A DNA stretch of 64,000 bases, taken from Megaustenia siamemsis (Eukaryota > Mollusca > Gastropoda > Stylommatophora > Ariophantidae). Of the stretch, positions 1 through 64,000 are shown one piece after another. Both the position numbers and the translations under genes were made by a program. The DNA lies in contig JAVIAB010000049.1 of the NCBI GenBank assembly GCA_032433765.1, positions 24,791,602-24,855,601 of the forward strand, in the 5' to 3' direction. The notes under the pieces are model-generated. The model made no database searches. It saw only the letters and a list, made by a program, of their open reading frames with translations, and had not been told where the DNA came from. Position 1 is the stretch's first letter. Every line of letters begins with the position of its first letter.

Positions 1-99
1 GGGGGGGGGCTAAACGGAAGCTCCACCTTGCCCAGGGGTGTCCCGAAGACTAGGGGAGGAAAGGAGACGTCTTACTCCTCCTTTGGTAGGGTATTATTT

Positions 100-626
100 A
101 ATAGGTATGACAAAAAAGTAATTTTAATGCCATGATAAATATTCTAACAACAAAACAAATAACAGCAGGGCTGAAACTAAGAATGGCAAAATGTTACATC
201 TTCTCAATATTCCTGTATGGTGCAAAAACATGGACATTAGACAAGAAAACAGAACAGAAAACTGAAGCCTTTGAAATGTCGATTTACAGAAGAATATGTA
301 GAATTGGATGGAAAGAAAAGAAAACAAACGATGAAGTTTTAAAACAACTAAAAATAAAAAGAGAACTACTAAATACATTTAAGACAAGACAAATGAAATT
401 TTTGGGACACGTTAAAAGACACAACAGCCTACTAAAAGTAATATTGGAAGGGAAAATACAAGGTAAAAGAGGCACAGGCAGATCAAGACTAACATGGACG
501 AGTAACATCAAAAGATGGACAAGTCAGCCTATGACAACCTGCACCATCATAGCAAGAAACAGAGTGGAATGGCGCTCCATGGTAGTCAACCTTCGTTGTG
601 GAGAAGACACTCAATGATGATGATGT
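100..626 (+). mobile_element. LINE-A (RTE-like) 5'-truncated copy
   Basis: This is the 3' end of a non-LTR retrotransposon, nearly colinear with the 3' end of the long copy at 4441-7147. An ORF of 161 codons (132-617) encodes the C-terminal domain that follows the reverse transcriptase, including YGAKTWTLDKKTEQ and LGHVKRHNSLLKV, and ends in an ATGATG-type tail. An 8-bp direct repeat tattattt flanks it (92-99 and 627-634), consistent with a target-site duplication. Homology to the long copy begins exactly at base 100. The element has no RT core and cannot be autonomous. Confidence 0.88.
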
Positions 627-634
627 TATTATTT

Positions 635-895
635 GTCCCCAGTATAGATTTACTGAGGCCGGCGGGTAGAAAATAAAACAGGAAAACCCTCCAACTGGTG
701 TAACGTGTTCAATTTTTGGAGAAATAGACGACTGATTCACTCTCCCCGGGAATACCCTCTCAATCCGCAGGCCTAAGTATAGCCTATAGTTGGCTGTGCT
801 TCAACCATCACTATCAAGTGTTCTACCTAGGTGTGTCTTGTCTTTCTTCTTATTTTCAGTTATTGGCCCGGGCGATCGCTAAATATATTAATTGT
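635..895. other. unassigned spacer
   Basis: About 260 bases between LINE-A and LINE-B. I see no coding similarity, tandem repeat or RNA gene in it. Confidence 0.5.
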
Positions 896-1640
896 GGTAG
901 TTGTCTTGTGTAACAAGTCTGTGTCAATAGATGTGAGAAAGAGAGTTCATCGGTGTTATATAGAACCAGTCCTGGCATATGGAAGCGAATCATGGACAGT
1001 AGGCAAACAAATTAAAAGACAACAACAGGCCACAAAGGTGGGGTTTCTCTGAAGAATGCTAAGAATTCCCTGTACAGCTAAAAGAAGACGCAATGAGGTC
1101 ATTCTCAAAGTGGCCAACACAAAAAGGGAACTGCTAAGAAATATCAGAAAGAAACATTTTTCAGGAACCTCATGGGAAGAGGAAAGATGGAATGCTTAGT
1201 TCTTCTTCTACCTTTTTAGCTCCCAGTGGAGCATAGGTCTTCAACAAACACTTTCCAAGTCATTCTGTTTTTTGCCATTCTTTTAAGATCAGTCCATGTC
1301 TTTCCCATCATCTTCATCTCTGCTTCTATCTGTCTTCTCCAAGAATTCCTTGGTCTTCCTCTTTGTCCTTTCCCCTGGGGATTCCAAAAAAAGGCCCTGT
1401 TATGTAATACTCTCAGTTGGTTTCCGTTGTGTGTGCCCTATCCAGCGCCATCGTCTTCGCTAAATGCTTAGTTACAACTGGCAAAATACAGGAAAAGAGA
1501 GATCACGAACGACAAAGAGAGAAAATACTAGATAGCTTGGTGTCATGGCATGGAAAACAGTCAACAGAAATTATACGGTGCACTGTGGGTAGAAAATTGT
1601 GGAGGGGCATGATCACCTACTCCAACCGATATGGCACATG
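896..1640 (+). mobile_element. LINE-B (RTE-like) 3' fragment, interrupted
   Basis: Decayed C-terminal part of a second LINE lineage. Readable pieces are CNKSVSIDVRKRVH, CYIEPVLAYGSESWT and AKRRRNEVILKVANTKREL, then after an interruption a tail with LVSWHGKQSTEIIRC and a terminal cacatgatgatgg. Copies at 21252-21909 (minus) and 62009-63165 share these segments. A nested element (1202-1462) splits it. Removing that element and one copy of its 11-bp duplication restores continuity with the other LINE-B copies. Stop codons and frameshifts make this copy dead. The 5' limit is approximate. Confidence 0.8.
1202..1462 (-). mobile_element. LINE-C 3' fragment nested in LINE-B
   Basis: Read on the minus strand, this encodes the end of a LINE ORF2: WNPQGKGQRGRPRNSWRR, then EMKMMGKTWTDLKRMAKN and a C-terminal VEDLCSTGS with a stop. 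It ends in a GAAGAAG-rich tail. An 11-bp direct repeat aatgcttagtt flanks it exactly (1191-1201 and 1463-1473). It is strongly 5'-truncated, as is usual for target-primed reverse transcription. The WNPQGKRxRGRPxxTWRR signature is common in invertebrate RTE/CR1-type ORFs (recalled family knowledge). Confidence 0.85.
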
Positions 1641-1927
1641 ATGATGGTGAGCTGTAGGCCATGTTGTAAGGGAGACCATGCTACTTTTGTTTCTGCTAGA
1701 TTGCATATTTACTATTAAGATGTCACTGATACTGTTAACTTGCATGCTCTGTAGTGTTGTGTTGGGGACGCAGGCAGTGTCATGTTCGCCAGCTCCATGA
1801 ATCCTTTCCTCGGCTGTTCAGCTTATCAGGAACAAGTGTGAGATTGTTTAACGTGTCCAACCAGCCAGTGGGTGTGAAGGTTTACTGGAACCGTGTCAAG
1901 TCTATCTCATTGACTTGTGCGAGACGT
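1641..1927. other. unassigned spacer
   Basis: Between LINE-B and the 34-bp array. An ORF begins here and runs into the array, but its unique part matches nothing I recognise, so no gene is called. Confidence 0.4.
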
Positions 1928-3645
1928 TCCACACATGTTCTCTTTCTCTCTACCCCACTCCTCTACACATATTCGCTTTCTCTCTACCCCACTCCTCCAC
2001 ACATGTTCTCGTTCTCTCTACCCCACTCCTCCACACATGTTTGTTATCTTTCTCTCTACCCCATTCCTCCACACATGTTATCTTTCTCTCTACCCCACTC
2101 CTCCACACATGTTATCTTTCTCTCTACCCCATTCCTCCACACATGTTATCTTTCTCTCTACCCCATTCCTCCACACATGTTATCTTTCTCTCTACCCCAT
2201 TCCTCCACACATGTTATCTTTCTCTCTACCCCATTCCTCCACACATGTTATCTTTCTCTCTACCCCATTCCTCCACACATGTTATCTTTCTCTCTACCCC
2301 ATTCCTCCACACATGTTATCTTTCTCTCTACCCCATTCCTCCACACATGTTATCTTTCTCTCTACCCCATTCCTCCACACGTTATCTTTCTCTCTACCCC
2401 ACTCCTCCACACATGTTATCTTTCTCTCTACCCTACTCCTCCACACATGTTATCTTTCTCTCTACCCAACTCCTCCACACATGTTATCTTTCTCTTTACC
2501 CCACTCCTCTACACATATTCGCTTTATCTCTAACCCACTCCTCCACACATTTTCTCGTTCTCTCTACCCCACTCCTCTACACATATTCGCTTTCTCTCTA
2601 TCCCACTCCTCCACACATGTTCTCTTTCTCTCTACCCCATTCCTCCACACGTTATCTTTCTCTCTACCCCACTCCTCCACACGTTATCTTTCTCTCTGCC
2701 CCACTCCTTCACACACGTTCTCTTTCTCCCCCTCCACACATGTTATCTTTCTCTCTACCCCACTCCTCCACACATGTTATCTTTCTCTCTACCCCACTCC
2801 TCTACACATGTTCGCTTTCTCTCTACCCCATTCCTCCACACGTTATCTTTCTCTCTACCCCACTCCTCCACACATGTTATCTTTCTTGTACCCCATTCCT
2901 CCACACATGTTATCTTTCTCTCTACCCCATTCCTCCACACATGTTATCTTTCTCTCTACCCACTCCTCCACACATGTTATCTTTCTCTCTACCCCACTCC
3001 TCCACACATGTTATCTTTCTCTCTACCCCATTCCTCCACACATGTTCGCTTTCTCTCTACCCCACTCCTCCACACATGTTATCTTTCTCTCTACCCCATT
3101 CCTCCACACATGTTCGCTTTCTCTCTACCCCACTCCTCCACACATGTTATCTTTCTCTCTACCCCACTCCTCCACACATGTTCGCTTTCTCTCTACACCA
3201 CTCCTCCACACATGTTATCTTTCTCTCTACCCCACTCCTCCACACATGTTCGCTTTCTCTCTACCCCACTCCTCTACACATGTTCGCTTTCTCTCTACCC
3301 CACTCCTCCACACATGTTATCTTTCTCTCTACCCCATTCCTCCACACGTGTTCGCTTTCTCTCTACCCCACTCATCCACACATGTTATCTTTCTCTCTAC
3401 CCCACTCCTCTACACATGTTATCTTTCTCTCTACCCCACTCCTCTACACATGTTATCTTTCTCTCTACCCCACTCCTCTACACATGTTCGCTTTCTCTCT
3501 ACCCCACTCCTCCACACATGTTATCTTTCTCTCTACCCCACTCCTCCACACATGTTATCTTTCTCTCTACCCCACTCATCCACACATGTTATCTTTCTCT
3601 CTACCCCACTCCTCCACACATGTTCTCTTTCTCCCCCTCCACACT
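1928..3645. repeat. 34-bp minisatellite, about 50 copies
   Basis: Tandem units of 34 bp built on taccccactcctccacaca followed by tgttatctttctctc. The + strand is almost purely pyrimidine-rich. Main variants are ccactcc versus ccattcc, tgttatc versus tgttcgc, and ctccac versus ctctac. Because 34 is not a multiple of 3 and units lack stops in most frames, long ORFs with a 34-residue period arise in all three + frames. They are artefacts, not proteins. Confidence 0.97.
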
Positions 3646-3753
3646 CATTACGGTCGGGATGTCAAACCCTCGGCTTGGCTAAACTTGTAGCCCTCTCCAG
3701 ATCCCCGTATTGTCCCACAGTTTTTATTATCTCTCTCTTATATATATATGTAT

Positions 3754-3992
3754 AGAAACAACAGATAAACTGGTTTGGCCAGTGATAACTCAGAAAGATC
3801 ACAACACAACGAGCCCTCTATAAACGTTGCGAAAACACCAGACCCAAGGGCCGACCTAAAAAAATATGTATTGACGGAATATTAGAAACTCTAAGAAATA
3901 TAGCATCAGAGGCGAACAGAAGACCGCAAATTATTTTTCCCCTTGACGCTGAAAGGCAAATGAGGAAGGAAAGAAGAGAAAAAGATTAACCA
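3754..3992 (+). mobile_element. LINE-E 3' fragment
   Basis: Matches the 3' end of the LINE-E copy at 26750-28752: ETTDKLVWP-like start, a GPRADLK-like segment, then the ISPLDAERQMRKE-type terminus (here read as FPLDAERQMRKERR). It carries a single copy of the segment that is tandemly repeated sevenfold at 28213-28688, so it preserves the ancestral state. Frameshifts are present. TSDs were not resolved. Confidence 0.75.
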
Positions 3993-4096
3993 TTTCTTTT
4001 CCTAATAACACAGTAGGAGTAGGAATACTAGATAATCTAGGTCGGGTTAAATGTTGTGCATGCGCTATAATTACAGATCACCTGCCCTCTATAAAT

Positions 4097-4260
4097 CATC
4101 ATCATCATTGAGTGCCGTCTCCGCAACGAAGGTTGGCTACCATGGAGCGCCATTTTGCTCTATCTCTTGCTTTTTAATGGTGCAGGTTGTCATCGGTTGA
4201 TTTGTCCATCTTTTGATGTTACTCGTCCATGTTAATCTTGGTCTGCCTCTGCCTCTTTTA
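4097..4260 (-). mobile_element. LINE-A 164-bp severely 5'-truncated insertion
   Basis: Minus-strand LINE-A 3' terminus, from the GRGRPRLTW region to the CATCATCATCATT tail. Perfect 11-bp target duplications cctctataaat lie at 4086-4096 and 4261-4271. It lies just upstream of, and opposite to, the long LINE-A copy. Confidence 0.93.
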
Positions 4261-4440
4261 CCTCTATAAATGCCATTATAAATAATGACTAATTTATTCT
4301 ATATGCTATAAGTGGGAATATTAAAAAGAATAACGTAAAATTGTCAAATTAATATAATTAAATTATGTTTTAAGTTCTTGCAAAAGATGTATTTAAAAAA
4401 ACGTTTAGGAATTATATTTGACAGAGGTATCTGATCATCT

Positions 4441-7147
4441 ACTAGATGGAAGGAATGTGGGTACATTGAAGACGAAAAATATACATTTATATACTCAGGA
4501 AACACAACAGAACATCAAAGGGGGGTAGGAATACTGATAAAAAGAGAGCTACAAAAATATATAAGTACCCACTGGACATACAGAGATAGGATTATACTAC
4601 TCAAGACTACACAGATGAACAAATAGAGGCATACTATGAAGACCTAAATAAAGTTATGAAGCAAGTGAAATCATCAGACATCTTGATTGTAATGGGTGAC
4701 ATGAACGCTAAAGTAGGAAAAGGTAGATATAAGACAATTATAGGAAATCATGGTTTAGGAAAAAGAAATGACAGAGGAGAAAGATTAATACAATTCTGTG
4801 AAGAAAACAGGCTGATAATATGTAACACCTACTTTGAGCAAGAGAAAAGGAAACTATACACATGGAAAAGCCCTGGAGATAGGAAGAGGAATCAAATAGA
4901 TTACATAATGATAAAAGAAAGGTTCCGTAACAGCGTAAAGAAAGCCAAAACCTACCCAGGAGCAGATATTAATTCTGATCACAATCCTGTAATGATTAAA
5001 ATGAAAATCAAACTAAAGAGAAACAAGCAAAAATCTGATTCATCAACAAACCCACTCGACATAACAGCTTTAAATCAAAAAGATATTAAAGATACCTATA
5101 CAATACAAGTAAAGAACACATACCAGAAGCTGCTAGAGGAAGGAATTGAACAATACAGAAGAGAAAATCCTAATGAAAAAGTAACAACCAAATGGCAATG
5201 CATAAAGAAAAGCATACAAAAAGCCTGCGACACCTTACCCAAAAGAGAAAAGAACAAAAAACAAAAATGGATAACTAACACCATCTTAGAAAAAATGGAA
5301 GAAAGGAGACAAGCGAAGAACACTGCCCAATACAATAAAATAGATAATGAGATACGCAAAATGTGCAAAAAGGCAAAAGAAGACTGGCTCAGCCAAAAAT
5401 GTAGAGAAATAGAAACTATGGAAAGCAAACAAGACCTAAGAGGAATGCACACAGAAATAAAGAGAATGACTAATAAAAATAAAAAAGCCACAGAAGGTGG
5501 ATGCATTGCAGACAAAAAAGGAAAAATGCTAACAGACAATAAGGATATCATAGATAGATGGCAGGAATATATAACAGAACTATTTCATGATCAAAGGGAC
5601 AAGAAACCAGTTATAAAATGTACATCAGGCTATAAAATCTTAAAATCTGAGGTGGAAAAAGCTATAAAAACAATGAAAAGGGGAAAAGCAGCAGGACCTG
5701 AAAGCATACAGATAGAGATGATACAGGCACTTGAAGATTTTGGCATTGAAGTGATTACAGACATATGCAACGACATATACCACACAGGATACATACCAAA
5801 TGAACTAAAAACATCAACTTTCATTGCATTGCCTAAAAAGAATGGTGCAGTTGAATGCAGTGACTTTAGAACAATAAGCCTAATGAGCCATGTTACAAAA
5901 ATCTTGCTAAAAGTTATACAAGGAAGGATTCAGAATAAAATCAATACTGAATTAGATGAGCAGCAATTTGGATTTAGGAAAAATAGCGGGACAAAAGAAG
6001 CCATATTCTGCATGAGAACATTAATCGAAAAATACACAGAAGTAAACAAACCAATATATACCTGCTTCATAGACTACACCAAAGCTTTTGATAGAGTACA
6101 CCACAAACAACTTATAGAATGCCTAAAAGAGATACATCTAGATGACATGGATATACGACTAATATGCAATCTATACTGGGAGCAAACAGCAATAATAAAA
6201 TATAACAAAGAGTTCTCTACACCCATTGATATAAAAAGAGGAGTAAGACAAGGATGCATCCTATCACCAAGCTTGTTCAATCTATACACTGAGCAAATCT
6301 TTAAAAACATCATAGAGATGCCAGGCCTACAAATTAATGGAAAGATAATCAATAACCTAAGATATGCTGACGATACTGTACTACTAGCAGAAAATCCTAA
6401 AGACCTACAACAATTACTAAATGAAATAAACACGACAAGCAAAAAATATGGACTAGATATGAATATCAAAAAGACTAAAACTATGATCATAAACAAAGAA
6501 AATACTCAAAACCCACAAGTGGATATCAAAATTGAAGGAATAGACCTTGAGACAGTTCAGAACTATAACTACCTTGGACATACTATAACCAGTGATGGAA
6601 AATGTACAACTGAAATAAACAAAAGAATAGGAATGGCAAAAAGTAATTTTAATGCCATGAAGGACATACTAACATCAAAACAAATAACACCAGAACTAAA
6701 ACTAAGAATAGCAAAATGTTACATCTTCTCAATATTCCTATATGGTGCTGAAACATGGACATTAGACAAGAAAACAGAACAGAGAATTGAAGCCTTTGAA
6801 ATGTGGATATATAGAAGAATAGGTAGAATTGGATGGAAGGAAAAGAAAACAAATGACAAAGTCTTAAAACAACTAAAAATGAAAAGAGAACTTCTGAACA
6901 CAATTAGAACAAGACAAATGCGATTCTTAGGCCATGTTAAAAGACACAACAGCCTACTGAAAGTGATCCTGGAGGGGAAAATACAAGGTAAAAGAGGTAG
7001 AGGCAGACCAAGATTAACATGGACGAGTAACATCAAAAGATGGACAAATCAACCGATGACAACCTGCACCATCAAAGCAAGAGATAGAGCAAAATGGCGC
7101 TCCATGGTAGCCAACCTTCGTTGCGGAGACGGCACTCAATGATGATG
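4441..7147 (+). mobile_element. LINE-A long copy, 2.7 kb, RTE-like non-LTR retrotransposon
   Basis: Flanked by a 12-bp direct repeat atctgatcatct (4429-4440 and 7148-7159), with a GATGATG tail. Its 5' end falls inside the endonuclease domain: reading from 4441 gives RGVGILIKREL before a frame break near 4610. It is therefore 5'-truncated and lacks the endonuclease N-terminus. Single-ORF endonuclease-RT layout, a short tandem 3' tail and variable-length TSDs fit the RTE/BovB-like group (inference from family knowledge). This copy is the reference for the six LINE-A fragments in the window. Confidence 0.92.
4656..7142 (+). CDS. LINE-A ORF: endonuclease C-terminus plus reverse transcriptase
   Basis: An 828-residue open frame. 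Residues 1-110 are the C-terminal half of an APE-type (EEP) endonuclease, with GDMN at 14-17 and the catalytic-type SDH at 107-109. Residues about 340-640 hold the reverse transcriptase: FIDYTKAFD (471-479) carries the first catalytic Asp and YADD (570-573) the other two; RGVRQGCILSP is the motif before YADD. The C-terminal domain includes YGAETWT (696-702), LGHVKRHNSLLKV and RGRGRPRLTW. The Met at 4656 is simply the first ATG after a frame break. The coding frame continues upstream as YTDEQIEAYYEDLNKV, and endonuclease sequence 5' of about 4610 is in another frame. The RT part is open throughout, so the copy is young or only recently inactivated. Confidence 0.9.
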   Translation: MKQVKSSDILIVMGDMNAKVGKGRYKTIIGNHGLGKRNDRGERLIQFCEENRLIICNTYFEQEKRKLYTWKSPGDRKRNQIDYIMIKERFRNSVKKAKTYPGADINSDHNPVMIKMKIKLKRNKQKSDSSTNPLDITALNQKDIKDTYTIQVKNTYQKLLEEGIEQYRRENPNEKVTTKWQCIKKSIQKACDTLPKREKNKKQKWITNTILEKMEERRQAKNTAQYNKIDNEIRKMCKKAKEDWLSQKCREIETMESKQDLRGMHTEIKRMTNKNKKATEGGCIADKKGKMLTDNKDIIDRWQEYITELFHDQRDKKPVIKCTSGYKILKSEVEKAIKTMKRGKAAGPESIQIEMIQALEDFGIEVITDICNDIYHTGYIPNELKTSTFIALPKKNGAVECSDFRTISLMSHVTKILLKVIQGRIQNKINTELDEQQFGFRKNSGTKEAIFCMRTLIEKYTEVNKPIYTCFIDYTKAFDRVHHKQLIECLKEIHLDDMDIRLICNLYWEQTAIIKYNKEFSTPIDIKRGVRQGCILSPSLFNLYTEQIFKNIIEMPGLQINGKIINNLRYADDTVLLAENPKDLQQLLNEINTTSKKYGLDMNIKKTKTMIINKENTQNPQVDIKIEGIDLETVQNYNYLGHTITSDGKCTTEINKRIGMAKSNFNAMKDILTSKQITPELKLRIAKCYIFSIFLYGAETWTLDKKTEQRIEAFEMWIYRRIGRIGWKEKKTNDKVLKQLKMKRELLNTIRTRQMRFLGHVKRHNSLLKVILEGKIQGKRGRGRPRLTWTSNIKRWTNQPMTTCTIKARDRAKWRSMVANLRCGDGTQ

Positions 7148-7350
7148 ATCTGATCATCTTGCTAAAACAAGGGACATAACTAGACGTTCGGTAGCAAGGC
7201 CCCGCGACAAACATTATCCCAGTTATGTACCTTCGTGTTGTACAATTGTCGCGTTATATGACTAGTTGAAGCGTGCTCTCACGAGATCTCCTTGATTTAT
7301 TTTGTTGTGTGTACATTGTACTTTTGTGTCCCCGTCTACACTGCACTTGT

Positions 7351-7660
7351 GTAAAGGTAAAGTACAAGACTTGAACCGGCGTCTTAGCACGCAAGTTTCC
7401 ACCCATATGTGCTCGGCCGCCTATCCAGAAATGTTCGGAGATCTCTGGATAGCGTCACTTCCTCACGATGCGAGGCAACATTCCTCACCTTCCCAGAGTA
7501 ATACCCTGGTACCCATTTCTGCCAACGGCTGGGGGGAGGGGTATTTTTTTTTTCTAACCGCGAATACAATTCACACCGCTCCCAGCAGGAATCGAACACT
7601 GGTTGTCTGAACGTCGGTAGTCCAGTCAGGTGGTTTTCCCAACTAGGCTACCGAGGCCCC
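7351..7660 (-). mobile_element. SINE-2, tRNA-derived, with TSD
   Basis: Minus-strand SINE of about 310 bp flanked by the 10-bp duplication ctgcacttgt (7341-7350 and 7661-7670). The tRNA-like head lies at the high-coordinate end: TAGCCTAGTTGG resembles an A box and TGTTCGATTCCTG a B box. A second copy at 12082-12416 is clearly homologous over its full length. Not a functional tRNA gene: there is no foldable acceptor stem. Confidence 0.88.
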
Positions 7661-7671
7661 CTGCACTTGTT

Positions 7672-8078
7672 GTGCAGGCACCCGTGTACAACGTGCTTGT
7701 GTGTCCCCGTGTACATCGTGCTTGTATGTCACCGTGTACAACGTGCTTGTGTGTCACCGTGTACAACGTGCTTGTATGTCACCGTGTACAACGTGCTTGT
7801 GTGTCACCGTGTACAACGTGCTTGTATGTCACCGTGTACAACGTGCTTGTGTGTCACCGTGTACAACGTGCTTGTATGTCACCGTGTACAACGTGCTTGT
7901 GTGTCACCGTGTACAACGTGCTTGTGTGTCCCGTGTACAACGTGCTTGTGTGTCACCGTGTACAACGTGCTGTGTGTCACCGTGTACAACGTGCTTGTGT
8001 GTCACCGTGTACAACTTGCTTGTATGTCCCCGTGTACAACGTGCTTGTGTGTCACCGTGTACAACTTGCTTGTGTGTC
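7672..8078. repeat. 25-bp minisatellite, about 16 copies
   Basis: Units ccgtgtacaacgtgcttg plus tgtgtca. Neighbouring units often alternate gtgtgtc and gtatgtc, giving a partial 50-bp higher-order period. It begins right after the SINE-2 duplication. Open frames across it are repeat artefacts. Confidence 0.95.
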
Positions 8079-8089
8079 TCTGCACACAC

Positions 8090-8945
8090 CCCTCGCTCGA
8101 GCATCAGAAACAACACACGTGTTTGCGTGTCCGTGTCAAATTTCGCAATTTCTTGATATTTTTGGTTGAAGAACAGCCAGATAGAGATTGATTGTAATCT
8201 GTAGTTGGCTGTAAGAATTCAAAGTGTCTACGGCCAACCGCCGGACATGGGCAGGTTGCTGCCGTATTCGGCCCAAAAGGATAATCAATCATGAGTTGGT
8301 TTAGTTGAAGGCACAGCCTCTCTCTGGCTAATCTTTGTCCGCTCGTACATTGACACTAGAGATTGTTGTGTTAGTCTTGTTGTTGCCCAGGCTCTTCTCA
8401 TTTAGTTCATTGACATGAGCAGATGCGACTGTAACTGAAATGAACATTCTCATTTGTTCCTTGCCTTAAACACCTGCTACCGATTGAATACCTTCCTTGT
8501 TACTTCTCCAAGTACCTTTCATGTGCAGTAAAATAATAAATAAACAAATACACAACCATTTTGAGAAAACAACTGAGAGCTTGGACAATGAACCCGACCT
8601 GTGGTATATATCGTACAACACTTTAGTGTTGGATTAACCTAACTTCCCCAAACAGGAGAACGGATTTAAAAAAAAAACAGCAATAATAAAAATAAAGAAA
8701 CAAAACAATGCTAACTCGGGGAACCATGCCACTGTCCGGTCAGATAATATTTAACCTGTATACAGTAGATAATATTACCTGCCACTGCACCGCAGCCTAG
8801 CAGACGTACTCTAGAGAGAGAGGGGTTTAGGGTGTGTGACCCAGCGGAGAACAACTCTGCGGCCCAGGTTAAGGTTCTAGGTCAAGGACGACCACTCAGA
8901 AAGACACTCACTGCTTGATTGAATCACCATTGTAACTTGCTTCCT
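8090..8945. other. no gene seen
   Basis: About 850 bases of mixed composition with short A-runs near 8670. No coding similarity, tandem array or RNA gene found. Confidence 0.5.
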
Positions 8946-8949
8946 TGAT

Positions 8950-9480
8950 GCAGTCGTTGTGAACCATAATATTGATGTTGCAAACTGCGGTCGTTGCGAA
9001 CCATAATATTGATGTTCTGAACCATAATGTTGATGTTGCAAACTGGTCGTTGTGGACCATAATGTTGATGTTGCAAACTGGTCGTTGTGAACCATAATAT
9101 TGATGTTGCAAATTGCAATCATTATGAACCATAATGTTGATGTTGCAAATTGCAATCATTGTGAACCATAACATTGGTGTTCTGAACCATAATGTTGATA
9201 TTGCAAACTGCGGTCGTTGCGAACCATAATGTTGACATTTACAAACTGCAATCGTTGTGAAGCATAATTATGATGTTGCAGGCTGTGGTAATTGCGAACC
9301 ATAATGTTGATGTTGCAAACTGCGGTCGTTGCGAACCATAATGTTGATATTTACAAACTGCAATCGTTGTGAAGCATAATCATGATGTTGCAGACTGCGG
9401 TAATTGCGAACCATAATGTTGATGTTTGCAAACTACAATTGTTGTAAAACATAATGTTGATGTTTGCAAACTGCGTGACT
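8950..9480. repeat. 37-bp minisatellite with higher-order period
   Basis: Units of about 37 bp built on gaaccataatgttgatgtt and gcaaactgcggtcgttgc. The right half shows a longer period of about 120 bp: blocks near 9181-9300 and 9300-9420 share the gaagcataat variants. Degenerate copies at both ends. Confidence 0.9.
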
Positions 9481-9484
9481 CGGG

Positions 9485-10005
9485 CTTCTAATGAAATCAT
9501 TATCAGACGGCTGCAAGTAAACCCAGGTACAAACATTTCCTCACCTTATTTGGCCACCATCATCTTTGAAGCAGTCCCCTTGGGAACATACCAGCGATCC
9601 CTTCATCGCATATATGTCCGAAGCAGCCAGTGATCTCAATATAATCTCTCTCTCTCTGTCTGCGATCAGGACTCAATCAGAGTAGGATTCCAGACTCTCA
9701 CATGAAGTCAGCTGTCAGGTTAAGTGTGTTGAACGCCCCCACAGACAGAACATCACAATTAGAGTCTGCCAGATCCACTCTGATTGAACACCAGTTAAAA
9801 CGTTGCACTGTGTTCTGCGCCAGTGGCCCGATGCATCCGATTTCAGCCAGTATTTTATTCAGGTTTGCATTCCTTAGCATGGGAAGTTGGAGCCTGATTG
9901 TCCCCAGTCTTCCTGCAAGGCAGCAGATTGTCTTTTCTGTAGGGGGATTCTGCCCTTAGATGGTCGGCCCTCCCAGGTTTACGAGCACCATCTGCCCGAG
10001 CCACT
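9485..10005. other. no gene seen
   Basis: Unique-looking sequence with a short CT run near 9645. I find no supported gene or repeat. Confidence 0.45.
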
Positions 10006-10007
10006 AG

Positions 10008-10560
10008 AGGTGACTAACACAGACATGCACACACAAAGATATGAGATGTGACTAACACAGACATGCACACAGCGATACGAGGCATGACTAACACCGACAC
10101 ACATCAAGATATATGACACATGACTAACATAAACATGCACATAAAGATATGAGATATGACTGACATAGACATGCACACACAAAGATATGACACATATCTA
10201 ACATAGACATACACACAAAGATATGACTAACATAGGCATGCACACAAAGATATGAGATATCACTAACCCAGACATGCACACACAAAGATATGACACATGA
10301 CTAACACAGTCACACACTAAGATATGAGATATTACTAAACTCAAATGCACATAAAGATATGAGACATGATTGACACGGACACACCAAGATATGAGATATG
10401 ACTAACATGACACACACCAAGATATGAGCCATGACCAGCACACACACACACACACAAGCTAAGATATAAGCGATGGCTAGCACAGAAACACACCAAGATA
10501 TGAGCCATGGCCTCATGGAAAAGCACCAAGAAATGAACCAAGTCTAGCACAGAAACACAT
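10008..10560. repeat. about 38-bp minisatellite, degenerate
   Basis: About 14 diverged units of the type gactaacacagacatgcaca followed by cacaaagatatgagacat. Unit length varies through short CA-run changes. Confidence 0.9.
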
Positions 10561-10574
10561 TGAGGTAGCCATAT

Positions 10575-11285
10575 GCTTGGGTTTGTTGTAGTCGGCAGAC
10601 TCTTCTTAACGTGGGAATCATCGACATACGAGACGCAGGCCTCGATTAACTGTTCACAGGTGTCGTTGAAACAGTTGTCCGGACATTTGAGAGTGCAGTC
10701 TGACCCGTAGTACGTTTCCTTGAACGCACTTCTGCACTTTCCGGGTCACATATGATGTCACAACCATCAGAACACGTCTTCGCACTGTAGTCCAAAATTA
10801 CCATCGGGACAAGTGTCATTACAGGTATAACCAGGGTGTTTACATTGTAGGCATATTCCGGATTTTTTTCTCACATAAAGGACAGACACTGAGACAAGAC
10901 CCTAGCGGTCGTGTCCATAGATCCCAAGTGAACAGTTGCCGTGACACGTACCGATGATGACGTCGCAGCTGTTCCTACACCCACTTCACACTGCACAAAA
11001 CGACCAAGAATATCCATCCAGACAATAGGTGTTTGTAAATGTTTGCACCTCACACACCATCAGTGCACTGCCGGCCTGCGAAATGGTCGGTGAGAACTCA
11101 ATCTTAATGTGTGCCATTGGCGTTTGTGTTGTGACTACAATAGTGTTCACAGAAACATTAGGGTATGATATATCATTATACTGGAACACTACGCTGCCAC
11201 TGTCAGAGAAAGCCTTTAGAGTAGCATTCTTTACCCGAATCATAGTAAATATCATCTACGTTGTCGAGGTGAGACCCCTTCAATG
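10575..11285 (-). pseudogene. fucolectin-domain plus EGF-like gene fragment (pseudogene)
   Basis: The minus strand reads as the end of a galactose-binding domain of the fucolectin/tachylectin-4 type (RVKNATLKAFSDSGS, VVFQYNDISYPNVSVNTI, MVCEVQTFTN). Cysteine-rich EGF-like modules follow in one frame: GCRNSCDVIIGTCHGNCS, then KHPGYTCNDTCPDGNFGLQC, then DCTLKCPDNCFNDTCEQL. Several in-frame stops (after FCAV, GHDR and EDVF) and at least one frameshift near 11255 break it. Such fucolectin+EGF receptors are abundant in molluscs (recalled). It is antisense to TSC22 and just upstream of the small TSC22 exon. No splice sites were identified, so it is either a processed copy or a relic exon. Confidence 0.68.
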
Positions 11286-11289
11286 TAAC

Positions 11290-11921
11290 TAACAAACAAG
11301 GGGCAATGTCAGACCACCATCATGTTGTTTTCTGTGTGAGAAATTGTGTCGTTCACAGTGAGCTCTTGCATTGTTGTCATGTAACAACCAATTGCATTTG
11401 CTGCATATTTCTTGTCATGTTTCACCCAACACCTTCTCACAAGCGCATCCAACACTCAACAATAGAGTTCAGAATTCACTGAAGTGTCAGAAGGAACCGA
11501 TTCTATGTGAAAGTTATCCTTAATGTTAAATTTAAAAAATTAAAAAAAAAACAGTCCAAAACACTTGCTACGAATATTTCATAAGATGAAGCGTTTTTAG
11601 TAGAAATAAACATAAGTTATATTATTGTGTTTGTGATTTTGATTTAGCTTATGCTGCTTTTCTTGCAGAACCTGGAGAGCGTCATACCACCAGCAGTTGC
11701 CTTAAGACACAGAAAAAAATTATCAACTAACGATATGTAGTTAGATCAACTCTAGCAAACTCATGAATTTCTGAGATAATTCATCAAATGCTATGCCATT
11801 TTTTTAATTTTTTAATGCCTCTTGTATCTTGAAGACAATTGCTATCAACACCAGTTAGACAAGACACGTTAACAAATAATTATCCCCAGTTCTTGGTGTT
11901 AGAAAGTTAATGCTCTCTGTT
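11290..11921. other. AT-rich intronic sequence upstream of small TSC22 exon
   Basis: No coding similarity. It ends in a strong polypyrimidine tract (about 11920-11943) followed by AG at 11944-11945, the acceptor for the next exon. Confidence 0.55.
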
Positions 11922-11945
11922 TTTTTTTTCTCTCTCTCTCTCCAG

Positions 11946-11991
11946 TGAAGGCAGTTCAGTCGCCATTGATAACAAGATAGAGCAAGCTATG
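11946..11991 (+). CDS. TSC22D: TSC22-family protein, small internal exon
   Basis: Forty-six nucleotides between a textbook acceptor (T-run, then ctctctctctctccag) and donor (ATG|gtgagt). The first base completes a codon from an upstream exon. The remaining 15 codons read E-G-S-S-V-A-I-D-N-K-I-E-Q-A-M and end in phase 0. The peptide SSVAIDNKIEQAM corresponds to the conserved segment just before the TSC box in TSC22D proteins (recalled: SVVAIDNKIEQAMDLVK). It is far too short to be found by ORF length alone. The downstream partner is the exon at 44853. Upstream coding exons were not recognised. Confidence 0.93.
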
Positions 11992-12081
11992 GTGAGTACT
12001 TTCTGTGTTACTTACATGGTTTTTCCTATCTCCTTCATGATAACCTTAAGCATACGCTGGTTCAAGGTTTAACCAATAAAG

Positions 12082-12416
12082 GTAAATACGAGACTTGAAC
12101 CGGCGTCTTAGCACGCAAGTTTCCACCCATATGTGCTCGGCTGCCTATCCAGAAGTGTTTTGAGATTTATGTATAGTGTCGATTCTAGCATCGAAACTCA
12201 CGATGCGAGGCGGCATTTCTCACCTTCCGGGGTAATACCCTGGTGCCCATTTCTGCCAGCGGCTGGGTCGACTGCGGGTGTATTTTTTTTTTTTGCGACC
12301 ACAAGTACAATTCGCACTGCTCCCAGCGGGAATCGAACACGGGTTGTCCGAACGTCGGTAGTCCAGTCGGGTGGTTTTCCCAACTAGGCTACCGAGCGCG
12401 CCCCCCCTCCCCCCAA
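12082..12416 (-). mobile_element. SINE-2, second copy, with TSD
   Basis: Full-length homologue of 7351-7660 in the same orientation, flanked by a 13-bp duplication ttaaccaataaag (12069-12081 and 12417-12429). The tRNA-like head is at the high-coordinate end, with B-box-like TGTTCGATTCCCG. A C-rich stretch (about 12400-12414) abuts the distal duplication. Confidence 0.9.
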
Positions 12417-12429
12417 TTAACCAATAAAG

Positions 12430-12469
<40 letters not shown>

Positions 12470-12592
12470 TATATGAAGCATAATTGTTACTTATCAGTAC
12501 GAGATATTATCTTGTGGATATCTCGTTACTCTCGTACGAGATATCCACAAAGATAATATATATATATATATTTAGGTATATATATATATATA
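12430..12592. repeat. TA microsatellite with an inverted repeat
   Basis: Two (TA)n runs surround an imperfect inverted repeat. The arm at about 12504-12526 and the arm at about 12536-12559 are complementary over about 23 bases with one extra base, around a short loop. Could extrude a hairpin. No gene is implied. Confidence 0.8.
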
Positions 12593-12951
12593 CAGTAGAC
12601 GCTCGATTATCCGGGAGACCTTCGTCAAAAAATTAAATTAAAAAAAAAATTCCTCCATTTTAAAATAATTAATCAAAAAAACCTATGAGCTCTTTTTGAT
12701 TACTTAGAACACCAAAGAAGACAGGAACTTCGCGGAAAAAAATTAAACCTGAGAAATCTACTCAGCAGCATTTGGTTTAAGACTATTGACAAGATGAGGT
12801 AGAAGAGTTGACTCCCTTATTTCAAGCTGTAATGACGTCATCACTAACTGTTTAAATACTGGACCTACTCTTTCAGTCTCCTATATATATTATAATGGTT
12901 GAACTGTGAACTGGGATTTCCCATTCATTCAAGATAATCGAGAGTCTACTG
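12593..12951. mobile_element. MITE-1, pogo/Tigger-like, 359 bp
   Basis: Terminal inverted repeats of about 19 bp, cagtagacgctcgattatc at the left and its complement with one mismatch at the right (12933-12951). TA lies on each side (12591-12592 and 12952-12953), the expected duplication of Tc1/mariner-pogo elements. The CAGTAGxCxCTCGATTAT-type end is typical of Tigger/pogo (recalled). No transposase ORF, so it is non-autonomous. Confidence 0.85.
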
Positions 12952-12973
12952 TATGTATATGCAAATCTTTGTT

Positions 12974-13068
12974 TGGGAGATGAGATATTAATTCGGATGA
13001 TTCCACTGGCACGGGCGGTTGAGCAATTCTGGATTGTAATTCGTTTGTAGTGATACAGGAGCCTTCCA
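12974..13068 (+). repeat. dispersed repeat R1, copy 1
   Basis: About 90 bp around ttaattcggatgattccact and ggcacgggcggtt, shared with 18571-18676 and, more diverged, with 60803-60884. Function and family unknown. Copies 1 and 2 share ccataaccata just downstream. Confidence 0.75.
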
Positions 13069-13069
13069 T

Positions 13070-13574
13070 AACCATATATATTAGCTATATATATATACTC
13101 GTGCGCGCGCTCACAGAACTAAATATTCTAACTCCATATTGGCTGTAATTGAATTATTTTTTGTTGAAACAACAGCATAACATGCACATGCTACATGAAG
13201 GAGCTGAAAATAATTTAATAGTACAATTTACACTCCAGATCAGCAATATTTAAGTATATAAATAGCTGTGAGGTCAAATAGAGGGGGTCCCAGGCTTTCT
13301 CTCAAGGCATGTTACAATCACAGCTACACTGTTGCGCATGCAAACAATCTAGGATCGTCATACCTTCACAGCCAAGATGAAAATGATGATGGTGCATATG
13401 AGAAGCAGTGTTTCGTGAAGTCAATAACTGCCACTCTATACAACTCCACCTGGGACAGACTTTGAATGAGAGTTGTAGTTTCTTGGACAGTGAAGGATAC
13501 TCCGGTGATATTAGTGGTATCTGAGATATGAACACTGTTTCACCCTAAGGATAACAGGTAAACACTGTGACCTG
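13070..13574. other. no gene seen
   Basis: Intronic sequence with a short alternating GC run near 13103. The open frame at 13268-13465 matches nothing known to me. Confidence 0.45.
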
Positions 13575-13790
13575 CAGTGTGGTAACCGTTGTAGAGTTTG
13601 GACGAGTTTAGATATTTGTGGAGCTCGTTCACTTACAGTGTGGTAACCGTTGTAGAGTTTGGATGAGTCAGGATATTTGTGAAGCTCGTTCACTTACAGT
13701 GCGGTAACCGTTGTAGAGTTTGGATGAGTCGGGGTATTTGTGGAGCTCGTTCACTTACAGTGTGGTAACCATTGTAGAGTTTGAAACATG
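13575..13790. repeat. 61-bp tandem repeat, about 3.5 copies
   Basis: Units starting cagtgtggtaaccgttgtag at 13575, 13636, 13697 and 13758, spaced exactly 61 bp and ending in gagctcgttcactta. The last copy is partial. Confidence 0.93.
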
Positions 13791-13862
13791 CCGCCACAAT
13801 TTCAACGCCCGGAAATTTTCACTTCAAATCAACGGTTTATTCATGGATATACTCTTCCCTTC

Positions 13863-15908
13863 AGATCTCACTACCCAGAGATCATGTCTAGTGATCTCTC
13901 GTAAGTGAGATCTGATGTCTAGTGATCTCTCGTAAGTGAGATCTGATGTCTAACGATCTCTCGTAAATGAGATCTGATGTCTAACGATCTCTCGTAAGTG
14001 AGATCTGATGTCTAGTGATCTCTCGTAAGTGAGATCTGATGTCTAGCGATCTCTCGTAAATGAGATCTGATGTCTAACGATCTCTCGTAAGTGAGATCTG
14101 ATGTCTAGCGATCTCTTGTAAATGAGATCTGATGTCTAGCGATCTCTCGTAAGTGAGATCTGATGTCTAGCGATCTCTTGTAAGTGAGATCTGATGTCTA
14201 GCGATCTCTCGTAAGTGAGATCTGATGTCTAGCGATCTCTTTGTAGTGAGATCTGATGTCTAGCGATCTCTGTGTAGTGAGATATGATGTCTAGCGATCT
14301 CTGTGTAATGAGATCTGATGTCTAGCGATCTCTTTGTAGTGAGATCTGATGTCTAGCGATCTCTTTGTAGTGAGATATGATGTCTAGCGATCTCTGTGTA
14401 CTGAGATCTGATGTCTAGCGATCTCTTTGTAGTGAGATCTGATGTCTAGCGATCTCTGTGTAATGAGATCTGATGTCTAGCGATCTCTGTGTAGTGAGAT
14501 CTGATGTCTAGCGATCTCTGTGTAGTGAGATCTGATGTCTAGCGATCTCTTTGTAGTTGAGATCTGATGTCTAGCGATCTCTTTGTAGTGAGATCTGATG
14601 TCTAGCGATCTCTTTGTAGTTGAGATCTGATGTCTAGCGATCTCTTTGTAGTGAGATCTGATGTCTAGCGATCTCTGTGTAGTTGAGATCTGATGTCTAG
14701 CGATCTCTGTGTAGTGAGATCTGATGTCTAGCGATCTCTGTGTAGTGAGATCTGATGTCTAGCGATCTCTGTGTAGTTGAGATCTGATGTCTAGCGATCT
14801 CTGTGTAGTGAGATCTGATGTCTAGCGATCTCTGTGTAGTGAGATCTGATGTCTAGCGATCTCTTTGTAGTTGAGATCTGATGTCTAGCGATCTCTTTGT
14901 AGTGAGATCTGATGTCTAGCGATCTCTTTGTAGTTGAGATCTGATGTCTAGCGATCTCTTTGTAGTGAGATCTGATGTCTAGCGATCTCTGTGTAGTTGA
15001 GATCTGATGTCTAGCGATCTCTTTGTAGTGAGATCTGATGTCTAGCGATCTCTTTGTAGTGAGATCTGATGTCTAGCGATCTCTGTGTAGTTGAGATCTG
15101 ATGTCTAGCGATCTCTGTGTAGTTGAGATCTGATGTCTAGCGATCTCTTGGTAGTGAGATATGATGTCTAGCGATCTCTATTTAGTGAGATCTGATGTCT
15201 AGCGATCTCTGTGTAGTGAGATCATGTCAAACGATCTCTGGGTAGTGAGATCATGTCTAGCGATCTCAATGTAGTGAGATCATGTCTAGCGATCTCTATT
15301 TAGTGAGATCATGTCTAGCGATCTCAATGTAGTGAGATCATGTCTAGCGATCTCTGTGTAGTGAGATCATGTCTAGCGATCTCTGTGTAGTGAGATATGA
15401 TGTCTAGCGATCTCTTGGTAGTGAGATATGATGTCTAGCGATCTCAATGTAGTGAGATCATGTCTAGCGATCTCTGTGTAGTGAGATCTGATGTCTAGCG
15501 ATCTCTTTGTAGTGAGATCTGATGTATAGCGATCTCTGTGTAGTGAGATCTGATGTCTAGCTATCTCTTTGTAGTGAGATCTGATGTCTAGCGATCTCTG
15601 TGTAGTGAGATCATGTCTAGCGATCTCTGTGTAGTGAGATCTGATGTCTAGCGATCTCTGTGTAGTGAGATCTGATGTCTAGCGATCTCTTTGTAATGAG
15701 ATCTGATGTCTAGCGATCTCTTTGTAGTGAGATCTGATGTCTAGCGATCTCTTTGTAATGAGATCTGATGTCTAGCGATCTCTTTGTAGTGAGATCTGAT
15801 GTCTAGCGATCTCTGGGTAGTGAGATCCGATATCTAGCGATCTCAGGGTAGTGAGATCCGATGTCTAGCCCTCTCAGGGTAGTGAGATCTGATGTCTAGC
15901 CCTCTCAT
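13863..15908 (+). repeat. 31-bp minisatellite block 1, about 66 copies
   Basis: Unit gtgagatctgatgtctag plus cgatctctgtgta (31 bp). Variants include ctcgtaa (left part), ctttgta, ctgtgta and a 28-bp form lacking ctg. Each unit can pair GAGATC with GATCTC across an 11-base loop. The rightmost units change to ctagccctctc, the form that dominates the inverted block at 22026-24594. The right flank (15905-15965) is also homologous to the complement of the left flank of that block. Confidence 0.96.
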
Positions 15909-16052
15909 AAACAGTGATAAACTGAAGGTCCCATATGCACTCACGCATGTTAAAGAACCGTTATTAGTTTAAAGTGGAAAAGGATAGACCAGCAATAACG
16001 AACACCTCCTGCCATGTTACATTGATGTTATTTTTGCTTTACCTCTGGTTAC

Positions 16053-16302
16053 AGTCACAGGGAGCCGAGTGGTTACTGAACTGGACTACAAAGGACATCA
16101 GGTCGGGTTCGATCCTGATCCACGACTTCTGGGTTCATCCAGCTTTAAATGGGAACCAGATTTTTTTCTGAGAAAGAAAAGCGGCACAAGCATAATACCG
16201 ACAGTACCCCAACAATTATGTGCTGAAGGTCTATACAAATTATGGTCACTAACACCATATTCCCTATACGCCACCTGGCGTGAGTGGGGTACTTTACTTA
16301 TT
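16053..16302 (+). mobile_element. SINE-1, degraded copy
   Basis: Homologous to the five other SINE-1 copies, but with a deletion through the A box (gggagccgag joined to tggttactg). The B box gggttcgatcctg is intact. The body retains the conserved ctgaaggtct and tatggtcactaacaccata stretches. No clear TSD. Confidence 0.85.
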
Positions 16303-16479
16303 TATTTATTTAAATTCTTTTCGTGCGTTTGCTTGGTGGCTGGGTACTTCCCCTTCATCATCGGTAGATGCTCTGTGTTGTAGTTCACATCTAGCTACAC
16401 TGTTACTTGAGCTTTTTTTTTTTTTTCTATCTTCACTGAAACATCGACGTGGTGTAAATATACTTTACATATGAATAAA

Positions 16480-17130
16480 TTGTCTTCATGAATAATTGTC
16501 TTCAATTTTAAAAAAAATTGTCTTCAAAAATGATTGTCTTCAACTTTTAAAGAAACTGTCTTCAATTTAAAAAAAATGTCTTCATAAATAGTCAACAACA
16601 AAAAATGTCTTCATGAATAATTGTCTTCAATAAAAAAAAAAGGCTTCATGAATAATTGTCTTCAATTTTAAAAAAAATGTCTTCATAATTGTCTTCAATT
16701 AAAAAAAATGTCTTCATAATTGTCTTCAATTAAAAAAGAAATGTCTTCATGAATGTCTTCAATTTAAAAAAAATGTCTTCATAATTGTCTTCAATTAAAA
16801 AAGAAATGTCTTCATGAATGTCTTCAATTAAAAAAAAATGTCTTCATAATTGTCTTCAATTTAAAAAAAATGTCTTCATAATTAGTCAATTAAAAAAATG
16901 TCTTCATAATTAGTCAATTTAAAAAAATGTCTTCATAATTGTCTTCAATCAAAAAAAATTTCTTCATAAGTAATTGTCTTCAATTAAAAAAAAAAAGTTT
17001 CTTTATAAATTCTCTTCAGAACTAAATGTCTTCATAAATAATTGTCTTCAATTAAAAAAAAAGTGTCTTTATAAATTGTCTTCATAAATATTTGTCTTAA
17101 ATTAAAAAAAAAGGTGTCTTCATAAAAAGT
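16480..17130. repeat. A/T-rich minisatellite with TGTCTTCA motifs
   Basis: Units of about 18-40 bp made of tgtcttcaatt, a run of 6-9 A, and tgtcttcataa. Strong strand asymmetry of A-runs. Degenerates at both ends. Confidence 0.92.
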
Positions 17131-17279
17131 GGAGCATAGAATTTGGTTTAAAAATGAAATCAAGGTTGAGACATTTTGATTTGTGTTGTTGTTTTAAGTT
17201 GCTCCTTAGAACGAGCGTTGTTTACAGTTTTGATACTCCAAGTTTGTTATATGTGATTTTCATATTCGTATGTTTCATA

Positions 17280-17828
17280 ATAAAACAGAACAGGAAATTG
17301 AAGCCTTTGAAATGGGCATTTATAGAAGAATGGAAAGAATTGGATGGAAAGAAAAGAAAACAAATTGTGTTGTCCAGTGACGGCCCCATGGTTGCTAGCG
17401 CCCCGGGCAAGCTGAACTTCAGCGCCCTTTTTAAGTTTAATTATAAACATTTTCACAGGGAAATATTTAATACAAATTTGTGGAGATACTTTAAGGTGCC
17501 CCTAAACACATGGCGATCCCCATGCAACTGCCCGAGTTTCCGGTACCGTGAGCTGGCCCTGATGAAGTGACAACTTAAAATGAAAAGAGAACTACTAAAC
17601 AAAATTCAAACAAGACAGATGAGTTTGTGGGGCATGTTAAAAGACACAGCAGCCTATTGGAAGGGAAATATACAAGGTAAAAGAGGCAGACCAAGACTAC
17701 CATTGACGAGTAACATCAAAAGATGGACAAGTCAACCTGTGACAACCAGCACCATCAAAGCAAGAGACAGAGCAGAATGGCGCTCCGTGGTAGCCAATCT
17801 TCAATGCGGAGACGGCACTCGACGATGA
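17280..17828 (+). mobile_element. LINE-A fragment carrying an internal insertion
   Basis: The left part (17280-17371) reads KIEAFEM-like, then WKEKKTN. The right part (17571-17828) reads MKRELLN, KRWTSQPVTT and WRSVVANLQCGDGT. Between them, about 200 bp (17372-17571) is foreign: it starts near tccagtgacggccccatgg, ends near tgagctggccctg, and contains gctagcgccccgggcaag. Ends with CAGTG and its CAGGG-like complement are suggestive of a hAT-type relic, but I find no matching 8-bp duplication. Confidence 0.75.
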
Positions 17829-17989
17829 TGTTTCACAATAATAATCTGAACGAGTAATTAGTGCTCCAGATTGTTTAATGTTCTCATATTGTGACTTCAA
17901 AGACAAGATCCGGTTGATTGGCTGCTTTGTATAGAATGTCCGGCTCTAGAACAGAGCTGTGAAAGTAGTGGGAGGGTGGACTTCCGGTG

Positions 17990-18065
17990 GCGGGTAGGCG
18001 GCAGGAACCATTGAGGCTCAATCTGAAAAGTGTTTCCTGTTGCAGTTTTCTCATATTCCAAGTCC
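17990..18065 (+). repeat. fragment of element X
   Basis: Shares taggcggcaggaaccattg and ctcatattccaagtcc, in order and spacing, with 52832-52905, inside the (CAA)n-tailed element X at 51912-53241. Limits uncertain. Confidence 0.6.
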
Positions 18066-18196
18066 GGCTTGCTGCTGAAGCTACCTAGTTTAGTGCCCTG
18101 TGCACACCGTGAGCTGTGTGTCTCACCTGGATCATGTTTCGATGTTAAGAATTGCTTAAGATGAATGATGTTATCGTATGACTAAGGGCAGTTCAG

Positions 18197-18457
18197 GGAG
18201 CCGCGATAGCTCAGTGGTTAGTGAACTGGACTACAAAGGACAGGAGGTAGGGTTCAATCCCAACCGACGACTTCCGGGTTCACCCAGCCTTAAATGTGTA
18301 CCGGATTTTTTTTTTCTGGCAATGCAAAGCGGCACGAGCGTAATACCGATCACATTACCCCAAAAATCATGTGCTGAAGGTCTGTAAAAATTATGGTCAC
18401 TAACACCATATTCCCTATACCCCACTTGGCGTTACGGGAGTACTTTACTTTCTTTTT
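18197..18457 (+). mobile_element. SINE-1, full copy with TSD
   Basis: tRNA-derived SINE. The A box tagctcagtgg is at 18207-18217 and the B box ggttcaatcc at 18251-18260, then a body ending in tactttacttt. A 16-bp duplication with one mismatch, actaagggcagttcag and actaaggacagttcag, flanks it (18181-18196 and 18458-18473). Transcription would be by RNA polymerase III from the internal boxes (family knowledge). Confidence 0.92.
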
Positions 18458-18570
18458 ACTAAGGACAGTTCAGCTGCGTTCACTTTCGGTGCTGCTTGGC
18501 CTTTTGGCGTGTTCTGTAGCTGCTATGATGGGGACTGCAAATGCCTTTCTTTGTTTTGATCCTTCAGTGA

Positions 18571-18676
18571 GATGAGATGTTAATTCGGATGATTCCACTG
18601 GCACGGGCGGTTCAGCAATTCTGGATTTTAATTCGTTTGTAGTGATACGGGTGGCCTTCAATTAACCATAACCATA
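18571..18676 (+). repeat. dispersed repeat R1, copy 2
   Basis: Closely matches copy 1 (12974-13068), from gatgagatgttaattcgg to gtagtgatac and the following ccataaccata. Confidence 0.75.
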
Positions 18677-18712
18677 GTGGGAGGGGCTGTCTGAAGATTG
18701 ACCAATAAAACT

Positions 18713-19165
18713 GATCATCATCGAGTGCCGTCTCTGCATCAAAGGTTGGCCATCATGGAGCGTCATTCTGCTCTGTTTCTTGCTTTGATAGTGCAAGTTG
18801 TCATAGGCTGACTTGTCCATCTTTTGATGTTACTCGTCCATGTTAGTCTTGGTCTGCCTCTGCCTCTTTTACCTTGTATTTTCCCTTCTAAGACTTTATT
18901 AGACTTGTGTCTTATACCATGCCCAAAAATCTCAGTTGTCTTGTTTGAATTGTATTTAGTAGTTCTCTTTTCATTTTTTAGTTGTAAAACTTCATTGTTT
19001 ATTTTCTTTTCTTTCCATCCAATTCTTCCAATAATCCACATTTCAAAGGCTTCAATTTTCTGTTCTAATTCTTGTCTAATGTCCATGTTTGTGAAACCAT
19101 ACAGCAATGCTGATAAGATATCACATTTTGTTATTCTTCTTAGTTTTAGCCAGTTTTATATCACC
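18713..19165 (-). mobile_element. LINE-A 3' fragment
   Basis: Minus-strand C-terminal domain: WKEKKINNEVLQ, KRGRGRPRLTWTSNIKRW and the tail complement atcatcatcgagtgcc. Frameshifts near 19100. It lies 0.9 kb from a plus-strand LINE-A fragment, forming an inverted pair. Confidence 0.85.
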
Positions 19166-19824
19166 ATCAGTTTTTTTTTTAATTTTTTTCTTTAGTTATT
19201 AATTTTTTTATTTTAATAAGCGCGGTACCAGAATAAGAAAAGATTGAAGTGCACCAGAATTCTTTGCGGAATTATCCTATCACAGGTGTCTGCCTGGGGA
19301 CATATAGCCCCGGAGAATAAAGGCCGCTTGTCTGGACCTGTCGCAACAATGGAAAACTAACATTTCCAATATGATAACTAAAAAGCCACATTTGGATTAT
19401 AATAAGCAGCCGCGTAACAGGTGGCCTCGGTCGCCGAGGAAAACATGGCTGACCTTGACCTGCTTGCAGGTGAATAACTTAGCCGCACGTGAAGGTGCTG
19501 TTGTCTACTTCAAACATACCACGTAATGGTGCCAACTTATGTTGATATTTGTGTTATTTTCTTTGCAGTTATAGTTTAATGTCTGTGTTTTGAGGCGTCC
19601 TCTCAGTCACTAAGTGGTAGCGGCTCATAGACACTACGCAGTAAACAATCACTTAGTCCTGTCACGCAGTAGCTAGGTTAGAGTGTTGCTGGTTGGGTGT
19701 AAACACCAGTCTTGTACTCTTATCACGGACATTGTTACCCCTCTAAATATACTATTACCAGGTTTCTTCTTTTATATCTTTGCCAGTGCAGTACCTCCCG
19801 TGTCACAGTGCAATTATATCTCAC
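19166..19824. other. no gene seen
   Basis: AT-rich at the left. No coding similarity or tandem repeat identified. Confidence 0.45.
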
Positions 19825-19837
19825 TATACAGTTACAG

Positions 19838-20098
19838 GAGCCGCGATAGCTCAGTGGTTAGTGAACTGGACTACAAAGGACAAGGGGTAGGGTTCGATCC
19901 CAACCGACGGCTTCCGGGTTCACCCAGCCTTAAATGGGTACCGGAGATTTTTTTTCTGGGAAAGTAAAGCGGCACGAGCGTAAAACCGACCACATTACCC
20001 CAAAAAGCATGTGCCGAAGGTCTGTAAAGTTTATGGTGACTAACACCATATTCCCTATACGCCGCCACTTGGCGTGATGGGGGTACTTTACTTACTTT
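19838..20098 (+). mobile_element. SINE-1, full copy with TSD
   Basis: Intact A box tagctcagtgg and B box ggttcgatccc. Flanked by a perfect 13-bp duplication tatacagttacag (19825-19837 and 20099-20111). Same length as the 18197 copy. Confidence 0.93.
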
Positions 20099-20109
20099 TA
20101 TACAGTTAC

Positions 20110-20935
20110 AGTTTATATGTCCCCTTATCACAGTACAACAATGGTCCCATGTCCCCTATAGCACATTACAGCGATGGCCCCATGTCCCTTGTAGCACAGT
20201 ACAGTGATTGTCCGAGGTCTCCAGTGATGTCCCTTGCCCCCTGTATCACAGTACAGCGTTCGTCCCATGTCCCATGTAGCACAGTACAGTGATTGTCCCA
20301 TTTCTCCTGTGATGTCCCATGTAGAACAGTGCAGTGAATGTCCCTTGGGTAATTTCCTAGTTTGATCAGATTCAGTTGGAAGAGTGATGTCCCCTAAAAT
20401 ATGTCTGCCAAAATACAGTGGTTCTACGCATTCTTGGCGTTGGGGTCATTACGCTGGCATGTAATCATTTCGGAGTATCTGTTGATTGGGCGTTGGGTCC
20501 AGGGGTTAGGTTTAGCTTTAGTGTTAAATATTTAAAATATATTATAACGCGTGACAAAAACGACGCCACATGAAAAGCCAGTGTGAGTGACACATGCCAG
20601 CGTAATGACCCCAACGCCAAGAATGCGTAGAACCACTGTATTTTGGCAGACATATTTTAGGGGACATCACTCTTCCAACTGAATCTGATCAAACTAGTAA
20701 ATTACCGTCCCTTGTCCCCTATAGCACAGTGCAGTGATTGTCCCAGGTCTCCGGTAATATCCCATGTCCCCTGTAGCACACTACAGTGATTGTCCCTTGT
20801 CTCCTGTGATGTTCCATGACCCCTGATTCAAAGTACAGTAATGACCCCATGTCCCCTGTATCAAAGTACAGTAATGACCCCATGTCCCCTGTATCAAAGT
20901 ACAGTAATGACGCCCATATCCCCTGTAGCACACAC
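20110..20935. repeat. degenerate minisatellite split by MITE-2
   Basis: Units of about 28-35 bp with catgtcccctgtagcacag and tacagtgattgtcc, at 20110-20347 and again at 20707-20935. The right-most units, catgtcccctgtatcaaag plus tacagtaatgaccc, are more regular. The interruption is the transposon at 20348-20706. Confidence 0.88.
20348..20706. mobile_element. MITE-2: long-TIR DNA element, 359 bp
   Basis: Arms 20348-20462 and 20592-20706 are 115-bp inverted repeats with no indel and one visible mismatch near the ends (tttcctag versus tttactag). The 129-bp centre is unrelated. A perfect 8-bp duplication gtcccttg flanks it (20340-20347 and 20707-20714). Eight-bp TSDs occur in hAT, Merlin and P-type elements. 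The ggtaattt terminus does not let me choose. No transposase, so it is a non-autonomous foldback-like MITE. Confidence 0.92.
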
Positions 20936-21240
20936 AGCCCTATGAAATGCCAATTTGTTATTGATCCCGACAGCGGGTATGCTTCTACTAGGTGTACTCA
21001 ACGACGGGGGCGGTGCTGCCGTTTACTTCTGGTAGACTCTTCTAACATGACTGACAATGCCGCGTCAAGCAAGTGTTTATCTGCTTTAATGGAAATCATA
21101 ATTTGGGTGTGTTTTTGATCTGTAATCCTCTGGTTTGATTCCTAAGTTAATCATTTCCTAACTGGGCATGTTGTCACCTTCCAGTAGACACCCTGTAACT
21201 AAAGTAGCGCTTTGTCAATCAAGAGCTTCTTTTTTATTGT
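20936..21240. other. no gene seen
   Basis: Unique-looking intronic sequence. The right end runs into the LINE-B target duplication at 21241. Confidence 0.45.
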
Positions 21241-21251
21241 TTGTGTGAATT

Positions 21252-21909
21252 AATCATCATGTGCCATACCGGTTGCCGTAGGCGATCATGTCCTTCCACA
21301 ATTCTCTATCCACTGTACATCATATCAATTCTCTTGTTGGCTGTTTTCCAAGCCATGACACCGAACTATGTAGTATTTTCTCTCTTTGTAGTCCGCAGTC
21401 TCTCTTTCTGTATTTTGCCAGTTGTATAAGTATTCCAACTTTGACCTTCTCGTGATGTACCCGACAAAATGTTGGTTGTTTTTTTTTTTTAGGAGCTCTA
21501 TTTTTTTTTTTTTTTTTTTTTTTTTGGCCTCTTTGAGAATTTCCTCGTTGGTCTTTTTAGCTGTCCAGGGAACTTTCAACATTCTTTTGAAAAATCCCAT
21601 CTCTGTAGCCTCTAATCGTCTTTTCATTTGTTTGTCTACTGCCCATGATTCGCTTCCATAGGTCAGAATTGGTTCTATATAGCACAGATGAACTCCCTTT
21701 CTCACTTTTATTGACATAGATTTGTTGCATAATATATTTTTCATTTTCTGAAATGCCATTTTGGCCTGAGATATTCTGGTTTTTATTTCTGTGGTGCATC
21801 TTCCATCTGAAGTTATTATTGTGCCCAAGTATTTGTCGCGTTGCACTTGTGTCAGATTTGTCCTTTTTATTTGTATGCTACATTATTGTGATGATTGTTT
21901 CTCCTCTTC
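21252..21909 (-). mobile_element. LINE-B 3' fragment with TSD
   Basis: Minus strand: QRDKYLGTIITSDGRCTTEI, VRKGVHLCYIEPILTYG, SESWAVDKQMKRRLEATEM and WTAKKTNEEILKEA, then the tail cacatgatgatt. A perfect 11-bp duplication ttgtgtgaatt flanks it (21241-21251 and 21910-21920). An internal A-run (T-run on +, about 21481-21525) has expanded inside the coding part. It is 5'-truncated after the RT core. Confidence 0.92.
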
Positions 21910-22025
21910 TTGTGTGAATTGTTTGTTAGCGTTCGACAGCTCTATAGTGAAATCCCGAGGGACTGCATTTTTCCGTAAACGTGCGCAGATTGCATACGGG
22001 ACCTCTTGTTTTTCACCGTTTCTGA

Positions 22026-24594
22026 GAGGGCTAGACATAGGATCTCACTACACAGAGAGGGCTAGACATAGGATCTCACTACACAGAGAGGGCTAGACAT
22101 CGGATTTCACTACACAGAGAGGGCTAGACATAGGATTTCACTACACAGAGAGGGCTAGACATAGGATCTCACTACACAGAGAGAACTAGACATAGGATCT
22201 CACTACACAGAGAGGGCTAGACATCGGATTTCACTACACAGAGAGGGCTAGACATAGGATTCACTACACAGAGAGGGCTAGACATAGGATCTCACTACAC
22301 AGAGAGGGCTAGACATAGGATTTCACTACACAGAGAGGGCTAGACATAGGATTTCACTACACAGAGAGGGCTAGACATAGGATTTCACTACACAGAGAGG
22401 GCTAGACATAGGATCTCACTACACAGAGAGGGCTAGACATAGGATTTCACTACACAGAGAGGGCTAGACATAGGATCTCACTACACAGAGAGGGCTAGAC
22501 ATAGGATTTCACTACACAGAGAGGGCTAGACATAGGATCTCACTACACAGAGAGGGCTAGACATAGGATCTCACTACACAGAGAGGGCTAGACATAGGAT
22601 TTCACTACACAGAGAGGGCTAGACATAGGATTTCACTACACAGAGAGGGCTAGACATAGGATCTCACTACACAGAGAGGGCTAGACATAGGATTTCACTA
22701 CACAGAGAGGGCTAGACATAGGATTTCACTACACAGAGAGGGCTAGACATAGGATTTCACTACACAGAGAGGGCTAGACATAGGATCTCACTACACAGAG
22801 AGGGCTAGACATAGGATTTCACTACACAGAGAGGGCTAGACATAGGATCTCACTACACAGAGAGGGCTAGACATAGGATTTCACTACACAGAGAGGGCTA
22901 GACATAGGATTTCACTACACAGAGAGGGCTAGACATAGGATTTCACTACACAGAGAGGGCTAGACATAGGATTTCACTACACAGAGAGGGCTAGACATAG
23001 GATTTCACTACACAGAGAGGGCTAGACAGGATTCACTACACAGAGAGGGCTAGACATAGGATTTCACTACACAGAGAGGGCTAGACATAGGATCTCACTA
23101 CACAGAGAGGGCTAGACATAGGATTTCACTACACAGAGAGGGCTAGACATAGGATTTCACTACACAGAGAGGGCTAGACATAGGATTTCACTACACAGAG
23201 AGGGCTAGACATAGGATCTCACTACACAGAGAGGGCTAGACATAGGATTTCACTACACAGAGCTAGACATAGGATTCACTACACAGAGAGGGCTAGACAT
23301 AGGATTTCACTACACAGAGAGGGCTAGACATAGGATTTCACTACACAGAGAGGGCTAGACATAGGATTTCACTACACAGAGAGGCTATAGACATAGGATT
23401 TCACTACACAGAGAGGGCTAGACATAGGATTTCACTACACAGAGAGGGCTAGACATCGGATCTCACTACACAGAGAGGGCTAGACATAGGATTTCACTAC
23501 ACAGAGAGGGCTAGACATAGGATTTCACTACACAGAGAGGGCTAGACATAGGATCTCACTACACAGAGAGGGCTAGACATAGGATTTCACTACACAGAGA
23601 GGGCTAGACATAGGATTTCACTACACAGAGAGGGCTAGACATAGGATTTCACTACACAGAGAGCTAGGGCTAGACATAGGATTTCACTACACAGAGAGGG
23701 CTAGACATAGGATCTCACTACACAGAGAGGGCTAGACATAGGATTTCACTACACAGAGAGGGCTAGACATAGGATTTCACTACACAGAGAGGGCTAGACA
23801 TAGGATTTCACTACACAGAGAGGGCTAGACATAGGATTTCACTACACAGAGAGGGCTAGACATAGGATTTCACTACACAGAGAGGGCTAGACATAGGATT
23901 TCACTACACAGAGAGGGCTAGACATAGGATCTCACTACACAGAGAGGGCTAGACATAGGATTTCACTACACAGAGAGGGCTAGACATAGGATCTCACTAC
24001 ACAGAGAGGGCTAGACATAGGATTTCACTACACAGAGAGGGCTAGACATAGGATTTCACTACACAGAGAGGGCTAGACATAGGATCTCACTACACAGAGA
24101 GGGCTAGACATAGGATCTCACTACACAGAGAGGGCTAGACATAGGATTTCACTACACAGAGAGGGCTAGACATAGGATTTCACTACACAGAGAGGGCTAG
24201 ACATAGGATTTCACTACACAGAGAGGGCTAGACATAGGATCTCACTACACAGAGAGGGCTAGACATAGGATTTCACTACACAGAGAGGGCTAGACATAGG
24301 ATCTCACTACACAGAGAGGGCTAGACATCGGATCTCACTACACAGAGAGGGCTAGACACCGGATCTCACTACACAGAGAGGGCTAGACATAGGATCTCAC
24401 TACACAGAGAGGGCTAGACATAGGATCTCACTACACAGAGAGGGCTAGACATAGGATCTCACTACACAGAGAGGGCTAGACATAGGATCTCACTACACAG
24501 AGAGGGCTAGACATCGGATCTCACTACACAGAGAGGGCTAGACATCGGATCTCACTACACAGAGAGGGCTAGACATCGGATCTCACTACACAGA
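22026..24594 (-). repeat. 31-bp minisatellite block 2, about 83 copies
   Basis: Unit (+) ggctagacataggatttc plus actacacagagag, 31 bp. The complement aligns base for base with the block-1 unit at about 27 of 31 positions, so it is the same family inverted. Variants include tttcac/ctcac and cataggat/catcggat; the latter, at the right end, is closest to block 1. It is very homogeneous in the centre, indicating recent amplification. Confidence 0.97.
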
Positions 24595-24735
24595 GACCAG
24601 GGGAGGAGGGTAAAGCCACGGATTCGATTTTATTTTTATTATTCCCGTCACCTGTGGTAGGAATCGAACACGAGACCTTCTTGTCTAAAGATCGACGTCT
24701 TATCTCTAGACCACCCAGTGCCCCCCACCCCCCCT
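24595..24735 (-). mobile_element. SINE-3, tRNA-like, probable
   Basis: The minus strand reads tRNA-like: TGGTCTAGAGATAAGACG resembles an A-box region and TGTTCGATTCC a B box, followed by a TTATTATT-like body. C-runs at about 24721-24735 mark the head end. It abuts the 31-bp array. A single copy in the window, so limits are uncertain. Confidence 0.6.
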
Positions 24736-25407
24736 TCTTGTGTGAACTAATACCTAAGCCTATTTTGCCAAGTAAAGTAGAAAACATGTTTCTGATGTAT
24801 GTAGCAGGGGGTGATCACCGTAACATGACCTAGATCTGCTGTTCACACTTCCCCAGCTGGTGGAGAGGTTTTTTCCACGATCTTACTTTGAGTGCGCATG
24901 CTTGCCTGCCTCCTACCACGTGACTTGTATATTGGCGGTTGGATTTCTAGCATACTTTTCCGGTGTTGCCAGAGCTTCTCCCTGCCAGTGTTGTTGCCCG
25001 AGCACGTGTTTCAGCATGTATATCTAGAGCAGCTGTCGAACTGAACTAAATGTGGACCAAAGTTTCCCCGTAAATGAATGCTTGACTTGACAACCGGGTT
25101 GTCATCAGGGCGATGTTCTGAAGCTGTTGATAACATCGTGGTGGTGATAGGTTTTGTTGTTTAGTTCGGCCGTCCAGGCCAGCGAAGAAATTGTCCAATA
25201 ACATCATTAGAGAGCGTGACACCATATACGTGGCTTTGCGACACTCACCCAACTAGCGCTTCTCACGCCATCTCCATCTATACGCTATAATACTACAATC
25301 TTGAAATATATGCCCTGTCCTTTATATGTCACTTTTTTTAAAAAGTGTTTGCTGTAACTGACCCGGTCAACTGGAAATCAAAATGAGATTATGATTTATT
25401 TCTCATT
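24736..25407. other. no gene seen
   Basis: Unique intronic sequence. No coding similarity or repeats identified. Confidence 0.45.
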
Positions 25408-25416
25408 ACCTATGAT

Positions 25417-25686
25417 TGTGGGAGCCGCGATAGCTCAGTGGTTAGTGAACTGGACTACAAGGGACAAGAGGTAGGGTTCGATCCCAACCGACGGCTTCCG
25501 GGTTCACCCAGCCTTTAATTGGTGCCGGATTTTTTTCTGGGAAAGTAAAGCGGCACGGGCGTAATACCGACCACATTACCCGAAAAATCATGTGCTGAAG
25601 GTCTGTAAAATATATGGTCACTAACACCATATTCCCTATACGCCACTTGGCGTGACAGGGGCACTTTACTTTACTTTTTTTTTTTA
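25417..25686 (+). mobile_element. SINE-1, full copy with TSD
   Basis: Intact A box (tagctcagtgg) and B box (ggttcgatccc). A 9-bp duplication acctatgat lies at 25408-25416 and 25687-25695, and a T-run ends the element. The right duplication overlaps the target duplication of the following LINE-A copy. Confidence 0.88.
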
Positions 25687-25702
25687 ACCTATGATCATCA
25701 TC

Positions 25703-26056
25703 TAATATCTCAGTAATCAAGAAAAGACAATGGTCATATGTTGGACATGTGATGAGAAGAGATAATAACCGAATAGCAAAGCAAGCCCTCATATGGGAAA
25801 CAACAGGTAAGAGGAAAAGAGGAAGACCCAGAGAGACACTGAGAAGAACATTGATGAGATAGGCAAGAGCAGCAGGAATCGGCTCCCTCATTGAGAAAGA
25901 GCTGCTTGCTCAGAACAGAGACAAATGGCGAGATTTGATAAAATATCTTTAAAAGAATTGAAAACTACTAGAACAAAAATTCAGATAAGAGAAGGGGTAT
26001 CTTGGTCTACGCCCTATGGCCCAGCTACGGCTCCAAAGGTCAATAGATAGATAGAC
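25703..26056 (+). mobile_element. LINE-D 3' fragment
   Basis: End of a LINE ORF: YVGHVMRRDNNRIAKQAL, TGKRKRGRPRETLRRTL, then IEKELLAQNRDKWRDLIKYL and a stop. A 3' UTR with cttggtctacgccctatgg and a (GATA)n tail follow. A 10-bp repeat gatcatcatc flanks it (25693-25702 and 26057-26066), so it landed in the simple tail of the LINE-A copy. One in-frame stop is present. Confidence 0.82.
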
Positions 26057-26749
26057 GATCATCATCATCATCGAGTGCCGTCTCCGCAACGAATGTTGGC
26101 TACCATGGATCGCCATTCCACTCTGTTTCTTGCTTTCATGGTGCAGATTGTGATAGATTGACTTGTCCATCTTTTGATATTACTCGTCCATGTTAGTCTT
26201 CGTCTGCCTCTGCTTCTTTTACCTTGTATTTTCCCTTCCAATATTATTTTTAGTAGGCTGTTGTGTCTTTTAACATGCCCCAAAAATGTCATTTGTCTTG
26301 TTCTAATTGTGTTTAGTAGTTCTCTTTTCATTTTTAGTTGTTTTAAAACTTCTTTCCATCCAATTCTACCTATTCTTCTATAAATCCATATTTCAAAGGC
26401 TTCAATTTTCTGTTCTGATTTTTTGTCTAATGTCCATGTTTCTGCACCATACAAGAATATTGAGAAGATGTAACATTTTGCTATTCTTATTTTCAGCCCT
26501 GCTGTTATTTGTTTTGTTGTTAGTATATTTTTCATGGCATTAAAACAAAAATCGTTTTGCCTCACCTAATCTTTTGTTTATTTCAGTTGTACATTTTCCA
26601 TCATTGGTTAGAGTATAACCAACCAAGGTAGTTGTAGTTCTAAAACTGTCTCCAGATGTATTCCTTCAACTTTGATATTTATTTGTAGGTCCTGAGAATT
26701 TCCTTTGTTTAAGATCATAGTTTTAGTCTTTTTGATATTCATATCTAGT

Positions 26750-28752
26750 GCAATAGAGATGAAAAGAATATTTTGAAGACCTGTTAAACATACCAACTAC
26801 CAATAAGACAACAAAAACCACGCTAGAACTCACAAATACTGAACCCAACATCATGAAAGAGGAAATCTAAAAAGTAATCAAATATGCACCAGTAAATAAA
26901 GCACCGGGGATAGATAACATACCAATAGAAATTATAGCAGCAGCCGGAGAAACAGGAGTGCAATGGCTGCACAGAATATTTAATGCAACATGGCACCAAC
27001 AACAAGCCCCAGAAGACTGGCAACATGCAATCATCATACCAATATGGAAAAAGAAAGGTAGCAAAAGAGACTGCAGTCAATATAGAGGTATATCTCTTCT
27101 CAGCCATGTAGGAAAGCTATACGCCAAAATCTTGGGAAAAAGGCTGAGACCAATAATAGAACTACAGTTAAGCGATTCTCAAATGGGGTTCCGAAAAAAA
27201 ACAGAGGATGTACTGACGCACTATTCACATTAAAACTGCTTGCAGAAAGAACGACAAAACACAATCAAAACGTATACATAGCCTTCATTGACCAGGAAAA
27301 AGCATTCGACAGAGTAAACAGAGAACAACTGTGGGAGATACTAACAACATACGGAGTAAGCCAACATCTAACCAACCTTATTAAAAGTCTCTACATCAAC
27401 AGCAGCTGCAAGGTCAGAACAGCAGCAAGGCTACACAGACCACTTCGAAGTTAAATCAGGTGTAAGACAGGGGTGCGTACTATCCCCCTACTGTTTATTA
27501 CATACATGGACTATATATGCAAGCTAGCCAAACCATCAGAGACAGGAGATCAACGAGCTTTATTTGCAGACGGCCAGGCACTAATACATGAAACAATAGA
27601 AGACCTATAAGAACACTTAAACAAACTCAACATCTCAGGCACAAAATACAACATGAAAATCAACATCAACAAAACAGAAGTCATGAATGTCGCCAAAAAT
27701 GAACAGAACATCAACATAACAATAGAAGGCAGACAACTAAAACAAGTAGAGGAATTCAAATACCTAGGAAGTCTAATGACAAACGATAATTCTCAAACAG
27801 CAGAAATAGAATCAAGATGCAACAAAGCTTGTCAAATCATCGGACAGTTATCACCACTATTGTTCAACAAGGAAATAAGTCTGGAGGCAAAACGAGCACT
27901 ATACAATACAATCTTCATCCCAACGTTGTGCTACCAATGCCAGACCTGGACTCTAGATGCAAGAACAATAAGAAAAATAACCTCTACAGAGATGAAATGT
28001 GTTAGACGAATGACAGGAAACAGTCTGAGAGATAAGATCAGAAATGAAGAACTGAGTAAAAATGCTATGAACAGCCCCCGCCATAGAATATATAAGGAAA
28101 CAACAGATAAAGTGGTTTGGCCACGTGACATGGCAGAAAGAACAAAACACAACACAACGAGCCTTCAACAAACGTTGTGAGAATACCGGACCCAAGAGTC
28201 GACCACGAAAAAGATGGATCGATGGAATATTAGAAGCACAAGGAAACATAACAGTAGCAGAGGCGAACAGAAGAGCAAAAGATGGATCGAGGAATATTAG
28301 AAGCACAAGGAAACATAACAGTAGCAGAGGCGAACAGAAGAGCAAAAGATGGATCGATGGAATATTAGAAGCACAAGGAAAACATAACAGTAGCAGAGGC
28401 GAACAGAAGAGCAAAAGATGGATCGATGGAATATTAGAAGCACTAGGAAACATAACAGTAGCAGAGGCGAACAGAAGAGCAAAAGATGGATCGATGGAAT
28501 ATTAGAAGCACTAGGAAACATAACAGTAGCAGAGGCGAACAGAAGAGCAAAAGATGGATCGATGGAATATTAGAAGCACTAGGAAACATAACAGTAGCAG
28601 AGGCGAACAGAAGAGCAAAAGATGGATCGATGGAATATTAGAAGCACTAGGAAACATAACAGTAGCAGAGGCGAACAGAAGAGCAAAAGACAGCAAATTA
28701 TATCTCCCCTCGACGCTGAAAGGCAGATGAGGAAGGAAAGAAAAAGAAGAAG
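26750..28752 (+). mobile_element. LINE-E, 2.0 kb, nested in LINE-A
   Basis: Flanked by 9-bp atatctagt (26741-26749 and 28753-28761). It codes in broken frames for a reverse transcriptase: NKAPGIDNIPIEIIAAAG, WQHAIIIPIWKKKGSKRDC, YRGISLLSHVGKLYAKIL, then FIDQEKAFDRVNREQ. Here the usual YADD reads FADG, so the catalytic second Asp is lost. Next come EFKYLGSLMTNDNSQ and CQTWTLDARTIRKITSTEM, then the C-terminus with RKRWIDGILEAQGNITVAE and ISPLDAERQMRKE. The tail is AAG-rich. 5'-truncated and inactive. Confidence 0.9.
28213..28688 (+). repeat. 68-bp tandem repeat inside LINE-E, 7 copies
   Basis: Units begin gatggatcgatggaatatt at 28213, 28281, 28348, 28417, 28485, 28553 and 28621 and end gaacagaagagcaaaa. 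The fragment at 3754-3992 has one unit only. Since 68 is not divisible by 3, the expansion also shifts frame at every copy. Confidence 0.96.
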
Positions 28753-29791
28753 ATATCTAGTCCATATTTTTTGCTTGTTATGTTTGTCACATTAAGCAAT
28801 TGTTGTAGGTCTTTAGGATTTTTATGCTAGTTGAACAGTATCATCAGCATAACTTGGGTTATTGATTATCTTTCCATTAATGTTTAGGCTGGCATCTCTG
28901 TGATGTTTTTAAAGACTTGCTCAGTGTATAGATTGAACAAGCTTGGTGATAGGATGCATCCTTGTCTTACTCTTTTAAATCCATGGGTGTAGAGTTCTCC
29001 TTGTTATATTTTATTATTGCTGTTTGCTCCCAGTACAAATTACATATTAGTCGTTTGTCTGTGTCGTCTAGATTTATATACTTTAGGCAGTCTATAAGTT
29101 GATTATGATGTATTATATCGAAAGCTTTGGTGTAGTCTATGAAGCAGGCATGAATTGGTTTGTTTACTTCTGTGTACTTTTCAATTAATGTTCTATGCTA
29201 AATATGGCTTCTTTTGTGCCACTGTTTTTCCTGAATCCAAATTGTTGCTCATCTAATTCAGTATTGATTTTATTCTGAATCCTTCCCTGTATAACTTTTA
29301 GTAAAATTTGTTATTACCTGGCTGATTAGTCTTATTGTTCTAAAACCACTGCTTTCAACTGCACCATTATTTTTAGGCAATGCAATGAAAGTTGATGTTT
29401 TTAGTTCGTTTGGTATGTATCCTGTATGGCATATGTCATTGCATATGTCTGTGATCACTTCAATGCCAAAATCTTCTAGAGCCTGTATCATCTCTATCTG
29501 TACATTGTCAGGTCCTGCTGCTTTTCCCTTTTTCATTGTTTTTATAGCTTTTTCTACTTCAGATTTCAGGATTTTTTAGTTGTATGTACATTTTATGTCT
29601 GGCTTTTTGTTCCTTTCTTCATGAAATAATTCTGTTATATATTCCTGCCATCTATCTATTATATATATCTTTGTTGTCTGTTAGCATGCTTCCCTCTTTG
29701 TTTGCAATACATCCGCTTCCTGCAGCTTTTTTATCTTTATTAGTCTTTCTCTTTATTTCTGTGTGCATCTCTCTTTTCTTTGAACCTATGA

Positions 29792-31045
29792 CCTATGAAC
29801 GTACTACTCATATTCTTTCTAACTACTCATTATTTACCCTGTTTATACAAGAAAGAAATCATTGAAGCCTTTCCCCATTGCTGACACGCGAACTGTGTAA
29901 CCTCCACAGAAAGTGCAAACATTACACTGTCGTATGTAAGTGACTGGTCTTTGAACTCGTTGACAACTCGAAATTGGGTCAGTCCATTGTTGTTATCATG
30001 ATGCTTAGCTTGGGCTTGCAAGTCTGATGTAATGTACCTGCCATATGTTGGGATTGGGATAATGGTTTGTGGCCGGAACTGATTGACCGAGTTATGGAAG
30101 CCAGAGAGATTGAGGTTGGTTGGATTAGGTGGGAAATGTGCTTAAAAGTAATTAACTGTTCTGTCCGCGGATGGCTATAGAGCTGTCCTTGCCGTTAGAT
30201 CCCAGCATGCAGTACTAGTGTATAATAAAAACCTCTCAGTGTTTGCTGTTACCAAATTCCTCTAACGTATGCCTCTACCCATGTTGTTGTTGTCTGTTGT
30301 TTACAATCTGGTTCAGTGACCGTTTCAAGGTTAGCCTCCCATTGGCTGCTATTTATAACTGCTCTAGTTTTCTGCTCGGGTTTCCACCTAGTTATATAAG
30401 GGATCATGGGTAGGCACAGACTTCATAACTTGATGCCATCATTTTTCGTGTGGTGTGGAATACTGTTTCAGTGAGTTATATATTACAATTTTCTTTACTG
30501 ACATTCACGGTATCTTCATGTAGACAGCAAGGGACGTTCGTTGACATATTTTTACCAAACAGACGGTAGTTAGAACATACCCTAGTCTAGCTGTCAACAG
30601 ACCGCTGTTGGCTGACATTCCTCATGCAGTGATAGATGTGACATGTTGTGTTCTTTTATTTATTTTGCCTCGAACATTTTCTTTTCCATTTTCCTTATTC
30701 TAAAATAGAAGAGCAGTTAGTCATGCCCAAGCTTGTCCTCCTACAACTTGAATGTACAAGTGCCACCATCACTGGCTGTGATCCCATTTAATGGTCTTGT
30801 CTGATCATCGTTCTTCTCCATTCATCTTTGTTTCTTTAAGCAGCATGCTTCAAGAAATTGTTCACTCTTCGCCTACTCCCTGGCTCATTATTCTCATTCC
30901 TTCTCGCTTTCTGTTCTCTTTATATCTATTTATCTTTCTTTCGTTCGCCTGAACTATTGTCTATATCTGCAATGCCGTTTCATGTCTTTAATTCTTGCAG
31001 TGGCCCATATGGTTTTGTCTGTAGTTATGGGCCAATGGTTTTTCA
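29792..31045. other. no gene seen
   Basis: About 1.25 kb of intron without recognisable coding or repeat content. A TATATAAG motif near 30393 lacks a supported transcript or exon downstream. Confidence 0.5.
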
Positions 31046-31049
31046 TCAG

Positions 31050-31612
31050 TCTTCAGAACAATCTCCCACATGGACAATTCTGGAACAATCATCCACATGG
31101 ACAATTCTGGAACAATCTCCCACATGGACAATTCTGGAACAATCTCCCACATGGACAATTCTGGAACAATCACCCACATGGACAATTCTGGAACAATCTC
31201 CCACATGGACAATTCTGGAACAATCTCCCACATGGACAATTCTGGAACAATCTCCCACATGGACAATTCTGGAACAATCTCCCACATAGACAATTCTGGA
31301 ACAATCTCCCACATGGACAATTCTGGAACAATCTCCCACATGGACAATTCTGGAACAATCTCCCACATGGACAATTCTGGAACAATCTCCCACATGGACA
31401 ATTCTGGAACAATCTCCCACATGGACAATTCTGGAACAATCTCCCACATGGACAATTCTGGAACAATCTCCCACATGGACAATTCTGGAACAATCACCCA
31501 CATGGACAATTCTGGAACAATCACCCACATGGACAATTCTGGAACAATCTCCCACATGGACAATTTTGCAACAATCACCCACATGGACAATTCTGGAACA
31601 ATCTCCCAATTC
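31050..31612. repeat. 27-bp minisatellite, about 21 copies
   Basis: Unit ctggaacaatctcccacatg plus gacaatt. The period is a multiple of 3 and most frames lack stops, so open frames of 107-229 codons occur on both strands (for example a 9-residue MDNSGTISH period). They lie inside the TSC22 intron and look like artefacts. Minor variants: ctcaccc-type (caatcaccc) and acatagac. Confidence 0.95.
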
Positions 31613-31614
31613 TT

Positions 31615-32055
31615 GGGACAATTCTTGAACACAATTTCTTGTATGTCACTTTCCTTTTGGGGCACAATTGATTATATGCTACTTTCTTTTTATGCATGAA
31701 TTCACATATGCCACTTCTCTTGTATGGCACAATTTCATGTACACTACTTATTTCTTATTGCACAATTTCTTGTACGACACTGGATTGTGTGTGACATTTT
31801 TTGACTGTCACTCCCTTGTACCATTTTCTTGTATGATACTTCTGTATGGAACCATTTTTGTGTGTGCCACCTCCTTTGCATGGGGCATTTTGTTATATAG
31901 CATTTCTCTTGTATGGCACTCTATCCACATGTCATTACGTTTGACTTGCACAATATCATGTTTGTAAATTCCTTTGGACACTTTCGTGCTTTCCATTTCA
32001 GCAGAGTTATTTTTTAAGTCCCATACCTTATATAGCTGAGCTACAGGGCAGGTAA
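31615..32055. repeat. degenerate repeat of cacaatttcttgtatg type
   Basis: Loose, about 35-45-bp units with ttgtatggcac and ctttcttg words. Too diverged to define a consensus confidently. Confidence 0.5.
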
Positions 32056-32059
32056 AATA

Positions 32060-35000
32060 GTATATGATGTCAGATATGGACAGTAGTGTCTCGATAAGGT
32101 AGTGATACATGGACAGGTGTCATAAATAAGGTAGTCAGACAATGACTCTAGTGTCATAAATAAGGTAGTCAGACAAGGACACTAGTGTCATAAATAAGGT
32201 AGTCAGACAAGGTCAGTAGTATCATATAGTCAAACAAGGAGTCATACATAAGGTAGTCAGACAATGACACTAATGTCATAAATAAGATAGTCAGACAAGA
32301 ACAGTGGTATCATGACCGTCAAACAGGGACAGTAGTATCTTATAAGACAGTCAAACAAGGACAGTAGTATCTTATAAGACAGTCAAACAAGGACAGTAGT
32401 ATCTTATAAGACAGTCAAACAAGGACAGTAGTGTCATAAATAAGGTAGTCAGACAAGGACAGTAGTGTCATAAAAAAGGTTGTCAGACAAGGACAGTAGT
32501 GTCATAAATAAGGTAGTCAGACAAGGACACTAGTGTCATAAATAAGGTAGTCAGACACGGACAGTAGTGTCATCAATAAGGTAGTCAGACACAGACACTA
32601 GTGTCATAAATAAGGTAGTCAGACAAGGACAGTAGTGTCATAAATAAGGTAGTCAGACAAGGACACTAGTGTCATAAATAAGGTAGTAGACAAGGACACT
32701 AGTGTCATAAATAAGGTAGTAGACAAGGACACTAGTGTCATAAATAAGGTAGTCAGACACGGACACTAGTGTCATAAATAAGGTAGTCAGACAAGGACAG
32801 TAGTGTCATAAATAAGGTAGTCAGACAAGGACAGTAGTGTCATAAATAAGGTAGTCAGACACGGACAGTAGTGTCATAAATAAGGTAGTCAGACAAGGAC
32901 AGTAGTGTCATCAATAAGGTAGTCAGACACGGACAGTAGTGTCATCAATAAGGTAGTCAGACAAGGACAGTAGTGTCATAAATAAGGTAGTCAGACACGG
33001 ACAGTAGTGTCATCAATAAGGTAGTCAGACACAGACACTAGTGTCATAAATAGGTAGTCAGACAAGGACACTAGTGTCATAAATAAGGTAGTCAGACAAG
33101 GACAGTAGTGTCATAAATAAGGTAGTCAGACACGGACAGTAGTGTCATAAATAAGGTAGTCAGACACAGACACTAGTGTCATAAATAAGGTAGTCAGACA
33201 CAGACACTAGTGTCATAAATAAGGTAATCAGACAAGGACAGTAGTGTCATAAATAAGGTAGTCAGACACGGACAGTAGTGTCATCAATAAGGTAGTCAGA
33301 CACAGACACTAGTGTCATAAATAAGGTAGTCAGACAAGGACACTAGTGTCATAATAAGGTAGTCAGACAAGGACAGTAGTGTCATAAATAAGGTAGTAGA
33401 CAAGGACACTAGTGTCATAAATAAGGTAGTCAGACACGGACACTAGTGTCATAAATAAGGTAGTCAGACAAGGACACTAGTGTCATAAATAAGGTAGTCA
33501 GACAAGGACAGTAGTGTCATAAATAAGGTAGTCAGACAAGGACACTAGTGTCATAAATAGGTAGTAGACAAGGACACTAGTGTCATAAATAAGGTAGTCA
33601 GACAAGGACAGTAGTGTCATAAATAAGGTAGTCAGACAAGGACACTAGTGTCATAAATAAGGTAGTCAGACAAGGACACTAGTGTCATAAATAAGGTAGT
33701 CAGACAAGGACACTAGTGTCATAAATAAGGTAGTAGACAAGGACACTAGTGTCATAAATAAGGTAGTCAGACAAGGACAGTAGTGTCATAAATAAGGTAG
33801 TCAGACAAGGACAGTAGTGTCATAAATAAGGTAGTAGACAAGGACACTAGTGTCATAAATAAGGTAGTAGACAAGGACACTAGTGTCATAAATAAGGTAG
33901 TCAGACAAGGACACTAGTGTCATAAATAAGGTAGTCAGACAAGGACAGTAGTGTCATAAATAAGGTAGTCAGACAAGGACACTAGTGTCATAAATAAGGT
34001 AGTCAGACAAGGACAGTAGTGTCATAAATAAGGTAGTCAGACAAGGACACTAGTGTCATAAATAAGGTAGTAGACAAGGACACTAGTGTCATAAATAAGG
34101 TAGTAGACAAGGACACTAGTGTCATAAATAAGGTAGTCAGACAAGGACAGTAGTGTCATAAATAAGGTAGTCAGACAAGGACACTAGTGTCATAAATAAG
34201 GTAGTCAGACAAGGACACTAGTGTCATAATAAGGTAGTAGACAAGGACACTAGTGTCATAAATAAGGTAGTAGACAAGGACACTAGTGTCATAAATAAGG
34301 TAGTAGACAAGGACAGTAGTGTCATAAATAAGGTAGTCAGACAAGGACACTAGTGTCATAAATAAGGTAGTCAGACAAGGACAGTAGTGTCATAAATAAG
34401 GTAGTCAAGACAAGGACACTAGTGTCATAAATAAGGTAGTCAGACAAGGACAGTAGTGTCATAAATAAGGTAGTCAGACAAGGACACTAGTGTCATAAAT
34501 AAGGTAGTCAGACAAGGACAGTAGTGTCATAAATAAGGTAGTCAGACAAGGACACTAGTGTCATAAATAAGGTAGTCAGACAAGGACACTAGTGTCATAA
34601 ATAAGGTAGTCAGACAAGGACACTAGTGTCATAAATAAGGTAGTCAGACAAGGACAGTAGTGTCATAAATAAGGTAGTCAGACAAGGACACTAGTGTCAT
34701 AAATAAGGTAGTCAGACAAGGACACTAGTGTCATAAATAAGGTAGTCAGACAAGGACACTAGTGTCATAAATAAGGTAGTAGACAAGGACACTAGTGTCA
34801 TAAATAAGGTAGTCAGACAAGGACAGTAGTGTCATAAATAAGGTAGTCAGACAAGGACACTAGTGTCATAAATAAGGTAGTCAGACAAGGACACTAGTGT
34901 CATAAATAAGGTAGTAGACAAGGACACTAGTGTCATAAATAAGGTAGTCAGACAAGGACAGTAGTGTCATAAATAAGGTAGTCAGACAAGGACAGTAGTG

Positions 35001-38000
35001 TCATAAATAAGGTAGTAGACAAGGACACTAGTGTCATAAATAAGGTAGTCAGACAAGGACAGTAGTGTCATAAATAAGGTAGTCAGACACAGACACTAGT
35101 GTCATAAATAAGGTAGTCAGACAAGGACAGTAGTGTCATAAATAAGGTAGTCACACAAGGACAGTAGTGTCATAAATAAGGTAGTCACACAAGGACAGTA
35201 GTGTCATAAATAAGGTAGTCAGACACGGACAGTAGTGTCATAAATAAGGTAGTCAGACAAGGACAGTAGTGTCATCAATAAGGTAGTCAGACACGGACAG
35301 TAGTGTCATCAATAAGGTAGTCAGACAAGGACAGTAGTGTCATAAATAAGGTAGTCAGACACGGACAGTAGTGTCATCAATAAGGTAGTCAGACACAGAC
35401 ACTAGTGTCATAAATAAGGTAGTCAGACAAGGACACTAGTGTCATAAATAAGGTAGTCAGACAAGGACAGTAGTGTCATAAATAAGGTAGTCAGACACGG
35501 ACAGTAGTGTCATAAATAAGGTAGTCAGACACAGACACTAGTGTCATAAATAAGGTAGTCAGACACAGACACTAGTGTCATAAATAAGGTAGTCAGACAA
35601 GGACAGTAGTGTCATAAATAAGGTAGTCAGACACGGACACTAGTGTCATAAATAAGGTAGTCAGACACAGACACTAGTGTCATAAATAAGGTAGTCAGAC
35701 AAGGACACTAGTGTCATAAATAAGGTAGTCAGACAAGGACAGTAGTGTCATAAATAAGGTAGTAGACAAGGACACTAGTGTCATAAATAAGGTAGTCAGA
35801 CACGGACAGTAGTGTCATAAATAAGGTAGTCAGACAAGGACACTAGTGTCATAAATAAGGTAGTCAGACAAGGACAGTAGTGTCATAAATAAGGTAGTCA
35901 GACAAGGACACTAGTGTCATAAATAAGGTAGTCAGACAAGGACACTAGTGTCATAAATAAGGTAGTCAGACAAGGACAGTAGTGTCATAAATAAGGTAGT
36001 CAGACAAGGACAGTAGTGTCATAAATAAGGTAGTAGACAAGGACACTAGTGTCATAAATAAGGTAGTCAGACAAGGACACTAGTGTCATAAATAAGGTAG
36101 TCAGACAAGGACAGTAGTATCATAAATAAGGTAGTCAGACAGGACACTAGTGTCATAAATAAGGTAGTCAGACAAGGACACTAGTGTCATAAATAAGGTA
36201 GTCAGACAAGGACAGTAGTGTCATAAATAAGGTAGTCAGACAAGGACACTAGTGTCATAAATAAGGTAGTAGACAAGGACACTAGTGTCATAAATAAGGT
36301 AGTAGACAAGGACACTAGTGTCATAAATAAGGTAGTCAGACAAGGACAGTAGTGTCATAAATAAGGTAGTCAGACAAGGACACTAGTGTCATAAATAAGG
36401 TAGTCAGACAAGGACACTAGTGTCATAATAAGGTAGTAGACAAGGACACTAGTGTCATAAATAAGGTAGTAGACAAGGACAGTAGTGTCATAAATAAGGT
36501 AGTCAGACAAGGACACTAGTGTCATAAATAAGGTAGTCAGACAAGGACAGTAGTGTCATAAATAAGGTAGTCAGACAAGGACAGTAGTGTCATAAATAAG
36601 GTAGTCAGACAAGGACAGTAGTGTCATAAATAAGGTAGTCAGACAAGGACAGTAGTGTCATAAATAAGGTAGTCAGACAAGGACAGTAGTGTCATAAATA
36701 AGGTAGTCAGACAAGGACAGTAGTGTCATAAATAAGGTAGTCAGACAAGGAAACTAGTGTCATAAATAAGGTAGTCAGACAAGGACAGTAGTGTCATAAA
36801 TAAGGTAGTCAGACAAGGACAGTAGTGTCATAAATAAGGTAGTCAGACAAGGACAGTAGTGTCATAAATAAGGTAGTCAGACAAGGACAGTAGTGTCATA
36901 AATAAGGTAGTCAGACAAGGACAGTAGTGTCATAAATAAGGTAGTCAGACAAGGACACTAGTGTCATAAATAAGGTAGTCAGACAAGGACACTAGTGTCA
37001 TAAATAAGGTAGTCAGACAAGGACACTAGTGTCATAAATAAGGTAGTAGACAAGGACAGTAGTGTCATAAATAAGGTAGTCAGACAAGGACAGTAGTGTC
37101 ATAAATAAGGTAGTCAGACAAGGACACTAGTGTCATAAATAAGGTAGTAGACAAGGACACTAGTGTCATAAATAAGGTAGTAGACAAGGACACTAGTGTC
37201 ATAAATAAGGTAGTCAGACAAGGACACTAGTGTCATAAATAAGGTAGTCAGACAAGGACAGTAGTGTCATAAATAAGGTAGTCAGACAAGGACACTAGTG
37301 TCATAAATAAGGTAGTCAGACAAGGACAGTAGTGTCATAAATAAGGTAGTAGACAAGGACACTAGTGTCATAAATAAGGTAGTAGACAAGGACACTAGTG
37401 TCATAAATAAGGTAGTAGACAAGGACACTAGTGTCATAAATAAGGTAGTCAGACACGGACAGTAGTGTCATAAATAAGGTAGTCAGACACAGACACTAGT
37501 GTCATAAATAAGGTAGTCAGACACAGACACTAATGTCATAAATAAGGTAGTCAGACAAGGACAGTAGTGTCATAAATAAGGTAGTCAGACACGGACACTA
37601 GTGTCATAAATAAGGTAGTCAGACACGGACACTAGTGTCATAAATAAGGTAGTCAGACAAGGACACTAGTGTCATAAATAAGGTAGTCAGACAAGGACAG
37701 TAGTGTCATAAATAAGGTAGTAGACAAGGACACTAGTGTCATAAATAAGGTAGTCAGACACGGACAGTAGTGTCATAAATAAGGTAGTCAGACAAGGACA
37801 CTAGTGTCATAAATAAGGTAGTAGACAAGGACACTAGTGTCATAAATAAGGTAGTCAGACAAGGACAGTAGTGTCATAAATAAGGTAGTCAGACAAGGAC
37901 ACTAGTGTCATAAATAAGGTAGTCAGACAAGGACACTAGTGTCATAAATAAGGTAGTAGACAAGGACAGTAGTGTCATAAATAAGGTAGTCAGACAAGGA

Positions 38001-40975
38001 CAGTAGTGTCATAAATAAGGTAGTAGACAAGGACACTAGTGTCATAAATAAGGTAGTAGACAAGGACACTAGTGTCATAAATAAGGTAGTCAGACAAGGA
38101 CACTAGTGTCATAAATAAGGTAGTCAGACAAGGACAGTAGTGTCATAAATAAGGTAGTCAGACAAGGACACTAGTGTCATAAATAAGGTAGTCAGACAAG
38201 GACAGTAGTGTCATAAATAAGGTAGTCAGACAAGGACACTAGTGTCATAAATAAGGTAGTAGACAAGGACACTAGTGTCATAAATAAGGTAGTAGACAAG
38301 GACACTAGTGTCATAAATAAGGTAGTCAGACAAGGACAGTAGTGTCATAAATAAGGTAGTCAGACAAGGACACTAGTGTCATAAATAAGGTAGTCAGACA
38401 AGGACACTAGTGTCATAATAAGGTAGTAGACAAGGACACTAGTGTCATAAATAAGGTAGTAGACAAGGACACTAGTGTCATAAATAAGGTAGTAGACAAG
38501 GACAGTAGTGTCATAAATAAGGTAGTCAGACAAGGACAGTAGTGTCATAAATAAGGTAGTCAGACAAGGACACTAGTGTCATAAATAAGGTAGTCAGACA
38601 AGGACAGTAGTGTCATAAATAAGGTAGTCAGACAAGGACAGTAGTGTCATAAATAAGGTAGTCAGACAAGGACAGTAGTGTCATAAATAAGGTAGTCAGA
38701 CAAGGACAGTAGTGTCATAAATAAGGTAGTCAGACAAGGACACTAGTGTCATAAATAAGGTAGTCAGACAAGGACAGTAGTGTCATAAATAAGGTAGTCA
38801 GTCAAGGACAGTAGTGTCATAAATAAGGTAGTCAGACAAGGACAGTAGTGTCATAAATAAGGTAGTCAGACAAGGACAGTAGTGTCATAAATAAGGTAGT
38901 CAGACAAGGACACTAGTGTCATAAATAAGGTAGTCAGACAAGGACACTAGTGTCATAAATAAGGTAGTCAGACAAGGACACTAGTGTCATAAATAAGGTA
39001 GTAGACAAGGACACTAGTGTCATAAATAAGGTAGTCAGACAAGGACAGTAGTGTCATAAATAAGGTAGTCAGACAAGGACACTAGTGTCATAAATAAGGT
39101 AGTCAGACAAGGACACTAGTGTCATAAATAAGGTAGTAGACAAGGACACTAGTGTCATAAATAAGGTAGTCAGACAAGGACAGTAGTGTCATAAATAAGG
39201 TAGTCAGACAAGGACAGTAGTGTCATAAATAAGGTAGTAGACAAGGACACTAGTGTCATAAATAAGGTAGTCAGACAAGGACAGTAGTGTCATAAATAAG
39301 GTAGTCAGACACAGACACTAGTGTCATAAATAAGGTAGTCAGACAAGGACACTAGTGTCATAAATAAGGTAGTAGACAAGGACAGTAGTGTCATAAATAA
39401 GGTAGTCAGACAAGGACAGTAGTGTCATAAATAAGGTAGTCAGACAAGGACACTAGTGTCATAAATAAGGTAGTAGACAAGGACACTAGTGTCATAAATA
39501 AGGTAGTAGACAAGGACACTAGTGTCATAAATAAGGTAGTCAGACAAGGACACTAGTGTCATAAATAAGGTAGTCAGACAAGGACAGTAGTGTCATAAAT
39601 AAGGTAGTCAGACAAGGACACTAGTGTCATAAATAAGGTAGTCAGACAAGGACAGTAGTGTCATAAATAAGGTAGTAGACAAGGACACTAGTGTCATAAA
39701 TAAGGTAGTAGACAAGGACACTAGTGTCATAAATAAGGTAGTAGACAAGGACACTAGTGTCATAAATAAGGTAGTAGACAAGGACACTAGTGTCATAAAT
39801 AAGGTAGTCAGACAAGGACAGTAGTGTCATAAATAAGGTAGTAGACAAGGACACTAGTGTCATAAATAAGGTAGTAGACAAGGACACTAGTGTCATAAAT
39901 AAGGTAGTCAGACAAGGACAGTAGTGTCATAAATAAGGTAGTAGACAAGGACACTAGTGTCATAAATAAGGTAGTAGACAAGGACACTAGTGTCATAAAT
40001 AAGGTAGTAGACAAGGACACTAGTGTCATAAATAAGGTAGTCTGACAAGGACACTAGTGTCATAAATAAGGTAGTCAGACAAGGACACTAGTGTCATAAA
40101 TAAGGTAGTAGACAAGGACACTAGTGTCATAAATAAGGTAGTCAGACAAGGACACTAGTGTCATAAATAAGGTAGTCAGACAAGGACACTAGTGTCATAA
40201 ATAAGGTAGTCTGACAAGGACAGTAGTGTCATAAATAAGGTAGTAGACAAGGACACTAGTGTCATAAATAAGGTAGTCAGACAAGGACACTAGTGTCATA
40301 AATAAGTAGTAGACAAGGACACTAGTGTCATAAATAAGGTAGTCTGACAAGGACAGTAGTGTCATAAATAAGGTAGTAGACAAGGACACTAGTGTCATAA
40401 ATAAGGTAGTAGACAAGGACACTAGTGTCATAAATAAGGTAGTCAGACAAGGACACTAGTGTCATAAATAAGGTAGTAGACAAGGACACTAGTGTCATAA
40501 ATAAGGTAGTAGACAAGGACACTAGTGTCATAAATAAGGTAGTCAGACAAGGACACTAGTGTCATAAATAAGGTAGTCAGACAAGGACACTAGTGTCATA
40601 AATAAGGTAGTCAGACAAGGACACTAGTGTCATAAATAAGGTATTCAGACAAGGACACTAGTGTCATAAATAAGGTAGTCAGACAAGGACACTAGTGTCA
40701 TAAATAAGGTAGTCAGACAAGGACAGTAGTGTCATAAATAAGGTAGTCAGACAAGGACACTAGTGTCATAAATAAGGTAGTCAGACAAGGACACTAGTGT
40801 CATAAATAAGGTAGTCAGACAAGGACACTAGTGTCATAAATAAGGTAGTCAGACACGGACACTAGTGTCATAAATAAGGTAGTCAGACACGGACAGTAGT
40901 GTCATAAATAAGGTAGTCAGACAAGGACACTAGTGTCATAAATAAGGTAGTCAGACAAGGATAGTAGTATCATAT
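32060..40975. repeat. 34-bp satellite, about 8.9 kb, roughly 265 copies
   Basis: Unit gtcataaataaggtagtcag plus acaaggacagtagt (34 bp), with a common 32-bp form lacking CA (ggtagtagac). Other forms have ctagt for gtagt, acacgg or acacag for acaagg, and gtcatcaata. The ctagt form creates the 12-bp palindrome gacactagtgtc. Diagnostic variants recur in the same order at kilobase spacing (see findings). Left-edge units are diverged. The right edge decays near 40975. Confidence 0.97.
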
Positions 40976-40989
40976 AAGAAGCCAAACAA

Positions 40990-42050
40990 GGACAGTATTG
41001 TCATATATAATTTGGTCATATAAAAATTAAATAAATGTACAGTGTGGACAATATAGTGAGGGAGAGTGGTATTAGTACACACTATTGTGTTAGGACATTT
41101 GTTTTCTCCGCGTAGATGTTTTAATGTCATTTCCCTTGTTTTCTCCCAGCTATCATTGATATCGTTGCTGAAATATCCAGCTTTGAGACAAATAAACTGA
41201 TATCATTTTTGGAACACTTGGATCTGTGTGTCTCAGCTGGGACTGCTTGAGATAGTCGTGCATGTGCAGACTTTGTAGCAGGCAATCGAGTTCAACATAA
41301 CGTTTGCTGCTGGACACTCATCATTAGACGTTGTACAAAGTTCTGTCCAGACCGCCGTTTGGTCATTGTGACTTGACCCAGACAAGCTTATGCCTTCTAG
41401 GTTTCCAATGAATACATACATGATGGACCACGACCTCGCTGCCATTGATGTCAACCACAATCATGTTGCTGTCAAGCGACACCCAACTTGCTGCTCCTCG
41501 AATCCCCTGGATAATGAGATTTTAAAAAGACGTTCGCCAGGACTGTCTTCTATCAATGACTATGTGGTGAGTTGTTTAGTAAGTTTATAAGGTCACAGTC
41601 TGACATCTGTAGAACATGTAGGTCATACACTGATATCTGTATAACATTTGAGTCGCAGACTGACTTTACTACCTTCTCTAGTGAAACATTTGAGGTTCGA
41701 CGTCACTTCCTTGGTTTATCACACTACATCCTACCCACTACCGACCTCATCAAAACTACGTGGTCCCATTATGAGTTTATTCCTCGAAAACTGTATCTTT
41801 ATTTGTGTGTGAATGAGTGTGCGTTTATTTTGTGTGGCAATTCAAAACTGTTTTGTGTAGTCACGCACCCCCGCCACATATAATAAATCAGCAAACACAC
41901 TTTCTTCCTATTTTTTCTCATGTGTCTTTCTTCCCTCCCTCATCCCACACCCCACATTTCTTACCGTTAGGTTCTGTGCGGGGCCGTTTATTCTGCAGCC
42001 AGTACCATCAATATTTAGGTGGATCAAAAGTGATCTTTTATTTGTTTCTG
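40990..42050. other. no supported gene
   Basis: Intronic. Open frames at 41233-41460 (minus) and 41572-41883 (plus) have no motif I recognise. The region 41140-41580 has balanced codon-like composition on the minus strand (SNMIVVDINGSEVVV-like) and could be another decayed lectin-domain relic, but I cannot support that. Confidence 0.35.
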
Positions 42051-42052
42051 TA

Positions 42053-42335
42053 CTCTGTATGTGGTGTCCCATACACAGTGCTCACCATGATGTCTTCTAC
42101 TTCATTCATCTCTGTATGTGGTGTCCCATACACAGTGCTCACCATGATGTCTTCTACTTCATTCATCTCTGTATGTGGTGTCCCATACACAGTGCTCACC
42201 ATGATGTCTTCTACTTCATTCATCTCTGTATGTGGTGTCCATACACAGTGCTCACCATGATGTCTTCTACTTCATTCATCTCTGTATGTAGTGTGTCCCA
42301 TACACAGTGCTCACCATGATGTCTTCTACTTCATC
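42053..42335. repeat. 57-bp tandem repeat, 5 copies
   Basis: Units ctctgtatgtggtgtcccat plus acacagtgctcaccatgatg and tcttctacttcattcat, starting about 42053, 42110 and 42167, then two slightly altered copies. The period is divisible by 3, so short open frames are expected. Confidence 0.94.
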
Positions 42336-43110
42336 CTTCCATCCATCCATTTCTAAGTCTGCGTGTACCAAATACAACTCCAAAACGCCAGATTCCAAAT
42401 GTAAATCAGTGATGCTCAATGTTTCAGTTTTTGTTGATGTACTTAAATCATTTTGTTCGCTGTGGTAACTTGGAACCTGAGACTAACAGTTGGTTCTAGA
42501 GCTGCCCATCCAATAGATTCAGAGTTAGCCGAGGGGATGGGATAGAAGGAGCCAGGACAAACTCTTCTTGTGCAAATTAATAGTGTGACTCATCTATGCC
42601 AGCGTGAGGACAGGTCAGGGACAACACAAACAGGATTCGGTCACACTTGTCTTGTGCTCATGCTGAATGCTACATCTCTCTCTGTCTGTCTCTCTGCCTG
42701 CCTCCGATCCCAACTGACCTCGTTCCTGGCAGGGGTTTGATTCTCCTTGTGGTAACCTTACAAAAGGCAAATATAATGATCTGTGTGTGCTCCTGATTGT
42801 GGCCAGTGCTTGATATCAGACACAGTAGCTGTCAGCTAAACCAGTTGTACAATTTGATAGTTTAAATATACGTAATATAAACAATGCTCCAACCATCATG
42901 ATGTGTCTCTTGTATTCAAGTTGTCATTCATCTTTCCCTACATTATGCTCTCCATTTTCAGTAAAATCACTTGTATTTGTGCTGTAAACCACCTTGATCT
43001 CTACTGTAAATTGCCTTCTATTTGTATTCCATTGTCCAGCTCTGGCATCCATATATTAGCTCGGGTGTCCATAAGATTTGAACAGTTTTACATGCTTGCT
43101 AAGTATTTAT
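42336..43110. other. no gene seen
   Basis: Unique intronic sequence with a short CT/GT-rich stretch near 42680. Nothing identified. Confidence 0.45.
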
Positions 43111-43205
43111 CTATTCTATTCTATTCTATTCTATTCTATTCTATTCTATTCTATTCTATTCTATTCTATTCTATTCTATTCTATTCTATTCTATTCTATT
43201 CTATT
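43111..43205. repeat. (CTATT)19 microsatellite
   Basis: Nineteen uninterrupted pentanucleotide copies. Confidence 0.98.
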
Positions 43206-43294
43206 CATGGAATCAGTTTCACTGTAGTCGAGGTTTGCCCCCATACCTGCTCACTGCCAGTCCCAGCACTTCTCAAAGTCTGTACAGACTGATT

Positions 43295-43366
43295 GTTCCT
43301 GTAAGGTGTTGAGTTCCTGTAAGGTGTTGAGTTCCTGTAAGGTGTTGAGTTCCTGTAAGGTGTTGA
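43295..43366. repeat. 18-bp tandem repeat, 4 copies
   Basis: Unit gttcctgtaaggtgttga repeated at 43295, 43313, 43331 and 43349 without change. Confidence 0.96.
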
Positions 43367-43785
43367 TTATAGATACATCTGCTTTTCCCACTAAGCACTC
43401 TGGATCGACCAGATCCCTTTTCCACCTTTAGACCCATATATATACATATACTCACACTAGTAGAGGTATTTCTCCTATTGTTATTTGGTTATTAATTAAT
43501 TCTCATAATTTGTAGGTTGAGCATGGTTGAATTAATTAACGTTTAGAAGTCAGCACTTCTGCTCTAGTAACACAAGGTGTTTTACGATGGTGGCTCCAAC
43601 CACTTGTCCACACCAAGCATGGAGAAACAGCCTTCCATTGTAAACTGGAAACAGATCAAATGCCCTGTACTTCTACCGTTAACTTTCCAATACTTGTATT
43701 GTAAACTGCCATAGGTTTTTTTATGGTATACAGCCCTATATTTATATTGTAAACTACCCTATATTTATTTTGTAGACTGCCTTAA
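43367..43785. other. no gene seen
   Basis: Intronic. The right part has loose ttgtaaactgcc words that foreshadow the 38-bp array beyond the SINE. Confidence 0.45.
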
Positions 43786-43797
43786 ATTTATATTGTA

Positions 43798-44042
43798 AAG
43801 AGCCCAGTCATGCCAAGTGGCGTATAGAAAATATGGTGTTCGTGACCATACATTTTTCAGGCCGTCAACACATGATTTTTGGGGTCATGTGGTCGGTATT
43901 ACGCCCGCGCTGCATTACTTTTCAAGAAAAATTTGGTACCTATTTAAGGCTGGGTGAACCTGGAAGCCACCATTTGGGATCAAACCCTACCTTTTGTCCT
44001 TTGTAGTCCAGCTCACTAACCACTGAGCTATCGAGGCTCCCT
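43798..44042 (-). mobile_element. SINE-1, minus-strand copy with TSD
   Basis: Complement of the SINE-1 consensus. The head is at about 44042, with cactgagctatcg the A-box complement. A 12-bp duplication atttatattgta (43786-43797 and 44043-44054) flanks it. Diverged B box (gggatcaaacc complement). Confidence 0.87.
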
Positions 44043-44084
44043 ATTTATATTGTATACTGTCCAGTAAATGTGCCATATCCATGT

Positions 44085-44742
44085 GTACTGTAAGCTGCCA
44101 TGTAATGTTTTATATGTTTATGCCCTGTAAACTGCCCTATAATTGTTGTATATGTTTGTGTGCTGTAAACTGCCCTATAATAGTTGTATATGTTTGTGTC
44201 CTGTAAACTGTCCTATAATAGTTATATATGTTTGTGTCCTGTAAACTGCCCTATAATAGTTGTATATGTTTGTGTGCTGTAAACTGCCCTATAATAGTTG
44301 TATATGTTTGTGTCCTGTAAACTGCCCTGTAATAGTTGTATATGTTTGTGTCCTGTAAACTGCCCTATAATAGTTGTATATGTTTATGTCCTGTAGACTG
44401 CCCTATAATAGTTGTATATGTTTGTGTGCTGTAAACTGCCCTATAATAGTTGTATATGTTTGTGTCCTGTAAACTGCCCTATAATAGTTGTATATGTTTG
44501 TGTCCTGTAAACTGCCCTATAATAGTTGTATATGTTTGTGTGCTGTAAACTGCCCTATAATAGTTGTATATGTTTGTGTCCTGTAAACTGCCCTATAATA
44601 GTTGTATATGTTTGTGTCCTGTAAACTGCCCTATAATAGTTGTATATGTTTGTGTCCTGTAAACTGCCCTATAATAGTTGTATATGTTTGTGTCCTGTAA
44701 ACTGCCCTGTAATAGTTGTATATGTTTGTGTCCTGTAAACTG
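44085..44742. repeat. 38-bp minisatellite, about 17 copies
   Basis: Unit tgccctataatagttgtata plus tgtttgtgtcctgtaaac, spacing exactly 38 bp (for example 44171, 44209, 44247), alternating gtgtcc and gtgtgc. It ends 110 bp before the terminal TSC22 exon. Confidence 0.95.
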
Positions 44743-44852
44743 CATGTGTTGTAAGTTGTTCTCTACTCAACAATTTCATCTTACACACTTTGAGTGAGTT
44801 CCTTGTGTCCTCGGATTAATGACTGTCTTTGACATTCTCTGTCTTCTTACAG

Positions 44853-45152
44853 GACTTGGTCAAACGGCACTTGATGTATGCAGTCCGTGAAGAAGTGGAG
44901 ATCCTTAAGCAACAGATTGGTGAGTTGATGGAGAGGATAGGTCAGCTGGAGTATGAGAACACAGTTTTGAGGTCAGAGGCCAAACCCGAAACTCTTAAAA
45001 AGCTGCTACAAGTCAGGGTCACCCAAACCTCACAGACATTACCAAGCCAGCCGACATCGCTGGTGACGTCACCAAGCTCACAACAGTTGCAACAGACAAT
45101 TTCACAGCCTGTCCTTTCATCACAACAGCCAGCTCAGGCAACATCAACATGA
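44853..45152 (+). CDS. TSC22D: TSC22-family protein, terminal coding exon (TSC box and leucine zipper)
   Basis: Ninety-nine codons plus TGA, opened by the acceptor ctgtcttcttacag. The exon begins [19 protein letters not shown], the conserved TSC box. Leucines at exon residues 18, 25, 32 and 39 form a perfect heptad zipper ([22 protein letters not shown]). The tail from about residue 50 is rich in Q, S, T and P. TSC22-family proteins homo- or heterodimerise through this zipper and act in transcription and signalling (recalled family knowledge). Joined in phase 0 to 11946-11991, it gives the characteristic [20 protein letters not shown] junction. Which paralogue it is, and the N-terminal isoform, cannot be told from this window. 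Confidence 0.96.
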
Positions 45153-46924
45153 TGAGATCATGTGGCCATGTATAATTGTCTTTGACTCACATGTACAACT
45201 TGTTTATCCTTTCATTGCCAAGCTAACCAATTGGGTTACTGGTACTTACCCTTGTCACTAACGTGCTGATATGATCTGAGCAGAGTGATCAACCTGTCAC
45301 GGCCAGTCAGCTCAAAATAGCTGTGATCTGCGTAACTTGGCAGTGGTCAACGTGCTAGTGACCAATGGTCATTGTGAACACTCAACCGTGATGCTACAGG
45401 CATTGAGAGAAGCAGAATTTGTTGATAAAAGCACAATCATTCCTGATGTCAGCACAGGGACAGTCACTTGTCATTTTGAGTCAGCATTAAATTTGAAATT
45501 GTCAAAAATATAATCCATGAGAAGTCTCAAAGATGTTCATATTGGTTCATGTTTGTCACTTGTGACACATATCTTATCAGGATACTGTTCTTTAACTTAA
45601 GATTATGATACCTATCTGTGACTGATACACGATACCTTAGTATAATTTACTATCACTTAAATGTAACATTAGAAGCTCTAAAATATAGTATTTTCGTTCA
45701 ACTTTTGACACACAGCTTGTGTGTTTATACTAGGTGAGATATGGGGTCTCAGATTTCCTGGCTCAGGTTGATTTATGACCCAAGTTTCACCCCATGGACC
45801 TGATGTCTTACAAAATATATCAGTCCAGCAGTCATAAATCTGTCAGTATGTTTGGCTACCTCATAGCATTTATTCGCTGTGTTTCTGGAGTCACAAAGGG
45901 TTGTTTGATGTCAGCTGACAACCGGTAAAATTTCCCTGATCTCAGTTTTGGGGGGGGGGGGGGGAGTTTACCAATTTCTTGAAAATTTGTGAATAATTTT
46001 AACATTATACGATTGTATCTCATGAACTGAAACAAATCAAACACTCAGGGGTCACTGGAAGTAGAAATTAGGAAGGTACATGGAGGGGGGTAATGTTTGA
46101 CCACGGCAAACTGTCAAATTGTGAAGAATTTTGTGTTTTTGATGTGGTAATTGTGACTACAGTATAGTAATCTAGAGTTCAGAATGTCTACACTTGCTGG
46201 AACGAAGTTTGTCGCTGTCGCTGAGGATTGGCTATTAATTGTGTGAGACCACTGATGGGATCAGTTCCCACTCTTGAACCACAATGGTTTGCCGATCTAC
46301 ATCAGAAAGCGACGGAGAATCACTTCACATCTGTGGAGAGAATTCGTATGACAAGGTGAATGACACGTGAACAGACCCAGAAATCGCCGTCTCGGCTTGA
46401 GTGAATCGTGGTGTCTACTCTGTCGATGCTGCACATTTGAAGTTTCTGCCAGATGATGAGCACATTTTATTTATTTATCACAGAGTGTAGAATGATGTTA
46501 CGGTTTATTTATTTGTTTCTTTGCTTGAAATGAAAGTGTTTATGAAATTTGCCACATACACATGTCACCTTCCTTTCCAAGGCCAGTACTATGTTTAAAA
46601 AATAGTTTTTTTTATATGAACTTTATTCATCCATTATGCTATTATATCACTTCATCCAAAACAGAGGAGAGTTACTCTGTCAAGCCACAAATATTGATGT
46701 CAGTATTTCATATTTGATCAATGTAATCATTGTCATCTCTGCTTGTGTGCTGTGACTCAGATTCAGCTGTTCATAATCTCATTAATTGTAAAGGTCAGGG
46801 CAGTGAACAAAGAAGACATCTTCAAATATACATCCTAAAAGTGTCAGCTTCAATGATTCATGTCCTAGGGTTATCTTCAGCTTTTCACTCTTTTGTCAGC
46901 CAGTCTAGTGCCTACATTTTTTAA
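45153..46924 (+). other. TSC22D: probable TSC22 3' UTR and flank
   Basis: Non-coding sequence after the stop. It holds a run of about 16 G near 45948-45965 and a TTATTTATTTAT stretch near 46470. An ATTAAA at about 45486 is a possible weak polyadenylation signal. No canonical AATAAA was seen on the + strand here, so the 3' end is unresolved. Confidence 0.55.
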
Positions 46925-47174
46925 TTATACACTTGTTATCACTACAATCTCTTATCACCATTCTCTTGTTCTTCAATCTCTTATGACCAAATTGTTGTTC
47001 TTCAATCTCTTATCACCATTCTCTTGTTCTTCAATCTCTTATCATCATATTATTGTTCTTCCTTCATGTCATCATTCTGTTATACAATCACTTGTCATCA
47101 ATCCATTGTACTTCAATCACTTGTCATAATTCTGTTGCACTATAGTCACTTGTCATTATTCTATACTACAATCA
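46925..47174. repeat. degenerate minisatellite interrupted by LINE-A
   Basis: About 36-40-bp units of the type cttcaatctcttatcaccat plus tctcttgtt, grading into tacaatcacttgtcatcatt. The array resumes at 48536-48590 beyond the LINE-A insertion. Confidence 0.82.
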
Positions 47175-48535
47175 TCATCATTGGATGCATTATTTCTTCA
47201 ATTTTGATTTTTATTTGTAGGTCTTGAGAATTGTCTTTGTTTATGATCATAGTTTTAGTCTCTTTGATATTCATATCTAGTCCATATTTTTGCTTGTCAT
47301 GTTTTTTACATTAAGCAATTGTTGTAGATCTTTAGGATTTTCTGCTAGTAGTACAGTATCATCAGCATATCTTAGGTTATTGATTATCTTTCCATTAATG
47401 TTTCGGCCTGGCATCTCTGTGATGCTTCCTGTGTGTTACCGGGACCTCATTATGAGAAAAGTAAAGAATAGTGACACTGTGACCTTCCAGGCATGTCGTA
47501 AGAGGTGACTAAGGAAGTTGATCAATGGCTTGACAAGCTGTCATTGTAAAAAGTATTGTTATGGAAACAGCGCCATAGATTTTAGAGCAGTGATCTCTGC
47601 AATATGTGCCATTTTGGCACACAAGGTTTCTGTTTTTGAGATTCTGGTTCTGCCCTATGTGCCATCTTCAGCTCGAAAGGACAATAGATAGATAGATTGA
47701 ACAAGCTTGGTGATAGGATGCATCCTTGTCTTACCCCTCTTTTTATATCAATGGATGTAGAGTTCTCCTTGTTATATTTTATTATTGCTGTTTGCTCCCA
47801 GTACAAATTACATATCAGTCGAATGTCTGTGTTGTCTAGATTTATATCCTTTAGGCAGTCTATAAGTTGATTATGATGTATTCTATCAAATCTTTGGTGT
47901 AGTCTATGAAGCAGGCATATATTGGTTTGTTTACTTCTATGTACTTTTCAATCAATGTCGTAATGCTAAATATGGTTTCTTTTGCCCTACTGTTTTTCCT
48001 GAATCCAAATTGTTGCTCATCTAATTCAGTATTGATTTTATTCTGAAACCTTCCCTGTATAACTTTTTGAAAAATTTTTGTTACCTGGCTCATTAGTCTT
48101 ATTGTTCTAAAATCACTGCATTGAACTGCACCATTCTTTTTAAGTAATGCAATGAAAGTTGAGGTTTTTAGTTCATTTGGTATGTATCCTGTATGGTATA
48201 TATCATTGCATATGTCTGTGATCACTTCAATGTCAAAATCTTCTAGTGCCTGTATAATCTCTATCTGTATATTGTCAGGTCCTGCTGCCTTTACCTTTTT
48301 CATTGTTTTAATAGCTTTTTCTACTTCAGATTTCAGGATTTTATAGCTGGACATACATTTTATAAATGGTTTTTTTTGTCCCTTTCGTCATGAAATTATT
48401 CTGTTATCTATTCCTGCCATCTATCGATTATATCCTTGTCTGTTAGCATTCTTCCCTCTTTGTTTGCAATACTACCATTTCCTGTAGCTTTTTTGTCTTT
48501 ATTAGTCATTCTCTTTATTTCTGTGTACTACAATC
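47175..48535 (-). mobile_element. LINE-A copy with internal deletion, TSD
   Basis: Perfect 11-bp duplication tactacaatca (47164-47174 and 48536-48546). The minus strand encodes AIKTMKKVKAAGPDNIQIEI, HTGYIPNELKTSTFIAL, EQQFGFRKNS and IDIKRGVRQGCILSP, in broken frames. The C-terminal domain is missing: only a short tail (atcatcatc) precedes the IKIEGID-equivalent region, an internal deletion of roughly 0.6 kb compared with the long copy. It carries a further insertion at 47428-47690. Confidence 0.88.
47428..47690 (+). mobile_element. short element with LINE-D-like (GATA) tail
   Basis: Foreign block inside LINE-A. It starts near cttcctgtgtgttaccggga and ends tcgaaaggacaatagatagatag. Its last 50 bases match the LINE-D 3' UTR and tail (gccctatg...aaaggtcaatagatagata). 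The head is unknown. A possible SINE that borrows the LINE-D tail. The LINE-A sequence at the junction is missing about 25 bases. Confidence 0.6.
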
Positions 48536-48671
48536 ACTTGTCATCATTCTGTTATACTACAATTACTTGTCATCATTCTGTAGTTGTTGAGTCAATGTTT
48601 TCCCTTTCTTGTGTACACACTATCATAACCACCACATTTGTTGCATGCACCACTTGATGTGATCAACTTCT

Positions 48672-49705
48672 AAAGTGACCTCATGCCTGTACTACTGAGT
48701 TCAGACATAGTGTCAGCACCATCCTGTGTGATGGGGCAGATATAGAAGATGGTGATGATCACCCTGTACTACTGAGTTCAGACATAGTGTCAGCACCATC
48801 CTGTGTGATGGGGGCAGATATAGAAGATGGTGATGATCACCCTGTACTACTGAGTTCAGACATAGTGTCAGCACCATCCTGTGTGATGGGGGCAGATATA
48901 GAAGATGGTGATGATCACCCTGTACTACTGAGTTCAGACATAGTGTCAGCACCATCCTGTGTGATGGGGGCAGATATAGAAGATGGTGATGATCACCCTG
49001 TACTACTGAGTTCAGACATAGTGTCAGCATCATCCTGTGTGATGGGGGCAGATATAGAAGATGGTGATGATCACCCTGTACTACTGAGTTCAGACATAGT
49101 GTCAGCACCATCCTGTGTGATGGGGGCAGATATAGAAGATGGTGATGATCACCCTGTACTACTGAGTTCAGACATAGTGTCAGCACCATCCTGTGTGATG
49201 GGGGCAGATATAGAAGGTGGTGATGATCACCCTGTACTACTGAGTTCAGACATAGTGTCAGCACCATCCTGTGTGATGGGGGCAGATATAGAAGATGGTG
49301 ATGATCACCCTGTACTACTGAGTTCAGACATAGTGTCAGCACCATCCTGTGTGATGGGGGCAGATATAGAAGGTGGTGATGATCACCCTGTACTACTGAG
49401 TTCAGACATAGTGTCAGCACCATCCTGTGTGATGGGGCAGATATAGAAGATGGTGATGATCACCCTGTACTACTGAGTTCAGACATAGTGTCAGCACCAT
49501 CCTGTGTGATGGGGGCAGATATAGAAGATGGTGATGATCACCCTGTACTACTGAGTTCACATAGTGTCAGCACCATCCTGTGTGATGGGGGCAGATATAG
49601 AAGATGGTGATGATCACCCTGTACTACTGAGTTCAGACATAGTGTCAGCATCATCCTGTGTGATGGGGGCAGATATAGAAGATGGTGATGATCACCCTGT
49701 AGAAG
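48672..49705. repeat. 78-bp tandem repeat, about 13 copies
   Basis: Unit atagtgtcagcaccatcctg plus tgtgatgggggcagatatag, aagatggtgatgatcaccct and gtactactgagttcagac. Copies are nearly identical (agatgg/aggtgg, cacca/catca, one G deletion). 78 is divisible by 3, so open frames of 219-236 codons exist on both strands, but there is no start context, partner exon or unique part. Confidence 0.96.
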
Positions 49706-49920
49706 ATCTCATAGTGTTTTTCTTCTTGCTTGACTTAAAATGCACAGTTTGTGTTCATATTTGCATGGTTGAGTTTGGGTGACAGTGTTTCATATCAAGA
49801 TTAACAGGTTGTGTGCTGACACATTGAGTCAAACAATTGTAAGACCTTGTTCATTGTGTGGGCTTTTGTTTCAACACCAGAGAAGTGCTTCTTTCCTTCT
49901 TCACTTCCTCTTGTACCTGT

Positions 49921-50640
49921 TCAGGTGTCGAGGGAGATACAAAGTTCTGATTCTGGCCTGTTCGCAGCTTCATACATTGTCATTTGATGTTGTAAAGTTT
50001 CTTTGATGTTTTCTGTCCATCTTACTCTAGGTCTGCCTCTTGCTTTTCTACATTCTCCTCTTTTAATATAAGCTTTATATGGTAAGGATTGTAGAACTGG
50101 AAAAATTGAGGGACGAAGAGATAGAGGGAAGGAAAGAGAAAAAATAGCAGACAGCTTAAGAGAATGGCTTGGTAGAAGATCAACAACAGAAATTATAAAT
50201 AACTGTCGAGATTGCAAGTTGTGGAGAGACATGATCACCTATGCCAGCTGGCCCGGTGCTTGATGATGATGATGGTAAGGATCATACGGCATTATTTCTA
50301 TTCTAGATGGACAAACCAGTTTATTTGTTGTTTCTGTATGTAGCTTAGGATTGGCTCAATGCCTACACTTTCTCTTATAATATCAATTCTGATTCTGTCT
50401 TTTCTGGTTACTCCAAACGCTTTTCTCAGACATCTCATCTCTGTGGTGACAAGCTTTTTTTTTTATGGATACCCGTAAATGACCATGTTTGGTATTGGTA
50501 ACACATGCTGGGATGAATATACTCTGTATAAGATGTTTTTTAGTGTAATAGGTATTGCTTTGTGTTGAAGTTATAGGGAGTAGCTGTCCCAATATTTGGT
50601 TTGCCTTGTTGCATCTCATATCTACTTCTTTATCGGTTTT
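49921..50640 (-). mobile_element. LINE-F 3' fragment, interrupted by LINE-G
   Basis: Minus-strand LINE C-terminus: MRCNKANQILGQLLPI, SIFIPACVTNTKHGHL, a Y-I-K-K-Q-Q-type segment, and RGRPRVRWTENIKETLQHQM before the end. About 80% similar to 60451-60800 by eye. A LINE-G fragment (50090-50271) is nested in it and absent from the other copy. Broken frames. Confidence 0.8.
50090..50271 (+). mobile_element. LINE-G 182-bp insertion with TSD
   Basis: Encodes GKIEGRRDRGKEREKIADSL, REWLGRRSTTEIINNCRD and WRDMITYASWPGA before a TGATGATGATG tail. Perfect 11-bp duplication atggtaaggat (50079-50089 and 50272-50282). Related to the LINE-B C-terminus. Confidence 0.9.
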
Positions 50641-51539
50641 ACCATCTTCAGAGAATCTTGCTCCCAGTTACTTAAAGCTTGTTGCTACAAGTCTACCAAC
50701 CTCCCAATGATGGCCATAATTGTTTACATTCCCTGTGTCCCCACATTAGTGCAATAATTATTCTTCTTTTAACTACCAGAACACAACCATAGCAGGCCCC
50801 GTCAAAGCTAACCTCAGATAAGAAGATGAGGTCATTGATTGGATGAGTAATAATTCATATTTTGTATAATTTAAATGATGTTAATTATTTGCAACAGTAA
50901 AATGTGTCCATTATTGCCCTGAGCTCATCCACTGAGAGAAAGCATCAGATGTATTGTGTTATTGTTGACAGTGTGCTGCGATAGGTGACCCAGAACATTG
51001 AGTCTGAGCTCAGCCACTTTGAGTTGTGGGTTTTACTACATCCATACAGACTTGACTCTTGACCAGTTGTGAGTCAGTGCTCTTGGCTCCAGCACTCTAC
51101 TGAGTCAGTACTCCTGACTCCAGCCTGTACTCTTGAGTCAGTGCTCCTGGCTCCAGCCTGTACTCTTGAATCAGTGCTCCGTCTCTGCTATGAGTCAGTG
51201 ATTGAGACCAGCGAGGAGCTTTTATGCCAAACTCTTTCATCTACTATGAGTCAGTGCTCCTGACTCTGGCATCTACTATGAGTCAAGTGATCACCACAAT
51301 CATCGCAGCAGTCACCGCTGATTCTGTTGTAGCACTTGAGGAATAACTGTACATGTGGGTTGTTGTGTGCTCGTTGTTGAGAATTTGTGATTGTGTTGAC
51401 AGTTCATGACAAATGATGATGTTTATAATGGACACAGTATTAAAATATTTGCTGACCTGAGAAAGCTGTGTTTGTCTTTGCTTGCCATATCATCATGAGT
51501 GTTGACATTCCTGTATAGGATTTTATTTGTTTGTAACCA
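50641..51539. other. no gene; short local repeats
   Basis: Mostly unique. At about 51060-51290 there are irregular repeats of tgagtcagtgctcctgactc and ccagcctgtactct. An ATTAAA with a GT-rich stretch after it (about 51438) is a possible polyadenylation site, of unknown gene. Confidence 0.5.
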
Positions 51540-51911
51540 CAAGTAGCATGACGATGTAGGTGATGCCAGGGCATTCATCTGGCTAGAGTCACAAGACTAC
51601 ACTCACACTGCATTTTGAGTGATTCGATGAGCATAACAAAAAAAGTGGAGGCGGGCTCTGTACGCATGCAAAGGGTAGAGTCATTGTAAAAGTTAAAAAT
51701 GCATAAGGTCACCTTTGTCTACGTCCCAGGACATGGCGGGGATACGGGGAAATGAAAGAGCGGACAGGTTGGCTGGCTGTGCTATCGTTGAGGATGAACA
51801 ACCATTGGGTCAGGCGGACATCATCAATGCCCTCTGACATGCACAGGACTTTGACAACCCTGAGTCAATGTCATTCCTGCGGATGAAAGAGATGGGAGTT
51901 AAGATGGGCAC

Positions 51912-53241
51912 TGTTTCTAAGATGGCGGATCTAGTCCACGTTCTCTCGATCGCTGCAGAAAGTGCATTCGATGTCTGATTAATCTCGGTTCTAATTTGCA
52001 CTCCTATGCGTTAAAATCAAGATGAGGATCTACTTATTACATTTGCGCCGATAAACAATGTCGTACGCCGGCAATATTTCATTTTCGACAAATCAAGTGT
52101 TGTGAATGCGACCTTCCATCGTCTAGGCTTGTTCTGCGCTTTACGTCACATTGGTGCTGTTCATGACCGCTGATGGATTTGCTTGACGCAAGTTATTTAT
52201 ATAAAAAAAAAGCAAAGTACCCCCGTCACGCTAAGTGGCGTATAGGGAAATATGGCGTTAGTGTCCCTATATTTTACAGACCTTCAGTACATGATTTTTG
52301 GGGTAATGTGGTCGGTATTACGCCGTGCTGCTTTACTTTCCCAGAAAAAAATCCGGTACCCATTTAAGGCTGGGTGAACCGGAAGCCGTCGGTTGGGATC
52401 GAACCCTACCCCTTGTCCTTTGTAGTCCAGTTCACTAACCACTGAGCTATCGTGGTTCAAGTTATTTATATGTTCTCATTATTATGAACTGCTTCGTCAG
52501 CCACAGTTTTATCTCTTTAGGGAATTTGTACCGTGTTCTGTTCTTCGTAGCTGCATTCACTAGAGTAATCAAGAATCTGAAGGGCGCGTCATTCCTGTGC
52601 TTGCGACATTGTTATGTGTGCTACATCATCGTAAATCCCTAGACCGGTCGTACGCTAATCTTACGGTCTGTTGTTTGATGTGCGACGGAGATAATCTGAC
52701 GATTAACTGTGTGTTTATATGTTCGAAATTGGAGTCAACAACGATGGTCTAACATCATCAAGCGCTCTACATTTTTAAAGAAACATGACGATCATCACTT
52801 TCGGGAGCACGTGAACTTCTGTATATTGTGGATAGGCGGCAGGAACCATTGCCGGCTATGCATGAAAGGTGTCCTTGCTGCAGTTTCCTCATATTCCAAG
52901 TCCATGACCAACTGGTTGGTCTCGAGACAGGACGCCGGCCTCGAGACAGAGAGGTTGTGGGTTCAAATCTCGGCTGCACGGTTGGGATTTTTATTTATGA
53001 TTTCTCACTGCGACAACCACCCCTGGTCTCAGCAGCGAGGCCCGGCTTGAAACGTCAGTTACTCATCGGCGGAAAAAAACATGAGTACCTCCGAAGTCGG
53101 AGTTATCTGCCTGTGCCGCGAGGGACCCTGTCACGCGGCTACCAGGGAAAAGTGGATTAACACGCAAAACTCAGTTCCTAGTCTTTAGGGTCTTCGTCAG
53201 AGTTGAAAGCTGGCGAACGCAACAACAACAACAACAACAAC
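51912..53241 (+). mobile_element. element X: unclassified (CAA)n-tailed retroelement
   Basis: An insertion of 1,330 bp in LINE-H with a 10-bp duplication agatgggcac (51902-51911 and 53242-53251) and a (CAA)n/(AAC)n tail (53219-53241), the signature of target-primed retroposition. It contains a SINE-1 copy (52203-52457), leaving about 1.06 kb of its own sequence. Near 52915-52980 lies a tRNA-like segment with a B-box-like gggttcaaatctc. No RT motif is visible. A stretch before the SINE (YICADKQCR and CCECDLPS) could be a decayed cysteine-rich ORF. A fragment recurs at 17990-18065. Confidence 0.7.
52203..52457 (-). mobile_element. SINE-1, minus-strand copy with TSD
   Basis: Complement of SINE-1 with intact B-box complement (gggatcgaaccc) and A-box complement (ccactgagcta). 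Perfect 14-bp duplication caagttatttatat (52189-52202 and 52458-52471). Inserted in element X. Confidence 0.94.
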
Positions 53242-53621
53242 AGATGGGCACAGCCAGAAACAAGAGACCTAGTGGGCGTGTAAGAAGACTTATCAACCAA
53301 CACAGAACTGGAGTCGTCAGTCGCTGGACACTTCGAGACTTCCTGAGGAGGGGATCTGAGCACCTGTGGACATGCTCGGAGTGCATGATGATGACCCGCA
53401 AATAAACTCAATTATTTGTTTTTGATTTGCTGCTTCGCTTCCTCTACAATGAGTGTAGTAGTTGTCTGAAGGAACCTGCAGTGAATGCATGACTTGCATG
53501 GCAGCTAGCACGATGGCTTAGTGACATGGTGGGTTCAGTCCCGTCTCGTTAACATAGCTAGATAACCTGGCTAAGTTAGGTGAGAAAGCATATAACAGCA
53601 GGACAGAACACTGGCAAGTAC

Positions 53622-53905
53622 CGGGCCTACTGGCGTAGGTGATCATGTCTCTCCACAATTTTTCGATCTCGGCAGCTATTTATCATTTCTGTTGTTGACC
53701 TTCTGCCAAGCCATTTTCTTAAGCTGTCTGTTATTTTTTCTCTTTGCTTCCCTCTATCTCTTCGTCCTCAATTTTTCCAGTTGTTACAATATATTCAAGT
53801 TATTCTCTTCTCATTACATGGCCAAAAAATGATGATTGTCTCTTCATAGGCAACAGAAACCACCGTCGTAATTTCTTTGTACAATCATGAATCGCCCAAC
53901 TGTCT
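53622..53905 (-). mobile_element. LINE-G fragment
   Basis: Minus strand: LDSWAIHDCTKKLRRWFLLP, FFGHVMRRE, then KKITDSLRKWLGRRSTTEMI and an IVERHDH-type end. Longer at the 5' side than 50090-50271. No TSD resolved. Frameshifted. Confidence 0.75.
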
Positions 53906-54308
53906 AAACCAGTGTTTCTCAATGTCGTGTGTCCGCGGACGCCATTATGCCCGCCAAGTGTTGTCTTGGTGCCCGGGAAGGCCCGGCTCATTCCAGTGAG
54001 TGACGTCATTTATTGTCCGGCATTCAGTTGAACGAAAGATTGAGAGAGAGAGAGAGAGAAAACGAATGAAAGGATTAAGAAACATTGACGTTGTTCCCTT
54101 CCCAATAAACAAAAGCGGTAACCGTCGACATCAAATGGTGAGAACAAAGCAGATTTAGCGGTTCGAATAAGCCTTAATGTGGTATCTTGAAAGACTTGAG
54201 TAGAGGTGAGCGCGCATCGACATCAATCATACGTCGCTAACTTTGAAAATCTGGCAGAGGAAACGAACTTCCACAAATCGCATTAGTTCAGTGTAGTTTA
54301 ATGTGAAC
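53906..54308. other. no gene seen
   Basis: Contains a short (GA)n run near 54038. Otherwise unassigned. Confidence 0.4.
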
Positions 54309-55530
54309 GGCACAGGACGTCGTCAACCATGAGTCCACCACTTCTCTCCTTCGGATGAAAGAGATGGTAGTTAGGACAGGCACAGCCAGAAACAGAGAAA
54401 TTTTAGTTGATGTGTAAGAAGATAAGCTGTCACGCAAAGTCAGGAACGACTCCGGAGTATCGCTTGCCTGTAAAGACTTCGACCAAACATTAAGTTTGCA
54501 GAAAACTAATATACTCGGTCAGGACGTCGAAGCAACACCTGCAACCTCTATCGACAACTACAAACTCGATATCGTTTTAGCAGTAAAGCTCCCTGGAGTC
54601 CATCTTGAACAACAAACTAACTCTAGATACAGAAATTGACACTGGTATTGGTAAAGCTGCTACCACCTTTGCCCGTCTTTCTAGGCGTGTCTGTCAAAAC
54701 AACAAACTGATAATTAAAACGAAGGCTGCATTTTACAATGCCTGCATAATTAGTATCCTCCTGTATGGCAGCGAATCTTGGACAACTTATACAAAGCAGG
54801 AGAGAAGGCTAAAAGCATTTCATGTGTCGATGTCTACACCGTATTCTTGGTATCACCTGGAAGGACAAAGTGACAAACGTGGAGGTCATGACTCGCACAG
54901 GCCTCCCGAACATCTACACGCTGCTCACACAACGTAGGCTACTCTGGTTTGGCCATGTACACCGTATTCTTGGTATCACCTGGAAAGATAAAGTGACAAA
55001 CACGGAGGTCATGACTCGCACAGACCTCCCGACCATCTACACGCTGCTCAAACAACGCAGGCTACTCTGGTTTGGCCATATACACCGTATGAAAGATGGC
55101 CGCATACCAAAGATATACTCTACGGGCAACTGGCAGATGAAAAAAAAGGACTAGTGGGCGTCCAAAACTTCGATTTTTAGACGGGTGTAAACGTGACATG
55201 AAGACTCTAAACATAAACCCTGCAGTCTGGGAAGACATAGCTGCAGACCGCAATCTTTGGAAACACACCTAAAGGTTCACATCAAACAAGAAGCAGATTC
55301 CTAGAAAAAGAGAATACACGGCGAAAGAAAAGAAAAATAACATTTCTAGGGGCGCTGGAAAATCCATAGTCAACTAGGACTGACGGAGGCTGACGCATGA
55401 CGAAGTGATAATAAGATTTATCAACCAACACAGAACTGGAGTCGTCAGTCGCTGACCACTACGAGACTTGCTGTAGAGGGGATCTGAGCACCTATGGACA
55501 TGTTCGGAGTGCAATGATGATGACCCGCTA
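54309..55530 (+). mobile_element. LINE-H 3' end interrupted by LINE-J
   Basis: Left piece 54309-54423 (diverged cacaggacttcg to tgtgtaagaagat). Right piece 55413-55530 reads LINQHRTGVVSR and ends ggagtgcaatgatgatgacc. It runs straight into the 41/44-bp satellite, whose unit is its own 3' terminus. The interruption is LINE-J. Confidence 0.8.
54424..55412 (+). mobile_element. LINE-J fragment with internal 123-bp duplication
   Basis: Coding relic: NNKLTLDTEIDTGIGKAATT, FARLSRRVCQNNKLIIKTKA, CIISILLYGSESWTTYTKQE, RLKAFH, CLHRILGITWKDKVTNVEV, LPNIYTLLTQRRLLWFGHVH, then KDGRIPK. The segment 54836-54958 is repeated at 54959-55081 (123 bp, 41 codons, in frame). A 5-bp aagat (54419-54423 and 55413-55417) is a possible short TSD. 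Frameshifts after 54830 and 55120. Similar C-termini (HLRCLRRILGISWQDK) are widespread in invertebrate LINEs (recalled). Confidence 0.82.
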
Positions 55531-57757
55531 ATAACTTAACATGTTCGGAGTGCAATGATGATGACCCGCTAATAACTTAACATGTTCGGAGTGCAATGAT
55601 GATGACCCGCTAATAACTTAACATGTTCGGAGTGCAATGATGATGACCCGCTAATAACTTAACATGTTCGGAGTGCAATGATGATGACCGCTAATAACTT
55701 AACATGTTCGGAGTGCAATGATGATGACCCGCTAATAACTTAACATGTTCGAGTGCAATGATGATGATCCGCTAATAACTCAACATGTTCGGAGTGCAAT
55801 GATGATGACCCGCTAATAACTCAACATGTTCAGAATGCAATGATGATGACCCGCTAATAACTCAACGACATGTTCAGAGTGCAATGATGATGACCCGCTA
55901 ATAACTCAACGACATGTTCAGAGTGCAATGATGATGACCCGCTAATAACTCAACGACATGTTCGGAGTGCAATGATGATGACTTCTAATAACTCAACGAC
56001 ATGTTCGGAGTGCAATGATGATGACACGCAAACAACTCAACGACGTGTTCGGAGTGAAATGATGATGACCCGCTAATAACTCAACGACATGTTCGGAGTG
56101 CAATGATGATGACACGCAAACAACTCAACGATATGTTCAGAGTGCAATGATGATGACCCGCTAATAACTCAACGACATGTTCAGAGTGCAATGATGATGA
56201 CCCACTAATAACTCAACGACATGTTCAGAGTGCAATGATGATGACCCGCTAATAACTCAACGACATGTTCGGAGTGCAATGATGATGACCCGCTAATAAC
56301 TCAACGACATGTTTGGAGTGAAATGATGATGACCCGCTAATAACTCAACGACATGTTCAGAGTGCAATGATGATGACCCGCTAATAACTCAACGACATGT
56401 TCAGAGTGCAATGATGATGACCCGCTAATAACTCAACGACATGTTCAGAGTGCAATGATGATGACCCGCTAATAACTCAACGACATGTTCAGAGTGCAAT
56501 GATGATGACCCGCTAATAACTCAACGACATGTTCAGAGTGCAATGATGATGACCCACTAATAACTCAACGACATGTTCAGAGTGCAATGATGATGACCCG
56601 CTAATAACTCAACGACATGTTCAGAGTGCAATGATGATGACCCGCTAATAACTCAACGACATGTTCAGAGTGCAATGATGATGACCCGCTAATAACTCAA
56701 CGACATGTTCAGAGTGCAATGATGATGACCCGCTAATAACTCAACGACATGTTCAGAGTGCAATGATGATGACCCGCTAATAACTCAACGACATGTTCAG
56801 AATGCAATGATGATGACCCGCTAATAACTCAACGACATGTTCAGAGTGCAATGATGATGACCCGCTAATAACTCAACGACATGTTCAGAGTGAAATGATG
56901 ATGACCCGCTAATAACTCAACGACATGTTCAGAGTGCAATTATGATGACCCGCTAATAACTCAACGACATGTTCAGAGTGCAATGATGATGACCCGCTAA
57001 TAACTCAACGACATGTTCAGAGTGAAATGATGATGACCCGCTAATAACTCAACGGCATGTTCAGAGTGCAATTATGATGACCCACTAATAACTCAACGAC
57101 ATGTTCAGAGTGCAATGATGATGACCCACTAATAACTCAACGACATGTTCAGAGTGAAATGATGATGACCCGCTAATAACTCAACGGCATGTTCAGAGTG
57201 CAATTATGATGACCCACTAATAACTCAACGACATGTTCAGAGTGCAATGATGATGACCCACTAATAACTCAACGACATGTTCAGAGTGCAATGATGATGA
57301 CCCACTAATAACTCAACGACATGTTCAGAGTGAAATGATGATGACCCACTAATAACTCAACGACATGTTCAGAATGCAATGATGATGACCCACTAATAAC
57401 TCAACGACATGTTCAGAGTGCAATGATGATGACCCGCTAATAACTCAACGACATGTTCAGAGTGAAATTATGATGACCCGCTAATAACTCAACGACATGT
57501 TCAGAGTGCAATGATGATGACCCACTAATAACTCAACGACATGTTCAGAGTGCAATGATGATGACCCACTAATAACTCAACGACATGTTCAGAGTGCAAT
57601 GATGATGACCCACTAATAACTCAACGACATGTTCAGAGTGCAATGATGATGACCCGCTAATAACTCAACGACATGTTCAGAGTGCAATGATGATGACCCG
57701 CTAATAACTCAACGACATGATCAGAGTGCAATGATGATGACCCACTAATAACTCAAC
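55498..57757 (+). repeat. 41/44-bp satellite derived from the LINE-H 3' end, about 52 copies
   Basis: Left units (41 bp) read catgttcggagtgcaatgat plus gatgacccgctaataactta and a. From about 55860 the unit becomes 44 bp through actcaacga. The unit equals the last bases of LINE-H (compare 53373-53409 and the complement of 57778-57823). It starts in register with the adjacent LINE-H copy. Variants: ttcgg/ttcag, cccgc/cccac, gcaat/gaaat. Confidence 0.96.
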
Positions 57758-57769
57758 GACGTGTTACGT

Positions 57770-59846
57770 TATTGAGTTATTGAGTTATTTGCGGGTCATC
57801 ATCATTGCACTCCGAACCTGTCCATAGGTGCTCAGATCCCCTCCTCAGCAATTCCCTCAGTGTCCAGCGACTGACGACTCCAGTTCTATGTTGGTTGATA
57901 AGTCTTCTTACACGGCCACCAAGTTTCTCATTTCTGGCTGTGCCCATCTTAACTCCCATTTCCATCATCCGAAGAAGCGACGTTGATCTGTGTTTTGTCG
58001 AAGTCCTGTGCTCTTCCACATCTCGGAGTGCATTGATGACGTCCACCGATCCATCGGTTGCCCGTCCTCAACGACAGCGCAGCTAGCCAACCTGTCCGCT
58101 CTCTCATTTCCCCGTACTCCCGCATGTCCAGGGACATAGACAAAGGTGACCTTACGTATTTTGGATTTCTGCAACGACTCTACCCATTGCATGCGTACAA
58201 AGCCCGCCTCCACTTTTTTATCATGCTCATCGAATCACTCAGTATACATGCGTGGATGTAGTCTTGTGACTCTAACCATTTGAATGCCTTGGTCACTGCC
58301 ATCACCTCCATTGTCATGCTACTCGTGGTCATGGCGTATGCACCACTGTCTTCCTTGGCTATTCTGCCTGCCGAACGTGCTGTAAATGCCCATGCACTTT
58401 TTTCGTGTCGTCTTACAGATCCGTCTGTATAGATGACTGCATCTTTCTCATCGGTGTTATCGCAGATGAGACCGTTGACCTCAGCATTAACCACGACTGG
58501 GTTTCTGTTCCCTACTCTTCCTGTCGAGTGTGACAATACATGAGAAAGTCCCCTTGAATGACGCAGGCACCGGTATCCACTCCTCACCAACGCTGAGATT
58601 GGTAAGCCCACATACCTGTTTGATGACATCTTCTGCTCGGCCCACCCATGATTTGCCTCTTTTTAGCCTGGTACCTTTCTCTGTGTTGAGCACGTGGTGC
58701 AATGGATGCTCTGTATCTGTACTAATCTTCAGGTATGCTCGTGCTCTCCAGATCTTGATTCTGTCATCCATGGTTGGAAAGTCAAGAAGATACCTCATTG
58801 CCACACAGGGAGTGTCCCTCGTACATCCCAGGATAATGCGCATGGCTTCATTTTGTATTTTCTCCAGCCTATCAATTTGAGTCATACTGACAGTAAGAAT
58901 GGCCAGGGCATACTCGATTGGTGCGAGGACTAATCCCTGGAACAGAAGAGTAAGTAGCCTCTGCTCGATGTTGGCAGCTGCCATGACCTTCAAGGCGGCT
59001 AATCCTTTGCGGGATTTTGTTATCACATGGTCAACGTGGTCCCGAAAACACAGGCTGCGATCAAACTTAACTCCGAGGTATGTCATCAACTTGTCCCTGG
59101 TCACCTCATCAGCTCCCATTCGTACTACCGGTGTGGTCGTATTAACGATATGATTGTTAAGGGAGAACCATGAAACTGATGCTTTATTAGGATTAACCAA
59201 GGCACCTGAAACCCCACACCAGGAAGAAATGCGATCGAGTTCGTCTTTCATTGTGGAGGCGATTCCCCGTCTGTCTCTTCCCTGTCGATATACCAGAATA
59301 TCATCAGCAAAAGTCATAGTTCTTCCCCTCCCATCCAGCTGTTGTTCCGTGATCGTTATTGTGTACACGTTAAATAGAACTGGTGACAATGGTGAGCCTT
59401 GTGGCAGCCCAGGACAAATGGATGTTGGCTCGGAAGACCAACTTCCACATCTGAGTATCACCTTCCTCTGAAACAGTGCCGCGGCGATCCATCTTATGAG
59501 GAAGGGTTCACCGCCAGTTTGAGAAGCATATGCATGAGATATTCAAATGGTACCCTGTTGTATGCATCCTCCAGATCTATAGCAGCAGCACAAGTCTCCT
59601 CTCGTCTGTGGAAGCCTTCGAAGACGTCATAGGCAAATACTGCCGCATTGAGCCATGTCTCTTTGTTATATCTATAACCTCCGAGTGTGGATGGGAATAC
59701 ACGTTTCTGTTCAAGGCGACACGTGAGGACACGGGCAACTATTTTCTCCAGCAGCTTGCCCGCAGTGTTCTGCATTGTGATGATTCTGTAGGCACTGATC
59801 TGAGAATGGTCCTTGTTTGGCTTCGGTAGCGGTAGTAAGTAGCTGT
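57770..59846 (-). mobile_element. LINE-H, 2.1-kb copy: RT plus RNase H, with TSD
   Basis: Perfect 12-bp duplication gacgtgttacgt (57758-57769 and 59847-59858). Read on the minus strand in order: RT start (AGKLLEKIVARVLTCRLE, AAIDLEDAYNRVPF at about 59560), then GLPQGSPLSPVLFN and FADD in an open frame of 324 codons (58487-59461). RNase H follows with AVIYTDGSVRRHEKSAW, the SMTMEVMAVTKAFKWLES motif and VPGHAGVRGNERADRLA. The C-terminus is RLINQHRTGVVSRWTLRELL. FADD with a C-terminal RNase H points to the I/Jockey-type superfamilies rather than RTE. At least four frameshifts: inactive. The 3' end has a short (AATAACTC)n tail. Confidence 0.93.
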
Positions 59847-59858
59847 GACGTGTTACGT

Positions 59859-60293
59859 GCGAATAGCCAAAACCAAGCTTACGTCACATCTGATGCTCGC
59901 CGATGGGAAACCCCTATTCTAACAATAGATCGTATTTTGAGCATGAACCATAGACCTTCTAAAGAAGAACATTATTTGAATATTTTAATTCAACTAAGAG
60001 ATCACGTTAATTTCTTACAATTTAATATAAAATTAGGTTTACAAAAATTACCAAACATTGTGCAGAAAATAAAATTGAAAAGAAGCATCCGTGGTTAAAA
60101 AACAGCAATTACTTATGCAAAATAGCTATTGTTCTGGTGATTAATAAAAATGTGTTATTCTCTGCGACTCTTAAAGACAGCAGCATCTAGATACAAGAAA
60201 AAAAGACAAAAATTAATTGTCTATTATAAAATTCAAAAGCAAACTTTTCAAATTTATTAAAATATAAATAGAAACACTTCACATTAACTTTAA
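59859..60293. other. AT-rich spacer before tRNA gene
   Basis: No coding similarity. AT-rich, with an AATATAAATA stretch about 20 bp upstream of the tRNA. Confidence 0.5.
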
Positions 60294-60377
60294 GTCAGGA
60301 TGGCCGAGCGGTCTAAGGCGCTGCGTTCAGGTCGCAGTCCACTTCTGTGGGCGTGGGTTCAAATCCCACTTCTGACA
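60294..60377 (+). tRNA. tRNA-Leu (anticodon CAG)
   Basis: An 84-nt cloverleaf. The acceptor arm GTCAGGA pairs with TTCTGAC (one G-T), followed by discriminator A. D-arm TGGCCGAGCGGTCTAAGGCG. Perfect 5-bp anticodon stem CTGCG/CGCAG around TTCAGGT, with CAG at 60328-60330. A long class II variable arm (TCCACTTCTGTGGGC), as expected for tRNA-Leu. T-arm GTGGG-TTCAAAT-CCCAC. A and B boxes are intact and there is no intron. It decodes CUG. Unlike the SINE heads, all stems pair, so this is judged a genuine gene. Confidence 0.95.
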
Positions 60378-60385
60378 AATTTTTT
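60378..60385 (+). terminator. RNA polymerase III T-run terminator
   Basis: Six consecutive T (60380-60385) two bases after the mature tRNA 3' end. Confidence 0.88.
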
Positions 60386-60450
60386 AAAAAAATGTTTGAA
60401 ATATAATTTCGTACTACTCTTTACAATCTAAGAATGTTGCCAAAAATATT

Positions 60451-60800
60451 TTATTCTTCTTTTTTTTCGCTTCCTCTTGTTCGGTTGTCGAGGGAGATAA
60501 CAGTTTTGGTTCTCGTCATTCAGGCAGCTTCAATGACTTTTATCAATTGTTGTGTGTCTGTCCATCTTACTTTGGGTATGTGTCTTCTCCTCTTTAATAT
60601 ACGCATTACATGGTATGGAATCACACAACATTCTTTCTAGATGGACAAACCAGTTTATTTGTTGTTTCTTTATGTAGCTTAGGATTGGCTCAATGTCTAC
60701 TCTTTTTCTATTGTCTTTTCTGATTCTGTCTTTTCTGATTACTTCAAGCGCTTTTCTCAGACATCTCATCTCTGTTGTGACAAACTTTCTTTCTTTATGT
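60451..60800 (-). mobile_element. LINE-F 3' fragment (uninterrupted)
   Basis: Homologous to 49921-50640 without the LINE-G insertion. Minus strand: MRCLRKALEVIRKDRIRK, VDIEPILSYIKKQQINWF. The tail complement has ccctcgacaaccgaacaag. Confidence 0.82.
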
Positions 60801-60802
60801 AT

Positions 60803-60884
60803 TCGATGGGATGTTCATTTGGATGATTCCACTGACACAGGCAGCTGAGTAATTATGGATTTCCATTTGTTTGCAGTGATACTG
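60803..60884 (+). repeat. dispersed repeat R1, copy 3
   Basis: Diverged R1 (ggatgattccactgacacag to tttgcagtgatac), directly followed by a LINE-D 3' UTR and tail. Confidence 0.68.
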
Positions 60885-60886
60885 AT

Positions 60887-60960
60887 CAGATAAGAGAAGG
60901 AGTATCTTGGTCTACGCCCTATGGGCCGGCTACGGTTCGAAAGGTCGATAGATAGATAGA
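60887..60960 (+). mobile_element. LINE-D 3' UTR and tail
   Basis: Matches the LINE-D 3' end at 25981-26055: cagataagagaaggagtatc, ttggtctacgccctatggg and aaaggtcgatagatagatag. No LINE-D coding part precedes it; R1 does. It passes into the (GGAT)n run. Confidence 0.85.
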
Positions 60961-61246
60961 TAGATGGATGGATGGATGGATGGATGGATGGATGGATGGA
61001 TGGATGGATGGATGGATGGATGGATGGATGGATGGATGGATGGATGGATGGATGGATGGATGGATGGATGGATGGATGGATGGATGGATGGATGGATGGA
61101 TGGATGGATGGATGGATGGATGGATGGATGGATGGATGGATGGATGGATGGATGGATGGATGGATGGATGGATGGATGGATGGATGGATGGATGGATGGA
61201 TGGATGGATGGATGGATGGATGGATGGATGGATGGATGGATGGATA
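60961..61246. repeat. (GGAT)n microsatellite, about 71 copies
   Basis: Nearly perfect tetranucleotide array of about 285 bp, contiguous with the GATA tail of the LINE-D end. The open frames it creates (MDGW or SIHP periods) are artefacts. Confidence 0.98.
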
Positions 61247-61520
61247 CTGGGGCCTTCGAATACCATACCACTATTTTAGTCTTCTGTATGTTCAGATAGA
61301 GGTTTTGATCTTGGCTGTGTTTGTTTAACACGCTCAATTGTCTCTTGTAATCGTTCTGCACTGTTTGATAGTAGGACTGTGCCATCAGCGTATCTGAATG
61401 AACACTATCTTGTAGAAACTCGTTAATGTAGTAACATGACACCCATGGCAGTGTCAACATTTGATATTTCTGCTGCGAAGTTGCGAAGAAAAAGTTTCCT
61501 AATACTTCTGTGTCTATTAC
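61247..61520 (-). mobile_element. LINE reverse-transcriptase fragment, unassigned
   Basis: Minus strand: [17 protein letters not shown], then in another frame [20 protein letters not shown] and, after a further shift, [10 protein letters not shown]. The catalytic box reads YADG, so the last Asp is lost. It may belong to LINE-B, but there is no overlapping copy to prove it. Confidence 0.72.
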
Positions 61521-61524
61521 ACTC

Positions 61525-62008
61525 ATTTTCTTCATATGAGGATGATATGATATACTTACTATCTTCATATGAGGATGATATGATATACTTACTATCTTCA
61601 TATGAGGATGATATGATATACTTACTAACCTCATAAGAGGATGATATTATACACTTACTAACTTCATAAGAGGATGATATGATATACTTACTATCTTCAT
61701 AAGATGATATGATATACTTACTATCTTCATAAGAGGATGATATGATATACTTACTATCTTCATAAGATGATATGATATACTTACTATCTTCATAAGATGA
61801 TATGATATACTTACTATCTTCATAAGATGATATGATATACTTACTATCTTCATAAGAAGATGATATGATATACTTACTATCTTCATAAGATGATATGATA
61901 CACTTACTATCCTCATAAGATGATATAATATACTTACTATCTTCATAGGATGATATGATACACTTACTATCTTCACAAGATGATATGATACACTTACTAT
62001 CTTCATAA
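61525..62008. repeat. 30-33-bp minisatellite
   Basis: Units cttactatcttcataagatg plus atatgatata, 30 bp, with 33-bp forms having an extra agg. About 15 copies, ending where LINE-B begins. Confidence 0.93.
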
Positions 62009-62348
62009 ATGAGAAGACAATTAGAGTTCACTGAGATGTCTTTAAGAGAATGTTGACATTTCCTTGGACAGCTAAAAAGACCAATGAGAACATTCTCAAA
62101 GAGGCCAACACAAAAAGGGAGCTCAAAAAAAACACCAGAAAGAAACAATCAACATTTTTTCTGGCACAACATGAGAAGAGGAAAGTTGGAATAGTTGGTT
62201 ATAACTGGCAAAATACAGGGAAATACAGAGATTGCGGATGACAAAGATAGAAGATACTGGATCGTTTGGTGTCATGACAAGGAAAACAGTTAAAATGATA
62301 CTTACTGATACAATGCACCGTGGATAGAAACAAATCATGGAAGGACAT

Positions 62349-62965
62349 TCTTAGCCCACAGCCTGTAGTGTTTTTGACAGATGCAAGATCAGTACTCCGG
62401 GCACTACAATCCATAAAATTATCACATCTGCAGACCTTATTGAATGAAGTCTGCAAGCACCACAGGGTTGCCCTGCAGTGGATCCCATCTCACTGTGGAA
62501 TACCAGGAAATGAGAAAGCAGATCAGTTGGCAAAGGAAGGTTCAACAGGCACACAACTAGATACACAGGTTACATACCATCATAAGAAACAGATAATCAA
62601 ATCAATCAGAGGACCACAAGCCCCAAATCAGGATGTCTTTCATAATATGAATAGAAATGAACAAGTTATCATTATACGCCTCAGAACAGGACACAATCGA
62701 CTCCATAGTCACATGTATACAAAATTCAAGATCGGCACATCAACTACTTGTACATGTGGACAGGCGCCCCAGACTGCTGAACACATACTTCAAGACTGCA
62801 CTGAATATAGTAGACTAAGGAAAATCCATTGGCCCATAGATACAACACTACAGACAAAACTATATGGGCCACGGCAAGAATTACAAAAGACAGTAACATT
62901 TATACAGGAAACGACATTGCAGATATAGACAATACTTCAGGTGAACGAAAGATAGATAGATAGAT

Positions 62966-63031
<66 letters not shown>

Positions 63032-63081
63032 ACAGACAGGCAGACAGACAGACAGGCAGACAGACAGACAGACAGACAGAC

Positions 63082-63111
<30 letters not shown>
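62349..63111 (+). mobile_element. LINE-I: RNase H and C-terminal domain, with TSD
   Basis: Perfect 12-bp duplication atggaaggacat (62337-62348 and 63112-63123). One open frame to 62928 holds the end of RNase H (VVFLTDARSVLRALQS, WIPSHCGIPGNEKADQLAKE) and a C-terminal cysteine-bearing domain (TTCTCGQAPQTAEHILQDC). A 3' UTR of about 20 bp and a (GATA)n tail follow. The open frame implies a fairly recent insertion of a severely 5'-truncated I/Jockey-like LINE. Confidence 0.92.
62951..63111. repeat. compound GATA/GGCA/GACA microsatellite
   Basis: (GATA)n, then (GGCA)n of about 17 copies, mixed (GACA)/(GGCA), then (GATA)n. It lies inside the tail of LINE-I, bounded by the LINE-I target duplication. 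Confidence 0.96.
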
Positions 63112-63113
<2 letters not shown>

Positions 63114-63172
63114 GGAAGGACATGATCGCCTATGGCAACCGATATCGCATATGATGATGATTATTTTCATAA

Positions 63173-64000
63173 TTGTTGTATAAAATAAAAATGTAGAAAA
63201 CAAATGAAACAAGAAACATATTCATTTCAAATTTGATACATACAATTTATTTGTTATCCAAATTTCAGTAATGGTTGATTACATATGGTTGTACATATGG
63301 TTGTACATATGGTTGTACATATGGCATAAGGCTAACAAGTTCACTACCATTTCACAATATAGATGTGCACACAAGTTCACGTAAAACACAGATCACACAA
63401 TTATAAATCACTCTAATGATTGAGTTTGATACTACAAGTACTCAACGTAAATGATACAATTATTCAACGTATATGATACAAGTACTCAACTTAAATGACA
63501 AATAAAAGACTGACCTAAAACTGATCGTTACCAAATGTTCTTGCTTGTATGTGAATCATCAGGTACAATCATTATCAGGGAATGATGACATACAATCATT
63601 GTTCATTAATCATCATTGTGCACATTTGAACGAATGATCACATACAATCACTGTGTATGAATGATCCCATATAATCACTGTGTGTGAATGAATGATCAAA
63701 TTCAATCATGTTTTAATGACTGCTTACAATCATTATGTGTGTATGATCAAATACAATCAGTCTGTATGAGTATTAATGATCACTTGCAATCATTGTTCAT
63801 GAATGACCATATACAATCATTGCATATAAATGCTCCCATACAATCATATTGTGTGATAATTGCATACAATCACTGAACATAAGTGATCCTAGACAATCAT
63901 TTTATGAACAATCACCTATAGTTATTATGTTAAATGATGGTCAAATACAATCAATATGCATAAATGACCACATACAATCATGATTAAATAATCAAATATG
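63173..64000. repeat. AT-rich end region with degenerate repeats
   Basis: A 12-bp repeat tacatatggttg occurs about four times at 63281-63324. From about 63540 to the window end there are degenerate units of about 28-33 bp with gaatgatcacatacaatcat. No gene seen. Confidence 0.7.

What the first reader, a model, noticed from the sequence alone, without database searches (positions are those of the whole stretch)
55413..57757. A 2.3-kb satellite born from the 3' end of a LINE
The repeat unit is the terminal 41 bases of LINE-H. The array starts in register with a LINE-H copy that ends at its left edge. Left units are 41 bp like the element end, and distal ones become 44 bp by gaining actcaacga. 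This catches the conversion of a retrotransposon terminus into a satellite, with the ancestral state and later variant ordered along the array.
Basis: seen in the sequence. Interest (0 to 1): 0.75.

Follow-up and report, generated by a model that had tools for sequence, protein, structure and literature searches.

The report
LINE tail that seeds satellite arrays
This stretch holds 52 head-to-tail copies of the last 41 to 44 letters of a jumping gene; it likely grew in place from one inserted copy, and the same gene end also makes tandem arrays at 32 other places seen in this genome, so it shows how satellite DNA probably gets started.

Summary
The array is real: 52 units, 55501-57761, in register with the 3' end of an old LINE-H copy. 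Units 1-8 are 40-41 bp, units 9-52 are 44 bp (one is 43).

LINE end to satellite is well supported. The same terminus forms arrays at 32 other loci found, with units of 25 to 72 bp; one, of 110 kb, also starts at a LINE-H copy. None of 39 young LINE-H copies carries an array, so arrays probably arise on older copies. At L125 and L115 flanking DNA lies inside every unit seen, and at L023 three host bases do, so those duplications followed insertion. A 72-bp class looks partly inherited from a source element.

Two corrections.

TE-derived satellites, including LINE 3' ones, are known; the value here is the number of founding events visible in one genome.

The parts
53242..53412 (+). Separate LINE-H 3' end with a single unit and no array (local control)
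54301..54422 (+). Left fragment of the old LINE-H copy (LINE-L) that heads the array (that it is the same copy as 55409-55500 is inferred)
54423..55391 (+). Different LINE (called LINE-M here), probably inserted into LINE-L; start approximate; the 17 bp 55392-55408 are unassigned
   Evidence: 39 of 39 other scored hits that reach the 3' end stop at query base 772-773 = window 55391-55392; LINE-H positions 4398|4391 flank it; ends of 8 other copies
55409..55500 (+). Right fragment of LINE-L, running without a break into unit 1
55501..55826 (+). Units 1-8, 40-41 bp, LINE-proximal block lacking CGA (inferred: derived by loss of 3 bp)
55827..57761 (+). Units 9-52, 44 bp (one of 43), junction ctcaac|gacatg (inferred: founding spacing)
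57758..57769 (+). Left target-site duplication of LINE-R (GACGTGTTACGT), overlapping the last bases of the array
57770..59846 (-). LINE-R: later, inverted, 5'-truncated insertion of LINE-H at the distal edge of the array; holds the partial RT reading frame 58487-59461
59847..59858 (+). Right target-site duplication of LINE-R (GACGTGTTACGT)

Best explanation
The array is 52 tandem copies of the terminal 41-44 bp of LINE-H, in register with a LINE-H copy at its left edge, and it likely grew at this site from that one copy. Inferred steps: (1) LINE-L inserted here with an ordinary short tail. (2) A tandem duplication joined the tail to an internal site 44 bp upstream, giving the junction ctcaac|gacatg. 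(3) Slippage or unequal exchange multiplied and locally homogenised the units. (4) A 3-bp loss (CGA) produced the 41-bp block, which spread over the eight LINE-proximal units. (5) LINE-M probably inserted into the LINE-L body. (6) A young LINE-H (LINE-R) inserted, inverted, at the distal edge; its insertion is shown directly by a perfect 12-bp target-site duplication. Elsewhere in the genome the same terminus has been duplicated at other breakpoints, giving other unit lengths. In the one example examined per class, the LINE-H junctions show 0-4 bp of overlap or one extra base, except at L125, where both copies of a ~13-bp target-site duplication served as the repeats. No function is claimed: the array is most likely a by-product.
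For: Unit = LINE 3' end, in register. Units are ordered along the array. Arrays of LINE-H 3' units at 33 loci including this one, with units of 25, 33, 36-39, 41/44, 42, 43, 44, 47, 52, 55, 65 and 72 bp; a LINE-H body is seen directly upstream at 27 of 33. C26: 110,340 bp, 2,951 unit anchors, headed by a LINE-H copy (81.5% over 503 bp) and ending in a LINE tail. Target-site duplications bracket LINE plus array at L009 (18 bp), L011 (9), L017 (8), L020 (8), L023 (10) and L113 (10). Flanking or host bases inside units at L125, L115 and L023. 0 of 39 young copies carry an array. LINE-R TSD.
Against: The window's own founding event cannot be seen: there is no empty site, and no target-site duplication was found for LINE-L (the candidate at 55401 is about what chance gives by my own estimate). 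The junction ctcaac|gacatg at both L127 and this locus could mean a source LINE already carried a 44-bp dimer, so step 2 may predate insertion. The 72-bp class shows such element-borne inheritance: the second unit carries tatgaacatg at L009, L010 and L013. In one search no adjacent target-site duplication was found at 7 of the 12 array loci tested. No sample of old LINE-H copies chosen without regard to arrays was obtained (the search did not complete), so the rate of conversion with age is unknown.
Confidence: 0.75

Rival explanations
1. Element-borne repeats: LINE-H sources already carried tandem 3' units, LINE-L arrived with a dimer or short array, and only its length changed afterwards.
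For: Second 72-bp units share tatgaacatg at L009, L010 and L013; L015 has a related alternation and all three units of L017 carry it. The junction ctcaac|gacatg is shared by L127 and the window. A 25-bp junction recurs at about a dozen loci.
Against: 0 of 39 young copies have a second unit. The 72-bp label is not clustered on a weakly resolved body tree: 7 changes, shuffled mean 6.4, 427 of 500 shuffles as low. Units at L011 and L016 share locus-private changes. L115, L125 and L023 have flanking or host bases inside units.
Confidence: 0.3
2. One reading: 41-bp units came first and 44-bp units gained bases later.
For: The 41-bp units adjoin LINE-L and keep the LINE base G at position 6. One single-unit copy, L021, ends cttaaca like units 1-6.
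Against: The 44-bp unit holds LINE-internal GA that the 41-bp unit lacks, and the same 44-bp junction exists at L127; the exact 41-bp junction was found only in this array among the loci fetched. Units 1, 2, 3, 4 and 6 are identical, that is recently homogenised.
Confidence: 0.2
3. Capture: an older satellite was picked up by a LINE, which then carried it as its 3' end.
For: The genome is minisatellite-rich here (40% of the window by TRF), and 10 of 39 young LINE-H tails have an unrelated minisatellite within about 150 bp.
Against: Units of many lengths and phases all fall inside one LINE 3' end. Young single-unit copies are abundant. Arrays lie between LINE body and LINE tail, some within target-site duplications.
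Confidence: 0.03
4. Template jumping during target-primed reverse transcription: the enzyme re-primed on the tail and laid down several units at insertion.
For: In most classes the units end at the tail (TAACTCAA)n, with few or no bases of microhomology at junctions.
Against: 0 of 39 fresh insertions show it. At L115, L125 and L023 flanking or host bases lie between units, which needs DNA already in place. Internal LINE stretches also expand (80 bp at L127, 20 bp at L021, 68 bp at window 28209).
Confidence: 0.1

Closest known systems
LINE-derived satellites: common cetacean satellite (L1 3' UTR), HinfI of chicken (CR1), HeT-A/TART-derived 18HT of Drosophila (listed in the review PMC9659126; passages read)
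   Same: A stretch of a LINE, often 3', became the satellite monomer.
   Different: Here many separate arrays with different breakpoints from one terminus coexist with single-unit copies, so the founding step is exposed. The organism and LINE are different.
Minisatellite founding by slippage or unequal exchange between short flanking repeats (Haber and Louis 1998, as described in PMC6947457 and PMC3389668; passages read, original not seen)
   Same: At L125 the unit runs from one ~13-bp target-site duplication to the other; at window 28209 the unit is flanked by AAAAGA.
   Different: The other LINE-H junctions examined have 0-4 bp overlap or one extra base, closer to microhomology joining.
TE-derived tandem repeats of the human genome (Ahmed and Liang 2012, PMC3389668; passages read; authors' names recalled)
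   Same: Expansion of TE fragments; direct repeats or incomplete terminal units at some arrays.
   Different: There the majority of the 6,817 arrays it could not explain had only two units; here arrays reach 110 kb and a host target-site duplication can be part of the unit.
Molluscan TE-linked satellites: PcH-Sat of Patella (Nin-SINE, PMC11121367) and Helentron repeats of oysters (PMC7492417); titles and abstract starts only, in search listings
   Same: Satellites tied to mobile elements in molluscs.
   Different: Source is a LINE terminus, not a SINE or Helentron; that the present genome is molluscan is a guess.

Membership tests
Satellite or minisatellite derived from a transposable element | Repeat unit homologous to part of a dispersed TE | tested here: met
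   36 of 38 positions, score 66 against 37 at most in 2,000 shuffles; 40 scored LINE-H hits (itself plus 39 at 99%) on many contigs
Satellite or minisatellite derived from a transposable element | Array continuous with a copy of the TE, in register | tested here: met
   also 26 of the 32 other loci
Satellite or minisatellite derived from a transposable element | TE exists independently of the array | tested here: met
   0 of 39 young copies carry arrays; the 44-bp array form was not found elsewhere beyond the dimer at L127 (40 scored candidates)
Satellite DNA in the strict sense (long heterochromatic arrays) | Long array, heterochromatic location | tested here: inconclusive
   The window array is 2.3 kb (minisatellite scale); the C26 relative is 110 kb; chromatin was not testable
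Haber-Louis founding | Direct repeats of 5-10 bp flanking the founding motif | tested here: inconclusive
   Not seen at the window's junction; met at L125 and at window 28209
Element-borne 3' tandem repeats | Active copies carry the repeats | tested here: not met
   0 of 39 young copies; but an older 72-bp lineage shares unit-specific changes
LINE with reverse transcriptase and RNase H | RT domain in the element | tested here: met
   PF00078, E 1.2e-11, in 58487-59461 minus; the best homologue listed carries PF00078 and PF00075, as does one from Elysia chlorotica. Clade not determined.

The most novel reading that the evidence does not exclude
Retroposition itself founds satellites. A LINE insertion brings a short tail plus a pair of target-site duplications, which act as ready-made direct repeats. 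At L125 the tandem unit is 39 bp of LINE end plus the ~13-bp target-site duplication; at L115 it is the LINE end plus about 14 bp of flank. LINE 3' termini, of LINE-H and independently of LINE-M, would be a standing nursery from which arrays of any unit length, up to a 110-kb satellite, keep arising in this genome.
Probability: 0.4. Interest if true: 0.7.

Novelty: new member of a known kind. Interest (0 to 1): 0.5.

Why it matters
How a satellite takes its first step is rarely visible, because old arrays erase their beginnings. This genome holds dispersed single-unit copies, two-unit copies, short arrays and a 110-kb satellite, all from one known 75-bp terminus, several with target-site duplications still readable. 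That makes founding breakpoints, host-DNA capture and time order countable across many separate arrays.

Tried and rejected
1. 'CGA in the 44-bp unit is host target DNA' (my working idea, in the notes): rejected, because L127, at another site, has the same ctcaac|gacatg junction.

2. LINE-L's target-site duplication: best candidate cgaagtgata at 55401 (2 mismatches in 10). By my own estimate about one such match is expected by chance over 2,000 positions; not claimed.

3. 'The right half of LINE-L is a separate insertion because it is less diverged': rejected; across 136 pairs of copies the 3' segment is generally more conserved (0.89 against 0.81).

4. 'The inverted right LINE is part of the origin (palindrome)': rejected by its perfect 12-bp target-site duplication.

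5. Body tree for one or many origins of the 72-bp class: too weakly resolved (one starred branch), label not clustered; the shared unit-2 variant nevertheless points to partial common ancestry.

6. Gradient in the 110-kb array: units next to the LINE are not closer to the LINE end than the rest (1.3-2.4 substitutions in the first five 400-bp bins against 1.5-2.1 beyond), so no birth order can be read there.

7. Organism: a nuclear COX1 fragment gave no named close match; the nearest named LINE protein is from Elysia chlorotica (46% identity). 'Mollusc' is a guess.

8. The L112 row was mis-entered (wrong tail context) and is not used.

9. First unit split and first LINE-M print were faulty and were redone.

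Full report
What is there. The array at 55501-57761 has 52 units. Units 1-6 end cttaaca, units 7-8 ctcaaca, units 9-52 ctcaacgaca or a near variant. Position 6 is G in units 1-8, 12-15, 19 and 20, and A in the rest. Variant acccac is mostly distal (units 17, 25, and 11 of the 16 units 37-52). Neighbouring units are more alike than units in general (mean distance 1.69 against 2.74; Mantel r 0.39, 0 of 2,000 permutations as high; within units 9-52 r 0.19, 4 of 2,000).

Origin in LINE-H. The unit is the end of LINE-H (36 of 38 positions), and the LINE body runs into unit 1 without a break. The same window holds a single-unit LINE-H end at 53242-53412. LINE-L is probably broken by another LINE, LINE-M: 39 of 39 other scored hits that reach its 3' end stop at 55391-55392, and the LINE-H pieces on its two sides are contiguous in LINE-H. 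LINE-M's usual tail is missing here and 17 bp are unassigned.

A later insertion at the other edge. 57770-59846 is an inverted, 5'-truncated LINE-H flanked by perfect GACGTGTTACGT repeats. The array end ...ctcaacgacgtgttacgt therefore existed before it. This copy belongs to a young subfamily: 39 other copies match its body at 99% (only the best 40 of 1,924 candidates were scored).

Young copies have no arrays. I fetched the ends of all 39: 0 of 39 have a second LINE-H unit in tandem. They end in the tail TAACTCAA, repeated about one to five times, then other DNA (at L059 an inverted LINE-H fragment).

Older copies often do. Two searches with array sequence (40 scored candidates each, so counts are lower bounds and biased to arrays) plus neighbouring DNA gave 33 array loci with this one. 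72/65-bp class: 12 (L009-L011, L013-L017, L019, L020, L032, L122; L122 also turns into 25-bp units; L032 lies about 4 kb from the C26 array). 25/33/42-bp class: 12 (L012, L018, L114, L116-L121, L123, L124, L126). Others: this array, C26 (36/38/39), L127 (44, two units), L023 (55, two units), L115 (42), L112 (43), L111 and L113 (47), L125 (52). A LINE-H body is directly upstream at 27. At L113 and L125 there is no body, only the terminal piece. At L118, L121 and L124 the fetched stretch lay wholly inside the array, and L032 was not resolved. Single-unit ends seen in the same sample: L021, L022, L024, one in L023 and the window's own 53242-53412, and LINE-R.

The 110-kb satellite. C26:1490560-1600900 holds 2,951 unit anchors in 110,340 bp, mostly spaced 36, 38 or 39 bp. 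It starts at a LINE-H copy (81.5% over 503 bp) and ends in the canonical tail taactcaataactc. Similarity decays within about five units, as expected from local exchange.

Timing of the founding step. Target-site duplications bracket LINE plus array at L009 (18 bp), L011 (9), L017 (8), L020 (8), L023 (10) and L113 (10); matches of 8 bp are weak on their own. Of the 12 array loci tested, none adjacent was found at 7 (L010, L012, L013, L014, L016, L018, L019; L013 has a 9-bp match 53 bp upstream, and at L014 the LINE runs on beyond the homology used). At L125 the 5' flank aactaaaataaat recurs after the tail, and it or close variants separate the units. At L115 each unit seen carries about 14 bp (near aaatagagataag) that at the distal end continues into the unique flank; its likeness to the 5' flank is only suggestive (216 of 5,000 shuffles as good). 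At L023 GTT of the duplication ATGTTACATG lies inside the duplicated unit. These three need duplication after insertion. Against this as the only route: second 72-bp units share tatgaacatg at L009, L010 and L013, so some dimers were copied along with an element. Mean unit divergence within the ten 72-bp loci compared is 0.033 against 0.089 between, yet unit 1 is nearer to its own array than to any other locus at only 5 of 10.

Order at this locus. L127 has two units joined ctcaac|gacatg, the window's 44-bp junction. LINE-H reads ...tatggacatgttc, so GA belongs to the LINE; the 41-bp junction lacks it. Among the loci fetched, the exact 41-bp junction occurs only in this array. I conclude, as inference, that 44 bp was first and CGA was lost in the LINE-proximal block.

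A second LINE does the same. Of 28 LINE-M 3' ends fetched (of 39 other hits), 3 (L047, L051, L101) carry tandem 29-bp copies of their own end.

Literature. Reviews list LINE untranslated or 3' regions among satellite sources (PMC9659126, PMC12628747; passages) and describe founding by short flanking repeats (PMC6947457, PMC3389668; passages). In nine answered searches (listings) I saw no title or abstract start reporting one LINE terminus that founds many arrays of different unit length, or target-site duplications inside satellite units. The library lacks most subscription papers, so this is weak evidence of absence.

Noticed in passing
window 28209-28690: 68-bp array (7 copies) inside the 3' part of a third LINE; the founding motif is flanked by the direct repeat AAAAGA.
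   Followed up: partly
whole window: Tandem repeats cover about 40% of the 64 kb, including a 34-bp array of 8.8 kb at 32241-41010.
   Followed up: no
L052-L090 and L091-L110: Unrelated minisatellites lie within about 150 bp after the tail in 10 of 39 young LINE-H copies; 9 of 20 LINE-M copies have a repeat there, one of them (L101) LINE-M's own 29-bp unit. Insertion into arrays or seeding beside tails was not separated.
   Followed up: partly
L048, L050, L103, L108: LINE-M tails run directly into microsatellites (TA, CTAT, GTAT).
   Followed up: no
L127 1-303 and L130: 80-bp tandem repeat inside the LINE-H body, upstream of the 44-bp dimer.
   Followed up: no
L021 2744-3142: 20-bp x 20 array whose unit resembles, by eye, sequence in L014's 5' region, perhaps LINE-H body.
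   Followed up: no
L122: One array switches from 72-bp to 25-bp units, a second founding event inside the first array.
   Followed up: partly
L059: A young LINE-H tail abuts what reads by eye as an inverted LINE-H body fragment.
   Followed up: no
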